Of a stretch of 64,000 nt of DNA, positions 1 through 64,000 are shown in pieces. The DNA comes from Moritella marina ATCC 15381 (lineage in GTDB: Bacteria; Pseudomonadota; Gammaproteobacteria; Enterobacterales; Moritellaceae), in the NCBI RefSeq assembly GCF_008931805.1, contig NZ_CP044399.1, positions 2,356,001-2,420,000 of the forward strand, written 5' to 3'. A program made the position numbers and the translations under genes. The notes below the pieces were generated by a model. The model searched no databases, was not told the origin of the DNA, and saw nothing but the letters and a program-made list of their open reading frames with translations. Each line of letters opens with the position of its first letter. Within the stretch, counting starts at the first letter, position 1.

Positions 1-1269
1 AGGAGACAACCTTTGTAATAACGAACTCGCATGATGCATGTTAAGGGAATCACCATGAACGAATAAATTCGACGTTATTTTCTTTGCCTTAACCCCATTT
101 TCTTGCTGCATTTCGATTGGTAACATGCGACTTGTAATCACCTCGCCATCATTTAACACTACCATTTGGCGGATCACGTTTTGCAGCATGCGTACATTAC
201 CTGGCCAAGCATAATGGGTGATGATTTCAATGGCTTTATTATCAAAACTTGTAAAATGTTTCCTCTCTTCTTTGCTGTAATCAATGAGTAATTGCTGGGC
301 TATCAACAAGCTATCGTTATTACGCAGGCGCAATGGTGGTAACTCTATCGGGATAACGTGTAAACGATAGAACAGGTCTTCACGAAATCGTCCCTCTGTT
401 ACTTCAATCCAAGGACGTCGATTTGTCGCACTAACAAAACGAACATCGACACATTCTTCTTGTGAGCAACCAACACGCTGAAATACACCGGTTTGAATGA
501 AACGCAATAGCTTACTCTGCAGATCTAAATCCATTTCGCATATTTCATCGAGAAATAATGTCCCACCATGTGCTTGTGTTGCAGCGCCATCACGGTTAGA
601 TATCGCCCCTGTGAATGCACCTTTTACATGCCCAAATATCTCACTTTCAATTAACTCTTTCGGGATCGCAGCACAGTTAAGCGCGATAAACGGTTTATTT
701 TTCCGCCCCCCACTATCATGTACCGCTTGTGCGCAAACTTCTTTACCCGTACCACTTTCACCAGTAATGAAAACAGATGCTTTACTGCTAGCAACACAAT
801 CAATCGTTTTATAAACGGCTTGCATCGCTAACGAATCACCAATAAATCCATGAAAACTTGGTTTTGGTAAACTATTTTCATAGTTTGCAACTAGGTGAAT
901 TAATTGGCGCTGCTTAAGTGCATTACGCAGGGTTATAGATAGCCGTTTTGCATCGAAAGGTTTGACTAAAAAATCAAATGCCCCAGCACGCATGGCATCA
1001 ACAGCAAGGTCTATGGAAGCGTGTGCAGTGATCATAATAATGCTCATGTCAGGATAGCGTTGCTGCACGGTCATTAAAATATCCATCCCAGACATATCAG
1101 GTAACTGTATATCTAAAATAAGTAAGTCAGGCTGCCAACGTGCAAGCTCAATTAATGCACCAGCACCTGATTGAACATAAGTAACATTAGCGCCTTCATT
1201 ACGTAAATAAGCACTATAAATAGCCCCCATAGACGCACTGTCTTCAACTAATAACGCAGTAAACTCCAT
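1..1269 (-). CDS. LuxO/SypG-type sigma-54-dependent response regulator (C-terminus off the left edge)
   Basis: This is an NtrC-class activator that switches on sigma-54 promoters when phosphorylated. The 423 visible residues hold a receiver domain (acidic pair E9-D10, phospho-acceptor D53 in LLILDIQLPDMSG, conserved K in FLVKPF) and then an AAA+ domain with Walker A GESGTGKE and the sigma-54 contact loop GAFTGA. The stretch SSKASVFITGESGTGKEVC is very close to Vibrio LuxO and its paralogue SypG. The Fis-type HTH expected at the C-terminus, at about residues 430-480, lies outside the window. The gene is 56 bp downstream of the flippase and reads the same way, so it is probably the third gene of a polysaccharide operon. 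That context favours a SypG-like role (exopolysaccharide or biofilm control) over quorum sensing. A luxU-like gene, if present, would be to the left. Confidence 0.85.
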   Translation of the reverse strand, partial: MEFTALLVEDSASMGAIYSAYLRNEGANVTYVQSGAGALIELARWQPDLLILDIQLPDMSGMDILMTVQQRYPDMSIIMITAHASIDLAVDAMRAGAFDFLVKPFDAKRLSITLRNALKQRQLIHLVANYENSLPKPSFHGFIGDSLAMQAVYKTIDCVASSKASVFITGESGTGKEVCAQAVHDSGGRKNKPFIALNCAAIPKELIESEIFGHVKGAFTGAISNRDGAATQAHGGTLFLDEICEMDLDLQSKLLRFIQTGVFQRVGCSQEECVDVRFVSATNRRPWIEVTEGRFREDLFYRLHVIPIELPPLRLRNNDSLLIAQQLLIDYSKEERKHFTSFDNKAIEIITHYAWPGNVRMLQNVIRQMVVLNDGEVITSRMLPIEMQQENGVKAKKITSNLFVHGDSLNMHHASSLLQRLSP

Positions 1270-1325
1270 ATAATAATCCCTTTCGCCGCGAACTTAATCC
1301 TTTAACTTTAGTTCTGAATATAACA

Positions 1326-2729
1326 TTAGTGGGAAATGTATCTACGCCACGCTGAAAGTTGCAGACCTCGCCACAGATCTCGATAAAAATAAAGTAATAA
1401 CAAAGAGTTTATCACCAGCAGAATAAATTCAATGACACGATAACCCGAGATCTTACTCATATTAACGATCAATAGGATCATAAAAATCCCCCATGATGTC
1501 AGTAAATATGATTTTCGATAAGGCAAATAAACCAAACGCTGGCTGATCATATAGAAGAGTATGCCGCGAATTAAAACCGTTAACACCATAGTGCACAATA
1601 AACCAGTAAGACCATGTTCCCCGACTGCCCAATAACCAACTGCCACTAAATGCACGGCACAAACGCCATCAATAATCGATGCCCATCTCGCACTCTGTTT
1701 CAAAAAACAGCCAATATTGAGTAATTCGGAGTGAAACCGTAACGCCATGATTAAACATATCCAAGGGATCAAACTAATACTCTCACGATAGCTTTCAGGT
1801 AGCATAACGTTCATCAAAACAGGGGCGAAAAATAGCATACTACCAGCCAATATCATGCCTATTTGCACACCAAGTACAGCATACTTAGCGCCAAGTTTAG
1901 GATCTGCTTCATGGATCTTAAAACGCCTTGCATACCACCACATACGAAATGGCTCGAAAGCCACCGAAATCATTAATCCAAACTGTCCTGCAGCAAAAAA
2001 TATCGCTAATTGTTGCTTACCTAAATGAATAACTACCAGCCAATTCTCGGCGCCATTAAGGCAATAAACAAAGATGCCTGAACAAACAATAAAAGCGATA
2101 TAGCGATAATGTTCCAATGAAAACTGAGTCCGTGTTCCTTGTAGATGCGCCCGAAAATATATTAGCACTGTAATCGCGATAACAGAGCTACTGATTGCAC
2201 TTGATAGCATCATGCCTGTGACACCATAGCCTGATAGCAATAAACCAATAGAAAGCATTGTTTGTAGTGCGCCCTGTGCAATAGAAAACACCATAAAAGG
2301 GACAGCTCGATGCGTCATTCTAAAATAACAATAAGGTACTGTGAGTAATGAAGAGAGTGATAAACTAATCAATAATAACTGCAGGTCCAATAAGCCTAAG
2401 CTAACCGGCAACCAACTCATGATGAGGCCACTGAGTGGTAAGGCCAAGCACAAAAATGTCACCGCGCACAATAACGACAGACGAAAGCATTGGCGCATTA
2501 CGGCATCGTTATCTTCTTTAACCTGACCACTGGCAAAGCGAAATAAGATGTCGCCCAAACCTAAAGTCAGGAATAGGCTTACCATCGACGCAATACTGAC
2601 TAAAAAATTAAGCTCTCCATAATCAACTTGCGTCAACATACGCGTCACGATGGGCATCATGATAAAGCCCAAGCCTTTTAGTACAAAAATACCCATTCCA
2701 TATATCAACATCTCCCTTAAACTATTCAT
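1326..2729 (-). CDS. Polysaccharide flippase (Wzx/MATE-like, MOP superfamily)
   Basis: A 467-residue integral membrane protein with about 12 hydrophobic segments. It begins with the N-terminal pattern typical of lipid-linked oligosaccharide flippases (residues 1-40, GLGFIMMPIVTRMLT followed by DYGELNFL). Proteins of this family move undecaprenyl-linked sugar units from the cytoplasmic to the periplasmic side of the inner membrane. Its start overlaps the glycosyltransferase stop by 4 bp (ATGA type), so the two are translationally coupled. The sugar substrate cannot be told from sequence. Length fits the family. Confidence 0.85.
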   Translation of the reverse strand: MNSLREMLIYGMGIFVLKGLGFIMMPIVTRMLTQVDYGELNFLVSIASMVSLFLTLGLGDILFRFASGQVKEDNDAVMRQCFRLSLLCAVTFLCLALPLSGLIMSWLPVSLGLLDLQLLLISLSLSSLLTVPYCYFRMTHRAVPFMVFSIAQGALQTMLSIGLLLSGYGVTGMMLSSAISSSVIAITVLIYFRAHLQGTRTQFSLEHYRYIAFIVCSGIFVYCLNGAENWLVVIHLGKQQLAIFFAAGQFGLMISVAFEPFRMWWYARRFKIHEADPKLGAKYAVLGVQIGMILAGSMLFFAPVLMNVMLPESYRESISLIPWICLIMALRFHSELLNIGCFLKQSARWASIIDGVCAVHLVAVGYWAVGEHGLTGLLCTMVLTVLIRGILFYMISQRLVYLPYRKSYLLTSWGIFMILLIVNMSKISGYRVIEFILLVINSLLLLYFYRDLWRGLQLSAWRRYISH

Positions 2730-3889
2730 TTAACACTGGCTCCTTCAATCAAACGAGATAGTCGGTGGGCTTGCACTTGGGCATTAAAATACTGTTCTAC
2801 TCGCTGACGCGCCAGGATCCGCATCTGCTCACGCACGTTATTCTGGCATTGTATAAGCGCTTCTATCGCTAGTTTTAATGCCAGTACGTCTTTCGAAGCA
2901 ACGATATACCCGGTATCTTCAGTCACAATGTCACTGCATCCCATTATATCACTGGTAATAACAGGTAACCCCATCGCCATCGCCTCTTTTAATACCACAG
3001 GGCCACTATCACTATCGCCATCAGCAGAAACACAAAACGGGGCAACAAAACCATCATAATCAGGACCTTTTTGCGCAATCCAGTGTGGGGAACGATAACC
3101 CAGCAAACGTACAAATGCGGTTAAGTTTAATTTTTTAACTAAGTGCTGGAGGTAATTTTGTGCTGGTCCTTGGCCTACAATATCGAAATGTGGACGTATA
3201 TTTTCAGCAATCAAAGCCAGTGCCTCTAACGCATAAGCAATGCCTTTTTTCTCGACCAAATGACCAACAAAGAGTAACTCCAGTTGTTTATGTGGCGGTA
3301 CTGGATGAGCGGGAAAAAGAGAAAGATCAACCCCACTGTGCAACAAATGTAAATGCTTTGCCCCCAGTCGTTGAAAGTTCTTAATGATATCTTCACACTC
3401 AGCAATGTTAAAATTACACGCCGTTAATTTATAGCGTATATCATCATTATCTTCATATATAGCAGATCCATGCTCAACACTCGAAGTGGTAATATCTAAC
3501 CAGCAAGCGGCGACGATTGTGTACGCTAAACTGCAGTGCATAAAATGACAATGAAAATGCTCACAGCGAAACTTATCCGCGAGGTAAGCTAATTTTGCAC
3601 CATAAGCAAGTAATGAGCACGTCGTGATAGCATGCTGATGATGGGCGCAATTAAAGGCTTTTGTCGTCGCTAAAGGGTGCTTAGCAACAAACGCAGATAC
3701 TTGTTTATTAGAGGCTATATTGACATCTATCACTGTGACATTATTAGGCAATGTCACTTCTGAATCACGCTTAATAAAGCAAAATACGGTGACTTGATGC
3801 CCCGCCTTTGCTAGTGCACATATTTCCGTGACCACAAATGTTTCAGAGGCTATTGGGAATTCAGGAACAACAATCGCGATATGTTTCAT
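2726..3889 (-). CDS. Glycosyltransferase, GT4/GT-B type
   Basis: A 387-residue cytoplasmic or membrane-associated GT-B enzyme. The N-terminal half starts with the Rossmann-like strand HIAIVVPEFP followed by SETFVVTEI, typical of GT4 enzymes that act in exopolysaccharide synthesis. The C-terminal half has LLFVGHLVEKKG (nucleotide-sugar domain start) and GPVVLKEAMAMGLPVI, the region with the conserved Glu that contacts the donor. The start has an AAGG Shine-Dalgarno 7 bp upstream. It is the first gene of the leftward set glycosyltransferase, flippase, regulator. The donor and acceptor sugars are unknown. Confidence 0.87.
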   Translation of the reverse strand: MKHIAIVVPEFPIASETFVVTEICALAKAGHQVTVFCFIKRDSEVTLPNNVTVIDVNIASNKQVSAFVAKHPLATTKAFNCAHHQHAITTCSLLAYGAKLAYLADKFRCEHFHCHFMHCSLAYTIVAACWLDITTSSVEHGSAIYEDNDDIRYKLTACNFNIAECEDIIKNFQRLGAKHLHLLHSGVDLSLFPAHPVPPHKQLELLFVGHLVEKKGIAYALEALALIAENIRPHFDIVGQGPAQNYLQHLVKKLNLTAFVRLLGYRSPHWIAQKGPDYDGFVAPFCVSADGDSDSGPVVLKEAMAMGLPVITSDIMGCSDIVTEDTGYIVASKDVLALKLAIEALIQCQNNVREQMRILARQRVEQYFNAQVQAHRLSRLIEGASVK

Positions 3890-4018
3890 TGCGATACCTT
3901 AAGTAAGAGGATTAACTTAAGTATAGAAATAATAATGTTAATGGCATTGTAGAAGTGAAATTATTGCAGCGCTGCCGTATAATATACCGCTTTATAGTAT
4001 TAATGAGTTTTTTTGACC

Positions 4019-4822
4019 ATGTATATTAATCCCAACTGGCGTATCCTAACTATTGGCGATGGCGATTTATCATTTTCTAACGCCTTACTTCAACATTATG
4101 CACCGACGCATTTAACAGCCACAATTTACGATCCTCTGACCACGTTGGAAAATAAATATGGTGATGATTTTTATCAAAAATTACTCGCTAATCATTGCCA
4201 AGTATTAACTGGCTTTGATATTACGAAACCTGAGACATGGTCTGAAATAAACCGCCATAGCTTTGACTTAGTCATTTTCCAATTTCCACTCGTCCCCGGG
4301 TTTACCTCCAAAGCAGAGTTTAATGACAAATGCGCAGGCATTGGTATTAACACGCTAAATCGCCGACTGTTACGCCAATTTTTAATTAATAGCAGTGAGC
4401 AGTTACTTGATCCTACAGGTCCACAACTGTGTTATATCACCAGCAAAGACGTAAAACCTTACTCTGAATGGAATATTCAACATTCATTAATACGCAATAC
4501 AGACATCTATTTCCTCGGTGAAATGAACTTCGACATAGCCAATTTCCCTGGCTACCGCATTCGTAATGTTGATCGTGATAAACACGTTAAAGATACTAAA
4601 GGCATTACTTATGTATGGAGTCCACGCCCTACTAATCAATTAGCTCTGGCGCTAAGAGCACAATTAACACCGTCGACAATACTTGGTGATGATTGCTGTC
4701 ATTGCTGCCAAGCTGGCCCATTTACTTCAGCTCAGCATAAAGAATCACATGAAAACTCACGTAAACATTTACGTATGAAAGACTTCGAACAGCAATGGCT
4801 TGACGACTTACAAGCAACTTAA
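4019..4822 (+). CDS. Bmt5-like (DUF2431) rRNA methyltransferase-like protein with a C-terminal U1/JAZ-type zinc finger
   Basis: About 267 residues. The N-terminal part begins ILTIGDGDLSFS, the SAM-binding signature of the DUF2431 family, whose characterised member is yeast Bmt5 (25S rRNA m3U methyltransferase). DLVIFQFPLVPG in the middle matches the conserved 'hNFPH' region of that fold. Near the C-terminus CHCC is followed about 13 residues later by H-x5-H (HENSRKH), the C-x2-C-x13-H-x5-H spacing of U1/JAZ double-stranded-RNA-binding fingers. A role in RNA methylation is inferred. The start is taken at ATG 4019; a TTG six bases upstream is possible. Its last 15 bp overlap the end of sitD, which is convergent. 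Confidence 0.7.
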   Translation: MYINPNWRILTIGDGDLSFSNALLQHYAPTHLTATIYDPLTTLENKYGDDFYQKLLANHCQVLTGFDITKPETWSEINRHSFDLVIFQFPLVPGFTSKAEFNDKCAGIGINTLNRRLLRQFLINSSEQLLDPTGPQLCYITSKDVKPYSEWNIQHSLIRNTDIYFLGEMNFDIANFPGYRIRNVDRDKHVKDTKGITYVWSPRPTNQLALALRAQLTPSTILGDDCCHCCQAGPFTSAQHKESHENSRKHLRMKDFEQQWLDDLQAT

Positions 4823-5713
4823 ATCCGCAGCGATATCTTGATGTAAGTATTTTGACGCAGTTACTTTTGCTTGGTAACTGCTATAAATAAACACCAGAAT
4901 AAAGGCGATACTCAATAACATGATAATCGTTGGCGCCGGGGCGCTGTCGAGGAAAAAGCTTAGATATACGCCAAAGAACGACGCTAATAACGAAATAAAC
5001 AATGCCACCAGTAGCATACTTTGAAATTTATTCGTTAATAAAAACGCGATAGCTCCAGGGGCAATCAACATCGCAATCACTAATATCATGCCCACCGCTT
5101 TTAGCGCGCAAACTATCGTTAGTGTGAGTAGTGACAATAAACCATAATGTAATAACCCTGTCGATAAGCCGATCGCCTTCGCGTGCTGATGATCAAACAC
5201 AAATACCAGTAGATCCTTACCTTTAATCAGCATGAACGCCACAACCAGAAAAGCGATAACACCAACCTCCAAAATATCCAGCCATGCCACCCCAAGTACA
5301 TCACCAAACAAGATATGATCTAAATGCACACCGGATTCTATTTTGGTCATTAATACCAAGCCCAAACCAAACATACTCGAAAATACCACGCCCATAACAG
5401 TATCTTCTTTCAGTCGGCTATTATCTTTAATAAAACCGGTTACAAGCGCACAAAAAATCCCTGCCACAAATGCACCAATAACATAAGGAATAGCCAGAAC
5501 ATAAGCGATCACCACCCCAGGTAGCACTGAATGAGAAATAGCATCCCCCATCAAAGACCAGCCTTTTAATACCAAAAAACACGATAATAAAGCAGTTGGG
5601 ATCGCCACAAGCAGCACGATTAAAAATGCTTGCTGCATAAAGGTAAATGAAAACGGTTCTAACAAGGTATTTAATATTGTTTCAGATAACGTATCAAGTA
5701 AGCTCACCATCAT
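4808..5713 (-). CDS. sitD: Manganese/iron ABC transporter permease SitD-type
   Basis: A 301-residue membrane permease of the ABC-3 family (metal-chelate type), with about 8-9 hydrophobic helices. The signature LVLKGWSLMGDAISHSVLPGVV near residue 45 is shared with SitD/YfeD and ZnuB. It is the last gene of the sitABCD operon and its start overlaps the end of sitC by 4 bp. It should form the membrane channel together with SitC. Metal specificity (Mn or Fe) is inferred from the close YfeB-like ATPase and the Fur-box-like palindrome in front of the operon. The longer N-terminus (DTLSETILNTLLEPF) could allow a later start. Confidence 0.87.
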   Translation of the reverse strand: MMVSLLDTLSETILNTLLEPFSFTFMQQAFLIVLLVAIPTALLSCFLVLKGWSLMGDAISHSVLPGVVIAYVLAIPYVIGAFVAGIFCALVTGFIKDNSRLKEDTVMGVVFSSMFGLGLVLMTKIESGVHLDHILFGDVLGVAWLDILEVGVIAFLVVAFMLIKGKDLLVFVFDHQHAKAIGLSTGLLHYGLLSLLTLTIVCALKAVGMILVIAMLIAPGAIAFLLTNKFQSMLLVALFISLLASFFGVYLSFFLDSAPAPTIIMLLSIAFILVFIYSSYQAKVTASKYLHQDIAADLSCL

Positions 5714-6567
5714 AATATCCCTATCGTTTGTCTAGCCTTGTATCTTGCCGCTAAATAACCATGCTTGGGCGCAAATACAAACGCCAATATAAATACTATC
5801 GCTTGTAGTATCACGATGATGCCACCCGTTGCACCATCAATAAAATAGCTAAGGTAAGCACTAATAAATGAACTCACCGCACCAATAATGACACTTAATA
5901 TAATCACCCAAGAGAACCTATCGCTGAGTAAGTAAGCCGTTGCACCAGGCGTAACGACCATGGCGATCACTAAAAAGGCACCTACCGTTTGTAGTGCCGC
6001 GACGGTACACGCACTTAACAAGATAAAAAATAAAACCTTTAACGCATTCGAGTTTAAACCAATACTGCGGGCATGATTTTCATCAAAAAACACCACCATT
6101 AAATCTTTCCACTTCAATATCAGTACAAACAAGGAAATACCGGAGATTAATAACAGTTGTAAGGTATCAGCTGGCGTAATCGCTAAAATATTACCCATAA
6201 CGATGGTTTGAATATTCACCGATGTCGGTGACAGCGACACCATAAACAGCCCTAAACCAAAAAATGCGGTAAATATAAGGCCTATGATCGCGTCTTCTTT
6301 GAGCTTTGTTCGTTGATTTAAAAACAACATGGTGGTGGCAGCCAAGCCGCCCGAAAAAAAAGCCCCCAAAGCAAACGGCAGCCCTAACATATAAGCACCT
6401 GCGACACCGGGGACAATGGCATGTGATAAGGCGTCACCAATTAATGACCAACCTTTCAACATTAAATACGCAGATAAAAAAGCACAAACACCGCCGACCA
6501 ACGCACTAATAAAAATGGCATTGACCATATAGTCATAACTAAAGGGGACTAATAGTGACTCTATCAT
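5710..6567 (-). CDS. sitC: Manganese/iron ABC transporter permease SitC-type
   Basis: A 285-residue ABC-3 permease closely resembling SitC/Yfe[18 protein letters not shown] at the N-terminus, then [20 protein letters not shown] and a cytoplasmic [12 protein letters not shown] loop. About eight membrane helices are expected. It pairs with SitD as the transmembrane half of the importer. The start overlaps the sitB stop by 4 bp (ATGA) and its own end overlaps sitD by 4 bp, so expression of the three should be coupled. Confidence 0.9.
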
Positions 6568-7415
6568 CTCTCTCTCACCACCGGTGTTTGCTCACCGTTA
6601 CCATAAAGAACCACCGGACGTTCATGATCTGACAGTACCGTCACCTGCCGCTTATCGTCATCTTCATGCAGTTCATCGCCCGCAAGAATAAAGTGACGTA
6701 ATACCCCACCAAAGGTTTTCTGCAAGTTATCCTGAGTGAATATTTCACTGGTTAATCCCGCACCCAATATGGTGCGGTTAATTAACACAGTTCGGTCGCA
6801 AAACTCTGGCACACTGCCGAGGTTATGCGTGGAAACTAAAATCACTTTACCTTCAGCGCGTAACTCTCGTAATAACGCCATGATCTGTTCTTCTGTTTGC
6901 ACGTCAACCCCGGTAAAAGGTTCATCAAGTAAAATAACTTGGCTTTCTTGAGCCAATGCACGAGCAAGGAACACCCGTTTTTTTTGACCGCCAGATAACT
7001 CGCCAATTTGTCGATACTTAAATTCGCTCATATTAACGCGTTCAAGCGCCAAATTGACTTTATCCTGATCTTTCTGTTTCGCTATACGCAACATATTCAT
7101 GTGTCCGTAGCGCCCCATCATAACAACATCTTTGACTAAAATAGGAAAATTCCAATCAATCTCTTCACTCTGTGGCACATAGGCAACCAAATTACTTTTT
7201 AACGCTTTATTGACTGGCAGTCCTAAAATATCAACCGAGCCTTTTGCTAACGTAACAAACCCCATTATCGCCTTAAACAAGGTTGATTTACCGCTGCCAT
7301 TAATCCCAACCAATGCCGTAATCGAGCCTTGAGGTAAGCTAAAACTAGCATTGAATAGTGCTGTATGGCCGTTTCGGTACGTCACACTAATATTGTTAAC
7401 CGCTAATCCGATCAT
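6564..7415 (-). CDS. sitB: Manganese/iron ABC transporter ATPase SitB-type
   Basis: The 283-residue cytoplasmic ATPase of the importer. Walker A is GINGSGKST, the ABC signature LSGGQKKR, Walker [13 protein letters not shown] and the switch His lies in VSTHNLGS. The segment [20 protein letters not shown] and MMGRYGHM are characteristic of YfeB/SitB rather than ZnuC. It overlaps sitA by 4 bp upstream and sitC by 4 bp downstream. A C-terminal tail of about 40 residues (from DDDKRQVTV) is longer and more polar than the family core. Confidence 0.92.
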
Positions 7416-8344
7416 TGTTGTTCAAGTCCTTTTGCTATCGTACCTAGGGTGACTTTTAACAAGTCGATATACGTGGGCACAGGGCCATCCTTCGCACTTA
7501 ATGAATCAACATATAAAACGCCAGCATAACGACTCCCCGTCTCGCGAGCGACTTGTTGTGCAGGTCGGGCTGATACCGTACTTTCACTAAAGATGGCTGA
7601 AATATGATTAGCCTTCACTTTATCGATAACCTTGCGCACTTGTTGCGGTGTCCCTTGAGAATCCGCATTGATAGGCCAAAGATAGAGCTCTTGTAAATCG
7701 TAATCACGGGCTAAATAACTGAACGATCCCTCACTACTAACTAACCAGCGTTGATGCTTGGTTAAGGCAGCAATTTGCTGCTTGAATGGTTCTACTGCGG
7801 CGATTATCTTGGCACTGTAACGCTGTGCATTTTGATTATAAATAGCAGTATTCATACTGTCGTATTTCACCAAGGCTTGGCGAATATTTTCAACATAAAC
7901 AAGGGCATTATCAGATGACATCCAAGCATGAGGATTGGGTTTACCCGAATAAGGACCTTGCGAAATACCCATAGGAACAATGCCTTTGGTAACGACAACA
8001 CTAGGTACATCACGTAGATTATGGAAAAACTTATCAAACCATAACTCCAGGTTTAATCCATTATAAATAATTAAATCAGCAGCTTGCGCACGACTTATAT
8101 CACCCGGTGTAGCTTGGTAGTTATGAATTTCAGCATCAGGCTTAGTAATTGAAGTCACGATAGCAGCATCACCCGCTACGTTTCTCGCCATGTCCGCTAT
8201 CACGGTAAAGGTCGTCACTACTTTAAATTTGTTTTCTGCAGCGATGGCATTCGTCGTCCAAGTCGCACTTAATAACATTGTAAATAATGACAGTATTGAA
8301 AATATAACCGCTGATGATAGCGTAAAACGGAATCGATTTGGCAT
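7412..8344 (-). CDS. sitA: Periplasmic metal-binding protein SitA-type
   Basis: Solute-binding protein of cluster A-I (Mn, Fe or Zn), which delivers metal to the SitBCD permease in the periplasm. The start is set at ATG 8344 because AAGGAAG lies 5 bp in front and the protein then begins with a clean signal peptide (residues 1-35, ending NAIAA). A longer frame to 8407 would start inside the Fur box. Metal ligands visible are the His in [13 protein letters not shown], the His in PNPHAWMS, a Glu in FSEST and an Asp in LYVDSLS, the usual H-H-E-D set. [12 protein letters not shown] also fits the family. First gene of the operon. Confidence 0.9.
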
Positions 8345-8402
8345 GTTACTTCCTTGTTTACTTAGGGATAAATCGATACTAACAAGAAATTCAAAACACC
8401 TC

Positions 8403-8433
8403 AACACAAATGATAATTATTATCATTTGTGTT
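8403..8433. promoter_or_regulatory. Fur box: 31-bp perfect palindrome in front of sitABCD
   Basis: The sequence is a perfect inverted repeat centred on position 8418. Its core aatgataattattatcatt matches the 19-bp Fur consensus very closely, and the symmetry runs on for six more bases on each side. It lies 58 bp upstream of the sitA start and 81 bp before the divergent NifW-like gene. Iron-dependent repression of sitABCD is therefore likely; an effect on the rightward gene is possible. Confidence 0.88.
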
Positions 8434-8514
8434 TTTTTGATCCACAACAACTAATCGTCGGCTTTAGATTTACGCTCATGAGTGGCTATGGGAGAATTAA
8501 GCTAAAAGGCCGCT

Positions 8515-8805
8515 ATGCAAACAACAACCAAACCCAGTACTGCTGAGCAAGTAAAGTTACTAACGAATGCCCCTGACTTATTAGATTTTTTTGATATTGG
8601 TTTTGACAGTGGCTTAATGCACGAATGGCAAGGTGATTTAATCAAACGCTTCAATGGTTATGTGTTACTAACCAAACCACAAGACTGGTTTGATTACCGC
8701 CGTTGTTTAAAAAATGCTTACTGCAAAGTGCAACGTAGTCGACTCGATCGCAGCAGTAAAACTCGCGTAGCTTGCCGTGGCTGCACATCTTGTGAAAGAC
8801 GTTAA
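8515..8805 (+). CDS. Small NifW-like protein with a cysteine-rich tail
   Basis: A 96-residue soluble protein. Residues 15-75 follow the NifW (nitrogenase-stabilising) family pattern: an acidic-hydrophobic helix with DLLDFFDIGFD, then LIKRFNGYVLL, then DYRRCLKNAYCKVQ. NifW-family annotations also occur in gammaproteobacteria that do not fix nitrogen, where the role is unknown, and no nif gene is seen here. The C-terminal CRGCTSCERR holds three cysteines not typical of nitrogenase NifW and could bind metal. AAAAGG precedes the ATG. It is divergent from sitABCD and shares its regulatory region. Confidence 0.6.
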   Translation: MQTTTKPSTAEQVKLLTNAPDLLDFFDIGFDSGLMHEWQGDLIKRFNGYVLLTKPQDWFDYRRCLKNAYCKVQRSRLDRSSKTRVACRGCTSCERR

Positions 8806-8835
8806 TCTGTTTGTGGAGCCATTATTAAGCCAAAC

Positions 8836-9426
8836 TTAAGATTTCACGAATACTAATAAACGGTTATTAGCAGGCATAATGTGATCGGCTGTCAATGTCA
8901 GGTTTTGTGCATTAGCCAGCTGGTTAATCGCGTCAATATCGCGAATACCGCGTTCACTATCAATATTCTTTAGCCACACATCAAAATTAGCATTGCTTGG
9001 GCTGGTAAATAGGCCACCATAATTAAACGGGCCATAGATACAAAGCTTTCCGCCTGAGACTAAATGCTTACCCGCCCCTTGAAAGAAACGCTTCACCAAA
9101 GGCCAGCCAACAATATGTAACGTGTTAGCTGTAAAAATGCCGTCCACATTGTCAATCGGCCAATCTTGGTTTAAATCTAATAATAACGGACGCTGTAAGT
9201 TAGCTAAATTAACACTGTCTAACCAGGTATAAATACCGGCATGATTACAGGCTAAGTCACTTGTTTTCCAAGTAAGGTGGGGTAACTTAGCTGCAAAATG
9301 TACTGCATGCTGTGCACTGCCCGTGCCAATTTCTAGTACTTGCTGAGCGTGACTGAATTCAGCCGTGAGTACGTTTAAAATAGCTTGTTTATTATTTTCA
9401 CAAGATTGCGAGAATGGTTTTGTCAT
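8836..9426 (-). CDS. DUF938-family SAM-dependent methyltransferase
   Basis: A 196-residue class I methyltransferase-like protein. The N-terminal FSQSCENNKQAIL and the glycine-rich SAM motif VLEIGTGSAQHAVHFA are the hallmarks of the DUF938 family. GPFNYGGLFTSPSNANFD later in the protein is also family-specific. The substrate is not known. It is convergent with the NifW-like gene, with 30 bp between the stops. Length is normal for the family. Confidence 0.85.
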   Translation of the reverse strand: MTKPFSQSCENNKQAILNVLTAEFSHAQQVLEIGTGSAQHAVHFAAKLPHLTWKTSDLACNHAGIYTWLDSVNLANLQRPLLLDLNQDWPIDNVDGIFTANTLHIVGWPLVKRFFQGAGKHLVSGGKLCIYGPFNYGGLFTSPSNANFDVWLKNIDSERGIRDIDAINQLANAQNLTLTADHIMPANNRLLVFVKS

Positions 9427-9540
9427 ATTTACATCTACATAACGGGTTCATTGCCCCCGTAGTTTAACCGATAATCAAAATAAAAGGTGAGTGACAGCTA
9501 TACTATCACTAATAGAAAACAGTAAATAAGCGGGGCTAAC

Positions 9541-9753
9541 ATGTTTTTAAAACATAGAATCAATAACGATATGATAGAAGTGATAGGAGAAGATGATCTT
9601 ACTAACCTGTTCCATAATACGGTAATCGGCCGTTATCAGGTTGGTGAGGAACAGCAAGACCCTGAATCATTTAACAAATCAGAGTTACTTTTTCTATCCG
9701 GGGAAGAATTACCACGTTGCTGGACAGACCCACATTATCGAACTAATCAGTAA
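9541..9753 (+). CDS. Conserved-looking small hypothetical protein (70 aa)
   Basis: A short soluble acidic protein (MFLKHRINNDMIEVIGEDDL at the start, then VIGRYQVGEEQQDPE and LPRCWTDPHYR at the end). It has no signal peptide or membrane segment. Codon use looks like its neighbours and it starts with ATG after a GGGGCTAAC sequence. I recall similar small proteins in vibrios but no known function. It stands alone between the divergently transcribed DUF938 gene and the convergent emrD. Confidence 0.6.
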   Translation: MFLKHRINNDMIEVIGEDDLTNLFHNTVIGRYQVGEEQQDPESFNKSELLFLSGEELPRCWTDPHYRTNQ

Positions 9754-9803
9754 TCAGTCAAACGGGAACATCCCTGTTCCCGCTGTATGCTGTTATAAGC
9801 TAT

Positions 9804-11024
9804 TTATAAACTAGGTGTCATGGCTGTATCACTGGTAAAGCGGCGACGCACCCACAGAATACTAACCACCACCAGCACTGCAGCTACCAGCATCACAGTA
9901 CCAAGGTTAAACTGATCTTTAGCGCCCATCAATGATGCAGCTAATGTCGCCAGACCCGCACCTAAGTTTTGCATACCACCCAAAATAGCACCTGCTGTCC
10001 CAGCATGATTTGGGAAAGGTTGAATTGCCGCAGTGGTTGCAGCTGGAAAAATAATGCCAGCACCAATAAATGAAATAAAACCACCACCGATCAAGGAAAC
10101 CACAGTGACTAATCCGCTCATACCGGGGATAACTATCACAACCGCACCAATGATTAATGTCGCCATACCAATATTAAACAGATTACGTTGACCGATACGC
10201 ACCGATAATGTTGCCGATAACCACGCGCCCAACAAATAACCCGGTAATGGTAATACAAATAACCAGCTTACCGTCGTTGGGTCAAGCTTTAACACACTGC
10301 CAAGCAAAACACCTGCCGCCGCTTCAAACACAGCGATACCCGCGAATGTAGCAATAAGGCAAAAGACATAACCTTGAAATTGGCGATTACTCAACACATA
10401 ACTGTAGCTTGTCCAAACGCGCTCATTACGACGCTTTTCTTTCGGCAGTGTTTCATCAAACATCGTAAACATGGCTAATGTCACTAACGCACCTAGGATC
10501 AGCAAAAATACATAACTTGCTTTCCAATCAAATGCCATTGACAGGTAACCACCTACCACAGGTGCAAGTAAGGGTGAAAAGATGACCCCCATACTCACAA
10601 AGCTATTAGCTCGATGCAGTGATGCACCATCGTAACAGTCACGCGTCACCGTTCGCGACATTGCGCCAGCACAACCCGTACCTGAACCTTGGATAAAGCT
10701 AGCTAATAGAAAGTACTCAAATGACGGAGCGAATAAAGCCGCCAATGTACCCACCATGAATATAGCCATGCCCAACATTATCACAGGTCGTCGACCAATG
10801 CGGTCTGATAAAGGGCCGTAGATGAACTGCGATAAGCCATAAGGGATCAGGTAAGCCGCCATAACCGCTTGTAGATACGTTGGCTGAACCGCAAAATCGG
10901 TAGCCATTGCGGCAATAGATGGCACATACATTGTTTGTGTCATTTGCCCTACAGCAGTCAGTATAATAATTAGAAATAGTAATTTTGCCATATTGGCAGA
11001 AGACGATTGTTGTAGCACAACCAT
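9804..11024 (-). CDS. emrD: Multidrug efflux MFS transporter EmrD
   Basis: A 406-residue major facilitator protein with 12 expected helices, acting as a proton-driven drug exporter in the inner membrane. It matches E. coli EmrD along its length: AVGQMTQTMYVPSIAAMA in helix 1, then the MFS loop signature GPLSDRIGRRPVI, GSGTGCAGAMSRTVTRD, and PFPNHAGTAGAILGGMQNLG near the C-terminus. GAGGG is very close to the first ATG, so a GTG two codons later or the Met at residue 12 could be the real start. Confidence 0.9.
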   Translation of the reverse strand: MVVLQQSSSANMAKLLFLIIILTAVGQMTQTMYVPSIAAMATDFAVQPTYLQAVMAAYLIPYGLSQFIYGPLSDRIGRRPVIMLGMAIFMVGTLAALFAPSFEYFLLASFIQGSGTGCAGAMSRTVTRDCYDGASLHRANSFVSMGVIFSPLLAPVVGGYLSMAFDWKASYVFLLILGALVTLAMFTMFDETLPKEKRRNERVWTSYSYVLSNRQFQGYVFCLIATFAGIAVFEAAAGVLLGSVLKLDPTTVSWLFVLPLPGYLLGAWLSATLSVRIGQRNLFNIGMATLIIGAVVIVIPGMSGLVTVVSLIGGGFISFIGAGIIFPAATTAAIQPFPNHAGTAGAILGGMQNLGAGLATLAASLMGAKDQFNLGTVMLVAAVLVVVSILWVRRRFTSDTAMTPSL

Positions 11025-11410
11025 ACCCTCATAATAAGTTACGAATATAAAACGGTAATCAAAGCTAAAAACCGCAATAATTAGAGATAAACTCTAGTTG
11101 GATTGACAATGAAAAGATTGGTGACAGGCTAAATCCATATACGCAATATCTTACTCTGCATTTCAGGCGGCATCATAGTCCTGAGACCCAGCTTAGGCAA
11201 GTAAAAAATCAGCTAAAACACAGTACATTTTAAGACTTATTGGATTAGTTTTTGTAATGTATTAATGAAGTGTTAAATTATCGTTTCATAATATAAATTA
11301 TTCGCTTTTATCGGCCATAACATACCGAAAACAAAAATATATATTACACTCATATTAATAAGGATAATGAAAGTAACTGGCAGGCTAGCGTTTACCGCTA
11401 AGGGGAAAGG
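11025..11410. other. Intergenic region between divergent emrD and uspB
   Basis: 386 bp of AT-rich DNA without a convincing open frame. It must hold both divergent promoters. An AGGGGAAAGG ribosome-binding site lies at its right end in front of uspB. I see no clear repeat or known operator in it. Confidence 0.6.
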
Positions 11411-11749
11411 ATGAATAATAGTGATCTTATTTTTATCGCGTTTTCAATTATCACGCTAATTAATGTCGCACGTGCAGTTTCTTCATTACGCTGCCTGCTC
11501 TATCACATGAGAGATGTTGATCCGTTACTCTATCAACGCGTTAATGGCCGAGTATTTTTTAATACTGAAGGTAATTACACAAAACAAATGCAATTATTCC
11601 ATTACATCCGTCGTGATGAGCATCTACAGCACTTTGACGAATACTTTATTTACCGCTGTAGTAAGGTAAAAAAAATATTTACCTTGTCCAGCTATCTCGT
11701 CGTTTGCAACATCCTGCTTATCCCAACCTTGATGTATCTCGATTTTTGA
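11411..11749 (+). CDS. uspB: Universal stress protein B (UspB)
   Basis: A 112-residue inner-membrane protein with one hydrophobic helix at each end (residues 5-25 and 90-110), matching the 111-residue E. coli UspB in length and layout. Shared features are INVARAVSSLRCLL after the first helix, DPLLYQRVNGRVFF, and DEYFIYRCSKVKKIF before the second. In E. coli UspB is induced by RpoS in stationary phase and is needed for ethanol resistance. A strong AGGGGAAAGG site precedes the ATG. E. coli uspB sits next to uspA, but no uspA is seen here. Confidence 0.88.
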   Translation: MNNSDLIFIAFSIITLINVARAVSSLRCLLYHMRDVDPLLYQRVNGRVFFNTEGNYTKQMQLFHYIRRDEHLQHFDEYFIYRCSKVKKIFTLSSYLVVCNILLIPTLMYLDF

Positions 11750-11794
11750 GCAGTATTGACTCAATGATGTTCCCCCTATTCGACGCGAGTGTAT

Positions 11795-12205
11795 TTAAAA
11801 ATCAATTTTAATACCTAAGCTCGCTTCTAACTTGATATCCACATCTTCTACCACATACAGGCTTGGACCAAGTTCTGCATACAGGATTATCTGCTCAAAA
11901 GGTTGTTGGAATCCGATACCTGAGCGTACAGCTACCTTATGCTTATGGTGGTCAACAAGTTGTGCGCCTAAATAAACATAGAGCGGTGCTAATTTAGGTT
12001 TTTCCAATAATGCCGCCACACTGAAAGTCTGATCAAACGCAATACCGAAATCTTTCAGGCCCAAGGAAAAACGCAAGTCATCTTGTTGATATTGAAGCCC
12101 TGACATAGGACTCCCCAAAAATACAGCAATCTTTTGTTTTGAAAAGCTATTAAATGGACACGTCAACACCAACAGCAACACACTGATACATTTAATTTTA
12201 GCCAT
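11795..12205 (-). CDS. Small secreted, outer-membrane-like protein of unknown function
   Basis: About 136 residues from ATG 12205, chosen because AAGGGGGAGGG lies just in front and the protein then starts with a signal peptide (AKIKCISVLLLVLTCPFNSF). A longer frame to 12238 exists but would bury that signal. The mature part alternates polar and hydrophobic residues and ends in IKIDF; a final Phe is the usual C-terminal signal of outer-membrane beta-barrels. No family recognised. It is convergent with uspB, 45 bp apart. Confidence 0.65.
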   Translation of the reverse strand: MAKIKCISVLLLVLTCPFNSFSKQKIAVFLGSPMSGLQYQQDDLRFSLGLKDFGIAFDQTFSVAALLEKPKLAPLYVYLGAQLVDHHKHKVAVRSGIGFQQPFEQIILYAELGPSLYVVEDVDIKLEASLGIKIDF

Positions 12206-12542
12206 AAATCCCTCCCCCTTAAAAGCAATGTTAAACAAATACTCTGCGAATTCAATTCAACGCTATATAAAAGCCTAGCTGAAAACAGTACAAGCTGCTA
12301 ATACGCTAAAGTTTAATTTCAAGACAAGCTAAGCCGACCAGTTAGCCGATTTGAAAAAATACCGGGTAGCTCGCTGAAATAGATAAATTCAACAGTATGA
12401 TGATAAATCATACAAACGTTTAAATTACCTGTTCAAAAAAGTTCAGGTTAAATACACAATTTGTAACATCTATGTTGCAACCAAATAACTAACTCAGTGT
12501 CACTTTATATTCACAAAACAACTTAATGATAGGAAGAATTAT
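12206..12542. other. Intergenic region upstream of fadD
   Basis: About 337 bp between the divergent outer-membrane-like gene and fadD. It is AT-rich and must carry the fadD promoter; AGGAAG lies 7 bp before the fadD ATG. No convincing FadR operator could be assigned by eye. Confidence 0.5.
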
Positions 12543-14141
12543 ATGTTATCGAATGCTGCTGTAGAAAAAATAGAATTGAATGGACTCAACTGTATTGCTG
12601 ATTTGGTACAAGATACTTGTGAAGAATATGCCAATAAACCTGCTTATACCTGTTTAGGTAAAACCCTTATATTTAAAGAGATAGACCAGCTATCTGCCGC
12701 ATTCGCATCTTATTTACAAAACTATACCGACCTAAAACCAGGTGATAAGATTGCGATCCAATTGCCGAGCATTACCCAATTTCCTATTGTTGCTTATGGC
12801 GCGACTCGCGCAGGATTAGTATTAGTTAATACCAACCCACTTTACACGCCACGTGAAATGTTACATCAATTCAACAATTCTGAAGCAACGGCATTAGTTA
12901 TCTTATCTGACCTATTGCCGGTGGCAGAAAAAGTACTGCCAGATACCAATATTAAGACAATCATTACTACTCATGCTGCCGATTTACTCGCACCACAAGC
13001 GCAAGGTTCTTCCCAGGTAGATACAATTTCATTACTTGATGCGATTGCACTCGGTAAAAAGAATCCTTACTTACCCGTTGCTTGTCATATCGATGACCTC
13101 GCTGTTTTACAATACACTGGCGGCACAACCGGACTGTCAAAAGGCGCAATGCTCAGCCACGGTAATGTACTAAGTAATACCATCCAAACCAAGGGGCGTT
13201 TATCTAACGAAATAATGGCAGGCGAAGAGGTACTCATATCACCGCTGCCGCTCTATCATATTTACGCATTTAACATCACCCTATTGCTTTACTTTAGTAC
13301 TGGTGCCCACACTGTATTAATACCGAATCCACGAGACATGCCAAGTTTTGTCAATGCAATGAAAGCGGTCACATTTACTGCCATCTCAGGTCTGAATACC
13401 TTATTTGTTGGTTTATGTACTCAGCCTGAATTTAAAGCATTAGATTTCAGCAAATTAAAAATAACCACTTCAGGCGGCACTGCGCTCACCAGTTCAACTG
13501 CCAAGTTATGGAAAGAAGTCACTGGCTGTGATATCTGTGAAGGTTATGGCTTATCTGAAACATCGCCAGTCGTCACATTTAACCGTCCAAACGAAACTTT
13601 GGTTGGTTCAATTGGCGCAGCCTTACCCGGTACCGAGATTAAACTACTTGATGAAAGCGATAATGAGGTTGCAGCAGGTCAAGCTGGTGAATTATCTGTG
13701 CGAGGCCCGCAAGTCATGCAAGGTTACTGGCGTAGCGATGCAGCAACAGCAGAAGTCATGACCAGTGATGGTTTCTTTAAAACGGGCGATATAGCCGAAC
13801 AATTAGACAATGGTTATTACAAAATTGTAGATCGTAAAAAAGACATGATCATCGTATCCGGTTTTAACGTTTACCCTAACGAAGTCGAAGAGATCCTATC
13901 AAATCACAGTGGTATTTTAGAGGCAGCAGTGATCGGTGTACCTTTAGAGAAAACTGGTGAATCGGTGAAAGCCTTTATCGTCAAATCTCAGCATAACCAA
14001 GACCTTGAGGAGGGGGATATCATTGCACACTGTAGAGAGTTTTTAACGGCCTACAAGGTACCTAAGCAAATTGTATTTATGGACGAGTTACCAAAAACAG
14101 CTGTAGGTAAAATTTTACGCCGTGAATTACGCGCTGTATAA
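12543..14141 (+). CDS. fadD: Long-chain fatty-acid--CoA ligase FadD
   Basis: A 532-residue ANL-superfamily enzyme that activates fatty acids with ATP and CoA for beta-oxidation or phospholipid synthesis, at the inner face of the membrane. Visible motifs are the AMP-binding P-loop YTGGTTGLSKGAMLSHGN, EGYGLSETSP, the adenine-binding region KTGDIA, and the fatty-acyl-CoA synthetase signature YYKIVDRKKDMIIVSGFNV, then the catalytic Lys in KTAVGKILRREL. Slightly shorter than E. coli FadD (561). Good AGGAAG site. It ends before a strong terminator. Confidence 0.9.
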   Translation: MLSNAAVEKIELNGLNCIADLVQDTCEEYANKPAYTCLGKTLIFKEIDQLSAAFASYLQNYTDLKPGDKIAIQLPSITQFPIVAYGATRAGLVLVNTNPLYTPREMLHQFNNSEATALVILSDLLPVAEKVLPDTNIKTIITTHAADLLAPQAQGSSQVDTISLLDAIALGKKNPYLPVACHIDDLAVLQYTGGTTGLSKGAMLSHGNVLSNTIQTKGRLSNEIMAGEEVLISPLPLYHIYAFNITLLLYFSTGAHTVLIPNPRDMPSFVNAMKAVTFTAISGLNTLFVGLCTQPEFKALDFSKLKITTSGGTALTSSTAKLWKEVTGCDICEGYGLSETSPVVTFNRPNETLVGSIGAALPGTEIKLLDESDNEVAAGQAGELSVRGPQVMQGYWRSDAATAEVMTSDGFFKTGDIAEQLDNGYYKIVDRKKDMIIVSGFNVYPNEVEEILSNHSGILEAAVIGVPLEKTGESVKAFIVKSQHNQDLEEGDIIAHCREFLTAYKVPKQIVFMDELPKTAVGKILRRELRAV

Positions 14142-14183
14142 CAAGCACTAGACTCGGTATAGCGCTACATTAGTAATAAGATG

Positions 14184-14217
14184 AAATGACGACAAGCACC
14201 AGCGGTCGTCATTTTTT
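14184..14217 (+). terminator. Rho-independent terminator after fadD
   Basis: A 10-bp perfect stem (aaatgacgac with gtcgtcattt), an 11-nt loop and a following T run. It lies 43 bp after the fadD stop and between two convergent genes, so it may also slow transcripts coming from the histidine kinase. Confidence 0.85.
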
Positions 14218-14239
14218 ACGACTAAAATAAGCATGATGA

Positions 14240-15664
14240 TTACTTAAATGGGCTACAACATTCACATTTAAACTCAACAATAAACATCGCCCCACCCAGT
14301 TTACTGGTTTTAATGTCTATCTTACCTTGCATGGTTTTAACCGCCGTATTCACAATTGCTAAACCTAAACCAAAACCACCAGTCTGTCGACTGCGGCTGT
14401 TATCTAAACGTGTAAATGCATCAAGCACTTGTTCACGTTGCAGTGGGCTGATGCCATCGCCATCATCTTCGACAATAATACAGCAACAATTAACATGTTT
14501 TTTAAGGGTGATCTTAACCCTTGAATCTGCGTATAAACAGGCATTCTTTACCAGATTATCAACGATAAGTTGAAGGTAGCGAGGGTTACCATCCATACTA
14601 ACCCAATCAATATTTGATGAAATCGATATGTGGGGATATTGACGCTTAAATTCACTTTCACGTGACTTTATTAAACAGCTTAGATCAACGGGCTGATTGA
14701 TAGATGATGGATTATGCTCGATCGTTTGCAACATCAAGATATCATTAGCCAAGGCTTCCATCTCGACTGAATAACGACTCAAGTCACTATGTAATGCAGT
14801 GGTATATTCACTATGCTCTTCATCACTTAATAACCCCATCACCAACTGAATTCGGGTTAACGGCGTGCGTAATTCATGTGCAATAGCATTCGCCATCACC
14901 CGTTGTTGGTGTTGTGAATGCTGCAGTGATTCAGCCATTTTATTAAAACTTGTCGCCATTTGATTCAAAGGTGCGGGAATTTTATTGTTGACTCGAGTAT
15001 CTAAATCGCCCTTTGCTAACGCTAAGCTAGCATCACTTAAACGATAGACGTGATTGGATATATTTCTAACACTGGCATACAGCACTAAGGCAATACTTAA
15101 AAAGATAAAACCTACTAAAAAAAAGAAAGCATTATCCTCATCATCTGCCCACTCCTGAGGGCCATCCATTGGATAAATAGCTTCACTTCGATCAATAATG
15201 AGTAATAAGCCATCTTTATGTGGCAAAATAATAGCAAGACGACGCTGATCATTTTCCATTCCATGTTTGTAAACGAATACTCCCCACTTACCTATACCAG
15301 CAGGTAAAGGTGGGTAATCTTTGTTTGGTTTTATATCAACAACATCTAATAATTCGTGACTTCGATGATAGAGTAAGGCATCTTTCATTTTGATATTTTT
15401 AATGGTAAACCCGGTAAATCGACTCAATAAATCGACTTCCATATTCCAAAGATCTGTATCTTCGACAAAATCATCTAATAGCTTAGCCGCAAAACTAGCG
15501 TTATAGACGAAGTCATCATCATCAAGTTGATCGTAATAATAATCCATCGAGAGACTAACAAAGACGACGCTACCTATAATTACGGCAGTGACACCAATAT
15601 ATAGCTTTAAAAATAGCGTATTAAAGGAATAGTAACGAATCCATCCCTTCAGCTTGGTAACCAT
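14240..15664 (-). CDS. Sensor histidine kinase, RstB-like
   Basis: About 474 residues: a membrane helix near residues 20-40, a periplasmic sensor of roughly 140 residues, a second helix (FFFLVGFIFLSIALVLYA), HAMP, HisKA with IAHELRTPLTRI (phospho-acceptor His) and a HATPase with DNLVKNA, DDGDGI and GFGLGLAIV. GFGLGLAIVNTAVKTMQGKI and the HAMP-HisKA order are close to RstB. The ATG at 15664 starts one base after the regulator's TAA, which favours coupling; a TTG at 15679 with an AAGGG site is the alternative. The signal sensed is unknown. Confidence 0.85.
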   Translation of the reverse strand: MVTKLKGWIRYYSFNTLFLKLYIGVTAVIIGSVVFVSLSMDYYYDQLDDDDFVYNASFAAKLLDDFVEDTDLWNMEVDLLSRFTGFTIKNIKMKDALLYHRSHELLDVVDIKPNKDYPPLPAGIGKWGVFVYKHGMENDQRRLAIILPHKDGLLLIIDRSEAIYPMDGPQEWADDEDNAFFFLVGFIFLSIALVLYASVRNISNHVYRLSDASLALAKGDLDTRVNNKIPAPLNQMATSFNKMAESLQHSQHQQRVMANAIAHELRTPLTRIQLVMGLLSDEEHSEYTTALHSDLSRYSVEMEALANDILMLQTIEHNPSSINQPVDLSCLIKSRESEFKRQYPHISISSNIDWVSMDGNPRYLQLIVDNLVKNACLYADSRVKITLKKHVNCCCIIVEDDGDGISPLQREQVLDAFTRLDNSRSRQTGGFGLGLAIVNTAVKTMQGKIDIKTSKLGGAMFIVEFKCECCSPFK

Positions 15665-15665
15665 A

Positions 15666-16370
15666 TTATTGCTTAACAAATAGGTAACCCTTGCAGCGAA
15701 TTGTTTTTATGATTTGATACGGTGCGGCATCATCTTTTATCTTTTTACGTATGCTCGATAAACGCATATCCAAGGCTCTATCTAGGCCATCAAACTCGAC
15801 GCCTTTGAGTGCTCGATAACATTCGTCTCGACTGACGATCGTCCCCGCTTGTTTAGCTAAATAGGCTAACATTTCATATTCTGCGCCAGTTAAAATTATC
15901 TCTTTATTTTCACGCGTAACAAGACGTTTTAAGGTATCTATCGTTAAACTACCTGTATGATTTATCGCGTTCGTATTTTTACTACTTCTATTTTCACGAC
16001 GCAAAAATGCCTCGATGTGTGACAACAAAATATGTGGTCGTAATGGTTTGTGTAAATAGCCATCAGCGCCAGTGTCTAATGCTGACATTTCCGATATTTC
16101 CTCACTACAAGCGGTCAACATAATAATCGGCCCGCTATAAAATTCACGGCTTTGCTTACAGACTTCGATGCCATCTAAACCAGGCATCATGATATCTAAT
16201 ACCACTAGATCAGGTTTTAACCGAGCAATATCAGCCAGTCCATCAATACCATTATTACTCAGCGATACTTGATAGCCTTTACTGCGTAAGAACATATCAA
16301 GAAGTCGACAAATTTCTAAATCATCTTCAACAATTAAAATGTGTTTTTTGTCATTCTTTAACATGTTCAA
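15666..16370 (-). CDS. OmpR/PhoB-family response regulator, RstA-like
   Basis: A 234-residue regulator. The receiver has the acidic pair in LIVEDDLEI, phospho-acceptor Asp in LVVLDIMMPGLDG, the Thr in MLTACSEE and Lys in YLHKPL. The C-terminal winged helix has LTGAEYEMLAYLAKQAGTIVSR and a final IRCKGYLFV, the normal DNA-binding end. It partners the kinase encoded immediately downstream. It has no autoregulatory site I can identify; the lipoprotein block upstream in the same direction is a candidate target but this is only positional. Confidence 0.88.
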   Translation of the reverse strand: MNMLKNDKKHILIVEDDLEICRLLDMFLRSKGYQVSLSNNGIDGLADIARLKPDLVVLDIMMPGLDGIEVCKQSREFYSGPIIMLTACSEEISEMSALDTGADGYLHKPLRPHILLSHIEAFLRRENRSSKNTNAINHTGSLTIDTLKRLVTRENKEIILTGAEYEMLAYLAKQAGTIVSRDECYRALKGVEFDGLDRALDMRLSSIRKKIKDDAAPYQIIKTIRCKGYLFVKQ

Positions 16371-16417
16371 GGATGCCTTATATCTTCATAAATAAGTTTA
16401 AATACAGAGCTAAGCAT

Positions 16418-16660
16418 TTAAAGTTTAGATAAATCTAGCTCACTATCATTAAATTCAATTGTTTGAATATTCGTTAACGTAATAAGTACCGTTACGAGTA
16501 TTTATTTTATCTTGGGTATTACCTGAGATATGACTATTATTTATCCCAGTTAAACGCACTGACGTCAAATATTGTGACTTGGAGGTATATACTCAGTAGG
16601 GCTATGACAGCCAGTGAGTAGCACTCCAAGCAGCACACTGATACTAACAAACTTACGCAT
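16418..16660 (-). pseudogene. Decayed, internally deleted copy of the neighbouring lipoprotein gene
   Basis: From ATG 16660 it encodes a lipoprotein signal peptide (MRKFVSISVLLGVLLTGC) almost the same as that of the intact gene at 16763-18475, then stops after 31 codons. In another frame it continues SKSQYLTSVRLTGINNSHISGNTQ and, after a further shift, NIQTIEFNDSELDLSK, both matching the C-terminal end of the intact protein. About 450 internal codons are missing. It is therefore a tandem duplicate that lost its middle and then its frame. A clear GGAGG site still precedes the ATG. Confidence 0.85.
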
Positions 16661-16762
16661 TTAAACCTCCATTTTTATACAATACGCAAATAATTTATAC
16701 ATCATAAGAAATAACTAAGTTATTTAAGTATCTTTAGGCTAGAGTCAGGCGTTAAAGTCAAG

Positions 16763-18475
16763 CTATCGCGATAGGTTAAGTTCACTATCATTAAATTCAA
16801 CTTTCTGAATGTTTAGCAACTTATCAGTACCATTACGCCCATCAACCGTATCCTGCAGCAAGAACCCTTCTCCATCAGCCCCAACTATAAATTCAGATTG
16901 TAAACCGTTTACTTTATATGTATTTACTCCACCTTTACCGTCAATCTGATTATCCCCTTGATTACCCATCAAGACGTTATTTTGGCTATTACCTACAATA
17001 TTACTGTTATTTTTCCCTGTTAAGCGCACCGACTGTAAATATTGTGATTTTGCCGTATAACTTAACGCCGCATTATATTCCATATAAAAAATGCTACCAA
17101 CTGCAAAACTCGGGTCTATATCCATAGTTGTTGGGATATATTCAGGTAAAAATTCAGCAATAATCGCCTGTCCATTACTATCATGCGCTATTTGTAATGC
17201 ACGAGAGTTGCCCGTGTAACCATCCATACCCGCTGGGAGCCCTTTCCACATACCGTAATATGCTTCCACTATGGCGGCAAAATATTCATGAGAAACACTA
17301 TTACCGGTTTCTAAGTCACCTTCAGCACGCCATTCTTCAAGTTGGTCAGCGTCAGGGTTCCATACATTGTTTGTTAACGCCACCTCTGCTTGGTCAGCAA
17401 TTTTCTTTTGTAGTGATGCTAACGCAGGGGCTATGCCCTGTGCTTGGGTAAGGTGTAATACTTCTTCAAAGGTTGCATCTCGCGCAGATGATGGCGCAGC
17501 TAAGTAGCGACTATCACCCTCCACAAAAATCTCAGTCGCATATAGATCCTGACCAAAATCCGCTATTTTACTATTACCAAGCTCCCCTTCCATGGCATTT
17601 TCAGAGGCTTTTTCATCATTAAAAATAAATAATGACGCACCTCGATCACCCATACTGTTTGCGACCAGGGTTTTCTTTACTGTCGCAGTATCAGCTAAAT
17701 AAAATTCAAGTGTATTTCGAGCTTTAAGTAGCTGTGCTAGAGATACTTTTGATTGAGCGAAAATATGAATCGCTTTACCATTAGGTACTGTAACCCAAGT
17801 ATAGCGATCAAATAAATCGGTTGCAGCTTGGCCAAACTGACTTGGCACAGCAAACACGTTAGCCTGTTCGTTGGCAGTCATGTCTCGTGTTGCAATATCG
17901 TACTTGGCCATGTCCGCAGCGCTCATCCAATGAATATCATTGGCGCTTGCTGCATTGAGGGTGTACCAATAAAAATTTGGATCGATACCAATTTTATTAT
18001 AGTAAGTTAAATAGCGCAGGTGCTCAGGATGACTTGCAGCTAAGTCTTTACCTTCGGTGCCATTTCCGTCTGCCCAAGAATGAACACCAATGCGCGCACT
18101 CGGATCAACAATACGCTCTACACCTGCAAGGAAAAAATCAGTGCCGCCCGACGCGATCATAGCCTCGGCGGGGAGCATCGTTTTTAAGTTTTTACTGCGT
18201 ACTAACAAGGAGGCTTTTAAGTTCGCTTCATCATCCCGAGAACCGGGCACTTGCACCATCACAATCGTATCGACCTGTGGATTAGCAGCTGTCATCGAAT
18301 TTAGCTGTGCAACAATATCGCTATTAATTTCACCATTCATATAGGCTTTATTACCATAAACGGTAAATAATGGTGTTTTACCGCCTGCACTTGTTGATGA
18401 ACCACTGTCATCTGAACTATTGCAACCTGTCAATAATAACCCGAATAGAACTGCCACACTCACGAATATCTTCAT
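16763..18475 (-). CDS. Large lipoprotein with a ClpP/crotonase-like domain and a Ca-binding-repeat-like tail
   Basis: 570 residues. The signal peptide ends in the lipobox LLTGC, so the protein is lipid-anchored. Residues ~35-190 look like a ClpP-type serine hydrolase fold: strand VDTIVMVQVPGS, then IASGGTDFFLAGVERIV with a possible nucleophile Ser, and ARIGVHSWADG with a His. The middle (FEEVLHL, then EYFAAIVEAYYG about 70 residues on) resembles a zincin such as the anthrax lethal factor fold with a damaged HExxH; this is tentative. The end has NVLMGNQGDNQIDGKGG, a hemolysin-type calcium-repeat-like turn. Function unknown. A decayed copy lies just downstream. Confidence 0.7.
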   Translation of the reverse strand: MKIFVSVAVLFGLLLTGCNSSDDSGSSTSAGGKTPLFTVYGNKAYMNGEINSDIVAQLNSMTAANPQVDTIVMVQVPGSRDDEANLKASLLVRSKNLKTMLPAEAMIASGGTDFFLAGVERIVDPSARIGVHSWADGNGTEGKDLAASHPEHLRYLTYYNKIGIDPNFYWYTLNAASANDIHWMSAADMAKYDIATRDMTANEQANVFAVPSQFGQAATDLFDRYTWVTVPNGKAIHIFAQSKVSLAQLLKARNTLEFYLADTATVKKTLVANSMGDRGASLFIFNDEKASENAMEGELGNSKIADFGQDLYATEIFVEGDSRYLAAPSSARDATFEEVLHLTQAQGIAPALASLQKKIADQAEVALTNNVWNPDADQLEEWRAEGDLETGNSVSHEYFAAIVEAYYGMWKGLPAGMDGYTGNSRALQIAHDSNGQAIIAEFLPEYIPTTMDIDPSFAVGSIFYMEYNAALSYTAKSQYLQSVRLTGKNNSNIVGNSQNNVLMGNQGDNQIDGKGGVNTYKVNGLQSEFIVGADGEGFLLQDTVDGRNGTDKLLNIQKVEFNDSELNLSR

Positions 18476-18553
18476 ATGAATCCCTTTACCTATGATGTAT
18501 GTATGAATAACAGCGTCATCATATAAAACGAAACGTAAGCTTTCAGTCTCTAA

Positions 18554-18580
18554 TTTGTCAGCTTTGTCAGCTTTGTCAGT
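18554..18580. repeat. Three tandem 9-bp repeats upstream of dinG
   Basis: Three consecutive copies of tttgtcagc (the last ends in t) in the gap between the lipoprotein gene and dinG. The unit is short and could change copy number by slippage; no function is evident. Confidence 0.7.
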
Positions 18581-18727
18581 GGCGAATAAGCGCTAACACG
18601 GCATTTTTATAAACTACTGTAAATTTATCAGTGTTCTCCGCCGTAATATCTATACAGATTTTATAATTGCGCTAAAATAGAGGGATTATAAAAGTACTAA
18701 CGACCTTTCTTCAGATTAAGAGTAAAC

Positions 18728-20791
18728 ATGCTTTCAGATAAAAGTAAAAAAGCGATTCGTGATGTTTATCAGAACATCCGTGATTCACTACCTGACTTCG
18801 CCGTTCGTCGCTCACAAAATATTCTTGTGGCTGAAATGGCAAAGACCCTCGCCGGTAATTTTGATAAAAACCGTCGATTAATTATTGCCGAAGCTGGCAC
18901 AGGTACTGGTAAATCATTAGCTTATCTGATTGCAGGGATCCCGCTGGCAACCGAAGCCAAGAAAACGTTAGTCATATCTACTGCCACCGTTGCCTTGCAA
19001 GAGCAGTTAATACATAAAGAGTTACCTTTCTTTCGCCGCCAATCGGGACTGAAATTTGAATTTTCCTTAGTAAAAGGTCGCCAGCGTTATTGCTGCGAAC
19101 AAAAATTAGCGATGCTTGCCCAGGCAGATGATCAAATAGAACTGCTTGCTGACTTAGCTACTATTCCTAAAAAACGGGATTTACAGCTTATAAAACGTTT
19201 GTTTACCGCTTATGCTGCAGGTAAGTGGAAAGGTGATATTGATAGTTGGCCGACTCAGATCCCGGATGATATTTGGCAAATGATCGTCTCAGACCGTCAC
19301 AGCTGCAGTAAATCATTTAGCGCTCACCGTAACTGTCCGTTTCATAAAGCCCGTGAAGCATTAGACCAGTGCGACGTACTCATTGTGAATCACGCCTTAC
19401 TGCTGGCCGATTTAGAACTCGGAGGCGGCATTATTTTACCTAAACCTGAAGACTGCTATTACGTCATCGATGAAGCACATCACTTGCCACGTATTACCCG
19501 TGATTTTTCATCTGCACATGCATCAGTGTTAGGCGCTAAAGGTTGGTTACAAACGATGGCTGTATCCATGCGTCAACTGACCCAAGCGATTGCCTCGAGT
19601 GAAATCTCCGAACCAGTCACTAAGTTACTCAGTTCAATCAACAGCATTAATAAAGAACTCACCAAGATCCACAGTTTAATGTCAGCGAATGACAAGCAGT
19701 TTAGTGATGACTCTTGGCGCTTTGCAGACGGGGAACTACCTGAAGCATTAGCAGATCTAGCCGCTAACATGAACCACGAGACCAAACGTGGTGTTTCGCA
19801 AACCGCTAAAATCGTCGATATTCTTGCCGAACAATTAAAACAAGATCAACTGCCACAAGCAAAAGCCAATAAACTCATTGCCGAAGTGGGTTTCTACTTA
19901 CAACGTATCGAAAACCTCCACCAAGTGTGGAACATGCTAATTAAAGAAACCAAAGGCACGCCATTGGCGAAATGGGTTGAGAAAAGCGATAGCCGCCAAG
20001 ACGACCATATCTTTGCAGCGAGTCTGATCGACGTCGACAGTAAGCTTGAGCATATGTTGTGGTCACAATGTGGTGCAGCTATTTTAACGTCAGCAACATT
20101 AACCTCTCTCGGTAATTTTAACTATTTCCGTCGCCAAGTAGGCTTATTGAATGATGAATCAACCCAGCATCTGCAATTAAGTTCACCATTTGAATTTGAA
20201 CAAGCTGAATTATATATCCCCAATTTAGCACTCGCCCCCAATGAACAGGGCTTTACCGAATTACTCGGCGAAAAGCTACCAAGTTTATTGCCTGACAAAA
20301 AAGCATCTTTAGTGTTATTCAGCTCATACCGTCAAATGAATCAAGTCGCTGAAATTATCCGTAACACCACAAAACTAGAACTCTTGGTACAAAAAGAGAG
20401 TTCACGTACCGAGCAATTGCAAAAACACGCGGATAACGTCAAAGCGAATAAAACCAGTATTTTATTTGGCACGAGCAGCTTATCAGAAGGTCTTGATTTA
20501 CCCGGTGATCTACTTACCAATTTAATTATTACCAAGATCCCGTTCTCAGTACCAACCTCGCCAGTCGAAGAGGCGCAGTCAGAATGGATCACAAAATCCG
20601 GTGGTAATCCATTTATGCAAGTATCAGTTCCTGAAGCCAGTAAAAAATTGATCCAATCTTGTGGCCGATTGCTGAGAAAAGAAAAAGATTCTGGTAGAAT
20701 CACCCTACTTGATCGTCGAGTTATCAGTAAACGCTATGGACCAGCATTGCTTAATTCGCTCCCCCCTTATAAAAGAAATATAGAATTTTGA
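18728..20791 (+). CDS. dinG: ATP-dependent DNA helicase DinG
   Basis: A 687-residue XPD-like superfamily 2 helicase that unwinds DNA and R-loops 5' to 3' during repair. Motif I is EAGTGTGKSLAYL, motif II is VIDEAHHLP, and motif VI is LIQSCGRLLRKE. Four Cys for a [4Fe-4S] cluster are visible in the segment from RYCCEQ to SCSKSFSAHRNCPFH. The N-terminal DSLPDFAVRRSQ matches E. coli DinG, which is slightly longer (716). The SOS-box question upstream is dealt with among rejected items. It overlaps the next gene by one base (TGATG). Confidence 0.9.
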   Translation: MLSDKSKKAIRDVYQNIRDSLPDFAVRRSQNILVAEMAKTLAGNFDKNRRLIIAEAGTGTGKSLAYLIAGIPLATEAKKTLVISTATVALQEQLIHKELPFFRRQSGLKFEFSLVKGRQRYCCEQKLAMLAQADDQIELLADLATIPKKRDLQLIKRLFTAYAAGKWKGDIDSWPTQIPDDIWQMIVSDRHSCSKSFSAHRNCPFHKAREALDQCDVLIVNHALLLADLELGGGIILPKPEDCYYVIDEAHHLPRITRDFSSAHASVLGAKGWLQTMAVSMRQLTQAIASSEISEPVTKLLSSINSINKELTKIHSLMSANDKQFSDDSWRFADGELPEALADLAANMNHETKRGVSQTAKIVDILAEQLKQDQLPQAKANKLIAEVGFYLQRIENLHQVWNMLIKETKGTPLAKWVEKSDSRQDDHIFAASLIDVDSKLEHMLWSQCGAAILTSATLTSLGNFNYFRRQVGLLNDESTQHLQLSSPFEFEQAELYIPNLALAPNEQGFTELLGEKLPSLLPDKKASLVLFSSYRQMNQVAEIIRNTTKLELLVQKESSRTEQLQKHADNVKANKTSILFGTSSLSEGLDLPGDLLTNLIITKIPFSVPTSPVEEAQSEWITKSGGNPFMQVSVPEASKKLIQSCGRLLRKEKDSGRITLLDRRVISKRYGPALLNSLPPYKRNIEF

Positions 20792-21570
20792 TGTTAGAGC
20801 TTGGTTTAGAACCTTCGGTTTTTATAATTTTATGCAGCGTCGCACTAGTTGCTGGTTTCATTGATGCCATTGCAGGCGGTGGTGGTCTATTAACAGTACC
20901 CGCACTGCTCAGTGCTGGTCTACCGCCACACCTAGCATTAGGTACCAATAAATTAGCCGCGAGTTTTGGCTCGTGTGCAGCCGCGATCACCTTTTATAAA
21001 AAACGCTTATTTAATCCCAAATTTTGGTGGCGTTCCTTCTTGTTTACCGCTATTGGTGCAATTTGTGGCACCTTGGTGGTTAATGTCATTAGTACCGCTT
21101 GGTTAGACAAGTTATTACCTGTGGTGATAATCTTTACCGCTATCTATTCTATTTTTAGCAAAACCCAAGAACACACAGGTGAAACCTTACCTGATGATAA
21201 TCCTGCGCTGCATAAAAAACAGGGCACACAAGGTTATATTATTGGCTTCTATGATGGTGTCGCGGGACCAGGTACAGGCGCATTTTGGACAGTGTCGACG
21301 ATGGCACTCTACAAACTGAATATTTTGTTTGCCTCTGGCGTCGCTAAAGCAATGAATTTCACCAGTAATTTTACTTCATTACTCACTTTTATCTACCTTG
21401 GCCATATCAATTGGTATCTCGGTTTAAGCATGGGGCTATGTATTATGATTGGTGCTATTGTTGGCGCGCATACCGCAATCCATTTTGGCGCTAAATTCAT
21501 TCGCCCTTTGTTTATTACAGTCGTGATCATCATTGCCTGTAAATTAGCGTATCAAGCATGGCTACAATAA
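20791..21570 (+). CDS. TauE/SafE-family membrane permease (YfcA-like)
   Basis: A 259-residue membrane protein with about 8 helices. The motif DAIAGGGGLLTVPALLSAGLPPHLALGTNKLA near residues 24-55 and GFYDGVAGPGTGAFW near the middle are typical of the TauE/SafE (sulfite exporter) family, closest in pattern to YfcA. Substrate is unknown. The ATG at 20791 shares one base with the dinG stop. It overlaps priC by 13 bp, giving a dinG, permease, priC operon. Confidence 0.85.
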   Translation: MLELGLEPSVFIILCSVALVAGFIDAIAGGGGLLTVPALLSAGLPPHLALGTNKLAASFGSCAAAITFYKKRLFNPKFWWRSFLFTAIGAICGTLVVNVISTAWLDKLLPVVIIFTAIYSIFSKTQEHTGETLPDDNPALHKKQGTQGYIIGFYDGVAGPGTGAFWTVSTMALYKLNILFASGVAKAMNFTSNFTSLLTFIYLGHINWYLGLSMGLCIMIGAIVGAHTAIHFGAKFIRPLFITVVIIIACKLAYQAWLQ

Positions 21571-22190
21571 ACCGCCAGCAACAACAGCTAAACCAACTGG
21601 CTCAGCGAATTCAACAGCTAAATCTGTTAAGTAAACAAGTGAATTCCAGTCACACCACAACGATAAACTATAAATTACGCGATCGAGCATTATTCTATCC
21701 GGGTTTATTCATCTATAAAAATCAAGATATTCATCAATATGTGGCAGAGTTAGCAAATAGTATGACGCGTCTACAAGCTTATTTTGATAAACAAGCGGCA
21801 AAAGATAATAAATCGAGCATAACGCCAAATCATGTCTTACCTATAAAAAATGGGTTATCGATAGAAGAAGTATTATTAGAGAAAGTAGCGCATCAATTTA
21901 GAGCGATCAACGGCGTATTACAACAATGTCATTTTAGACGTGGTGAAGTAAAAGAAGAACCTAAAAATTACGATGTTATTGCGAAGAAGTTATTGCAGAA
22001 ATCACACCATTTATATGCCAAATTAGCACAACAAATAGAATATGAACGCCGTTTGCAAGCAATGATAGATCAACAAAGTGATCCGGTTCAATTACAGCAA
22101 ACCAAGCAAAGGTTACAGCGTTGTCAGGGGGCCACAGCCAAAGTACGACAACAATTACAACGCTATGAACAAAAGAAAGATCTTAGCTAA
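21558..22190 (+). CDS. priC: Primosomal replication protein PriC
   Basis: A 210-residue basic, helical protein that reloads DnaB at stalled forks. It matches PriC by its Gln/Leu-rich N-terminal helix (LNQLAQRIQQLNLLSKQ), a short linker, and the C-terminal IEYERRLQAMIDQQ followed by a long helix. E. coli PriC is 175 residues, so this one is longer in its middle (residues 75-100). The pairing with ybaM nearby repeats the E. coli order. Translation is probably coupled to the permease gene through the 13-bp overlap. Confidence 0.8.
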   Translation: MATINRQQQQLNQLAQRIQQLNLLSKQVNSSHTTTINYKLRDRALFYPGLFIYKNQDIHQYVAELANSMTRLQAYFDKQAAKDNKSSITPNHVLPIKNGLSIEEVLLEKVAHQFRAINGVLQQCHFRRGEVKEEPKNYDVIAKKLLQKSHHLYAKLAQQIEYERRLQAMIDQQSDPVQLQQTKQRLQRCQGATAKVRQQLQRYEQKKDLS

Positions 22191-22268
22191 TGCCGATATA
22201 GCTCTAGCATGAGTGCTAGTAATAAATCAGTAACTAAGAACCTAGCTATTGAACAATAACCGAATAGA

Positions 22269-22424
22269 TTAAGCTTCTGCAGGTAACTGAAGCAGATCCA
22301 TTACCATTAATTTACGAATAACGCTTACATACATCACGTTGATTTTAGCCATTTTAGTAATGTCTGTTAATGAATGACCTTCACGTAATAATTGGATCAC
22401 TTGATGTACTTGTTCTTTGTTCAT
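22269..22424 (-). CDS. Small helix-turn-helix-like protein (51 aa)
   Basis: An ORF of 51 codons from ATG 22424 that reads MNKEQVHQVIQLLREGHSL, then DITKMAKINVMYVSVIRKLM. The pattern of two helices with a tight turn (REGHSLTDITKMAKI) looks like a resolvase- or Trp-repressor-type HTH, so it may bind DNA. The gene lies antisense between priC and ybaM. Codon use is plausible but the short length makes it uncertain. No close family recognised. Confidence 0.55.
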   Translation of the reverse strand: MNKEQVHQVIQLLREGHSLTDITKMAKINVMYVSVIRKLMVMDLLQLPAEA

Positions 22425-22568
22425 AATAGCCTCGGTATAAAATTGTTAATCAATGAATATGGGCTAATAATATCAGTTTGATTGGGATAAAATATATCGT
22501 TATCAATTAAAAATCAGTAGACGTAATATTTCATTAAAATAATGTAATAAAAATTAAGGGTTATTATC

Positions 22569-22733
22569 ATGTCGCTAGAAAACGCGCCAAAGCATATACA
22601 ATTAGCAGTCGATCTTATTCAATTACTAGAAGAAAATCAGATGGCAGCCGACACTGTCATAAAAGCACTGGCTGTCGTACAGCAAGATTTCCAACGTAAG
22701 CTTGAAGCTGAAACAACAAATATTGCCAGCTAA
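22569..22733 (+). CDS. ybaM: YbaM-family (DUF2496) small protein
   Basis: A 54-residue protein, [20 protein letters not shown] then [20 protein letters not shown], which matches E. coli YbaM almost position by position at its start (MSLENAPDDVKLAVDLI as recalled). AGGG lies 9 bp in front of the ATG. In E. coli ybaM sits next to priC, and the same order holds here with the small antisense gene between. Function is unknown. It is convergent with helD, 39 bp apart. Confidence 0.88.
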
Positions 22734-22772
22734 CATGGCCAGAAATCGCCTTTACATACGCTGCTGAATTAT

Positions 22773-25082
22773 TTATTTCGTGACTGTCACAGCGTAATCT
22801 CCAGCCAATAACTCTGTGACAAAACTCGATGGCTTGTCTTTATTACACAGTAAGCTAACTTGTTGACGCGCCCGTGTTAAGGCGACATAGAACAACCGAC
22901 GTTCCTCTGCATCAGGGAACCCCGACAGATCAGGTTGTAATATTTCTGCAAACGGGTGGCGACGTTTGTGACAAGGAAAACCGTGCTCACCCGCTTCCAT
23001 CGCTAATACGATGACATTATCAGCCTCTTGGCCTTTCGAGCTATGCACTGTCATGGCTTTGATATCCAATTGCGGATGTTGTAACGACAATGCTGTTAGG
23101 GACTTAGTATCAGGTAATTGGAAATTAAAGCGCGCGAGTAATAACACTGATTTTTGTTTACCTTCCTGTTTCCCTGACTTGCTCGCCGCTAGTTGCGCTA
23201 GTTTCTTGGCTAATAACAACTCATTTGCTGGTGACGATTTACTTACAGGTTTGCTCTCAGATGTAGTTACTAACGTATTTACTGGTAATGACGCAGCCTC
23301 ATCATCATTCACTTTCTTTGTCCTTTTAGCCGTACTTTGCTTATTGCTTTTTTTATGCTCGTCATCAAGCTGATAATAACTGATCTGCACACATGCTTTT
23401 TTGGCTTTACTATGCGTTGTGATCTGTTTATCAAGTTGTTCTGCATTAGCCATCACGAATTTACTCGCAACCGCGCTAATCTGATCATTGAAGCGGAATG
23501 TCGTATCCAAGGGTAATGTACTCGTAACACCAAAATAATCGCTGAAACGCGTCGTCACTGCGATGTCACTGCCGGCGAATTGATAAATAGCCTGCCAGTC
23601 ATCACCAACACAAAATAGCTTACTGTCATCATGCTGACTTTGTAATTGCCTAACCAAATTCGCCCGGGCTTGCGAGATATCTTGAAATTCATCAACAAGG
23701 ATATGTAACCAAGGTGAATTAAACTGGCCACTGCTAACATATTCACAGGCTTTAGTGATCATCTCATCAAAATCTAGTTCATTGCTTTCGTTCAAGTCTG
23801 CATGATAATAACCAAGTAGTATTTCAACAATCTCATGCGTTAACGCGGCAAGGTCAGTATCGTCGACCTTCTGTAACTTTTGTAAGGTCTGTGATTTACG
23901 TTTAGATTTGTCTGCGAGACTATTTTTATACTGCATAGTCAATTCGACAAGCTGGTTTAACAGTTTCTTATAACTGCCCTTACCCGCTAATAATCTTTGT
24001 ACTTCAGCGTCATGTTTATTCTCAGGTAACTTACCTAGCCAAGCAACATACGCGTAACAGTACTCACTAAACAAGGCTTTGAAGTCTTCATCAGGTGACG
24101 TCTGCTCACATAACAGTGCTGCTATCTTTTGTTTAAACAATTGCTGTTTGGCTGTATCACTATTAGCCAATTTACTCACTTTAGGCCGCTCACCATCAAC
24201 TTGCTTAATGATATCTAACGCTAATGCATGGAAGGTTTTAACCGTTATTTTGGCCTTTGGTAACCGTTCAGTAAGCCTTGCCTTCATCTCTTGCGCGGCA
24301 TCTTTTGCAAACGCCAGTATCAATATAGTATCGGCAGTCGCTTGTTGGGACTCAAGTAAGTAAGCACAACGTCCTAGCATCACACTCGTTTTGCCACAAC
24401 CTGCACCCGCCAGTACCAGATTGGCATCATTAGCAACAACACAGGCATCTCGTTGCTTTTCCGTCAGCGGGTGACTCTCAAGGTTATCAAACAAGGTTTT
24501 GTGGCTCTGCTTATGCTTATTCATCACTGCTTGATTATATTTATCCAGATTATCGAGCTGACTTTGTTGCCAAAAACGCAAGTGTGTTAAAGGACTTTTC
24601 AGTGTAGGCGGGATCTTATTGATGCTCGGTAGCATTTCAAACCAATCCGCCCAAGGTGATAACAGCGCTTTTAAGCTTAACCATTTAGAGTGGGAAATAT
24701 AACCTTGCGCTATTGTCTGGGTGAGCTGCTGATAAAGTATTAATATTTTTGTTTCCAAGCCCGTTAGTGCATGGAAATACAAGTCATCAATAAGGCTTGT
24801 CACATCCGCTTTAGTCACGCCATTTAAGCGTACCCGTTGGCCCTCCCAATTAAGTATGATTGTATCAAAGAAGGAGCCCCGATAATGCTTTAGCTTAGGT
24901 TCAAAACTTACCCAAGGATAGTGGTAGGTTTGTTGCCGCTTAGTGGTAAAGACAGCCCCTTCAGGACGAAATGACAAGGTGCGGCAATTGGCACCAAATA
25001 ACTGAGCGACATTAGAAAAAGAATAATCAGGCAATGCAGATAAACTCGATAATAAACAGTAACGAAAACATAGCACAAACAC
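22773..25082 (-). CDS. helD: DNA helicase IV (HelD), UvrD/Rep superfamily
   Basis: A superfamily 1 3'-5' helicase of up to 769 residues. Walker A is AGAGCGKTS, motif II is ILVDEFQDIS, the Q-rich GDDWQAIYQFAGSD is motif III and VALTRARQQV is motif VI. KTFHALALDIIKQ and FPDAEERRLFYV match E. coli HelD (684 residues), as does the domain before the helicase core. About 50 extra, low-complexity, Lys/Ser-rich residues lie between KKACVQISYYQL and LLLARFNFQ. The start is uncertain: GTG 25082 is used, but homology begins around residue 22. Confidence 0.85.
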   Translation of the reverse strand: MFVLCFRYCLLSSLSALPDYSFSNVAQLFGANCRTLSFRPEGAVFTTKRQQTYHYPWVSFEPKLKHYRGSFFDTIILNWEGQRVRLNGVTKADVTSLIDDLYFHALTGLETKILILYQQLTQTIAQGYISHSKWLSLKALLSPWADWFEMLPSINKIPPTLKSPLTHLRFWQQSQLDNLDKYNQAVMNKHKQSHKTLFDNLESHPLTEKQRDACVVANDANLVLAGAGCGKTSVMLGRCAYLLESQQATADTILILAFAKDAAQEMKARLTERLPKAKITVKTFHALALDIIKQVDGERPKVSKLANSDTAKQQLFKQKIAALLCEQTSPDEDFKALFSEYCYAYVAWLGKLPENKHDAEVQRLLAGKGSYKKLLNQLVELTMQYKNSLADKSKRKSQTLQKLQKVDDTDLAALTHEIVEILLGYYHADLNESNELDFDEMITKACEYVSSGQFNSPWLHILVDEFQDISQARANLVRQLQSQHDDSKLFCVGDDWQAIYQFAGSDIAVTTRFSDYFGVTSTLPLDTTFRFNDQISAVASKFVMANAEQLDKQITTHSKAKKACVQISYYQLDDEHKKSNKQSTAKRTKKVNDDEAASLPVNTLVTTSESKPVSKSSPANELLLAKKLAQLAASKSGKQEGKQKSVLLLARFNFQLPDTKSLTALSLQHPQLDIKAMTVHSSKGQEADNVIVLAMEAGEHGFPCHKRRHPFAEILQPDLSGFPDAEERRLFYVALTRARQQVSLLCNKDKPSSFVTELLAGDYAVTVTK

Positions 25083-25131
25083 AGCGATTAATTAATACAT
25101 GTGACCCACTTTATCGCATATTTACCGTTCG

Positions 25132-26523
25132 CTAATTCACTTTCGTCCTTTCTTCAAGAGCGAGCCTATCTGACAATATTTTAGCTAATGCCACAGTCAT
25201 CGACAGTAATATATACAAAGGCCAAGTAAAACCTTGCGTTAAAAATGTCCCAGCCACACAAAAGGCAATCAACCCAGCAAAAACGCCATCATTACAGGTC
25301 ACAAAAGCATTACGTTCATGCATAGGTAATACCCCACTATCGATTTCAGTACGCCACAAACGTTTAAATAGCATGGTGATAAGCGCGATAAAAAGCGCTA
25401 AACCAACAAATCCCGTTTCCCCCAAAATTTGAAACCAAGTACTATGCGCCGCGTGATTCTTACCATCCCAATGAGGGCTAAACAAGTAATAATTAAGATA
25501 AAAGTTATTTATTCCTACACCAGTAAAAGGGTTTTCTAACGCCATCCCCCATGCGGCCATCCAGGCATAAATACGCCCCATTGCGGATTCGTCAACGCCG
25601 TCTTCAGCAGCGCCACCAGATGAACGATCAGCAACCCCTGCCATGACTAACAAGATAGGTAATAATATAGCGCCGCCCGCTAAAATATATAACTTATTTT
25701 TGATACGTTTAAACGCAAAATAGCCTGTGATGGCCATGATGCCCATAAGTCCTCCACGGCTTTGCGTGGCGATGATGGCCCAAAATAAAATAATATATGC
25801 CACCGCTAACAACATCCGGTGAAACTTGCCAATATTAGGCTGCAACAGGTTCGATAATGCAAAGGACATAGGAAACATCATGACTAACGACAAATCATTC
25901 GGATCACCAATTAACGAACCTATATCTCTGGAAATGGTTACTCGTGTGCCTTCTACCAATCCTATTCCCTGCAATTTATTGCTAATTGCTTTTGCACCAA
26001 TCATCACCCCTGCGATCACATATAAATAGGTGGCTATACGAAAATGATGAATACTGCGTACCAACCAACAGATAGCAATGGTCATCACCCATACTTTACT
26101 CAGCACCCCATTAAAGGTGGTTAGTGCGGCCCCTTTATTGTAAGCAAACAGGATCCCAAACATCGCCCAACCGAGGAATAGACAAACTAATGTTAGCTCC
26201 GTTGACCAGTACACTTTAATATTATTACTTAAAAAAATATGCCAACCCAATACAAAAAAAGAGGCTAACGAAAATGCTAAGGGGATATGTAATGGGATGA
26301 GTACGGGAAAAGCTTCATGGATACGAAAATATGAAAATATAATGAACGTAATAACAATATAAAACGGAAAACGTAGCAGTCCAATTAATACCAAAGGTGT
26401 GGCGACAAAAACTGCGGGTATCAACCACATTTTGGTTTTATACCACAACAATCCAACAACGAGGGTTAGAATCAAGCTTAATAGTATTTGCACACGCGGA
26501 TTAAGCGTATTCATATTTATCAT
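25132..26523 (-). CDS. O-antigen ligase/polymerase-like membrane protein (Wzy_C family)
   Basis: About 463 residues and 12 or so hydrophobic segments. It has the Wzy_C core: SRDIGSLIGDPNDLSLVM, TQSRGGLMGIMAITG and the large periplasmic loop with FTGVGINNFYLNYY and AAHSTWFQILGETG, where the His and Gly-rich parts are typical of WaaL and O-oligosaccharide ligases. The role is joining or polymerising glycan chains at the outer face of the inner membrane. ATG 26523 is chosen since AGGGATG lies just ahead; a longer frame reaches 26562. It is separate from the flippase operon 22 kb away. Confidence 0.82.
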   Translation of the reverse strand: MINMNTLNPRVQILLSLILTLVVGLLWYKTKMWLIPAVFVATPLVLIGLLRFPFYIVITFIIFSYFRIHEAFPVLIPLHIPLAFSLASFFVLGWHIFLSNNIKVYWSTELTLVCLFLGWAMFGILFAYNKGAALTTFNGVLSKVWVMTIAICWLVRSIHHFRIATYLYVIAGVMIGAKAISNKLQGIGLVEGTRVTISRDIGSLIGDPNDLSLVMMFPMSFALSNLLQPNIGKFHRMLLAVAYIILFWAIIATQSRGGLMGIMAITGYFAFKRIKNKLYILAGGAILLPILLVMAGVADRSSGGAAEDGVDESAMGRIYAWMAAWGMALENPFTGVGINNFYLNYYLFSPHWDGKNHAAHSTWFQILGETGFVGLALFIALITMLFKRLWRTEIDSGVLPMHERNAFVTCNDGVFAGLIAFCVAGTFLTQGFTWPLYILLSMTVALAKILSDRLALEERTKVN

Positions 26524-26817
26524 TAAACATCCCTGCTTATTGACCAAATGCTGGCGCCACATAATAAGTAAAGCAGGGATATAGAGAAGTGATGTAGGAC
26601 CTGTAAAAAAACAAGGCTTATTTCTGCTTAGATGTGACGAGTCAGTATGTTACCACCAAAAGCAAACCTAATCGGGGTCAATATACAAACGCTAACATCC
26701 ACGGATATTATGATCGTTAGCGTTTGTTTTAATTAAAAAATATCCAATTCTGCCGTTCATTTAAAGTTTTGTCGTCTAATATTAAACATAGCGATTGTTA
26801 ACTGGGTGCCATGTGGA

Positions 26818-28440
26818 ATGTCAAAAAAAATACAACTGAGTTTTTCTAAAAATTCGATATACTTAACAGCCTCAATTTCATTCATTTTCATCTATTATTT
26901 TTTTATTATTGCCGATGCAAAATCTTTAGAAAACGCGTTAAGCAATGCTAACCTAACCTATATTACCGGGGTTGTAATTAAAACCTGTATTAGCACTCTT
27001 TTCATTTTAGTCATATCTTCAGTTTTCAAGTTAAAACTATTAAATTTATGTCTTTTTGTCTTGATAAGTGCTCTTTCATCACTTTACTTATTTATTAAAA
27101 TTCAATACGGTCGATTTGAACTAGGTAGTTATATCAGCATCATAGAAACAAATACAAAAGAGACGGTGGAGATGCTTCAGTCTTTTGATATACCGCTAGT
27201 TGTATTTCTACAACTCATTTTAACGCCATTTATCCTATTTAAAATAAACCAATGTTTAGCCGGTTTTAAAATTAAGTTAAGTTTAATCACGCTGCTTGTG
27301 TTAATGACCGGCTTGTCATCTACACAAGCCAAGAATAACGCAATATTTTCAGCATCTCCAAACGGTAAAGTAGTGTTAGTGCCGATGACTCGAGCTTATT
27401 ACATTCTATTCAACATGCCACTATTAAAGCCGATTGCTTTATCACAATCTTATTCAGAATTGAAACAAATTGAGAATAATCCCATCACAACAGAATGGGA
27501 AAATGTCAGTGTCTCATCGTTATCTAAGAACAAAAATTATGTCATTGTTATTGGTGAATCAGTGCAAAAATCGGCTTTATCTTCTTACGGTTATCACAGA
27601 AAAACCACAGCGCCGCTGAAAAATACAAATGGGGTGACGTTCATTTCAGACCCTATTGCACCAGCGCCACAAACAGGTATGGCTTTAAGTCGGATCTTAG
27701 CTATAAATGATAAACTAACTATAAATAACAATTTAAACATTATTGATTTAGCAAATCTTGCCGGTTTCAATACATTTTGGTTTTCTAATCAAGGTCAAAC
27801 AGGAATATATGACAGCCCCATTACTAATCTTGCCAACAGAACTGGTTTAACCATTTTTCATAATCAAAGTTATAAAGAAGCAAACTCTGACTTCGTGTTA
27901 ATCGAAGATTTAAAAAAGCATCTAACTGCTGGTTCGAATAATATTTACTTTCTACATATGATTGGTTCTCATGCTGATTTCTGTGAAAGAACCAAAGATG
28001 CATCCATATTAAACGACGCTTATAGAGCACAATTAAAAAACGACCAAAATTGTTATGACGATAGTATTCTAAATACGAGTATATTCATTAATGACATAGT
28101 TTCACTACTCAAAAAAAGCGCTGTAGATTATGAAGTCATATACTTTTCAGATCATGGGCTCGTGGATATAGAAAGAAAACCGTATAAATCTCATGGGGTA
28201 GGAAACTTGTTTCAAAGAAAAGCACTTGAAGTCCCTCTTATATTCATTTCCAGCAATAAAAGCGGTAATCAGATTCAGGAGACGACATACTTTCTGAGAG
28301 ATTTCCCCCATACTTTCGCAGAGTGGATCGGTGTTAGAGCAGAACAAATTGATTATACTAAATCGGTATTTAACCTTAAAATTAAACAAGAGAAGTATGC
28401 TATAAATGACTCTTCGGAAGTAGTATACTTCAATAAATAG
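26818..28440 (+). CDS. Phosphoethanolamine transferase-like membrane enzyme (sulfatase fold)
   Basis: About 540 residues: five N-terminal membrane helices (to about residue 165), then a periplasmic alkaline-phosphatase-fold domain. NYVIVIGESVQKSALSSYGY has the nucleophile region (usually Thr in EptA, Ser or Thr here), HMIGSHADF gives a His, and YFSDHGLVD the metal-binding DH. These fit the EptA/OpgE/YbiP group, which moves phosphoethanolamine from PE to lipid A, periplasmic glucan or other glycans. The start may instead be GTG 26806. The gene is clearly AT-rich relative to its neighbours. Confidence 0.8.
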   Translation: MSKKIQLSFSKNSIYLTASISFIFIYYFFIIADAKSLENALSNANLTYITGVVIKTCISTLFILVISSVFKLKLLNLCLFVLISALSSLYLFIKIQYGRFELGSYISIIETNTKETVEMLQSFDIPLVVFLQLILTPFILFKINQCLAGFKIKLSLITLLVLMTGLSSTQAKNNAIFSASPNGKVVLVPMTRAYYILFNMPLLKPIALSQSYSELKQIENNPITTEWENVSVSSLSKNKNYVIVIGESVQKSALSSYGYHRKTTAPLKNTNGVTFISDPIAPAPQTGMALSRILAINDKLTINNNLNIIDLANLAGFNTFWFSNQGQTGIYDSPITNLANRTGLTIFHNQSYKEANSDFVLIEDLKKHLTAGSNNIYFLHMIGSHADFCERTKDASILNDAYRAQLKNDQNCYDDSILNTSIFINDIVSLLKKSAVDYEVIYFSDHGLVDIERKPYKSHGVGNLFQRKALEVPLIFISSNKSGNQIQETTYFLRDFPHTFAEWIGVRAEQIDYTKSVFNLKIKQEKYAINDSSEVVYFNK

Positions 28441-28494
28441 TGGTATTAGACTAGATAGTGGTATTAGATTAGATCGTGGTATTAGACTAAATAG
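28441..28494. repeat. Three tandem 18-bp repeats after the transferase gene
   Basis: Three imperfect copies of tggtattagactagatag begin immediately after the stop codon (28441, 28459, 28477), followed by a partial fourth. They differ by 1-3 bases. They lie between two convergent genes. Confidence 0.85.
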
Positions 28495-28530
28495 TGCGAT
28501 TTAGGCGACATACTATAGCGGCGCTTAAGG

Positions 28531-29625
28531 TTACCTCTTTAATAAGCCAGTTACCTTATTATTTACCTGCAATAAAAACATCGAATATAGCGAAGATATC
28601 GTCAAAAACAATAAGCACAATAAAATCGTCACGAATTCATTGTTGATATCATGAGAGATACTTTCCCAAGGCGTTCTTAAAAAACCATTAACTAAAAATA
28701 ACGGCATTGAGATAGTGCCAAAGAGCATAGACACTTTGAACCCGAATCCATCCTGATTAATATTTTTTAATATATAGCTAAAAGCAAAGAGCAACATAAT
28801 ACAGAAAAAGAAATGACTCACCAAGAAAGCATATTCATTAAAGTTACCTAAAGTGAATACTAAAATAGCAACAGCCAGTAACCAATTGGATAAATTAACA
28901 GGTTTATCTTGTGCTAAATAAATACCTAAACACAAGACCGGCATGTGGCCAATAACAGTAATAAAAACACTTACATTACTATATAGATAACCACTAGTTA
29001 ACATGGAAATCGTAATACAAAGTAAACTTAGAACGATTAAAGATGTATTTCCAAAGCGTTTGAACATCATCAATATGAATGGAAATACGAGGTAAAATTG
29101 AAATATAAACGATAAAAACCACCATGGTCCAACTATCGACAATCCTTGGTATGGATAAAAATTATATAATAACGACAATTTAAAGATCAGTGGTTTTGAC
29201 AGCGGAATAAACCACTCACTAAAACCCATGCCATTATAAATAACGTTAAATATGAACATAAACACAAAATATGACACGATTGCGAGTAAAAACATCGGGT
29301 AAATTTTGACAACACGATCGACGATGAATTTAAAATATAATAACTTATTCTCGTCTTTCGCATATTTCTTCATTAATCCATAGGCACTTAAAAATATAAA
29401 TATTTGCACCCCAAAGTGGCCAAAATAACTAAATAGAGCACGAATAATACCCGCGGGATCGGTGAATAATATATCAAACAAACTGTAAACCTTACCGGCA
29501 GTAAATTCCATTTCATTTTCACTAGGCGTTGGGAAACGATGCATGAAATTATGAATCACGATCATCAAGATCCCTAGACCTTTACAAACATTGGTTTCGA
29601 CTTTAGTTATACCATTCCAAACCAT
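28531..29625 (-). CDS. Membrane-bound acyltransferase (acyltransferase-3 family)
   Basis: A 364-residue protein with about 10 membrane helices. The early GLGILMIVIHNFMHRF carries the conserved His, FGVQIFIFLSAYGLMKKYA fits the second motif (usually FFVLSGYL) and WWFLSFIFQFYLVFP matches the later one. Such enzymes O-acylate sugars of LPS, exopolysaccharide or peptidoglycan (OafA type). The acceptor here is unknown. The gene is AT-rich like its convergent neighbour, so both may have arrived together. Confidence 0.82.
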   Translation of the reverse strand: MVWNGITKVETNVCKGLGILMIVIHNFMHRFPTPSENEMEFTAGKVYSLFDILFTDPAGIIRALFSYFGHFGVQIFIFLSAYGLMKKYAKDENKLLYFKFIVDRVVKIYPMFLLAIVSYFVFMFIFNVIYNGMGFSEWFIPLSKPLIFKLSLLYNFYPYQGLSIVGPWWFLSFIFQFYLVFPFILMMFKRFGNTSLIVLSLLCITISMLTSGYLYSNVSVFITVIGHMPVLCLGIYLAQDKPVNLSNWLLAVAILVFTLGNFNEYAFLVSHFFFCIMLLFAFSYILKNINQDGFGFKVSMLFGTISMPLFLVNGFLRTPWESISHDINNEFVTILLCLLFLTISSLYSMFLLQVNNKVTGLLKR

Positions 29626-29662
29626 ATCTTATCCCTTTTATCATTACTCGAAGGTATGCTTA

Positions 29663-30055
29663 CTATAAAAGTACAATCATGAACCATACAAACAAGGCCA
29701 GGCATAGGCTGACAAATACTGCTGCCGAGCCAATATCTTTAGCACGACCACTTAATTCATGATATTCGCTGCCAATCCGATCAACAACGTTCTCAATCGC
29801 GGAGTTGAGTAGTTCAATAACTAACACGAGCAGCAGTGCCCCAATCAACAAAATCTTCTCGATATGAGACACATCGAGCAGCAATGCAATAGGCGTAAAA
29901 ATAAGTAACAAGAGTAACTCTTGCCTGACCGCTGACTCATATTTAAACGCGGCCCGCAGCCCATGGAGCGAGTAACCAGCCGCTTTAACTATACGCTTTA
30001 AACCGCGATGGCCGGGTTTTCCATTTTGATGTTTACAAGGTGGGGGTTGTTTCAT
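29663..30055 (-). CDS. dgkA: Diacylglycerol kinase DgkA
   Basis: A 130-residue integral membrane enzyme that phosphorylates diacylglycerol to phosphatidic acid. Three C-terminal hydrophobic helices and the signature LNSAIENVVDRIGSEYHELSG (residues ~84-104) are diagnostic, and FKYESAVRQELLLLL is the conserved N-terminal helix. About 18 polar residues (MKQPPPCKHQNGKPGHRG) precede the family core. It lies 37 bp upstream of the acyltransferase start on the same strand. It can recycle the diacylglycerol left by phosphoethanolamine transfer, a plausible link to the gene at 26818. Confidence 0.92.
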   Translation of the reverse strand: MKQPPPCKHQNGKPGHRGLKRIVKAAGYSLHGLRAAFKYESAVRQELLLLLIFTPIALLLDVSHIEKILLIGALLLVLVIELLNSAIENVVDRIGSEYHELSGRAKDIGSAAVFVSLCLALFVWFMIVLL

Positions 30056-30065
30056 TAATGGCCTA

Positions 30066-30130
30066 ATCTATCATTACGCTATATTAAAATGATAGATCAC
30101 TTATGCCGTTACTACATATGATTATGTAGT
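30066..30130. repeat. Two perfect inverted repeats between dgkA and the P-like gene
   Basis: The first has a 10-bp stem, atctatcatt with aatgatagat, and a 12-nt loop (30066-30097). The second has a 7-bp stem, actacat with atgtagt, and a 6-nt loop (30111-30130). Neither is followed by a good T run on the minus strand, so they are weak terminators at best. They could be protein-binding sites for the adjacent replication-like module or the dgkA promoter region; function is unknown. Confidence 0.6.
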
Positions 30131-30170
30131 CGTCATCAGTTTAGGCCAGGCAAGAAAAGCACAACTATGT

Positions 30171-30692
30171 TTATTTACTCTCAATCGCCAACGGAATTTC
30201 GTCTAACATCATCGTGCCTTTCGTCACGCCATCCGCTAGTTTTAAATATTCTCGGGTAAAAATGGGTCTAAATTTTTCAGCATCCATCGCCATGTAACGA
30301 TTTAATTGACGATACAGCGTATAAACAAAGTTATCCCCTGTCGCAGCACGTTCAGCCGGACTCTTACGTTTAAATTTAAACAAGCGGTCATAAGCTTTAT
30401 CGTGGTCAGAATGACCCATTAATACAATAGACTCGCGCATGATCATATCCGCTACGACAGGTAGACTTGGCGGAAAATCATAAGGTAAGCCATTACTACG
30501 ACGCAATGTTGGTATCTGTTCTGCGACCTTAATAATCGCTTCAGGTGCATATTTGGTAAAAGTCAGTTTCCAGATATTAAATTGTGCCGAATCATAGTCA
30601 TAATTAAATGACGGAAAGCTGCTTGCAAGCATAGTATACATAGTTGCAATCGCTTCTGTTTGTGGCTGAGTTAAATTAATTGTTTGTTCCAT
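30171..30692 (-). CDS. Phage lambda P-like replication protein (DnaB-loader type)
   Basis: About 173 residues, soluble. The first 90 residues follow the pattern of phage replication protein P, which recruits and loads DnaB: a helix ATMYTMLASSFPSFN, an aromatic WKLTFTKYAPEAIIK, then LPYDFPPSLPVVADMI where lambda P has FLPSPGQFVAW. The C-terminal half (HDKAYDRLFKFKRK, LNRYMAMDAEKF) is unlike lambda P. The ATG at 30692 has a GAG-type site; a TTG upstream extends it by five codons. It follows the O-like gene by 23 bp. No other phage gene is nearby, so it may be a domesticated pair. Confidence 0.6.
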   Translation of the reverse strand: MEQTINLTQPQTEAIATMYTMLASSFPSFNYDYDSAQFNIWKLTFTKYAPEAIIKVAEQIPTLRRSNGLPYDFPPSLPVVADMIMRESIVLMGHSDHDKAYDRLFKFKRKSPAERAATGDNFVYTLYRQLNRYMAMDAEKFRPIFTREYLKLADGVTKGTMMLDEIPLAIESK

Positions 30693-30715
30693 ACACTCTA
30701 CGTCCAAGTTTAATG

Positions 30716-32140
30716 TTAATCGTCGTCGCTATCAGAGAAGCCCGGATCAATAAATCGTGGCGGTAATTTTTTCAATGGCGCCGGCGAGTTAGCGTGATCG
30801 CGCACCATAGGATTCACAAAACCACCATTTTGTTCTGTCATACCAACCGTTAACTTACTAATACCCATGTCTGCTAGGGCTTTATTTAAGTTACTGTCTT
30901 TACGACTCGCTTTCGATACATCTTGTTTACCATTCAGTGCTAGTGATATCAAACTATGCACGCTGGTATCATCTTTGAATAATAACCCAAAAGCAAAGTG
31001 CACTGATTGATAATAAGAGTCAACTTGGGCACCATCAATAGCTAACTTGAGATCGGCTTCAGTAAATACCTGCAAACGCAGTATCAAACGATCACGTTGC
31101 TCTGCAGTCATGCGTAAATTAACCCCTACAGCACTTTGTGTTCGTTCAACCCAATAATTAAAGATACGTAGCGCGGGTGAGTCAGCTTGGCTCACTTCCA
31201 TACTATCGGCTAAACTAACCAAGCTTTCGATATTGCCCGAATTAGTAAAGATATCATTAAAATTACGGCCTTTATTGACCAAATCACGGCGGTGATCAAC
31301 ACCATCAACCGCGCGTTTCAACTCAGCAATAGAATGTAGCAGTAATAGGCTATGCAGTTTCTCGAAATGGGCCTGTTTGGGAGCAATATATTGTGATTGT
31401 TGTAAACGTTTAGAACTAAACCAGTAATCATAAACTTGCTTAATATCGGCCATTTTTTGCGGATCTTGCCTAATTTGCTGGTAGTTAGGCATAAAACCAC
31501 TTTGGTTTTGAATATGACGCACACCTTGACGGCTTATCGTTGGCTGAAAAGGCTGGCGAGCTTCAGAATGAGGGTTATTAACCGATTGAATACTCGCAGG
31601 CGCATTAACCCTATTCACAGCCGAAACATCTTTAATATGCTGTAATTCGGTCGCATCTAGCTCGTACCAATCAAAGGCTGGGTTACGGCTGTTAAGCTGA
31701 ATACATAACACCTTAATATGCTCAATTGTAAAACCTTGGCGCATAAACTCATCGCAGCGCACACGGAATTTACTGTTATTAAAGTTTAGTCTTTTTTGTG
31801 AATACTCAGCAACTAAATCAAATACTTGTTGGAAATATTGCAGGCCAGGATCAGCCACTTCAACAGGCGCTGGAAGCTGTTCTTTAAAGTCTTCATACAT
31901 AATGGCACTATTGATGTACAAGCCACTGTCATCTTGTTGAAGATAGTTTTTATTAATCAGTTCAGTAATGCTATGCTGTTTATCTGATTGCAGCGAAAAG
32001 CGTGAAAAATCCGCAATGCGATCTTTATTTTTCTTGCATAACATCCATACTAATAAGCGAAATGCAGCATCAGAAAGTGATGATGATTGCGCGACATGAT
32101 CGGGCACGATAAAGTATGTGCTCTCCATTTTTCTATTCAT
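30716..32140 (-). CDS. O-like replication initiator with two tandem DnaD-like C-terminal modules
   Basis: 474 residues, soluble. The N-terminus (residues 8-85, HVAQSSSLSDAAFRLLVWML, then LINKNYLQQDDSGLYIN) looks like a winged helix. Two similar blocks follow: QVYDYWFSSKRLQQSQ with LKRAVDGVDHRRDL and IFTNSGNIESLVSLAD (about 235-315), and RIFNYWVERTQSAVG with LKLAIDGAQVDSYY and LLFKDDTSVHSLISLA (about 335-415). The YW-(x)n-RL-(x)n-AIDG pattern is known from phage and Gram-positive replication initiators. A weaker third copy may lie at 108-160 (FDLVAEYSQKRLNFN). The tail ends FIDPGFSDSDDD. Function in initiation is inferred. Confidence 0.6.
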   Translation of the reverse strand: MNRKMESTYFIVPDHVAQSSSLSDAAFRLLVWMLCKKNKDRIADFSRFSLQSDKQHSITELINKNYLQQDDSGLYINSAIMYEDFKEQLPAPVEVADPGLQYFQQVFDLVAEYSQKRLNFNNSKFRVRCDEFMRQGFTIEHIKVLCIQLNSRNPAFDWYELDATELQHIKDVSAVNRVNAPASIQSVNNPHSEARQPFQPTISRQGVRHIQNQSGFMPNYQQIRQDPQKMADIKQVYDYWFSSKRLQQSQYIAPKQAHFEKLHSLLLLHSIAELKRAVDGVDHRRDLVNKGRNFNDIFTNSGNIESLVSLADSMEVSQADSPALRIFNYWVERTQSAVGVNLRMTAEQRDRLILRLQVFTEADLKLAIDGAQVDSYYQSVHFAFGLLFKDDTSVHSLISLALNGKQDVSKASRKDSNLNKALADMGISKLTVGMTEQNGGFVNPMVRDHANSPAPLKKLPPRFIDPGFSDSDDD

Positions 32141-32157
32141 AACTGTTTAACACCACA

Positions 32158-33336
32158 ATGCCATATTTAATTACAACTGAGCAATACGCTAACCTAAAGT
32201 CTACCATAGAAGACTTACTTGCACCTTTTGATTCCTTTGCTTTTTCAGACTTTGTTACGGTGAGCCCAATAGCGGCACTAACGGTAAAAAAAGCAGATCA
32301 ACTTGTGACTGCTCAAGGTTATGAAATTACATTAGATCTTTTGGAGCAAAGCGACGAGCGATACATTATCGAAGCGTATTATGATATCACTGATAACAAA
32401 AATATCTATGCGATAAATGAATATGCAGAGCCAATCAATTTATTAAAAAATCCGAGTTTCACGCGTACTTGCAGTATCTGTAATACCACTACAAATCGTA
32501 GCCAAGGGCTGATATTTAGCCACTCACAGCAAGGTGATTTCTGTGCCCATCTCGGTTGTGTAAAAAAGCGTCTGCCGGAGTTAATGCCATTTGCCACATA
32601 TTTACAAAAACTGCCCGCATTAGTTGCACAACTTGAACAATTACAAAACAGTGTATTTAATCAAACGTATGCATCGGGTGCCCCGCTACGTCTTTACTTA
32701 GCCATTGTCGAAGATGAAATTAGCCAACATGGTTTTATCAGTAAACAAGATGCCATTCAATTTCATCATGATTTTAAATATGCTACTTACAGTAAAGCGG
32801 CACAGCGCTATCAAACATCAGCCTACCCTAAATACCTGAGTTTTGAATTTGTTGAGAAAGCCATTTTGTATACTAAACAAATGAGGTCAACCAGCTTAAA
32901 CGACAAATTAAAACAGCTCTGTAATCAAAGTGTCTTAGCTGAAAATGAATTGGCAACGGCCACCTTAATCATCTCTAATTACATCGTAAACAACCAAGGT
33001 TTATTAAGCCACCAATCGCCACTCGCAACTGACAAAAAACTTGCTCTGCATAACGATGGTAGCGATATCAGTGAGACATTACGATTAAAAGGTAAGCTCG
33101 GTGATTATGTACGCTGTCACATTACCGTCAACAGCTGCAAATACCAAGTCATTAACAAGCGTTACGACATTCGTGGAAAAGATGATACCGGCCGTGTGGT
33201 GCAATTTAATCACGGCCAAGCTATGACCGAAAAATCATACATTTATGTCAGTGGTTTTATTTCTAAGTTTTATCAAAATCAATACGGCTATACCATTTCG
33301 GTATTAAAAGGCGTTAAAGCGCTGCATGGTAAATAG
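32158..33336 (+). CDS. Uncharacterised zinc-finger/OB-fold-like protein divergent from the O/P-like pair
   Basis: 392 residues, soluble, family not recognised. A four-cysteine cluster, CSIC about residue 106 and CAHLGC about 27 residues later, is a likely zinc ribbon. A long helical middle follows, and the last 85 residues (LGDYVRCHITV, KYQVINKRYDIRGKDDTGRV, YIYVSGFISKFYQN, GYTISVLKGVKAL) look like an OB-fold, as in single-strand-DNA-binding proteins. The frame is closed upstream by a stop, so 32158 is the earliest ATG. Its start lies only 17 bp from that of the O-like gene, in the opposite direction. A role in DNA metabolism is inferred from this context. Confidence 0.6.
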   Translation: MPYLITTEQYANLKSTIEDLLAPFDSFAFSDFVTVSPIAALTVKKADQLVTAQGYEITLDLLEQSDERYIIEAYYDITDNKNIYAINEYAEPINLLKNPSFTRTCSICNTTTNRSQGLIFSHSQQGDFCAHLGCVKKRLPELMPFATYLQKLPALVAQLEQLQNSVFNQTYASGAPLRLYLAIVEDEISQHGFISKQDAIQFHHDFKYATYSKAAQRYQTSAYPKYLSFEFVEKAILYTKQMRSTSLNDKLKQLCNQSVLAENELATATLIISNYIVNNQGLLSHQSPLATDKKLALHNDGSDISETLRLKGKLGDYVRCHITVNSCKYQVINKRYDIRGKDDTGRVVQFNHGQAMTEKSYIYVSGFISKFYQNQYGYTISVLKGVKALHGK

Positions 33337-33560
33337 TCGCTTTTATCACCAAAAACAAGACGCGTGTTGCACTTATTACCTAAATCGAATCACGACTTAC
33401 CACGCGTAATTCAAACGAAATCAGCTATTTTATAGATCTAGCTCGCACTTATCTGCTTTGTATTACCACAGTCTCTCCAATTACCAATTTATAGCTAGGG
33501 TTATTTATACCCAAACTACAAATTGGGATATGGAACTTACTCAAGCGGGAGGCTATGGCA

Positions 33561-36407
33561 ATGAAAATCAATATGCCAATTACAGATACAGAACAATTTA
33601 TGAAAGAAGGAGATATTCTTGTCTCCAAAACCGATCTGAAGGGTTCTATCACCTTTGTTAATAGAGCATTTATTGAATTAAGCGGCTTTACTGAAGAAGA
33701 ACTATTACGTAAAAGCCACAGTATTGTTCGACATCCAGATATGCCATCAGCTGCCTTTAAAGATCTTTGGGAAACGATACAGAAAGGGAACCCTTGGACT
33801 GGCATCATCAAAAACAGAGTTAAAAATGGCGATTTTTACTGGGTTGTTGCAAACGTCATCCCGATTAAAAAAAATGGCCAAGTTATCGAATTTATGTCGG
33901 TAAGAACAAAGCCGACGCAACAAGAAGTGAAAGATGCAGAACAAACCTATCAGGCGATGAACAGCGATAACGCCCCCCGAAAAAATCCACTAGTCACACT
34001 AAAAACATTACTAGTAAATACAGGGCTGAAAGCCAAACTCACGATATTGACGACTTTCATTGCCTTTATCTTAGTGGCTGGAGCCCTTGTTCAGTATAAT
34101 AACGTTCACAAAATTGATACCGCTTGGGATAGCTACCAAGCGAATATTTCTGCACGCGGTACTGTCATCAATGAAATCACCACGTCATTAGGCTATGGCG
34201 GTATTGTCCATCAATTCAAAAATTATATTCTGCGTCAAGATGAGTCTTACAGAGAAACATTTATTCAACGCTATACCAGCCTACTAAGCCAGGTCAATCA
34301 TTACCAAGCTTTATCAGGCATTAGCGCAAAAGAACAAAATGCACTAAAAGACATTGTTAATGTTGCCCAGCAATACCGTCATAATCTCGACAAGGTCCAA
34401 TCTCTTATTACCAGCGGTGCAGGTATTAAGGCAATTGATAGTAGTGTGAAAATAGATAGCAAACCTGCGCTTAATGCACTGGTACTACTACAGCAAAACT
34501 ACGCCTTTCTCACACAGCAGACCACGAATAACCTGCATACTCAAATCAATGATTCCTTTATCAGTTTAGGGGCTGAAAGACTCGTCACGTTCCTCATTTT
34601 AACCTTGCTTTTCATGGTTGTACTAAGCCGCACAATCATGAAACCAATCAAGCAGCTAATTGGCATTTTCAATCATATTAACGAAGGTAAATACGAGAAT
34701 AAATTTGAAATTCGCAATAACAGTGAATTTGGTAAACTATTCCAAGCTATTTACACTACCCAAACCAAGCTTAATTTTGACATTCAAGAGTCTCGCTTAA
34801 CGGCAGAAGAAGCCCTACGTATCAAAAATGCCCTCGACAATGTCACCGCAAACGTCATGGTCGCAGATGGTCAACGTAATATTATTTACATGAATGAGTC
34901 CGTCAATAAACTGCTGAGTAATGCAGAAAAAGACATTAAGAAAGACTTACCTAATTTTAGTGTGGCAGCGTTAATGGGGGCTAATATCGACATATTCCAT
35001 AAACGCCCACAACATCAGCAACAAATGGTACAAGGACTATCATCAACCCATCAAGCTAATATCAACATTGGTGGCAGAACCATGCAACTCACCCTAAACC
35101 CAGTCACCAACGCAGCGAATGAACGTCTAGGTACCGTGGTTGAATGGAATGATAAAACAGCTGAATTAGCCATTGAACAGGAAATTGACGAGATTGTAGC
35201 AGCTGCCGCAAACGGGGATTTATCCAAGCGAATAAATCTTGAAGGTAAGAATGCATTTTTTACCAAGTTAAGCAGTGGTTTGAATGAATTGCTTGAAAGC
35301 TCATCCTTATTTGTCAGTGATATTGGCGGCTTATTATCGCGCATGTCTGAAGGTGACTTAACTCAATCCATTGAACAAGAATATAATGGCGAATTTCAAC
35401 AAATCAAAAATGATGCAAACAACACCATCGATAAGTTAACCAATATTATCAGTCAGATACGAGAATCTGCAAATACGGTCAGTACCGCATCACACGAGAT
35501 CGCTCTGGGTAATACAGACCTGAGTCAACGCACGGAAGAGCAAGCTTGTTCATTAGAAGAAACAGCGTCTAGCATGGAAGAAATCACCGCTACCGTGAAA
35601 CAAAGTGCTGCGAATACTGATGAAGCGAATAAACTTGCTACCGAGGCTAAAAACAAAGCCAAAAATGGCGGGAAAACAGTGCAGGATGCAGTCTCTGCCA
35701 TGAAGGAAATTTTAACCGCCAGCAATCGTATTAATGACATTATTGGCGTGATAGATGAAATTGCCTTCCAGACCAATCTACTCGCGCTAAATGCAGCGGT
35801 AGAAGCGGCGCGCGCTGGAGAGCAAGGTCGTGGTTTTGCAGTCGTAGCAGGTGAAGTACGTAACCTATCACAACGTTCTGCCGATGCAGCCAAAGAAATT
35901 AAAGACCTGATCCGTGACAGTGTTGAAAAAGTAAAGGTAGGCTCTTCGTTAGTCAATGATTCAGGGGATACATTACAAGAGATCGTTCATTCGGTTGAGC
36001 ATGTCGCCAACATGATATCTGAGGTGAGTAACGCGGCAACAGAGCAATCTAGCGGTATTGAACAAGTAAACCAAGCAGTGACTCAAATGGATGAAGTAAC
36101 CCAACAAAATGCATCCCTGGTAGAGCAAGCCTCAGTAGCCAGCTCCGCTATGTCCGAGCAAGTGAATCACATGACCCAGTTAATCCAATTTTTCAAGCTA
36201 ATACAACCGGAGCAAGCACGACAGCAAATAGCATATAATCAAGAGCAGCAAGGTGATCAACATCGTCCAACAAATGCCAGCTATAACCAACGTAATGGAC
36301 AGCAAGCGGCTCCACAGCCAATGACGGCTCAACCTCTCACAACACAGCAATCCCATAACAAGGCTATAGCGGCATTATCAAACAATGATAGCTGGGATGA
36401 ATTTTAG
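33561..36407 (+). CDS. PAS-containing methyl-accepting chemotaxis protein (Aer-like)
   Basis: About 948 residues. An N-terminal PAS domain of Aer type ([42 protein letters not shown]) precedes one helix pair ([12 protein letters not shown] and [14 protein letters not shown]) around a helical 4HB-type sensor, then HAMP, a second PAS-like region ([17 protein letters not shown]), two further HAMP-like repeats, and the MCP domain with the tip [24 protein letters not shown] split here for length. The C-terminus ends NDSWDEF, matching the xWxxF CheR-tether pentapeptide. The start is at ATG 33561, 8 bp after GGAGG; ATG 33555 is too close. Confidence 0.87.
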
Positions 36408-36901
36408 CTCATCATTAAACGCCACCAAATACCAGGTAAACTGGTAAACCCGGTGGTTAACCATTTAACCTCGCCATCTTTAATAATTAAGATGGTAGGG
36501 GTTACTTTCACTTGCCAATCATTACCTAATTCATAATTTTCATCGTTAATCACATCAAAACGATACTCATGGTGCTGTAAGTATTTTTTAACCCGCAAGT
36601 CTTCGCCCGAGCTTAATGCCACTGTGACTACCGGATAATATTCGGATAGTGTATCAACAGCAGGGCTAACAAAATTACACACAGGACACCACGTCGCCCA
36701 AAAATAGACAATCACAGCTTGATCTTGACTTAACTCAGCAAGATCGACCGTCTCCCCCGCCAGTGTCTTTCCCACTAAGGCTGGTACGCTCTCTTTCGGA
36801 AAATCTTTACCACGCCACACATCAACGGCGGTAGTAATCACCAAGGCAAGTAATAAGAAAATGGTTAATTGCTTAATCCAACCAAGTAGTCGTTGTTTCA
36901 T
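36404..36901 (-). CDS. scsD: ScsD thioredoxin-like redox protein
   Basis: A 165-residue protein with one N-terminal membrane helix and a periplasmic thioredoxin/TlpA fold. The active site is [11 protein letters not shown], cis-Pro follows in VTPTILII, and GWTS-type FTTSLPG near the end resembles Salmonella ScsD. It belongs to the Scs system that guards against copper and thiol stress. It is the last of scsBCD and overlaps the chemoreceptor's end by 4 bp, convergent. Gap to scsC is 100 bp. Confidence 0.86.
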
Positions 36902-37001
36902 CTAATCGCTTCCGTTGTGAATACGCATGTTAATATCAGTACTAATACCAAGCACAGTCAATAACCATTAAGCTATTTAATGTGATTGGTAAACAAGACT
37001 T

Positions 37002-37757
37002 TTATTTATTACGCTGAGCCGCGAGTGCTGCTTTAACTTGTTTCTCTAATTGCTCATAAGGCACTAAACCACCCACAATTTGGTCGGCAAAAACAAGTGC
37101 AGGAGTGCCACTCAGGCCAAACTCGCGCATCAGTCCCATACTGGTATTAATCGTCGTTTCAACACTTTTACCAGTATCATCCAACCACGCTTCTGTATCA
37201 GTGATCTTACCGACTTTAGCAATAGCTTCACTGTCTAAACGACTTGGACGTGACATCAATTTCTTATGTAGTTCGGCAAATTTTTCAGGTTCATTCTGCC
37301 ATACTGTCAGCGCTAAATCTGTAGCCTCTTTCGAACTTGGACCTAAAATCGGTACCAGTTTATATACAATACGAATTTCAGGATTCTCTTCAACTAATCG
37401 TTCTAACAACGGTTCAATTTTTTTGCAATACGGACAGTTAAAATCAGTAAAATAAGCGATCGTTAACTCTGGATTCTCAGCGCCCATCCACGGATCCATT
37501 TTGTTGTTAAACAACGCAGCGTAATTGTCGTTTAAGCTTTTTCCTTGCTGCTCTTTGACTTTATTTTGTTCACTTTCTTGCAAAGCTATAATCGCTTCTT
37601 TTAAGATTTCAGGGTTATTAACCAAGGCTTCTTTTACCATTTGATTAAATTCTGCTTGTGGAATAGCAGGTGCAGCCCACGCCATTTGGGTTGCTAAAAT
37701 ACCGATTGAAAGCGCACCAGTGATTGACTTTGATAGTGTTAATAATTTCGTTTTCAT
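37002..37757 (-). CDS. scsC: ScsC DsbA-like periplasmic disulfide protein
   Basis: About 251 residues. ATG 37757 is the start: AGGA lies 7 bp ahead and a signal peptide (KLLTLSKSITGAL to AWAAP) follows, so the frame from 37790 is too long. The N-terminal helix IPQAEFNQMVKEALVNNPEILKEAI fits the trimerisation or coiled region of ScsC. The DsbA fold has the active site FNCPYCKK and the cis-Pro in SGTPALVFADQ. It probably receives electrons from ScsB and acts as an isomerase or reductase in the periplasm. Confidence 0.86.
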   Translation of the reverse strand: MKTKLLTLSKSITGALSIGILATQMAWAAPAIPQAEFNQMVKEALVNNPEILKEAIIALQESEQNKVKEQQGKSLNDNYAALFNNKMDPWMGAENPELTIAYFTDFNCPYCKKIEPLLERLVEENPEIRIVYKLVPILGPSSKEATDLALTVWQNEPEKFAELHKKLMSRPSRLDSEAIAKVGKITDTEAWLDDTGKSVETTINTSMGLMREFGLSGTPALVFADQIVGGLVPYEQLEKQVKAALAAQRNK

Positions 37758-37813
37758 GATCATTCCTATTATAAAATTTGTTTGACCCATCGCGATGGGA
37801 TTAGCTGTAATGA

Positions 37814-39868
37814 TTATTCACCGCTCGCTTGCTTAATTGCATTCATCACGGCGTCATCAGTTAAAATGACAGGTAGTGGAATACCGTTTGGCGCTTTCGG
37901 GCCGTAAACGATATTAAAGGGCACACCAAAACGACCATTATTTTGTAAATAATCCGTCACTTTCTCAGACCGAACGGTCCAGTCACCTTTCATCGTCACC
38001 ATATTCTCTGTTTGTAATTTACTATAGACAGGATCTTGTAATACCACGCCTATTTTATTGGCTTTACAGGTAATACACCAATCAGCGGTCACATCCACAA
38101 AGACTGTTTTACCCGCTTTAACCTGTTGCTCGATACTAACCACATCGAGATCTTGCCACACTAAATCATCTGGTAAACCATTTGACCATTTACTTGTTGT
38201 TAAAGACGCTGCCAACATGACAATACTACCTAATATCAAGCCCACGCTGATACTAATTAATACAGCACGCTTACCTTTAAGCTTAACCATATAGCCTAAG
38301 AACACAGCACAAATTAATACCAAAATACCGTATATCGCGATCGTCGGTAAGAAACTTGATAACAGTGTGACGAGCCATAAACAGGTCAGCATTAACAAAC
38401 CAGCAAAGACGGTTTTAACCGAGCCCATCCAACGACCAGGCTTAGGTAATAGACTGACAAGTGATGGGAAAGTTGCAACTAACAACCACGGCAATGCCAT
38501 ACCGATAGCCAACGCAGTAAAGATAACAAATAAACTCAGGGTATCCGCACCTAACGCATAAGCAACAGCGGTCCCTAAGAATGGCGCACTACAAGGTGTC
38601 GCAAGTAAGGTCGCAAACATACCTTGTAAGAAATGACCACGGTTACTGTCATCACCAGCAGTAGCTAATTTAGTTTGTACATTTGACGATAAACTAAATT
38701 CAAATGCACCGAGCATATTTAATGAGAACACCGCGGTGATCACAACCATGACAGCGATAAACCACGGGCTTTGGAATTGAATCCCCCATCCTATCGCTTG
38801 ACCAGACACTTTAAGTACGAAAATGAAACTAGCAAGTAACCAGAACGACACGATAATACCGGCTGCGGATGCAAAAAATTGCTGTCTAATTTTACCTTTT
38901 TCAACACGCGGAGCATCAATAATGGTGCTTAATTTCATGCCTAACACAGGTAAAACACAAGGCATAATATTAAGTATCAGACCACCTAATAACGCAAAAA
39001 GCACAATACCAATTAAAGACTCGCCTGTCACAGTAACAAACCCAGCAATAACAGGCGTCGAAAATTCTAATGCTTGCTCAGAGTCGATGACCGTTAAGTT
39101 TAATGGCTTATCAATTAACTCCACCTTACCTAACCAACTGCTTGCATCAAACACAGCCGTTATAGTGCCCGCAACTTGCTCAACAGTCGCTAGCTTAAAA
39201 CTAGTATCAAGATCGCCGTCAATTAATAATGTCGGTGTACCAGTCCAGTTATAACCTGATACTGTTGCTTGTAACTGGCTTTTCTCTTGATCCCATAGCA
39301 ACTCAATCGCATCATTATCATCTATTTTTTTCGGTACTTTGACGATACTTTTGTTATACAAAAATATCGCTTCAGCATCCGCTTGCAGATTGCTAATATC
39401 AACCGACATATTGATATCATAGTCAGTGAGTACACAAATCGTTGTACATGAAGATAAGGTTAGGGTACCCGCTAATACCAACTGTTTATCAATGTCTTCG
39501 AAGCGTAATTGCATTGGAAAGCTAACGGTATCGGTATAACCATAAGTCTCTAACCCAAGTAATGAGAAATGTTTCGGCACTGGCCATTGCCAATCACTAT
39601 TAACCAGATTGCTTGAATCTTGCCAACCAATACTTGGGGCGATACCACCTTCACCAGGTGAACGCCAGTAAGTTTTCCAGTCACCTGAAAGCTTTACTTC
39701 AAGTACTGCTGGTACAGTGTTAGTGGTTTTATCCACTTGCCCTGTCAGCATAAAACGCAACTGGATAGGCGGATGTGATGGATCTTGTAACCAACCCGTT
39801 GTCTGCGCCGAAATACTCGTCGAAATAAACAGTAAACAAGTTACAAATAAGGCTTTTATTGTCTTCAA
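37814..39868 (-). CDS. scsB: ScsB DsbD-like transmembrane electron carrier
   Basis: About 684 residues, read from TTG 39868. GGAG lies 7 bp in front of it and the protein then begins MKTIKALFVTCLLF, a clean signal peptide; the ATG at 39898 has no such site. Layout: a large periplasmic domain to about residue 275 with a Cys pair in LSSCTTICVLTDYD, then eight membrane helices with MPCVLPVLGMKLS and TPCSAPFLGTAV (the DsbD-type Cys), then a C-terminal thioredoxin domain with VTADWCITCKANK. It carries electrons from cytoplasmic thioredoxin to ScsC and ScsD. Confidence 0.88.
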   Translation of the reverse strand: MKTIKALFVTCLLFISTSISAQTTGWLQDPSHPPIQLRFMLTGQVDKTTNTVPAVLEVKLSGDWKTYWRSPGEGGIAPSIGWQDSSNLVNSDWQWPVPKHFSLLGLETYGYTDTVSFPMQLRFEDIDKQLVLAGTLTLSSCTTICVLTDYDINMSVDISNLQADAEAIFLYNKSIVKVPKKIDDNDAIELLWDQEKSQLQATVSGYNWTGTPTLLIDGDLDTSFKLATVEQVAGTITAVFDASSWLGKVELIDKPLNLTVIDSEQALEFSTPVIAGFVTVTGESLIGIVLFALLGGLILNIMPCVLPVLGMKLSTIIDAPRVEKGKIRQQFFASAAGIIVSFWLLASFIFVLKVSGQAIGWGIQFQSPWFIAVMVVITAVFSLNMLGAFEFSLSSNVQTKLATAGDDSNRGHFLQGMFATLLATPCSAPFLGTAVAYALGADTLSLFVIFTALAIGMALPWLLVATFPSLVSLLPKPGRWMGSVKTVFAGLLMLTCLWLVTLLSSFLPTIAIYGILVLICAVFLGYMVKLKGKRAVLISISVGLILGSIVMLAASLTTSKWSNGLPDDLVWQDLDVVSIEQQVKAGKTVFVDVTADWCITCKANKIGVVLQDPVYSKLQTENMVTMKGDWTVRSEKVTDYLQNNGRFGVPFNIVYGPKAPNGIPLPVILTDDAVMNAIKQASGE

Positions 39869-40088
39869 ATCATGTCTCCAAAAAGTACATAAAGTCATCG
39901 TAACGATACTTCAATACCAATTGTATTAAGTCGGTTGTCAATCAACAGGCGAAACCTATAGATAAACATAATAATTCGTTAATATACCTGAGTTACAGAA
40001 AAGACTTAAACATTTAATATCAAATAGTTAATATAAAATGGAGTTTGTTTCATCGTGTCTTTAACTATAACTAAGGTAGGACAGAGTA

Positions 40089-40493
40089 TTACTCGTCAAA
40101 TTTACACAAAATAAGATGGCGACGTTGTGAGGGAACCAATCGAGTGGTGAGGGAAATTGTATTCGGTGTCTGGCGCATAAAGTAATGGCTAAACATAATG
40201 ATCATTAATATGATCATTACCAGCTCATCCATGTGGGTACTGGCTTTTTGTAATAACTTTTCGGTCAATTTACACACGCCATCACTGTTATCGAGATAAC
40301 TGTCATTGTAAAGTTCCGCATTAGCAACGGCACTGACTGTCGACTTATCTTGTACAACGCTTTGTAAAGTTCCTTGTGAAACACCTTGGGGATTATTAAA
40401 CGTATAAGCATTGTTAACCATACAAGCAATCAAAAACGTTACTATTAATAGCAAGCTGATATTGGCGTTGTTTGTAGGTTTAGTGATGCGCAT
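40089..40493 (-). CDS. Small membrane protein upstream of scsB, unknown function
   Basis: 134 residues with an N-terminal hydrophobic segment (ISLLLIVTFLIACMV) that could be an anchor or signal, and a second helix (ELVMIILMIIMFSHYF) near residue 95. A polar middle holds one Cys in GVCKLTEKLL. It sits upstream of scsB on the same strand with a 220-bp gap, the position scsA holds in Salmonella, but I cannot confirm homology with ScsA. Membership of the scs operon is only suggested. Confidence 0.55.
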   Translation of the reverse strand: MRITKPTNNANISLLLIVTFLIACMVNNAYTFNNPQGVSQGTLQSVVQDKSTVSAVANAELYNDSYLDNSDGVCKLTEKLLQKASTHMDELVMIILMIIMFSHYFMRQTPNTISLTTRLVPSQRRHLILCKFDE

Positions 40494-40810
40494 ATATGTT
40501 GGTCATTAAGCTCATGGTTAGATTAGTCACAGTGCATCTTTTTACCGATAATAATGAAATATCACAAGTCAGCATCATTAAAATTACCCTTCTTTACGAA
40601 AAATGATTAAAAATGGTCGATATATACTAAAATCTAGTGATGAATTTAATTAACTGCTGGTGTTTTTGTGATTTTAGCCTAGAATCCCGCCTCTAGTTCA
40701 TTTCTCTTTATCCAGTGTTGATAACAAAACGTATCGCGGTGATTAAGTAGAATGAAAAAACACCATTTATGAAAAAACATCACACTTAATAATCGCTAGG
40801 AAATAGACTC
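40494..40810. other. Intergenic region before the DUF3622 gene
   Basis: 317 bp without a plausible gene. A promoter-like stretch, ttgtgattttagcctagaat, lies at about 40667-40686, but its hexamer spacing is short. AGGAAA precedes the DUF3622 start. Nothing else stands out. Confidence 0.45.
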
Positions 40811-41089
40811 ATGGCTAAAGGTAAAAAGTACGATTTTAATTTGGTACTAGTAGACGGTTCTTGGACTGCTGAAATCGTTAGAAAGATCACATCTAAAAAA
40901 ACAGTTGTATCAAAAAGCCAAGCTGGTTTTGCTTCAGAAGCAGAAGCACAAGTTTGGGCAGAGACTGAGTTAAAAGGTTTCTTACAAAACCAAATCGACC
41001 GTAACGCACGTCGTATTCGTTTAGTTTCAGAAAGCGTTGAAGATAATGCAGAAGAGATCGCTGATGAATCAGAAGAAGACAACGCTTAA
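40811..41089 (+). CDS. DUF3622-family small acidic protein
   Basis: 92 residues. KKYDFNLVLVDGSWTAEIVR at the start, then VSKSQAGFASEAEAQVWAE and a strongly acidic tail (EDNAEEIADESEEDNA). I recognise this as the DUF3622 family found in vibrios and relatives; no function is known. AGGAAA precedes the ATG. A hairpin follows the gene, so it is probably transcribed alone. Confidence 0.75.
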   Translation: MAKGKKYDFNLVLVDGSWTAEIVRKITSKKTVVSKSQAGFASEAEAQVWAETELKGFLQNQIDRNARRIRLVSESVEDNAEEIADESEEDNA

Positions 41090-41118
41090 TATCATCTTGA
41101 TATAAGTAAGGTCTTACG

Positions 41119-41155
41119 CCATCGCTAATTATCCGATATTAGCGATGGTCTATTT
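41119..41155 (+). terminator. Terminator-like hairpin after the DUF3622 gene
   Basis: An 11-bp perfect stem (ccatcgctaat with attagcgatgg), 8-nt loop, then tctattt. The T run is short, so termination may be moderate. It begins 30 bp after the stop. Confidence 0.65.
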
Positions 41156-41214
41156 ACATAAACAATTGTCTAAATCTCCAATCCCTCCACTGCACCTTAT
41201 TTACACTAAAAATA

Positions 41215-41424
41215 TTACTTATCAGCGTGGGTAAGTACTAAATTACTACCGTCAATTCTAACGTCTTTGTAACCCTTCAAATTTTCAGCAAGTACATCAA
41301 GCCCTTTTTCAGTAAGCGCTTCATCTGATAATGTGTAAGTTGTTACATTCTGACCAGAGTCCGCATCACTAGTAACTGCCGATTGAATGTTATTTAACAG
41401 CGCTTTAAAGTCATCATTGTGCAT
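41215..41424 (-). CDS. Small hypothetical protein (69 aa)
   Basis: A soluble protein, MHNDDFKALLNNIQSAVTSD at the start, then YTLSDEALTEKGLDVLAENL and a short end VRIDGSNLVLTHADK. A mixed alpha/beta pattern, no Cys, no signal. GAGAG lies 7 bp before the ATG. Family not recognised. It is convergent with the DUF3622 gene. Confidence 0.55.
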   Translation of the reverse strand: MHNDDFKALLNNIQSAVTSDADSGQNVTTYTLSDEALTEKGLDVLAENLKGYKDVRIDGSNLVLTHADK

Positions 41425-41538
41425 ATGTATACTCTCTATAATGTATATAACTTAAGTCTTATTGATATTTTGATGGTAGGCTGTTTGTAGTTGCGTTTCA
41501 ATGTATTACTTTAAATATTAATGCTAGATAGAACAAAC

Positions 41539-41562
41539 AATGAGCCGATGCCCAGGCTCATT
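41539..41562 (-). terminator. Terminator hairpin after the phosphatase gene
   Basis: An 8-bp stem (aatgagcc with ggctcatt) with an 8-nt loop, followed on the minus strand by ttgtttgttc. It ends the long MoxR-Bat operon 49 bp after the last stop. Confidence 0.7.
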
Positions 41563-41610
41563 ACACGTACTACTCATTTTCTTAACCTACTAAGCGCGTG
41601 ATTAACGCTG

Positions 41611-43323
41611 CTAGTCATGGGAAACGACTTCTTTTAACACTTCACCAGTCGTACCAGTTGGCTGAGTAATGCCTAGATAGTTAGCAATCGTTGGCGCTAT
41701 ATCATACGGCGTGACAGCTCGGCTTACCTGCTCATCATCAATATCCATACCAGCAAATATTATCGGCACATGGGTATCGTACGACCAAGGTGAGCCATGA
41801 GTCGACGCGACTTTTAAACCATCAAAATCATTAATAAACGTATTCGGAGAAAAGACGATATGGATATCACCACTACGATGTTTGTTAAAGTTATTCGCGA
41901 CCAAACGTAAAACCCGTTGATCATCTAAGCGACCGAACTTAATGTCTTCCGTCGTTATCGCATATTCAACGCCACTAATTTTTTCAATTTCCTTAGCGAG
42001 TACTGCTTGCACATCCTCAAGCTTGAGCTTATTACTTTTGATTACCCGATGATCAAGATAAATATACGGTTTAGAATAAAGTTTGACGAGCGCTTTACCG
42101 ACACCAAATTTTTTCTCTAGTTCCTTATAAATCCCCGCATCCGCCATTAATTTTTCATCGAAGTATTTAGGTTTTTTCGCGCCCAATTCATGCAAATAAC
42201 CAGGCGCATCAGCCGCGCCGTGATCCGCCGACAATACAATTAAGGTATTATCTAGTCCTACCGTGGCATCAACATAACGGAATAACTCCGCTAGCGTGCG
42301 GTCTAGACGTAATATATTATCTTCTGTCTCTAAGCTTGATGGGCCAAACATATGAATAACATAATCTGTAGAAGAAAAACTCACCGATAAATAATCTGGT
42401 ACTGTGTTCTGACCTATTTTTTCTTGTTCCATTAATTTTTTAGTAAAGTCTAACGTCAGTTCATCACCTGCAGGGCTAAGTGTTAATAGCGTGCCAAAAT
42501 ATTTACCCGATGCTTTGCCATAAGGATGTGGAAAACGTTGACCAAACCCTGCTAAGTCAGTTTTGTAATCTACCTGTTTTTCATTTGAAAATAAGTAGTC
42601 CTTTTCTTCAAACATAAGCGACCAACTTTGCTGATCAAATTTGTCCGCTTTGTTGAGTTGATTCCAGTTATTTACCCATGCAGGATAATTTTTATAATAA
42701 TAATCACTACTCACAAACTGCTTAGTGGATTTAGAAAACCACAGTGCTTTACCGTATTGACCCGCGAGAGAAACGGCCGCACGATCTTTAACTGATACCC
42801 CAAACATCTTCGATTTACCATTAAACGCAGTGTATATTTCATCGCTTAACGTACTTGATAACAGCGGTAATGGCGAGCGCCCGTCGCCCTTAGCTGCTTT
42901 TTGTGTTGAATCTATTTCGGTACTTTTATCTACGCCGCCATGGCCTAATAGGTGATAGTCTTCATCTTCAATATTATAAACAACGCGATCCAGCTTACGA
43001 TCAAACCACACATTGCCGACCATGCCATGCACTGATGGTGGCGCGCCAGTCGCTAACGAACTATGACCGACAATGGTTTCAGTATTCGCATGTTGGTAAT
43101 GGGCATTGTTGTATACAACGCCTTCTTCTAGTAGATAGCGAAAACCACCCTTCTCCATTTTTCCTAAAAACCGCGTTGGTAAATCACCACGCAATGCATC
43201 TACCGTAATCTGCAGCACTAACTTAGGCTGTCCTTGCTGCTTAGCAAGTACATTTCCCGACGCCGTTGTGACGAGCAGACAAGCAATCGTGGTTATTGTC
43301 TTTTGCATCTTTTTAGAAACCAT
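41611..43323 (-). CDS. PafA-like alkaline phosphatase (periplasmic)
   Basis: 570 residues with an N-terminal signal peptide (to about residue 27, SGNVLAKQ). It has the alkaline-phosphatase superfamily metal sites (VLQITVDALRGD near the start, VLSADHGAAD, ASTHGSPWSYD). The nucleophile Thr lies in ANTETIVGHSSLATG, followed by an Asn in GMVGNVWFD and by SVKDRAAVSLAG. These match the T-N-K-R catalytic set of PafA, a monoesterase that releases phosphate from many substrates. GGAG lies 7 bp before the ATG. It is the last gene of the MoxR-Bat operon, 38 bp after the cytochrome. Confidence 0.85.
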   Translation of the reverse strand: MVSKKMQKTITTIACLLVTTASGNVLAKQQGQPKLVLQITVDALRGDLPTRFLGKMEKGGFRYLLEEGVVYNNAHYQHANTETIVGHSSLATGAPPSVHGMVGNVWFDRKLDRVVYNIEDEDYHLLGHGGVDKSTEIDSTQKAAKGDGRSPLPLLSSTLSDEIYTAFNGKSKMFGVSVKDRAAVSLAGQYGKALWFSKSTKQFVSSDYYYKNYPAWVNNWNQLNKADKFDQQSWSLMFEEKDYLFSNEKQVDYKTDLAGFGQRFPHPYGKASGKYFGTLLTLSPAGDELTLDFTKKLMEQEKIGQNTVPDYLSVSFSSTDYVIHMFGPSSLETEDNILRLDRTLAELFRYVDATVGLDNTLIVLSADHGAADAPGYLHELGAKKPKYFDEKLMADAGIYKELEKKFGVGKALVKLYSKPYIYLDHRVIKSNKLKLEDVQAVLAKEIEKISGVEYAITTEDIKFGRLDDQRVLRLVANNFNKHRSGDIHIVFSPNTFINDFDGLKVASTHGSPWSYDTHVPIIFAGMDIDDEQVSRAVTPYDIAPTIANYLGITQPTGTTGEVLKEVVSHD

Positions 43324-43361
43324 ATCAACTCCATTTATTTCATTTGGTTTTGTAGCTGGCT

Positions 43362-45575
43362 TTATAACTGTTTTTGTAGTTGGCTTTGTAATCGCTCTCG
43401 TAACTGCTTTAACGCTGGATCGCCTGGTGTACGTTGTTCCAGCATATCTACCTGAACTAATGCGTCTTCATAATTACCACTCGCTTCCAACGCCAATACA
43501 TAGACAAAAGAGAAACGCGCATTATCAGGCTCAATTTGTTTGGCTTTAATCAGCGCATCCAAAGCTTGAGGCCAGTCACGTTTGACGACATATATCAATC
43601 CTAAGTTATGTAAGGCCATCGCGTGCTGTGGCTCAACCACTAATATCTCTTCGAGTAACACTCGAGCTTTGTCTAACTGACTCGTTTCACGATAGACACT
43701 CGCGAGGTTAAGCTTACTTGGTAAGAAGCTAGGCTGGATCCGCACTGCATTTAAATACTGCACCTGCGCTTGTTCAAGATCCCCAACTTTATAAGCGAGA
43801 TCTGCCAGTGCAATTTGTGCTGATAATAAATCCTGTTGCTGTTGATACGTAGTTACAGCCTCCATTAACGCATCTTGCATTGGTTTTTGTGCTTTTTCGG
43901 GTAACTCTCGGCGAAATGCAGGGGCGAGTAATTTAATTGCTTGCAGGCGTACATTTTTATGCTCGTCATACAATAAACCAAAGCCCACTTGTAATTGTAA
44001 CTGTTGTGAAGATCGCTCTAAAACAGTAATTACACCTAACTTAACCAAACTTTCAGAAGAGTTAGCCGCCTCATTCAAGATCTGCATATTTTCCATTTTA
44101 GTCATATCAAGACGACCAAGTAATACAGCACGACGCATTGCAGGTTGGCTTTCATCAACCACCAGTTTGGCAATATTCGCTTGCCCCTGCGGTGGGTTTT
44201 CAGCATTGAGGAGTAACGCGCTACCGATGTCATCGTATTGACCAAATACCTTAGATTTTTTACTTTTTAGCTGGCCTTGTGACCACTGGCTATTCTTATC
44301 TTGATGGCAATCTAAACATACATCCGGAGTACCTAAATTTTCACTCACCCAAGGATTAGGAATACGGAAAGCATGATCACGGCGATCATCAACGCCCATG
44401 TAACGTTTTTCAGGCATGTGGCAGTCAATACATTGGCCACCCGATGATCCTGAATCATGCAGGGTATGCTCAGGTGTATCAAATTTGCTTTGCACATGAC
44501 ATTGCGCACACAGGTTATTATCTAGCGTTAGCACCTTACCAGAGTGGGGATCATGGCAATTACTGCAAGTCACACCAGCCGTCGCCATCTTGCTTTGACT
44601 GAATGAGCCATAAACGTATACTTCGTCCTGAATTTGTCCATCACTGTAATATAGTTCAGGTAGTGCCAAGCGCGGGATATAGTGCTGAGTAAACTCACTT
44701 GGATCATTACCGTCAGTTAATGATGTACGTCGACTATGGCATGCTGCGCATTGATCTGGTTGACCGTGGTCAATAGAAACGGACTGGCCTTGAAGTACTT
44801 TGGCAGTATTCTTTCCATCTTCGAATATCCAATCCAATTTTTTATACTGCTTGTTTTTGAAACCTGAGTTAGCAACTGACTTTTGCTGTGCTTGGGTTAG
44901 GTTGATGTGTTTTTCAGCTGGTCCATGACAAGCTTCACAACTGACATTCACTTCACTAAATGTCGTGTTGTAACTGTCTTTTTCGACATCATAGCCACGC
45001 TTTAGATCCGTGGAATGACATTCTGCGCAACGGGCATTCCAATTGTTAAATTGCCCCAGCCAATTAAAAGGCGTGTCTGGTATATGCGTGTCTTCATAAA
45101 GGCTATACCAACGTTGGCCTCCCTCTTCTTTGCCTCGAGAATCCCAAGCCACTGGGTATGCCTGTAAGCGCCCCTTACCAATATCAACCAATATTTGCTG
45201 TAAAGGTTTATAAGCAAATACGTAAGGAACTTCATAACGCCTGCCTGTTTGACCTGTCTGGCCAGTTTCAATGTAATAACCCGCTTGGTCTTGATTAAAA
45301 ATTGTCCAACCGTCTTTAGATTCAAAACGAATGTTATTAAAGTCCCCAAGTACACTCTTGTCGCTAGCTGGCAGCATAGAGTTGGCGTGATGAGACGGCT
45401 TCCAACTGGCCACTTCACTTTGATGGCAGTCAATACAAGTGTCGTTACCCACATAGCTTTGATTAACTATATAGTTTTCATTAACCATATAGCTAGGCTG
45501 GGCAAACACAACTGCGCTTAACGATAATAAGATTAAGTTGCACAACAACATGATTAGAGGCATTAAATAACTCAT
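43362..45575 (-). CDS. Periplasmic eight-heme c-type cytochrome with HEAT/TPR C-terminal part
   Basis: 737 residues with a signal peptide (to about residue 26). Eight CxxCH heme motifs can be counted: CIDCH, CAECH, CEACH, CAACH, CSNCH, CAQCH, CIDCH and CLDCH, all before residue 430. LQAYPVAWDSRGKEEGGQRW and NARCAECHSTDLKRGYD are typical of a widespread family of multiheme proteins with TPRs, whose electron donors and acceptors are unknown. The C-terminal third has HEAT-like then TPR repeats (ALHNLGLIYVVKRDW). It overlaps BatD by 4 bp, so it belongs to the MoxR-Bat operon. Confidence 0.85.
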   Translation of the reverse strand: MSYLMPLIMLLCNLILLSLSAVVFAQPSYMVNENYIVNQSYVGNDTCIDCHQSEVASWKPSHHANSMLPASDKSVLGDFNNIRFESKDGWTIFNQDQAGYYIETGQTGQTGRRYEVPYVFAYKPLQQILVDIGKGRLQAYPVAWDSRGKEEGGQRWYSLYEDTHIPDTPFNWLGQFNNWNARCAECHSTDLKRGYDVEKDSYNTTFSEVNVSCEACHGPAEKHINLTQAQQKSVANSGFKNKQYKKLDWIFEDGKNTAKVLQGQSVSIDHGQPDQCAACHSRRTSLTDGNDPSEFTQHYIPRLALPELYYSDGQIQDEVYVYGSFSQSKMATAGVTCSNCHDPHSGKVLTLDNNLCAQCHVQSKFDTPEHTLHDSGSSGGQCIDCHMPEKRYMGVDDRRDHAFRIPNPWVSENLGTPDVCLDCHQDKNSQWSQGQLKSKKSKVFGQYDDIGSALLLNAENPPQGQANIAKLVVDESQPAMRRAVLLGRLDMTKMENMQILNEAANSSESLVKLGVITVLERSSQQLQLQVGFGLLYDEHKNVRLQAIKLLAPAFRRELPEKAQKPMQDALMEAVTTYQQQQDLLSAQIALADLAYKVGDLEQAQVQYLNAVRIQPSFLPSKLNLASVYRETSQLDKARVLLEEILVVEPQHAMALHNLGLIYVVKRDWPQALDALIKAKQIEPDNARFSFVYVLALEASGNYEDALVQVDMLEQRTPGDPALKQLRERLQSQLQKQL

Positions 45576-46741
45576 TTGATTAATTCTTTTAATTTGCAGG
45601 CGCTGAGCTTGTCTTTCCCCGCTGTTTTAGCCGGTGCTTGATAAGACGCTTCAAATAACTGCGCGACGGTTTCACTGTTTTTATTTCCTTGCAATAACCC
45701 CAAATTAGCATGTAGATCGGCTTTTTGGTAAAGCAAAGCGATAAACCGTGGCCACTGTTTGTTTTTTAACGATTTTTTAAGCTGGGAGTTAAGACTCGGT
45801 GGTATTTTTCGATATTTTAAATAGCTAAATAACAACAATAGAATAACGGTGCTGATGATAATGAATCCTTGTTTCTGCAGAGTGCTAATACCTGATACCT
45901 TGAGTGTGTTTGTGTCAAAATAGCCTTGCTGTAAACCATTGCCGAGATGCCACCAATTTAGCGACTCTCCACCCAGTTGATAATCACCAGGCTGTTTGAT
46001 GACATAAGTGATCGTTTGCTTTATCGATGCTGTTTGCTCTCCGCGATTACTTTGATCATCAAGTTTTGGCTCTTGGACATTGATTTGTATACCGTCAACC
46101 ATTGGAAACTTGATTGCCGGTATTTGAATACTTTTTATATCAGTGGCATTAATCGTGATCTCTCGTTGAATAATATCCCCCACTTGGTAACTTACTTGTG
46201 GCTCAGACCAACGTTGAACAAACTGCACGTCGCTAGACACGATATATTTTTTAATTTGTTTTAAAGGTTCAGGCACATAAGCAAATACCGCTAAGCTATC
46301 ACTGCGTAATTGACTAACATGATTATCCTCTTCACTCCCATTATTTTCTCCAGCGCCTTTATATTCTCCTGTTCCCTTATATTGGACATGGAAAGTCAAT
46401 GGAGGCAATTCCAGTAAACCGCTATGTTCTGGGTATAAGTCTACCTGCCAAAGCTGAGTCGCATATTTTTCACCGTCAATGATAGTGCTACCATTAATGG
46501 CAAATTGAGATGTTTGTGCCAAACGCGCTTTGGATAAAGAAGGCAATTGAAATCGCGTCGCACCATTAAAATAGCCTTTCACCGCAAGTAAATAGCTTAT
46601 CGTTACCTTTTGCCCAACCACGGGATGATACTCATTAACCGTGGTCGTGATCACAGTTGTTTGAGGTTGTTTTTCAGCGGGTATACTTTGAGCCCATAAC
46701 AGCTGCGGGACAATGAGAAGAAGAATGATGATTTTATTCAT
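45572..46741 (-). CDS. BatD-family protein (oxygen tolerance)
   Basis: 389 residues: signal peptide (to about residue 17, LLWAQS), two Ig-like beta domains (VGQKVTISYLLAVKGYF and YQVGDIIQREITINATDI), one membrane helix (GFIIISTVILLLLFSYL, about residue 300) and a short cytoplasmic tail. This is the BatD layout; Bat proteins interact with MoxR partners at the inner membrane. It overlaps the upstream VWA/TPR gene by 8 bp and the cytochrome gene by 4 bp. Confidence 0.78.
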   Translation of the reverse strand: MNKIIILLLIVPQLLWAQSIPAEKQPQTTVITTTVNEYHPVVGQKVTISYLLAVKGYFNGATRFQLPSLSKARLAQTSQFAINGSTIIDGEKYATQLWQVDLYPEHSGLLELPPLTFHVQYKGTGEYKGAGENNGSEEDNHVSQLRSDSLAVFAYVPEPLKQIKKYIVSSDVQFVQRWSEPQVSYQVGDIIQREITINATDIKSIQIPAIKFPMVDGIQINVQEPKLDDQSNRGEQTASIKQTITYVIKQPGDYQLGGESLNWWHLGNGLQQGYFDTNTLKVSGISTLQKQGFIIISTVILLLLFSYLKYRKIPPSLNSQLKKSLKNKQWPRFIALLYQKADLHANLGLLQGNKNSETVAQLFEASYQAPAKTAGKDKLSACKLKELIK

Positions 46742-48317
46742 TCATACCTCCGGTACCTTTTAACTGTTTGTTATCAATATTTAATTGTTTATTATACTTT
46801 TCATTATCTTGTTTATTATATTCTGCTTGAAACTTGGCTCCTAAAAATAACTTAGGATCACGGCTTATATCACGTAACCATTGCTCTTTTTTCCGCTCAC
46901 TACCCAGTAGTTCATCTAGCGACAACGTTTCTAACTCGACTGTTACCTGGCCGATTTGATCGCGATCTGCAGCCAATTGTTCATCGACCATGTCCTCTGA
47001 ATCAGCACTTTCGCTCGGCGGTTTTTCTTCTTGTTGGTTTTCAGCGGTGAGCTTAATTTCTTCGATTAGCGCAGTGATAATACGTAGATTATTTAATGCA
47101 TCTGCGTTGTCAGGATCGATCTTTAATAATAATTGATACAACTTTTGCGCTCGATGATAATTACGCCCTTCGCTATTTGTGACTGCTAGATTAAATAAAC
47201 CAATCAAATCATCTTGCTGTTCGTAAATAACCGCCGCTTTGCGATAATCCTTGGCATAGACATAAGCTGCAGCTTGCCAGTTCGGATCCTGAAAACGTAT
47301 CGCGGCTTCTTTATAATCTTGTTTATTGAAATAATAAGCCCCTTGTTGATCAGCCGTCATCCACCAATCAATAAAAGCAGCCTCAGCAGTATTTGGGCTC
47401 AGATTAACAACAAGTACAATCATCGCAGCCCAATGCAAGTTAAAACCACGTCGAAAGAAATACAACGCAATCAATAACACTGGATACAATAACCAGTAGC
47501 CAATATTGGTCAGTACTTGCTCTCCAGCACGATGATTCTCTGTTAGGTCGGTTAAGCGCTGGTAAAGACTGCTATCTGCACTATCTAAGTATTTACCCGT
47601 TAATACCTCAATATCTAGCGATTTAGCTTGCTGCGCTGCAGTATCCGTTAAGGCAACAAGTAACACATTATTGGTTTTTTTAGCTTGGTTAAAGTCAACC
47701 TTATTAACACTAAAACCATCACTGATAATTAATAAATCATAACCAAATTGCTGCCCGTCTTTGATCCGATTAACTTCCACTAATAACTGGTTAAGATCAT
47801 CACCTTCTTCAGGCATGACCGACGGTGCTAAATAACCCAGATACAAGCGTAATAATGGTAATTGCTCCGATACAGGTAAAACTTGATGGCTACTACCCGC
47901 AAACGCAAGTAATGATACGGGACGATTGAACCCTTGCTGCAATAGTTGATCAACAATTAATTTACCGCGCTGTAAATGAGAAAAACCAGACGGTTGTTCA
48001 CCTTCCATTGATATAGATAGATCTAATGCAATAATAAGCGGTGCATTAATTTTCTCATTTCCGGCTAACTGTATTTGCGGCCCTGCGATTGCAATTATCA
48101 CAAGACTCGTACCAATGAGGGCAAACAGAATAGGTTTGAAACTGGCTTTTTTATTACCTTGTAGGGAAAATACACGTACTAGATGGCTAGCAATAATACC
48201 TTGCCCGGCCAAAGATAACGCCTGAATACGGCTACGCCATAACAAAAATAGCAATAATGATATCGGTAAAAATAGCAAAAACCATAACGGTTCAGCAAAC
48301 TGTAGATCACTCAACAT
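46734..48317 (-). CDS. BatB/BatC-like protein: von Willebrand A domain plus TPR
   Basis: About 527 residues. Two N-terminal membrane helices, then a VWA domain with the MIDAS start LIIALDLSISMEG, a further helix pair (YPVLLIALYFFRR, AAMIVLVVNL), and a TPR region (AQKLYQLLLKIDPDNADALNNL) typical of BatC fused after BatB. The end is polar and Gln/Asn/Lys-rich. ATG 48317 is preferred because AGAGG lies 5 bp ahead. It overlaps BatA by 11 bp and BatD by 8 bp. Confidence 0.8.
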   Translation of the reverse strand: MLSDLQFAEPLWFLLFLPISLLLFLLWRSRIQALSLAGQGIIASHLVRVFSLQGNKKASFKPILFALIGTSLVIIAIAGPQIQLAGNEKINAPLIIALDLSISMEGEQPSGFSHLQRGKLIVDQLLQQGFNRPVSLLAFAGSSHQVLPVSEQLPLLRLYLGYLAPSVMPEEGDDLNQLLVEVNRIKDGQQFGYDLLIISDGFSVNKVDFNQAKKTNNVLLVALTDTAAQQAKSLDIEVLTGKYLDSADSSLYQRLTDLTENHRAGEQVLTNIGYWLLYPVLLIALYFFRRGFNLHWAAMIVLVVNLSPNTAEAAFIDWWMTADQQGAYYFNKQDYKEAAIRFQDPNWQAAAYVYAKDYRKAAVIYEQQDDLIGLFNLAVTNSEGRNYHRAQKLYQLLLKIDPDNADALNNLRIITALIEEIKLTAENQQEEKPPSESADSEDMVDEQLAADRDQIGQVTVELETLSLDELLGSERKKEQWLRDISRDPKLFLGAKFQAEYNKQDNEKYNKQLNIDNKQLKGTGGMNE

Positions 48318-49317
48318 ATTTGCCTCTTGCACGGTTTTTCCAATAAACCTGTATAGTTAGAAAGCCCCAAACAAGCACATAAAAAAGTAACAGCGGCCCC
48401 ATCAACCAAGGGTATAGATCAGCTTTAGGCTGGAAGCGTTGCTGTTCGTAATTGGCAGGCGCGATATTATTAATATCAACTAACACCTTTTGTAAACTAT
48501 CACTATCTGCGGCAACATAACTCAGTCCATTACTGACTTTGGCGATCTTCTCGAGACTAGCAAAATCAACTTTATCATCACCTTCGGTTTTTGGATCGCC
48601 CATGCCTAAGGTATAAATGTTAATGCCATCGGTTGCCGCGACACGCGCAGCATCAACAGCGTCAAGCCGAGAGTGGGTATCACTACCATCGGTAACGAGC
48701 AGTAACAAACGCTGAGTCGAGTTAGATTGCTCAAATGCGCGAATAGATAAACCAATTGCATCGCCAATCGCGGTGGCAGGTCCAGCCATTTGCGTATCCA
48801 TATCATTTAGTAGGTTTAACCATAATTGTAGATCGTCTGTAAAAGGGACTTGTAAATACGCCCCCGAACCAAACACAATCAATCCCAAACGATCACCTGC
48901 TCTGTCCTTGGAAAATGCACTTAGTACTGCTTTAAGTGCATCAATTCTTGAGATAGCCTGCTGCTTATCACCTGCCATAAAGTAATCTTTTTGTTCCATC
49001 GATTGCGATAAATCGACTACGATCATCAAGTCGCGGCCGGCTTTCTCCGTGACCTGGACTTCACCTAATAATACCGGTCGAGCCAAACTGAATATCAATC
49101 CAAACCAAAATAAAATCAACGCAATAGATTGAATAAGCTGACGTTGATGTGCAACAGCCCCCGCGTTAGGAGTTTGACCTGTAGCAGCAACAACACGCTG
49201 AAAAAATGGGATATAAAGCGACACACTCGGCTGCATATACGCGGGTAAAAAACGATAGATGAAATAAGGTAATACCAATAATAATAGTAACCAAGGGTAA
49301 TCAAGTGTGATGTTCAT
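48307..49317 (-). CDS. BatA-like von Willebrand A membrane protein
   Basis: 336 residues. Two N-terminal helices, a VWA domain with the MIDAS motif LMIVVDLSQSME, the Thr in PATAIGDAIGL and Asp in LVTDGSDTHS, and a C-terminal helix (LLLFYVLVWGFLTIQVYW). This is the BatA/Aerotolerance pattern and places the VWA domain in the periplasm between helices. It overlaps DUF4381 by 17 bp. Confidence 0.85.
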   Translation of the reverse strand: MNITLDYPWLLLLLVLPYFIYRFLPAYMQPSVSLYIPFFQRVVAATGQTPNAGAVAHQRQLIQSIALILFWFGLIFSLARPVLLGEVQVTEKAGRDLMIVVDLSQSMEQKDYFMAGDKQQAISRIDALKAVLSAFSKDRAGDRLGLIVFGSGAYLQVPFTDDLQLWLNLLNDMDTQMAGPATAIGDAIGLSIRAFEQSNSTQRLLLLVTDGSDTHSRLDAVDAARVAATDGINIYTLGMGDPKTEGDDKVDFASLEKIAKVSNGLSYVAADSDSLQKVLVDINNIAPANYEQQRFQPKADLYPWLMGPLLLFYVLVWGFLTIQVYWKNRARGKYVE

Positions 49318-49786
49318 AATGATGCCCCTGCAGCCATTGTTGGCACTTCGTTTTTAAGGTAGCGAATTCATCCGTATTACAGCTCACTTTATCTGGGTGC
49401 TGAAAAGCCAACTGGTTTAATAACTGCCAATCAAAGTCGTTAAAAGACACACTCTCGATGCCTTTGTTTAGACTAACTAAAAATGTCTCCTTCTGTAATT
49501 CGACCTGCTGTGCAGTAGTATGACTAAGCGCATCATTAAGAGCATGGCTAAGAGCATAGTGTAAGATGCTTAACAACTGCGTCGCATCCTGCATTGATAG
49601 CAAGTGCAACTGTGACAAGGCATTACGTCGATAAGCATTGTTCATATAATGCTTACGCTTTTGGTCAATAAAAATGCAGGACACAACTAAAACCAAAACC
49701 ATCAATACATACCAACCGTACGCTAACGGCCACCAGCTCACATCTTGTGGCAATATCAGTCCTTTCAATTGCTGCAACGAATTCAT
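49301..49786 (-). CDS. DUF4381-family membrane protein
   Basis: 161 residues with one N-terminal membrane helix (WWPLAYGWYVLMVLVLVVS) after LQGLILPQD-like LKGLILPQDVSWW, which is the DUF4381 signature. The cytoplasmic or periplasmic helical part (ALSQLHLLSMQDATQLLSIL) is poorly known. It shares one base with DUF58 and overlaps BatA by 17 bp. Confidence 0.8.
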   Translation of the reverse strand: MNSLQQLKGLILPQDVSWWPLAYGWYVLMVLVLVVSCIFIDQKRKHYMNNAYRRNALSQLHLLSMQDATQLLSILHYALSHALNDALSHTTAQQVELQKETFLVSLNKGIESVSFNDFDWQLLNQLAFQHPDKVSCNTDEFATLKTKCQQWLQGHHYEHHT

Positions 49787-50706
49787 TATTTATATCCCTG
49801 TAATAATGTCGCTATTTGTACATCCACCGGGTCAATCGTATTGACCAAGCCAATCGGTAACGTGCTCGCCACCAATGCTTGCTCGAGTCGCTGAAGTTTG
49901 GCTTTATATAGTTGGTCGAATTTATCTTGATTGTCAGTATTTGCTTGAATATTTATCTGCTGTTGTCCTTGTGAAACGCTTAGGCCATGAGCCTGACTAA
50001 TATCCACTTCCAACGGATCTTGTACAATAAATAACAGAACATTAGCCTTGTGATGTATTACCTCTAATTCATTAATATCATCTTCAGCAAGACCTTCAAT
50101 GTCAGTAATTAGAATCACGACACTTTGATTATTTAAGCTTGATAGCCAAGGTTTGACTTGACTGAAAATAGACGTTTGGGGGTTGTTTGACGCTTTTACC
50201 GGATCAAGTGACAATTGATTATTTGCTGTCACTATCGTTTCTAACAATTGCAGTACACCTCGGCTGGTACGCTTAGTGCTGATTTGGTGCATTTTATCTG
50301 CGATCACCAAACCACCCACTCTATCGCCAGCTGAATGTGCCATCCATGCAAATAAAGCCGCCACCTCTGCGGCAACCACTGATTTCGTTTTATCGACACT
50401 ACCAAAAAACATAGATAGGCGCTGATCAACTACTATCGATACGGGACGGTCTGTTTCTTCAGAATAAATACGCACATAAGGTTTACCTAAACGAGCACTG
50501 GTACGTGAATCAATTTGGCGAATATTATCCCCATCTTGATATTGTCTTAGCTCCTCAAAATTTAAACCACTACCACGCAGGCGTGAGGCATGCTGTCCAG
50601 ATAGCATACCTGCAGGTCGATAACTGGCACTCAGGCGTATTTTCATCGCATATTGCTTTAATGCGATTAACCTAGCTAGATTAGTGTAAATCCGCGCATC
50701 ATCCAT
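49786..50706 (-). CDS. DUF58-family protein (VWA-like, MoxR partner)
   Basis: 306 residues, soluble. The DUF58 core is LNFEELRQYQDGDNIRQIDSR, followed by KPYVRIYSEETDRPVSIVVDQRLSM. The His-less VWA-type fold has VVILITDIEGL. DUF58 proteins sit next to MoxR ATPases in many genomes. It is 14 bp after the MoxR stop, so probably co-transcribed. Confidence 0.87.
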   Translation of the reverse strand: MDDARIYTNLARLIALKQYAMKIRLSASYRPAGMLSGQHASRLRGSGLNFEELRQYQDGDNIRQIDSRTSARLGKPYVRIYSEETDRPVSIVVDQRLSMFFGSVDKTKSVVAAEVAALFAWMAHSAGDRVGGLVIADKMHQISTKRTSRGVLQLLETIVTANNQLSLDPVKASNNPQTSIFSQVKPWLSSLNNQSVVILITDIEGLAEDDINELEVIHHKANVLLFIVQDPLEVDISQAHGLSVSQGQQQINIQANTDNQDKFDQLYKAKLQRLEQALVASTLPIGLVNTIDPVDVQIATLLQGYK

Positions 50707-50720
50707 TGCTATTACGCCTC

Positions 50721-51698
50721 CTAAAGCACCGGCGTCGCTTTAATCAAATCAATCACGACTTGCGACGCTGATTTACCCAAGGCAACCGCGTTATAACTGA
50801 GCGTGATCCGATGATTCAATACTGGTACAGCCACAGCTCTTACATCATCTGGATCAACAAAATCACGACCTGATAATAATGCATGAGCACGCGCCGCTTT
50901 ATCCAAAGCAATACTTGCTCGAGGACTCGCCCCAACACGAATAAGTTCGGCTAGCTGTTCATTATTTGTGGTAGTTGGATCACGTGTTGCCATCACTAAC
51001 GAAACGATATACTGCTCAATATTTTCAGAAATATATACTTCATCCACTAAATCACGTGCCGTTAGAATGAATGCCTCGGCGTTCTCTAATCGCGTTAATT
51101 GCATACTTTTTTGTTTGTTTTGTCCTCGCACTAAACGAATGATAGCCAGTTCAGTGTCATGGTCGGGATAGTCTAAAATAAGCTTAAAGAGAAAACGGTC
51201 CATTTGCGCTTCAGGCAGAGGATAAGTACCTTCTTGTTCTATCGGGTTTTGCGTTGCCATTACCATAAATACAGGCTGCATCTTATGACTGGTATTACCG
51301 ACAGTCACTTGCCGTTCTTCCATCGCCTCTAATAATGCAGATTGTACTTTAGGCGGTGCACGATTGATCTCATCCGCCAACAACACACTGTTAAATACAG
51401 GTCCAGGGTTAAAATCAATTTGCTGATCACTATTGACAGATAATGACTCATAACCAATTACATCAGAAGGCAATAAATCCGGGGTAAATTGCACTCGTCC
51501 TTGGCTTAGCCCTAACAATTCAGATAACGCTTTAACACTGCGGGTTTTCGCCGTACCAGGTAAACCTTCCAGCAGTACATGACCATCAGCAAGTAAGGCA
51601 ACTAACAAACCTTTGACTATATCTGCTTGCCCTAATACCTGCGATTGTAATCCATTTTTAAGTAGCTCAAGCTGCGTATAGACTGCTTGTTTATCCAT
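50721..51698 (-). CDS. MoxR-family AAA+ ATPase
   Basis: 325 residues. Walker A is GLPGTAKTRS, Walker B LLADEINRAPPKVQSALLEAME, sensor 1 MATQNPIEQEGTYPLPEAQMDRF and the arginine in VGASPRASIAL. MoxR proteins are chaperone-like ATPases that mature or assemble VWA-containing and metal-containing complexes. It is the first gene of the long leftward operon that continues through Bat proteins, cytochrome and phosphatase. Confidence 0.92.
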   Translation of the reverse strand: MDKQAVYTQLELLKNGLQSQVLGQADIVKGLLVALLADGHVLLEGLPGTAKTRSVKALSELLGLSQGRVQFTPDLLPSDVIGYESLSVNSDQQIDFNPGPVFNSVLLADEINRAPPKVQSALLEAMEERQVTVGNTSHKMQPVFMVMATQNPIEQEGTYPLPEAQMDRFLFKLILDYPDHDTELAIIRLVRGQNKQKSMQLTRLENAEAFILTARDLVDEVYISENIEQYIVSLVMATRDPTTTNNEQLAELIRVGASPRASIALDKAARAHALLSGRDFVDPDDVRAVAVPVLNHRITLSYNAVALGKSASQVVIDLIKATPVL

Positions 51699-51771
51699 AA
51701 TGACACCACTGATATGACTGAGATTGGATTGAGTATGGTTATTTTTTATCGCTCACTACTGTTAATAAGCA

Positions 51772-51802
51772 TAAAAAATAAAGGGCGCAAATGCGCCCTT
51801 TA
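51772..51802 (-). terminator. Terminator between the sulfatase gene and the MoxR operon
   Basis: A 10-bp perfect stem (aaagggcgca with tgcgcccttt) with a 2-base loop, followed on the minus strand by tattttttatg. It lies 13 bp after the sulfatase stop, so the sulfatase and MoxR genes are probably separate transcripts. Confidence 0.88.
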
Positions 51803-51814
51803 ACATGATATTAG

Positions 51815-53359
51815 TTATTTATTGTGACTTTCTTGGAGTTTTTCCATTACCTGATCTAAGCTAAAACTTGCCGCTTTTTGACTAGGAGGGAATTCTTGGA
51901 ATGTTTTTAAGAAATCACCAACATACGCTTGTGCAGGCACAAACATGTACGCATGGTCTAATAACCAATCGTAGTATGTATTAGATGTAATATCTGCGGT
52001 TTCGTATGGGTCCATACGTAAGTTAAACAATTTAGGTAAACGTAATGTCACAAACGGTTCAGACCAGATTTGCATCGTACCTTGAACACGCTGCTCCATG
52101 AACACCGCTTTCCAGTTGTTATAACGTAATGCCGCTAAATCACCATCATCAGTGAAGTAAAAGATTTCTTTACGTGGTGCAGTTTCTGATTTACCCGTTA
52201 GGTAAGGTAAGAAATTGTAACCGTCTAAATGATTTTTAAACTTCTTAGGGCCAGCTTTATGACCTTTCAATAGTTTCGCTTTCACATCTGAATCACCCGC
52301 TGCGGCTGCAAACGTTGGTAACCAGTCCATGTGATGCATGATCTCGTTAGACACTTCACCAGCTTTAATTTTACCCGGCCAGCGAACCATAGCGGGAACA
52401 CGATAAGCACCTTCCCAGTTAGTATTTTTCTCGCCACGGAAAGGCGTTGCACCGGCATCTGGCCAGCTGTTCATGTGTGGACCGTTATCTGTAGAATAGA
52501 ACACGATAGTATTATCTTTAATACCCAGGTCATCTACTTTCTGCAATAATTTACCTACATGTTTATCATGTTCAATCATACCATCAGCATAATTACTTAA
52601 GTTAGATTGACCCTGTTGTGAAGGTTGAATATGTGTACGGAAATGCATACGTGTGGCATTCCACCAAACAAAGAATGGCTTTTTAGCTTTTACCGATTTA
52701 TCCATAAATTTCATGGCTGCAACGATAGTTTCATCATCGACAGTTTCCATGCGTTTTTTGGTTAATGGACCGGTATCTTCAATTTTGCCATCCGCATAAG
52801 AATGAATGACACCACGAGGGCCGAATTTTTTACGGAATTCAGGATCTTTAGGGTAGTCAATATTCTCAGGTTCTTCCTCTGCATTTAAGTGATATAAATT
52901 ACCAAAGAACTCATCAAATCCATGAGCAGTCGGCAAGAATTTATCTTGATCACCAAGGTGGTTTTTACCAAATTGACCCGTTGCATAACCCATAGGTTTA
53001 AGGATTTCAGCAATCGTGGCGTCCGATGCTTGCAAGCCAACGTCAGCACCGGGTAAACCAACTTTACTTAAGCCTGTACGCAATACACTTTGGCCAGTAA
53101 TGAACGTTGAACGACCCGCGGTACAAGATTGCTCAGCATAGTAATCGGTAAACATCATGCCTTCTTTCGCAATGCTATCAATACTCGGTGTTTTATAGCC
53201 CATTAAACCAAAGGTGTAAGCACTGACATTTGACTGGCCAATATCATCCCCCCAAATAACCAGAATGTTCGGTTTTTCAGCAGCACTTAGATTAAGTGAC
53301 GCCAATCCCAAGGCTGCAAATGAAAGCAACCTTAACCTTTTCTGCATTGTAGTAACCAT
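51815..53359 (-). CDS. Sulfatase (arylsulfatase-like), periplasmic
   Basis: About 514 residues from ATG 53359, with a GGAG site 10 bp ahead and a signal peptide (KRLRLLSFAALGL to NLSAA). The sulfatase core is NILVIWGDDIGQSN (metal Asp pair), then EQSCTAGRSTFITGQ. The catalytic Cys lies in C-T-A-G-R, where most sulfatases have C-x-P-x-R, so the Pro is replaced by Ala. Maturation to formylglycine would need an FGE-like enzyme not seen in the window. VFYSTDNGPHMNSWPDAG gives a further metal Asp-Asn and His. The substrate is unknown. Confidence 0.87.
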   Translation of the reverse strand: MVTTMQKRLRLLSFAALGLASLNLSAAEKPNILVIWGDDIGQSNVSAYTFGLMGYKTPSIDSIAKEGMMFTDYYAEQSCTAGRSTFITGQSVLRTGLSKVGLPGADVGLQASDATIAEILKPMGYATGQFGKNHLGDQDKFLPTAHGFDEFFGNLYHLNAEEEPENIDYPKDPEFRKKFGPRGVIHSYADGKIEDTGPLTKKRMETVDDETIVAAMKFMDKSVKAKKPFFVWWNATRMHFRTHIQPSQQGQSNLSNYADGMIEHDKHVGKLLQKVDDLGIKDNTIVFYSTDNGPHMNSWPDAGATPFRGEKNTNWEGAYRVPAMVRWPGKIKAGEVSNEIMHHMDWLPTFAAAAGDSDVKAKLLKGHKAGPKKFKNHLDGYNFLPYLTGKSETAPRKEIFYFTDDGDLAALRYNNWKAVFMEQRVQGTMQIWSEPFVTLRLPKLFNLRMDPYETADITSNTYYDWLLDHAYMFVPAQAYVGDFLKTFQEFPPSQKAASFSLDQVMEKLQESHNK

Positions 53360-53558
53360 GTCATCTGTACTCCATGTTATAAACACAATTAAATATTGAA
53401 TGTCATTTTGGCTTTTGTTATCGAATAATATGAGCAATCAATCTTAATGAATGTAGTACAGTTGTTACTATTCAGCACTTTAATGAGAAAATAATCAGAT
53501 TAAAAAGAAGTGGGGATTCAATAGAGTTACACGGTATTCATTTATATTAAGCCCTATA

Positions 53559-53945
53559 TTAAAAACTAGACAGATCAAGTTTTATCGCTGAACCTAACCA
53601 ATGCACATGCTCGGTATGATCAATTAGATCATCGCCTGTCACAGCATGTATCAACACGCTTAGATCCTGCCTATTTTCTTTAACCCAAGGCACAAAAGCA
53701 GCAAAATCAGCGTGGTGAAATGTTGCAGCAAAGCTCCATTGTGGATGCGGTCCCACCAGCCGGGTATTTAAATTACCGACTTCTAAGCCAAGTTCATCAC
53801 GAATAGTAGTGCGTAATACAGTCACTAATGCCAGCGATGATTCATCAAAATAAAAATGCGCATGATAACTGTCGTGGCTATTACTCAGGTCATTACCCTG
53901 TTCATTCGTTAAGTTGTGGTCTTGAGTATGGGGGTTAGAACTCAT
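53559..53945 (-). CDS. DOPA 4,5-dioxygenase-family protein
   Basis: 128 residues. SYHAHFYFDESSLA starts the domain and GPHPQWSFAATF, then VLIHAVTGDDLIDHTEHVHWLG, contain the conserved His of the DOPA-dioxygenase-like (DODA) family. Bacterial members act on catechols or are uncharacterised. GAGG lies 6 bp before the ATG. It is a single gene. Confidence 0.82.
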   Translation of the reverse strand: MSSNPHTQDHNLTNEQGNDLSNSHDSYHAHFYFDESSLALVTVLRTTIRDELGLEVGNLNTRLVGPHPQWSFAATFHHADFAAFVPWVKENRQDLSVLIHAVTGDDLIDHTEHVHWLGSAIKLDLSSF

Positions 53946-54178
53946 AAATACCTCATAAAATTAAAGCGTTAAAACAACAAATTCAAGATAGCACAGTTAT
54001 TATTGCCTTAATACGCCCTTTACTTTCTTCACATTACAGTTAACAACCCACCGCTAAAACCAACATACACAAACACTAAATGACGTTAATTTACAGTGCT
54101 TTACATTGTATTTTTTGATTTACATTCTTTACCTATAATTTGCTAGTCATTGGGGTTTGTTTTACTATATGATATAAG

Positions 54179-54200
54179 AATACGAACAATTATCATTTGG
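54179..54200. promoter_or_regulatory. Possible Fur box upstream of the siderophore importer
   Basis: aacaattatcatttgg at about 54185-54200 contains attatcatt, one arm of a Fur site; the other arm is poor. Iron control of this operon would be expected for its function. The match is much weaker than the palindrome at 8403. Confidence 0.35.
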
Positions 54201-54212
54201 ATTTATAATAGT

Positions 54213-55118
54213 ATGAAACTATCAGTTGTAGCTACTTTCTTTGGATTATTATTTTCAGCCAGCGCTTTATCAGACACCATCACTGTTACCCATCAATTAG
54301 GTAAAACCACATTAGAGACTAACCCTCAGCGTGTTGTCGTGATTGGCACGGGTACATTAGATGCGTTAGATTATTTTGGTATTAAGCCTGTGGCATTAAG
54401 TAAAGCGACAACGATGCCTGACTATTTATTGAAATATCAAAGTAAAGAATTCGCGTCTTCAGGTAGCTTAAACGAACCTGATTTTGAAACTATTTACATG
54501 CAAAAACCAGATGTGATCATCATCGGTTCTCGCGCTGTCGAATCTTATAAAGAATTATCTAAAATAGCGCCAACAGTAATGTTCGCACCAGAATCAACTG
54601 GCTATTGGCAGAGTACTCAACAACAATGGCGTATGCTGGGTGACATCTTTGAAATCCAACCAAAAGTAGAAGCTAAGATCGCCAATGTAGACGCTAAGAT
54701 CACTGAAATTGCAGCTTACAATAAAACCCATGACGTTAAAGCATTAACGGTAATGAGTACTGGCGGTAATATCACCACATTTGGTGCGCAATCGCGTTTC
54801 TCTGCCATCTACCGTGATTTTGGTTTCCAAGAAGCCGTCCCTAACATTAAAGAATCTCGTCATGGTGACTTAATTTCGTATGAATTCATTAGCAACATTA
54901 ATCCCGCTAACCTCTTCATCATCGACAAAGACAAACTGATTAATAAAGACAAGAGCCGTACCCGTGAAGAATTCGCTAATCCATTAGTTAAATCAACCAA
55001 AGCGTACAAAGACGATAAGCTCAATTATCTCGATATTAACGCTTGGTATATTGCCCTGTCAGGTGTCACGGCAACCGATCAAATGATTGAAGATATGCAG
55101 CAATCACGCGCACTGTAA
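54213..55118 (+). CDS. Siderophore ABC importer substrate-binding protein (VctP/CeuE type)
   Basis: About 301 residues from ATG 54213; the upstream in-frame start lies in the promoter region and lacks a signal sequence. The signal peptide runs to about residue 22 (SASALSD). The class III binding-protein core reads ITVTHQLGKTTLETNPQRVV, then LDALDYFGIKPVALSK and MQKPDVIIIGSR. These are hallmarks of the ferric-catecholate group (VctP, CeuE, FatB). It delivers the iron-siderophore to the two permeases encoded next; no siderophore synthesis gene is in the window. Confidence 0.87.
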   Translation: MKLSVVATFFGLLFSASALSDTITVTHQLGKTTLETNPQRVVVIGTGTLDALDYFGIKPVALSKATTMPDYLLKYQSKEFASSGSLNEPDFETIYMQKPDVIIIGSRAVESYKELSKIAPTVMFAPESTGYWQSTQQQWRMLGDIFEIQPKVEAKIANVDAKITEIAAYNKTHDVKALTVMSTGGNITTFGAQSRFSAIYRDFGFQEAVPNIKESRHGDLISYEFISNINPANLFIIDKDKLINKDKSRTREEFANPLVKSTKAYKDDKLNYLDINAWYIALSGVTATDQMIEDMQQSRAL

Positions 55119-55130
55119 TTGAGGCTTACC

Positions 55131-56066
55131 TTGAAAAAGTTATTGTTTGTACTGGTCACTCTCAGTATTGCATCGGTATTTATCGGTGTCGCTAACTTAT
55201 CGTTAGCAGCTATTTTAGCCGGTGATACCGAGGCTATCGAATTACTGTTAATCAGCCGTTTGCCTCGCTTATTAGCTATTTTACTCTCAGGCGCAGGGCT
55301 GAGTATTGCAGGACTGATTATGCAGCAGATCAGTCAAAACCGATTCGCATCACCATCGACATCTGGCACCATTGAATGTGCCATGCTCGGCTATGTCTTA
55401 AGCCTGGTATTCCTAGGTCATGGTGATAACTTATTGCTGATATTTGGTATGGCGATTGCGGGTACCTTGCTATTCATTCAGTTTATCCATCGGGTCCAGT
55501 TTAAAAACGCCATTTACGTTCCGCTCATCGGTATTATTTTTGGTAATGTCGTGTCTTCGGCTGCCACTTTCGTCGCTTATAAATATGATGCAGTGCAGAA
55601 CTTATCAGCTTGGACAGTGGCTAATTTTGCTAGCATTTTACAGGGTAATTACGAATTACTTTATATCGCCCTGCCTATCTCTGTGATCAGCTACTGGTAC
55701 GCCACCCGCTTGTCTGCAGTGGGTATGGGTAAAGACTTCGCCACTAATATCGGCTTGAATTACCAACAGGTACTCTTCATCGGCATTATGCTTGTGTCTA
55801 TTATGTCTGCATCTGTGGTGATGATTGTCGGACAATTACCTTTCTTAGGCTTGATCGTACCTAATTTAGTCACGCAATTTTATGGTGATAATTTACGTAA
55901 AAACATTCCGCTCACCGCCATTATCGGCGCTATTTTAATTTTACTTTGTGATGTTGTTGGTCGCGTGATCATCTTCCCTTACGAGATCCCTATTTCGATG
56001 ATCATCAGCATATTAGGTGGCGTGGTATTTATCTTCTTCATTGTAAAAGGGAAACAAAATGTCTGA
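55131..56066 (+). CDS. Siderophore ABC importer permease (FecCD family), first
   Basis: About 312 residues and nine or so helices. The start at TTG 55131 has GAGG 6 bp ahead. FecCD signatures are RLPRLLAILLSGAGLSIAGL, then NRFASPSTSGTIECAMLG, and PFLGLIVPNLVTQFYGDN near the C-terminus where the ATPase docks. It overlaps the second permease by 8 bp. Confidence 0.88.
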   Translation: MKKLLFVLVTLSIASVFIGVANLSLAAILAGDTEAIELLLISRLPRLLAILLSGAGLSIAGLIMQQISQNRFASPSTSGTIECAMLGYVLSLVFLGHGDNLLLIFGMAIAGTLLFIQFIHRVQFKNAIYVPLIGIIFGNVVSSAATFVAYKYDAVQNLSAWTVANFASILQGNYELLYIALPISVISYWYATRLSAVGMGKDFATNIGLNYQQVLFIGIMLVSIMSASVVMIVGQLPFLGLIVPNLVTQFYGDNLRKNIPLTAIIGAILILLCDVVGRVIIFPYEIPISMIISILGGVVFIFFIVKGKQNV

Positions 56067-57015
56067 TGCAATGAAACTCACCGGACTGGTAGTTATCACG
56101 GTACTCTTCACGTTTCTATTCATCGGTGTTGGTTTAGATGCGTCAAACTATGCATACTTTTTATCACGTCGCGTGCCAAAAGTATTAGCCATGATCATCG
56201 CCAGTATTGCCATTGCGCAATCATCATTGGTATTTCAAACCATCACCCATAATCGTATTTTAACCCCGAGTATTATGGGTTTTGATGCCTTATATTTACT
56301 GACTCAAGTACTCGTCGTGGTTATCTTTGGCGGCTTTAGTGTATTGCTATTAAATCCGTTTATTAACTTTGCTTTGTCGGTTTCCATCATGGTGGGCTTT
56401 TCGTTATTACTGTTTGGTTTTTACTTCGCCAGTAATGACGGTAAAAGTAACGTCATTACCTTGTTATTACTTGGCGTTATCTTCGGTCAACTATTTGATA
56501 ATGTGTCATCATTTTTCATGATGCTCGTCGATCCCAATGACTTCTTAACGATTCAAGCAAGCATGTTTGCCAGCTTCAATAACGTCAACCAAGAACTGGT
56601 TTATTTATGTGTTGTGCCATTGCTTGTGGTCAGTGCCCTGCTCTTTAAGCTCGCACCGATATTGGATGTCTTTTGGTTAGACAATGACAATGCGATAAGC
56701 CTAGGGGTTGATACTCGCCGCGTCACCAAGCAAGTATTGATACTCGTCGCTATCATGATCTCGTTATCAACAGCCTTGGTGGGTCCGGTTATGTTCTTCG
56801 GTTTACTGGTAGCGAATTTAACCAAAGAGTTTTTTCATACTTACCGCCATAAAACATTGCTCATCGCCAGTAGTTTAATGGCGATGTCGATGCTGTTATC
56901 AGGGCAGTGGATCATCGAAAATGTCTTTAGTTTCTCAACCACGCTCAGCGTCGTAATTAATTTCGTCGGTGGATTGTACTTCTTATCTCTGCTTGTTCGC
57001 CAAAAAATTCAATAG
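56059..57015 (+). CDS. Siderophore ABC importer permease (FecCD family), second
   Basis: 318 residues. SRRVPKVLAMIIASIAIAQS, TITHNRILTPSIMGFDALYL and VGPVMFFGLLVANLTKEF are the FecCD motifs, parallel to those of the first permease. The two form a heterodimer. It overlaps the first permease by 8 bp and is followed by the ATPase after 37 bp. Confidence 0.88.
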   Translation: MSDAMKLTGLVVITVLFTFLFIGVGLDASNYAYFLSRRVPKVLAMIIASIAIAQSSLVFQTITHNRILTPSIMGFDALYLLTQVLVVVIFGGFSVLLLNPFINFALSVSIMVGFSLLLFGFYFASNDGKSNVITLLLLGVIFGQLFDNVSSFFMMLVDPNDFLTIQASMFASFNNVNQELVYLCVVPLLVVSALLFKLAPILDVFWLDNDNAISLGVDTRRVTKQVLILVAIMISLSTALVGPVMFFGLLVANLTKEFFHTYRHKTLLIASSLMAMSMLLSGQWIIENVFSFSTTLSVVINFVGGLYFLSLLVRQKIQ

Positions 57016-57052
57016 CTAGCGATTAAATCATCGCAATTAGGATATATAAAAC

Positions 57053-57814
57053 GTGATTTCAGTAACCAATTTATCTAAAGCCTTTGGCAATCACAAAGTT
57101 GTCGATCAAGCCTCGGCCTCATTTATTAAAGGCCAGGTCACTTCTATTATTGGCCCCAATGGCGCAGGTAAAAGTACCGTATTGTCGATGGCATGTCGTT
57201 TATTAAATAAAGACAGTGGTACAGTAATTATCGACAATCAAGACGTATTGGATTGGGATACCAAGGCATTAGCGAAAAAGTTAGCCGTGCTACGCCAATC
57301 TAACAATTTGAATATGCGCTTTACAGTACGAGAATTAGTGGCTTTTGGGCGCTATCCTTATAGCCAAGGCAAACTGACAACTAACGATAATGAGGTCATA
57401 GACAAAGCGATCGGCTACTTAGATTTAACCCCGATTGAAAACAAATACCTTGATGAACTTAGCGGTGGCCAACGCCAGCTAGCCTTTATTGCTATGGTGG
57501 TGGCACAAGATACTGATTATGTGTTTTTGGATGAGCCACTGAATAACTTAGATATTAAGCATTCATTACAGATAATGAAAAACATTAAAACCTTAGCCCA
57601 TGAATTAGGTAAGGCAGTGGTCATTGTGATCCACGATATTAACTTTGCCTCTTGTTATTCAGACAATATCGTCGCACTAAAAAAAGGCAAAGTTGTCGCT
57701 AATGGCACGGTTGCAGAGATCATCAACCAAGCAACCTTATCGGCAATTTACGACACTGATTTTGATATTCACGAAATTAACGGTAAGCGCATTTGCATGT
57801 ACTACGGGCAATAG
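57053..57814 (+). CDS. Siderophore ABC importer ATPase (FepC/VctC type)
   Basis: 253 residues from a GTG start with AGGA 10 bp ahead. Walker A is IGPNGAGKST, signature LSGGQRQLAF, Walker B YVFLDEPLNNLD and switch His in VIHDINFASCY. NMRFTVRELVAFGRYPYSQG is typical of ferric-siderophore ATPases. It is the fourth gene of the rightward operon. Confidence 0.9.
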   Translation: MISVTNLSKAFGNHKVVDQASASFIKGQVTSIIGPNGAGKSTVLSMACRLLNKDSGTVIIDNQDVLDWDTKALAKKLAVLRQSNNLNMRFTVRELVAFGRYPYSQGKLTTNDNEVIDKAIGYLDLTPIENKYLDELSGGQRQLAFIAMVVAQDTDYVFLDEPLNNLDIKHSLQIMKNIKTLAHELGKAVVIVIHDINFASCYSDNIVALKKGKVVANGTVAEIINQATLSAIYDTDFDIHEINGKRICMYYGQ

Positions 57815-57835
57815 CCGACCATTAAGGGGAAAAAT

Positions 57836-58642
57836 ATGAGCAAGAAACCAAACGCTAGAGTCGTCACTGTAATAGACAGCCAACAAATAACGCCAAATAT
57901 GCAGCGTATTAGCTTTCAAGCAGACGATTTATCTCACTTTCCTGCTGATGCTGAAGGTGGCTATATTAAGCTACTGTTTACTGACTGTGGTGATACCGAT
58001 ATTTCACAATTACCGGCAGACAGCCGCGCTAAAATGCGCACTTATACCATACGTCATTTACGCCAATCACTCGATCAATTTGACGTTGACTTTGTACGTC
58101 ATGAGCATAGTGTTAATGAAAAAACGAGCAGTGAACACGGTGGTTTTGCGGCGGCATGGTCACAATCAGCGCGCATTGGCGATACCATCTCCATTGCAGG
58201 TCCAGGGGAAATAAAACCGATACATTTAAACGTTGAGTGGTACTTTTTAGTGGCTGACATGACTGCGCTACCGGCATTAGCCGCGCAACTCAACAAGCTC
58301 CCTGCGACAGCCGAAGGTTATGCCGTCATTGAAATTAACCATATCGATGACAAGCAAACCTTAATCAAACCAGATGGCATAGAAGTTATTTGGGTTGTCG
58401 CAAATTCAACTGAGACAGAGCTAGCCAACCAAGTACAAGGCTTAAGCTGGTTATCAGGTGAGCCTTCGGTGTGGTGTGCTTGTGAATTTTCAACCATGCG
58501 TGCATTACGCCAATACTTTAGAAATGAAAAAAATGTCGATAAAGATAACCTCTATATCAGCAGTTATTGGAAATCGGGATGCACTGAAGATGGCCATAAA
58601 ATAGCAAAACGTAACGATAATGAAGCACAGCTAAGTGGTTAA
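57836..58642 (+). CDS. Siderophore-interacting FAD-binding protein (ViuB/SIP type)
   Basis: 268 residues, cytoplasmic. The FAD-binding motif MRTYTIRHLRQS (R-x-Y-T) and HGGFAAAWSQSARIGDTISIAGPG, then WYFLVADMTALPALAAQL, are the SIP family signatures; CEFSTMRALRQYF, and a final SSYWKSGCTEDGHK are also typical. It reduces imported ferric-siderophore and releases the iron, completing the operon. AGGGG lies 7 bp before the ATG and it is 21 bp after the ATPase. Confidence 0.9.
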   Translation: MSKKPNARVVTVIDSQQITPNMQRISFQADDLSHFPADAEGGYIKLLFTDCGDTDISQLPADSRAKMRTYTIRHLRQSLDQFDVDFVRHEHSVNEKTSSEHGGFAAAWSQSARIGDTISIAGPGEIKPIHLNVEWYFLVADMTALPALAAQLNKLPATAEGYAVIEINHIDDKQTLIKPDGIEVIWVVANSTETELANQVQGLSWLSGEPSVWCACEFSTMRALRQYFRNEKNVDKDNLYISSYWKSGCTEDGHKIAKRNDNEAQLSG

Positions 58643-58713
58643 TCCCCCTTTTCACTTCATTTTCGCGTAAACTAGCCCGGTTTTGTATCATTCTAACAAC
58701 GGGCTAAATCATT

Positions 58714-59952
58714 TTGCATACTCTATCTCAGCTGAAATCGGGTGAATTAACAGGTATTAAGCGTTTAACATTATCAGAAAATCTAACCGCTTTCCCTCTG
58801 GAGATCTTGTCACTGGCGAGCAGTTTAGAGATCCTCGATTTATCTAATAACCAGTTAACTCATTTACCAGCAGAAATTGCTCAGTTAACTAAATTGAAGA
58901 TCTTGTTTGCATCAAACAATCAGTTTGTAACCTTGCCTGAAGTTCTGGGTCAATGCCCTAACCTAGAAATGGTTGGCTTTAAATCAAACCAAATTAACCA
59001 GGTGCCAGACGCTTCATTACCCGTTAAATTACGCTGGTTGATCTTAACGGATAACCGCCTTGAAGTATTACCGGATTCATTAGGTGAGCGTCCACGCTTA
59101 CAAAAATTAGCGTTAGCAGGCAACTGTTTAACAGAGCTACCTCAGACTATGTCTCAGTGTCATAACCTAGAGTTAGTGCGTATTTCAGCTAACCGCCTAA
59201 CTGAATGTCCTGAGCAACTGTTCGGTTTACCTAAGCTAGCTTGGTTTGCCTTCTCGGGCAATCCATTTAGCCAAGCTGATGTATCAATAGATAGCGTGCC
59301 GCAATTAGCATCATCAAGCTATACACTACAAAACGTACTGGGCCAAGGCGCATCAGGCGTGATTTCAAAAGCGGTGTGGAATGAGCAACAAACGCAATTT
59401 CCAGACGAGATCGCAGTAAAAGTATTTAAAGGTGAAGTGACTAGTGATGGTTATCCTGAAGATGAATTACAAGCGTGTTTAAAAGTAGGCAACCACCCGA
59501 GCTTAGTACAGTCATTAGCACAGGTAAAAGAAGCCGATTACTTAGCACTGATCATGAACTTGATCCCTGCACATTACGCTAACTTAGGGCTACCACCATG
59601 CTTTAACAGCTGTACCCGTGATACTTTCCCAACTGATTTTAGCTTGCCTATTACTCACATTGATAAGATCGTCTCACAAATGGATGAAGTATTTACCCAT
59701 TTACATGACAATCAAGTGTGCCATGGTGATTTATACGCCCACAACACCTTGTTTGATGTAGATGCGAATATCATCTTTGGTGATTTTGGTGCGGCCACCA
59801 TGTACCACATGCTAACTGACATACAGCAAGCGCAAGTGAAAGAGATTGAGAATCGTGCTTTATTACACTTTATTGATGATTTATTAAGTGTGTGTGCTGA
59901 AGAAGATAAAGAAAGTGAGGCGTTTAAACGCCTTAATCAGCGTGTAGGTTAA
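58714..59952 (+). CDS. Leucine-rich-repeat protein kinase-like protein
   Basis: 412 residues from a TTG start; the first ATG would remove the repeats. Residues 1-190 carry about seven LRRs (LEILDLSNNQLTHLPAEIAQ and similar). Residues ~205-400 form a kinase fold: Gly-rich loop LGQGASGVISKAV, the Lys in IAVKVFKGE, catalytic HGDLYAHNTLF (HGD in place of HRD) and metal-binding FGDFGAA. Similar LRR-kinases occur in other gammaproteobacteria, with no known substrate. It follows the siderophore operon by 71 bp and ends at a terminator. Confidence 0.82.
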   Translation: MHTLSQLKSGELTGIKRLTLSENLTAFPLEILSLASSLEILDLSNNQLTHLPAEIAQLTKLKILFASNNQFVTLPEVLGQCPNLEMVGFKSNQINQVPDASLPVKLRWLILTDNRLEVLPDSLGERPRLQKLALAGNCLTELPQTMSQCHNLELVRISANRLTECPEQLFGLPKLAWFAFSGNPFSQADVSIDSVPQLASSSYTLQNVLGQGASGVISKAVWNEQQTQFPDEIAVKVFKGEVTSDGYPEDELQACLKVGNHPSLVQSLAQVKEADYLALIMNLIPAHYANLGLPPCFNSCTRDTFPTDFSLPITHIDKIVSQMDEVFTHLHDNQVCHGDLYAHNTLFDVDANIIFGDFGAATMYHMLTDIQQAQVKEIENRALLHFIDDLLSVCAEEDKESEAFKRLNQRVG

Positions 59953-59979
59953 ATAACTATTCACTCGCGCTTATAATAC

Positions 59980-60022
59980 AAACCCGTTTAGTTTGTCTAT
60001 ATTGATGACATTAAACGGGTTT
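59980..60022. terminator. Bidirectional-looking terminator between the LRR kinase gene and yccF
   Basis: An 11-bp stem (aaacccgttta with taaacgggttt) with a 21-nt loop, followed rightward by ttattta. It is 27 bp after the kinase stop and 10 bp before the convergent yccF end; the rightward T run is the better. Confidence 0.7.
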
Positions 60023-60031
60023 TATTTAACA

Positions 60032-60472
60032 CTATAATTTGAATTTATTATTCTTATAACGCGCCATTGCAGCTACGTCTTTATCTACTATCGTTTGCCC
60101 TATTGGAGCAAGCGAGATAACCGCTAATTTCAAATGTTGCAGAGCAAACGGAATACCAATAATCGTCACGAAGCAGGCTATAGCAGATGCCACATGGCCT
60201 AGTGCTAACCACACGCCCGCAAAAATAAACCACAGCGCATTACCGATAAAGCCAAAACTACCAGTACCAATATCTTCTGCACGCGTCAGTTCATCACGAT
60301 ATATAGCCTCTTTACCAAACGGGAAAAAAGAAAAACCAGCAATGACAAAGCAAGAACGTCCCCACGGAATACCAACAATACTAATAAACGCTAATACGCC
60401 AAAGAGTACCCATGCTAACCCCATGACAGCACCACCAAACAGAAACCAAATTATATTACCGAGTGTTCTCAT
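60032..60472 (-). CDS. yccF: YccF-family inner-membrane protein
   Basis: 146 residues with four expected helices. MRTLGNIIWFLFGGAVMGLA at the start, then VGIPWGRSCFVIAGFSFFPFG and the repeat-like IIGIPFALQHLKLAVISLAPIG, match E. coli YccF closely. The repeated 'GIPWG/GIPFA' is the DUF307 motif. Function unknown. It is convergent with the kinase gene. Confidence 0.9.
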   Translation of the reverse strand: MRTLGNIIWFLFGGAVMGLAWVLFGVLAFISIVGIPWGRSCFVIAGFSFFPFGKEAIYRDELTRAEDIGTGSFGFIGNALWFIFAGVWLALGHVASAIACFVTIIGIPFALQHLKLAVISLAPIGQTIVDKDVAAMARYKNNKFKL

Positions 60473-60836
60473 GTTATCGTCCCGTCTCAGTTTATCTTAA
60501 TTCAAGTGTTTAACTACCTATAAGACCTATAAGACCTATAAGACCTATAAGACCTATAAGACCTATAATACAAGCACATTGCTTTTAGACTACAGAACCA
60601 TGTGAAGATTCAAGTTATTTATCATTAAAAATAAACAGTCTGTGTCATTGTGCTTTTATTTTGAACGTCTATTTAATTTTCTACAACGTATCACAACATA
60701 GTTTATAACAATACTATGATGCTCAATATTAATGTGCTACCCGTCACCCTATGTCCCATTTATCCAATAATTTCCCGCATAATCAATTACCATCAACCCG
60801 TTAACTAATAACCTTAATTCTGATCATGGTATTTAA
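60473..60836. other. Intergenic region between yccF and the diguanylate cyclase gene
   Basis: 364 bp with divergent promoters expected. Its main feature is the 9-bp tandem repeat near 60517. The rest is AT-rich and shows no further gene or clear operator. Confidence 0.6.
60517..60568. repeat. 9-bp tandem repeat, five full copies plus a partial one
   Basis: Unit cctataaga, copies at 60517, 60526, 60535, 60544 and 60553, then a partial cctataa. All full copies are identical. It lies about 45 bp upstream of the yccF start, so changes in copy number by slippage could alter promoter spacing. Confidence 0.9.
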
Positions 60837-62108
60837 ATGAAGATAACTCAAACTCACGCTATCGCTTTTTTCAGTGTTATCTTCATGCTAATGGCCAGTA
60901 TTTCCCTACTTGCAGTTCAAAAATTTCAGTACTCTACTACAACAGTATTAGCGAGTCGAACAGCTGAAGTTATCGCCACAACGGTTAACCAAGCTCGCGT
61001 ATCATATAGCGCAGATATAGCACAAATAAGCTTACATCCTGATATTACCGTCGAAACCTTATATCATGGTAAACCACTGTCGATCCCCAACCCCGCAACA
61101 TTTGCAATCGAACTTGGTGAAGCGGTATCCAACCGAGATGCCGGGATTATTATTCATACCTACAGTAAATATCCATTTAAAAATCGAGCCCTAACAGGTG
61201 GTCCTCAAGACAAATTCCAACAAGATGCGCTAGCGATACTAAGCACAATTAACCCCGTATTTGAGCGTATAGAAGAGCTTGGTGGCACACCTGTTTTACG
61301 CCATTCAGAAGCGATTTTAATGGAAAAAAGCTGTGTGGATTGTCATAATTATCACCCTAACAGCCCTAAAAAAGATTGGAAAATTGGCGATATACGTGGC
61401 GCAATAGATGTGACAGTACCTTTAGAGGGGGGAAATGATGACCTTGCCGCTATTGTTCGTTACTCTTACATCATCTTCATGGCATTTTCTGTCATTAGTT
61501 TGTTAGGTATGTTTATCACCCTTAAACGCACCCACCAGCAATCGAAAGAACTCGACAAAAAAGTAAAAATACGCACTAACATATTAAATGAAATGGCGTA
61601 TACAGATTCACTGACGTTAATTGCTAACCGCCGTGCGTATGAAGAATTCTGTGATAATATCATTAATAAAAAATGTGCCAATAGCCTGCCGTTAGCCATC
61701 ATTATTTATGATTTAGACCACTTTAAACAAATTAATGATCAATATGGTCATGATATGGGCGATGAATGTTTGATTGCAACTGTAGAGGCCGTTTCGGCAA
61801 TACTGCCTGCAGATAACAATTTTCATGCGCGCATTGGCGGGGAAGAATTTGCGATTATTTTAAAGCATGTATCAAACGAGCAGTTAGAACAGACAGTACA
61901 GCGTATACTCGAGAGTGTCAGGCAGGTTAAAGTATTAAAACAGCCTGATATCAAGGTAACCTGCAGCATAGGTGCAACACTCGCAACCGAGCTGAATGAA
62001 ACAACCATTAAAAGCATAGTTAAAACCGCTGATGATGCCCTCTATGAAGCGAAATCTTTAGGTCGCGATCAGTGGGTTAGTAAGCCTTATGATATACATC
62101 ATAAATGA
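60837..62108 (+). CDS. Membrane diguanylate cyclase with a DUF3365/Tll0287-like heme sensor
   Basis: 423 residues: a helix (IAFFSVIFMLMASISLLAV), a periplasmic DUF3365-type domain (NPATFAIELGEAV, YSKYPFKNRALTGGP) with a c-type heme motif CVDCH at about residue 163, a second helix (YIIFMAFSVISLLGMFIT), then a GGDEF domain with IYDLDHFKQINDQYGHDMGD and the active-site ARIGGEEFAI. The four residues upstream of GGEEF lack the RxxD inhibitory site. Synthesis of c-di-GMP under control of a redox or ligand-sensing heme is inferred. Confidence 0.85.
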   Translation: MKITQTHAIAFFSVIFMLMASISLLAVQKFQYSTTTVLASRTAEVIATTVNQARVSYSADIAQISLHPDITVETLYHGKPLSIPNPATFAIELGEAVSNRDAGIIIHTYSKYPFKNRALTGGPQDKFQQDALAILSTINPVFERIEELGGTPVLRHSEAILMEKSCVDCHNYHPNSPKKDWKIGDIRGAIDVTVPLEGGNDDLAAIVRYSYIIFMAFSVISLLGMFITLKRTHQQSKELDKKVKIRTNILNEMAYTDSLTLIANRRAYEEFCDNIINKKCANSLPLAIIIYDLDHFKQINDQYGHDMGDECLIATVEAVSAILPADNNFHARIGGEEFAIILKHVSNEQLEQTVQRILESVRQVKVLKQPDIKVTCSIGATLATELNETTIKSIVKTADDALYEAKSLGRDQWVSKPYDIHHK

Positions 62109-62129
62109 TACGTTAGCATAGTCGTATAC

Positions 62130-62180
62130 GTTGCAGTGCTAATCTATATAGATTATTCCCACATAGATCGACACTGCAAC
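62130..62180. repeat. Inverted repeat after the diguanylate cyclase gene
   Basis: A 9-bp perfect stem (gttgcagtg with cactgcaac) with a long 33-nt spacer. Inside it, 62141-62154 is a 14-bp perfect palindrome, aatctatatagatt. Could be a transcript structure or a protein site; there is no T run. Confidence 0.55.
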
Positions 62181-62251
62181 TCTCATACATCGCAAGGAAA
62201 TAGTCTTTATTGTTCATTATGGTCTCAACCCTAGAACTGATAATAAGGCAT

Positions 62252-62716
62252 TTAGAAATACGTAAACTCTTCTTCCTCAAAGGGTGGTAGATAACCTATA
62301 TATTTATCTCCGGAAAAGTCTTTGCACTCTACGTCAGCTAATAAATCGTCATTTTTAACAACATACACACCAGCGGTTTCGATATACTCTCGGCTTCCAT
62401 CGTCAAGCCATTCACCACTGACCCCACTCGAGTAAACAATATATTTATATTTACCGTTAGCAAAGGTCAACTGGCCCCGACCACCGCCACTGTAACTGAT
62501 ACGGCTAAAATGAACGGCTGATTCGAGTTCTAATTCGATCTTATTTAATTGTCCAAAACGGTAAATCACCGTGCGTTCATTGGCTGAGCACACTGATATG
62601 CTTTTCACGCCAACACGACAGCTAAACGACGTCTTTTCACTGGGTAAACAAAGATTATCAGCAATTGCAACGGGACTACTTAACAGACCCAGGACACATA
62701 ACATTAACTTTTTCAT
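62252..62716 (-). CDS. Secreted hypothetical protein (154 aa)
   Basis: From ATG 62716 the protein begins with a signal peptide (KKLMLCVLGLLSSPVAIA); the frame reaches 62830 but the extra part is not signal-like. The mature part has four Cys (CLPSEKTSFSC, SVC, VEC) that could form two disulfides, and a beta-rich middle (VIYRFGQLNKIELELES, GQLTFANGKYKYIVY). Family not recognised. No strong ribosome-binding site in front of this ATG. Confidence 0.6.
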   Translation of the reverse strand: MKKLMLCVLGLLSSPVAIADNLCLPSEKTSFSCRVGVKSISVCSANERTVIYRFGQLNKIELELESAVHFSRISYSGGGRGQLTFANGKYKYIVYSSGVSGEWLDDGSREYIETAGVYVVKNDDLLADVECKDFSGDKYIGYLPPFEEEEFTYF

Positions 62717-62875
62717 CAAAATTAACCAAGGTAGAGAGAACAATGCAGCAAAGCAAGTGTATATCAAAGACGATTTATAGCATGTTGAGTGAGCGTTTAG
62801 TGTAAGAGGGTGTAAGCGCTGGCAAGGCACAACCTAGTTATGTATCCATACTGCAATGGCATATAGAGAATGGCA

Positions 62876-63067
62876 TTACATGGGTACATCTCCAAGCTCC
62901 TTAATTTCATACAGCTCAGATTCACCATGTACTAATATTGCTGCCGTTTTTGTCACTTGCTCAGCCTGAGTAGCTGACGCGATGTGGATCACCATGCTGT
63001 TATTTTTGAGAATGTTGGTGAATGTATCTTTGTTATCACCATTAGGTTTTTTTACCAAGCGATTCAT
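62876..63067 (-). CDS. Small protein coupled to yddG (63 aa)
   Basis: From ATG 63067, which overlaps the yddG stop as TGATG. It reads MNRLVKKPNGDNKDTFTNIL, then MVIHIASATQAEQVTKTAAI and an end GESELYEIKELGDVPM. A longer frame to 63256 exists, but its first half is only the yddG sequence read in another frame. Translation coupling to yddG supports it being real. The function is unknown. Confidence 0.5.
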   Translation of the reverse strand: MNRLVKKPNGDNKDTFTNILKNNSMVIHIASATQAEQVTKTAAILVHGESELYEIKELGDVPM

Positions 63068-63954
63068 CAAGACTTTTCTCGTGTTAACCACCAGCAGATT
63101 AACGAAGCGACAGTCACCATCACCACGCCTTGCCAAAACTTGGTCGTCAATTCTATATTCAGTATCATTGCCGCAAAGAATGTCGATAAGATCGGCGTGA
63201 AATACGACAACGTCGCCAAAAAAACCATATTCCCGCCGAGAATACCAATATTCCATAGCGCATAACCACTGCCCATGACTATGCCGGCAAGCAACAAATC
63301 AAACGTCGCCTCGGTAGTAAATTCCATCGCAGGTTCATTACTGATTAAATACTTGATCCACAGCGCTATCGCTGTACCAATAAAGAACCAAGTAATACCA
63401 TTCATACCGTTAGCCAGTTTTTTGGTGATATTGCAATAAAATGCCCAAATAAAGGCACCAAAAAAAGCCATCGAATAACTCGTAGGATTAGTCGCGATAT
63501 TACTACTTAGCTGACTAATGGAAATGCCCTCATCGCCACCGACCGTCCAGGCCACGCCAAAAAACGACAGCGCAATAGCAGGATACAATAATTTGTTCAC
63601 TGGCTTATGGCTCATAAATACCGCCATTAGCACAGTCAACGAAGGCCATAGGTAATTAATCACTCCCATCTCTACCGCCTGGGTGCGATCGTTTGCCATT
63701 CCCAGTGCTAAAGACAAGCAAATTTCATAACTCACAAATAAACCACCACCAATCAGGAGATAGCGTGGAGGGAAAAGCTTCAGCTTAGGCGCGCCTAAAA
63801 ATACCCACAAGAATACCGAACTGACAGTATAAATCATGGCAGCGCCACCAATCGGGCCTAACTGCTCTGCCACGTTACGAATAAGCCCTACAATAGTGCT
63901 CCACAATAAAATAGCTAAGCAGCCTGCGAGGGTAAATTTATGGGTGTTAATCAA
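63067..63954 (-). CDS. yddG: YddG-like aromatic amino acid exporter (EamA/DMT family)
   Basis: 295 residues, 10 expected helices. The first, LAGCLAILLWSTIVGLIRNV, and GPIGGAAMIYTVSSVFLWVF, then GVINYLWPSLTVLMAVFM, match YddG, which exports aromatic amino acids and some drugs across the inner membrane. The start is TTG 63954 with AAAGG 9 bp ahead; there is no ATG nearby. The small protein behind it is translationally coupled (TGATG). Confidence 0.87.
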   Translation of the reverse strand: MINTHKFTLAGCLAILLWSTIVGLIRNVAEQLGPIGGAAMIYTVSSVFLWVFLGAPKLKLFPPRYLLIGGGLFVSYEICLSLALGMANDRTQAVEMGVINYLWPSLTVLMAVFMSHKPVNKLLYPAIALSFFGVAWTVGGDEGISISQLSSNIATNPTSYSMAFFGAFIWAFYCNITKKLANGMNGITWFFIGTAIALWIKYLISNEPAMEFTTEATFDLLLAGIVMGSGYALWNIGILGGNMVFLATLSYFTPILSTFFAAMILNIELTTKFWQGVVMVTVASLICWWLTREKS

Positions 63955-64000
63955 GCGATAACCTTTTGCTTAGTAATCAATGAATCGTCATCGATTGCCG

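Follow-up and report, generated by a model that had tools for sequence, protein, structure and literature searches.

The window analysed here (i.e., a stretch of 64,000 nucleotides from Moritella marina ATCC 15381, contig NZ_CP044399.1, positions 2,356,001 to 2,420,000) contains three adjacent genes, referred to as P, O and Z (Table 1). O and Z are divergently oriented with a gap of 17 bp (32141–32157) that is identical across 11/11 Moritella species, and re-reading of the sequence upheld the coordinates and layout of the first-pass annotation, including this spacing. The P ORF as listed encodes 178 aa from a TTG start, and an ATG at 30692 that is common to nearly all orthologues yields the 173-aa protein considered here. 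The earlier proposal that O and P lie in one operon is plausible in the window genome (with a gap of 23 bp), but this gap varies from 23 to 150 bp across Moritella species. A clear Shine-Dalgarno sequence was absent for both O and Z, and the GC content of the triplet resembles that of the rest of the window.

Table 1. Genes, protein segments and conserved DNA of the P, O and Z locus (coordinates are those of the window).
Feature	Coordinates	Strand	Remarks
P	30171-30692	-	Intact; 173-aa lambda-P-type helicase loader homologue
O	30716-32140	-	Intact; 474-aa putative initiator/adaptor outside known families
Z	32158-33336	+	Intact; 392-aa zinc-finger protein outside known families
Possible winged-helix DNA-binding domain, O residues 1-92	31865-32140	-	Helix/hairpin order in low-confidence model
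Helical repeat domain copy 1, O residues 225-315	31196-31468	-	hhalign against copy 2
Helical repeat domain copy 2, O residues 318-408	30917-31189	-	BLASTP match to 253-aa protein of L193
Cys-x2-Cys ... Cys-x4-Cys motif, Z residues 105-134	32470-32559	+	Invariant in 11 species
OB-like C-terminus, Z residues 305-390	33070-33327	+	By eye only
Near-invariant block, 138 bp	32118-32255		First codons of O, 17-bp gap and first 32 codons of Z

With profiles derived from the sequences of 11 Moritella species, each gene of the triplet was detected in 11/11 Moritella genomes, as opposed to 0/384 other genomes of the order. Within the genus, the three genes always occurred together at one fixed chromosomal place; neighbours such as the dgkA, acyltransferase and chemoreceptor genes vary between species, being kept by some and absent or located elsewhere in the rest, while the triplet stays put. 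Moreover, the Moritella orthologues display dN/dS values of 0.04 (P), 0.05 (O) and 0.05 (Z) at a dS of ~1. Taken together, distribution, synteny and selection form the pattern of core chromosomal genes and not that of a mobile element, which disfavours the suggestion made in the first-pass annotation that the genes might serve a small element.

All neighbours that were checked proved to be ordinary chromosomal genes, and none of them encodes a phage structural protein, in agreement with the earlier impression that only housekeeping and envelope genes surround the triplet. Searches by tblastn against phages and a pattern search of viral contigs yielded no close phage relatives of P, O or Z, so that the locus has neither the nearby phage genes nor the relatives in phages that characterize a prophage replication module. 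Plasmids yielded no match for Z and a single chance-level match for O (E=0.5). Neither of two patterns that the first-pass annotation had named as speaking against its proposal was observed: rather than being confined to intact prophages, the triplet was chromosomal and syntenic in 11/11 Moritella genomes, and rather than never being conserved together, its genes always kept each other's company in the gene-neighbourhood comparison within Moritella.

The P protein of the window matched phrog_109 ("P-like helicase loader") over nearly its full length (residues 9–171, E=9e-6, 26.8 bits), as did its orthologues in 11/11 Moritella (best E of 1.5e-6), bearing out the label it had initially been given. 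When the whole window genome was searched with phrog_109, P was the sole gene matched. This family was also the only one reached, with Pfam PF06992 failing to reach P. In an alignment including 23 P-like proteins (lambda P among them), W41 and the FPPSLP stretch of P align with the conserved Trp and PP motif of the family, and hhalign of P to the 23-sequence P alignment returned an E-value of 0.0019 with a probability of 14%. Judged from these sequence comparisons, P is a remote but consistent member of the lambda P family. No AAA+ profile match was found in P, and a search of solved structures with the triplet proteins returned chance matches only. One Moritella genome also carries a truncated second copy of the P 3′ end of ~52 codons (L194:6819-7010; G008 contig 22).

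Known helicase loaders were considered at the level of genomes. The DciA profile (PF05258) matched in 0/11 Moritella genomes versus 120/178 genomes of the order, with the proviso that the weakest matches in the order lie near the threshold and that a diverged DciA could escape it. For DnaC/DnaI, the only PF01695 matches in the window genome were DnaA and ClpB; the best matches in other Moritella genomes were of similar strength (at the profile level, hit-by-hit inspection being confined to the window genome), with the exception of one genome harbouring nine IstB-type copies of IS21-like elements. A DnaT domain was not found in the window genome either. Since DciA, DnaC/DnaI and DnaT were not found, P is the only recognizable loader in the window genome. 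Because the triplet is moreover fixed in the genus, the set probably loads the chromosomal replication helicase.

P-like genes were also seen in other settings. In two small gammaproteobacterial genomes (1.2–1.3 Mb; L049 and L055), a P-like gene lies downstream of one that encodes two DnaT domains, making these candidate resident loader pairs. In three genomes of one genus (L048, L050 and L051), an initiator-like and a P-like gene are located downstream of a glutamate-synthase-like frame as a candidate resident pair; the P-like gene of L050 matches PF06992.

Whether searched whole or in pieces, O had no Pfam, NCBIfam or PHROG match better than E=0.07. PF04492 and the PHROG O-like profile matched neither O nor its pieces (lambda O itself matches many such profiles), and direct comparison of O with lambda O gave noise only. 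The "O-like" initiator of the first-pass annotation is therefore unsupported by sequence, and the name O rests solely on position and architecture. Likewise, hhalign of O and Z against the products encoded near P-like genes in other gammaproteobacteria and in lambda yielded noise. The AlphaFold2 model of O (pLDDT of 43) was too poor for a fold search; its order of helices and hairpins makes a winged helix at the N-terminus possible, and phrog_270 ("replication initiation protein") matched this N-terminal domain at E=0.18 only.

Further downstream in O, the two helical segments listed in Table 1 appear to be copies of one domain (hhalign of one against the other at E=3e-5, with a probability of only 72%). 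The same domain was encountered in Moritella genome G007 (contig 6, L193:5264-7467), where a 481-aa protein matching phrog_775 (E=1.5e-11) is followed in an overlapping frame by a 253-aa protein that matches the second O copy at E=4e-8 (BLASTP) and the first at E=5e-4. The genes around this pair resemble a mobile element. Since the repeat domain is thus also encoded beside a Rep-type protein, O holds a replication-associated domain found elsewhere.

Residues C105, C108, C129 and C134 of Z, together with H131, are invariant in 11/11 Moritella species, so that the Cys4 finger initially noticed in this protein holds and Z can be regarded as a putative zinc-binding protein. The AlphaFold2 model of Z (pLDDT of 40 overall, and below 40 at the OB-like residues 305–390) was too poor for a fold search, and no significant family or PDB match was obtained. 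Weak matches of Z to YafN, SLX1 and others (E of 0.015–0.2) were dismissed as chance.

A feature absent from the first-pass annotation is a block of 138 bp straddling the O and Z starts, in which 137 bases are invariant in 11 Moritella species. The longest comparable run in 2000 column shuffles of the locus was 42, and the longest invariant runs in control loci were 61 (dnaA region, 9 species) and 17 (neighbouring stretch). Synonymous variation amounts to 1/19 in Z codons 1–20 versus ~0.74 beyond codon 34, and synonymous change is lowered as far as ~300 bp out on either side of the block. The block is single-copy in the window genome, and its 23-bp core was absent from viral contigs. A promoter scan found no sigma-70 consensus site in the block, which also contains no iterons, DnaA boxes or GATC and folds as RNA no better than shuffled sequences; iterons were likewise absent from the scanned 32000–32420 stretch. 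An Rfam match in the block was far below the cut-off and was taken as chance. The only hidden overlapping ORFs at the block are frames of 24 and 27 aa, its invariance being uninformative on coding. The 24-codon frame (32133–32207, minus strand) has a stop codon overlapping the O start and might be a leader peptide.

The block is likely the shared divergent control region of O and Z, from which both genes would be transcribed. Because the gap between O and Z is just 17 bp, each promoter must sit inside the coding sequence of the opposite gene, and the simplest reading is a pair of divergently firing promoters whose operators are embedded in the opposite coding sequences. Invariance of this extent at a dS of ~1, its reduced synonymous flanks and the missing sigma-70 consensus would also suit a cis-acting replication or initiator-binding site (cf. 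the lambda ori inside O) instead of overlapping promoters and operators only. Such a role nevertheless seems unlikely to us, given that iterons, DnaA boxes, GATC and an RNA fold are missing from the block, that the narrow gap by itself forces promoters into coding sequence, and that the region upstream of dnaA is likewise the most invariant part of its own locus (45 bp).

With regard to the set as a whole, we consider it probable that P and O load the replicative helicase as a domesticated pair, fixed in the genus, that replaced DciA in the Moritella ancestor. P would then bind DnaB and open its ring in the manner of lambda P, while O would recognize DNA or a DnaA-oriC complex via its N-terminal domain and repeats and bring P-DnaB there. 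Z would be a DNA-binding accessory or regulator, transcribed divergently from the near-invariant region. In this respect, there is good support for the idea of the first-pass annotation that the host employs a domesticated set, since the genes are genus-fixed, syntenic, under strong purifying selection and outside prophages, and the usual loader genes were not found. The fact that P belongs to a phage family, and that the O repeat domain is present in the apparently mobile replication module of G007, could alternatively be explained if P, O and Z derived from an old prophage or integrated element whose replication genes have become fixed and are retained for a task other than chromosome replication, e.g., phage or plasmid interference. 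We deem this quite unlikely, as each of the three genes is preserved intact and in synteny in 11/11 species and evolves there under strong purifying selection, and as neither another loader in the window genome nor close phage relatives were found.

The set might also act in replication restart or repair, with P and O substituting for DnaT/DnaC in putting DnaB back onto stalled forks and with Z as a single-stranded DNA-binding partner, a scenario to which the missing DnaT, the zinc motif of Z and its OB-like look by eye would lend themselves. Restricting the set to this task would nevertheless leave initiation without a recognizable loader, because DciA and DnaC/DnaI were not found, and one loader can do both, as DnaC of E. 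coli serves both initiation and restart loading; we therefore hold a dedicated restart set to be decidedly improbable. A role in DNA repair may still exist, above all for Z. Returning to the domesticated loading set, a more far-reaching and tentative version of it, which we regard as possible though doubtful, is a three-part loading system beyond lambda O/P, with P as the loader, O as an adaptor equipped with a replication accessory domain of plasmid type, Z as a novel replication factor and the 138-bp block as a cis-acting site by which the set governs itself or initiation.

The identity of the DnaB loader is a basic question, and many bacteria have no assigned loader. Here, the searches of a whole marine genus turned up neither standard loader, and a phage-type one is fixed in it, together with two partners outside known families and a near-invariant DNA element. 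The Moritella set makes direct tests possible, i.e., of DnaB loading by P and of the contributions of O, Z and the element.

When compared with known systems, the Moritella set shares with phage lambda the gene order of O followed by P and the family of P (phrog_109). In contrast to lambda, its O lacks a PF04492 match and carries repeats unseen in lambda O, and neither iterons (in the stretch scanned) nor phage genes accompany it. In E. coli, DnaT and DnaC form an accessory and loader gene pair serving DnaB, and a similar pairing is proposed for O and P in DnaB loading; unlike in E. coli, however, the window genome has no DnaT domain and no AAA+ profile matches P. The proposed job is also that of DciA (PF05258), i.e., DnaB loading, although P, O and Z have no match to its profile. 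The Rep-type module of Moritella G007 resembles the set in that its 253-aa protein has the repeat domain of O, but there this protein is paired with a Rep-type protein and no P was seen adjoining.

Finally, the title of Brezellec 2017 (doi 10.1093/gbe/evx111), cited in PMC13326638, announces a third type of helicase matchmaker that arose by domestication of lambda O/P, and the latter paper names DopE as a loader family for bacteria without AAA+ loaders. As in the DopE type, P is a resident non-prophage gene in a genome that, at the profile level, lacks DciA and DnaC/DnaI. Compared with the domesticated lambda O/P as far as that title and the citing sentence describe it, the Moritella set differs in an O that is unrecognizable as lambda O and in its additional divergent gene Z and 138-bp block.
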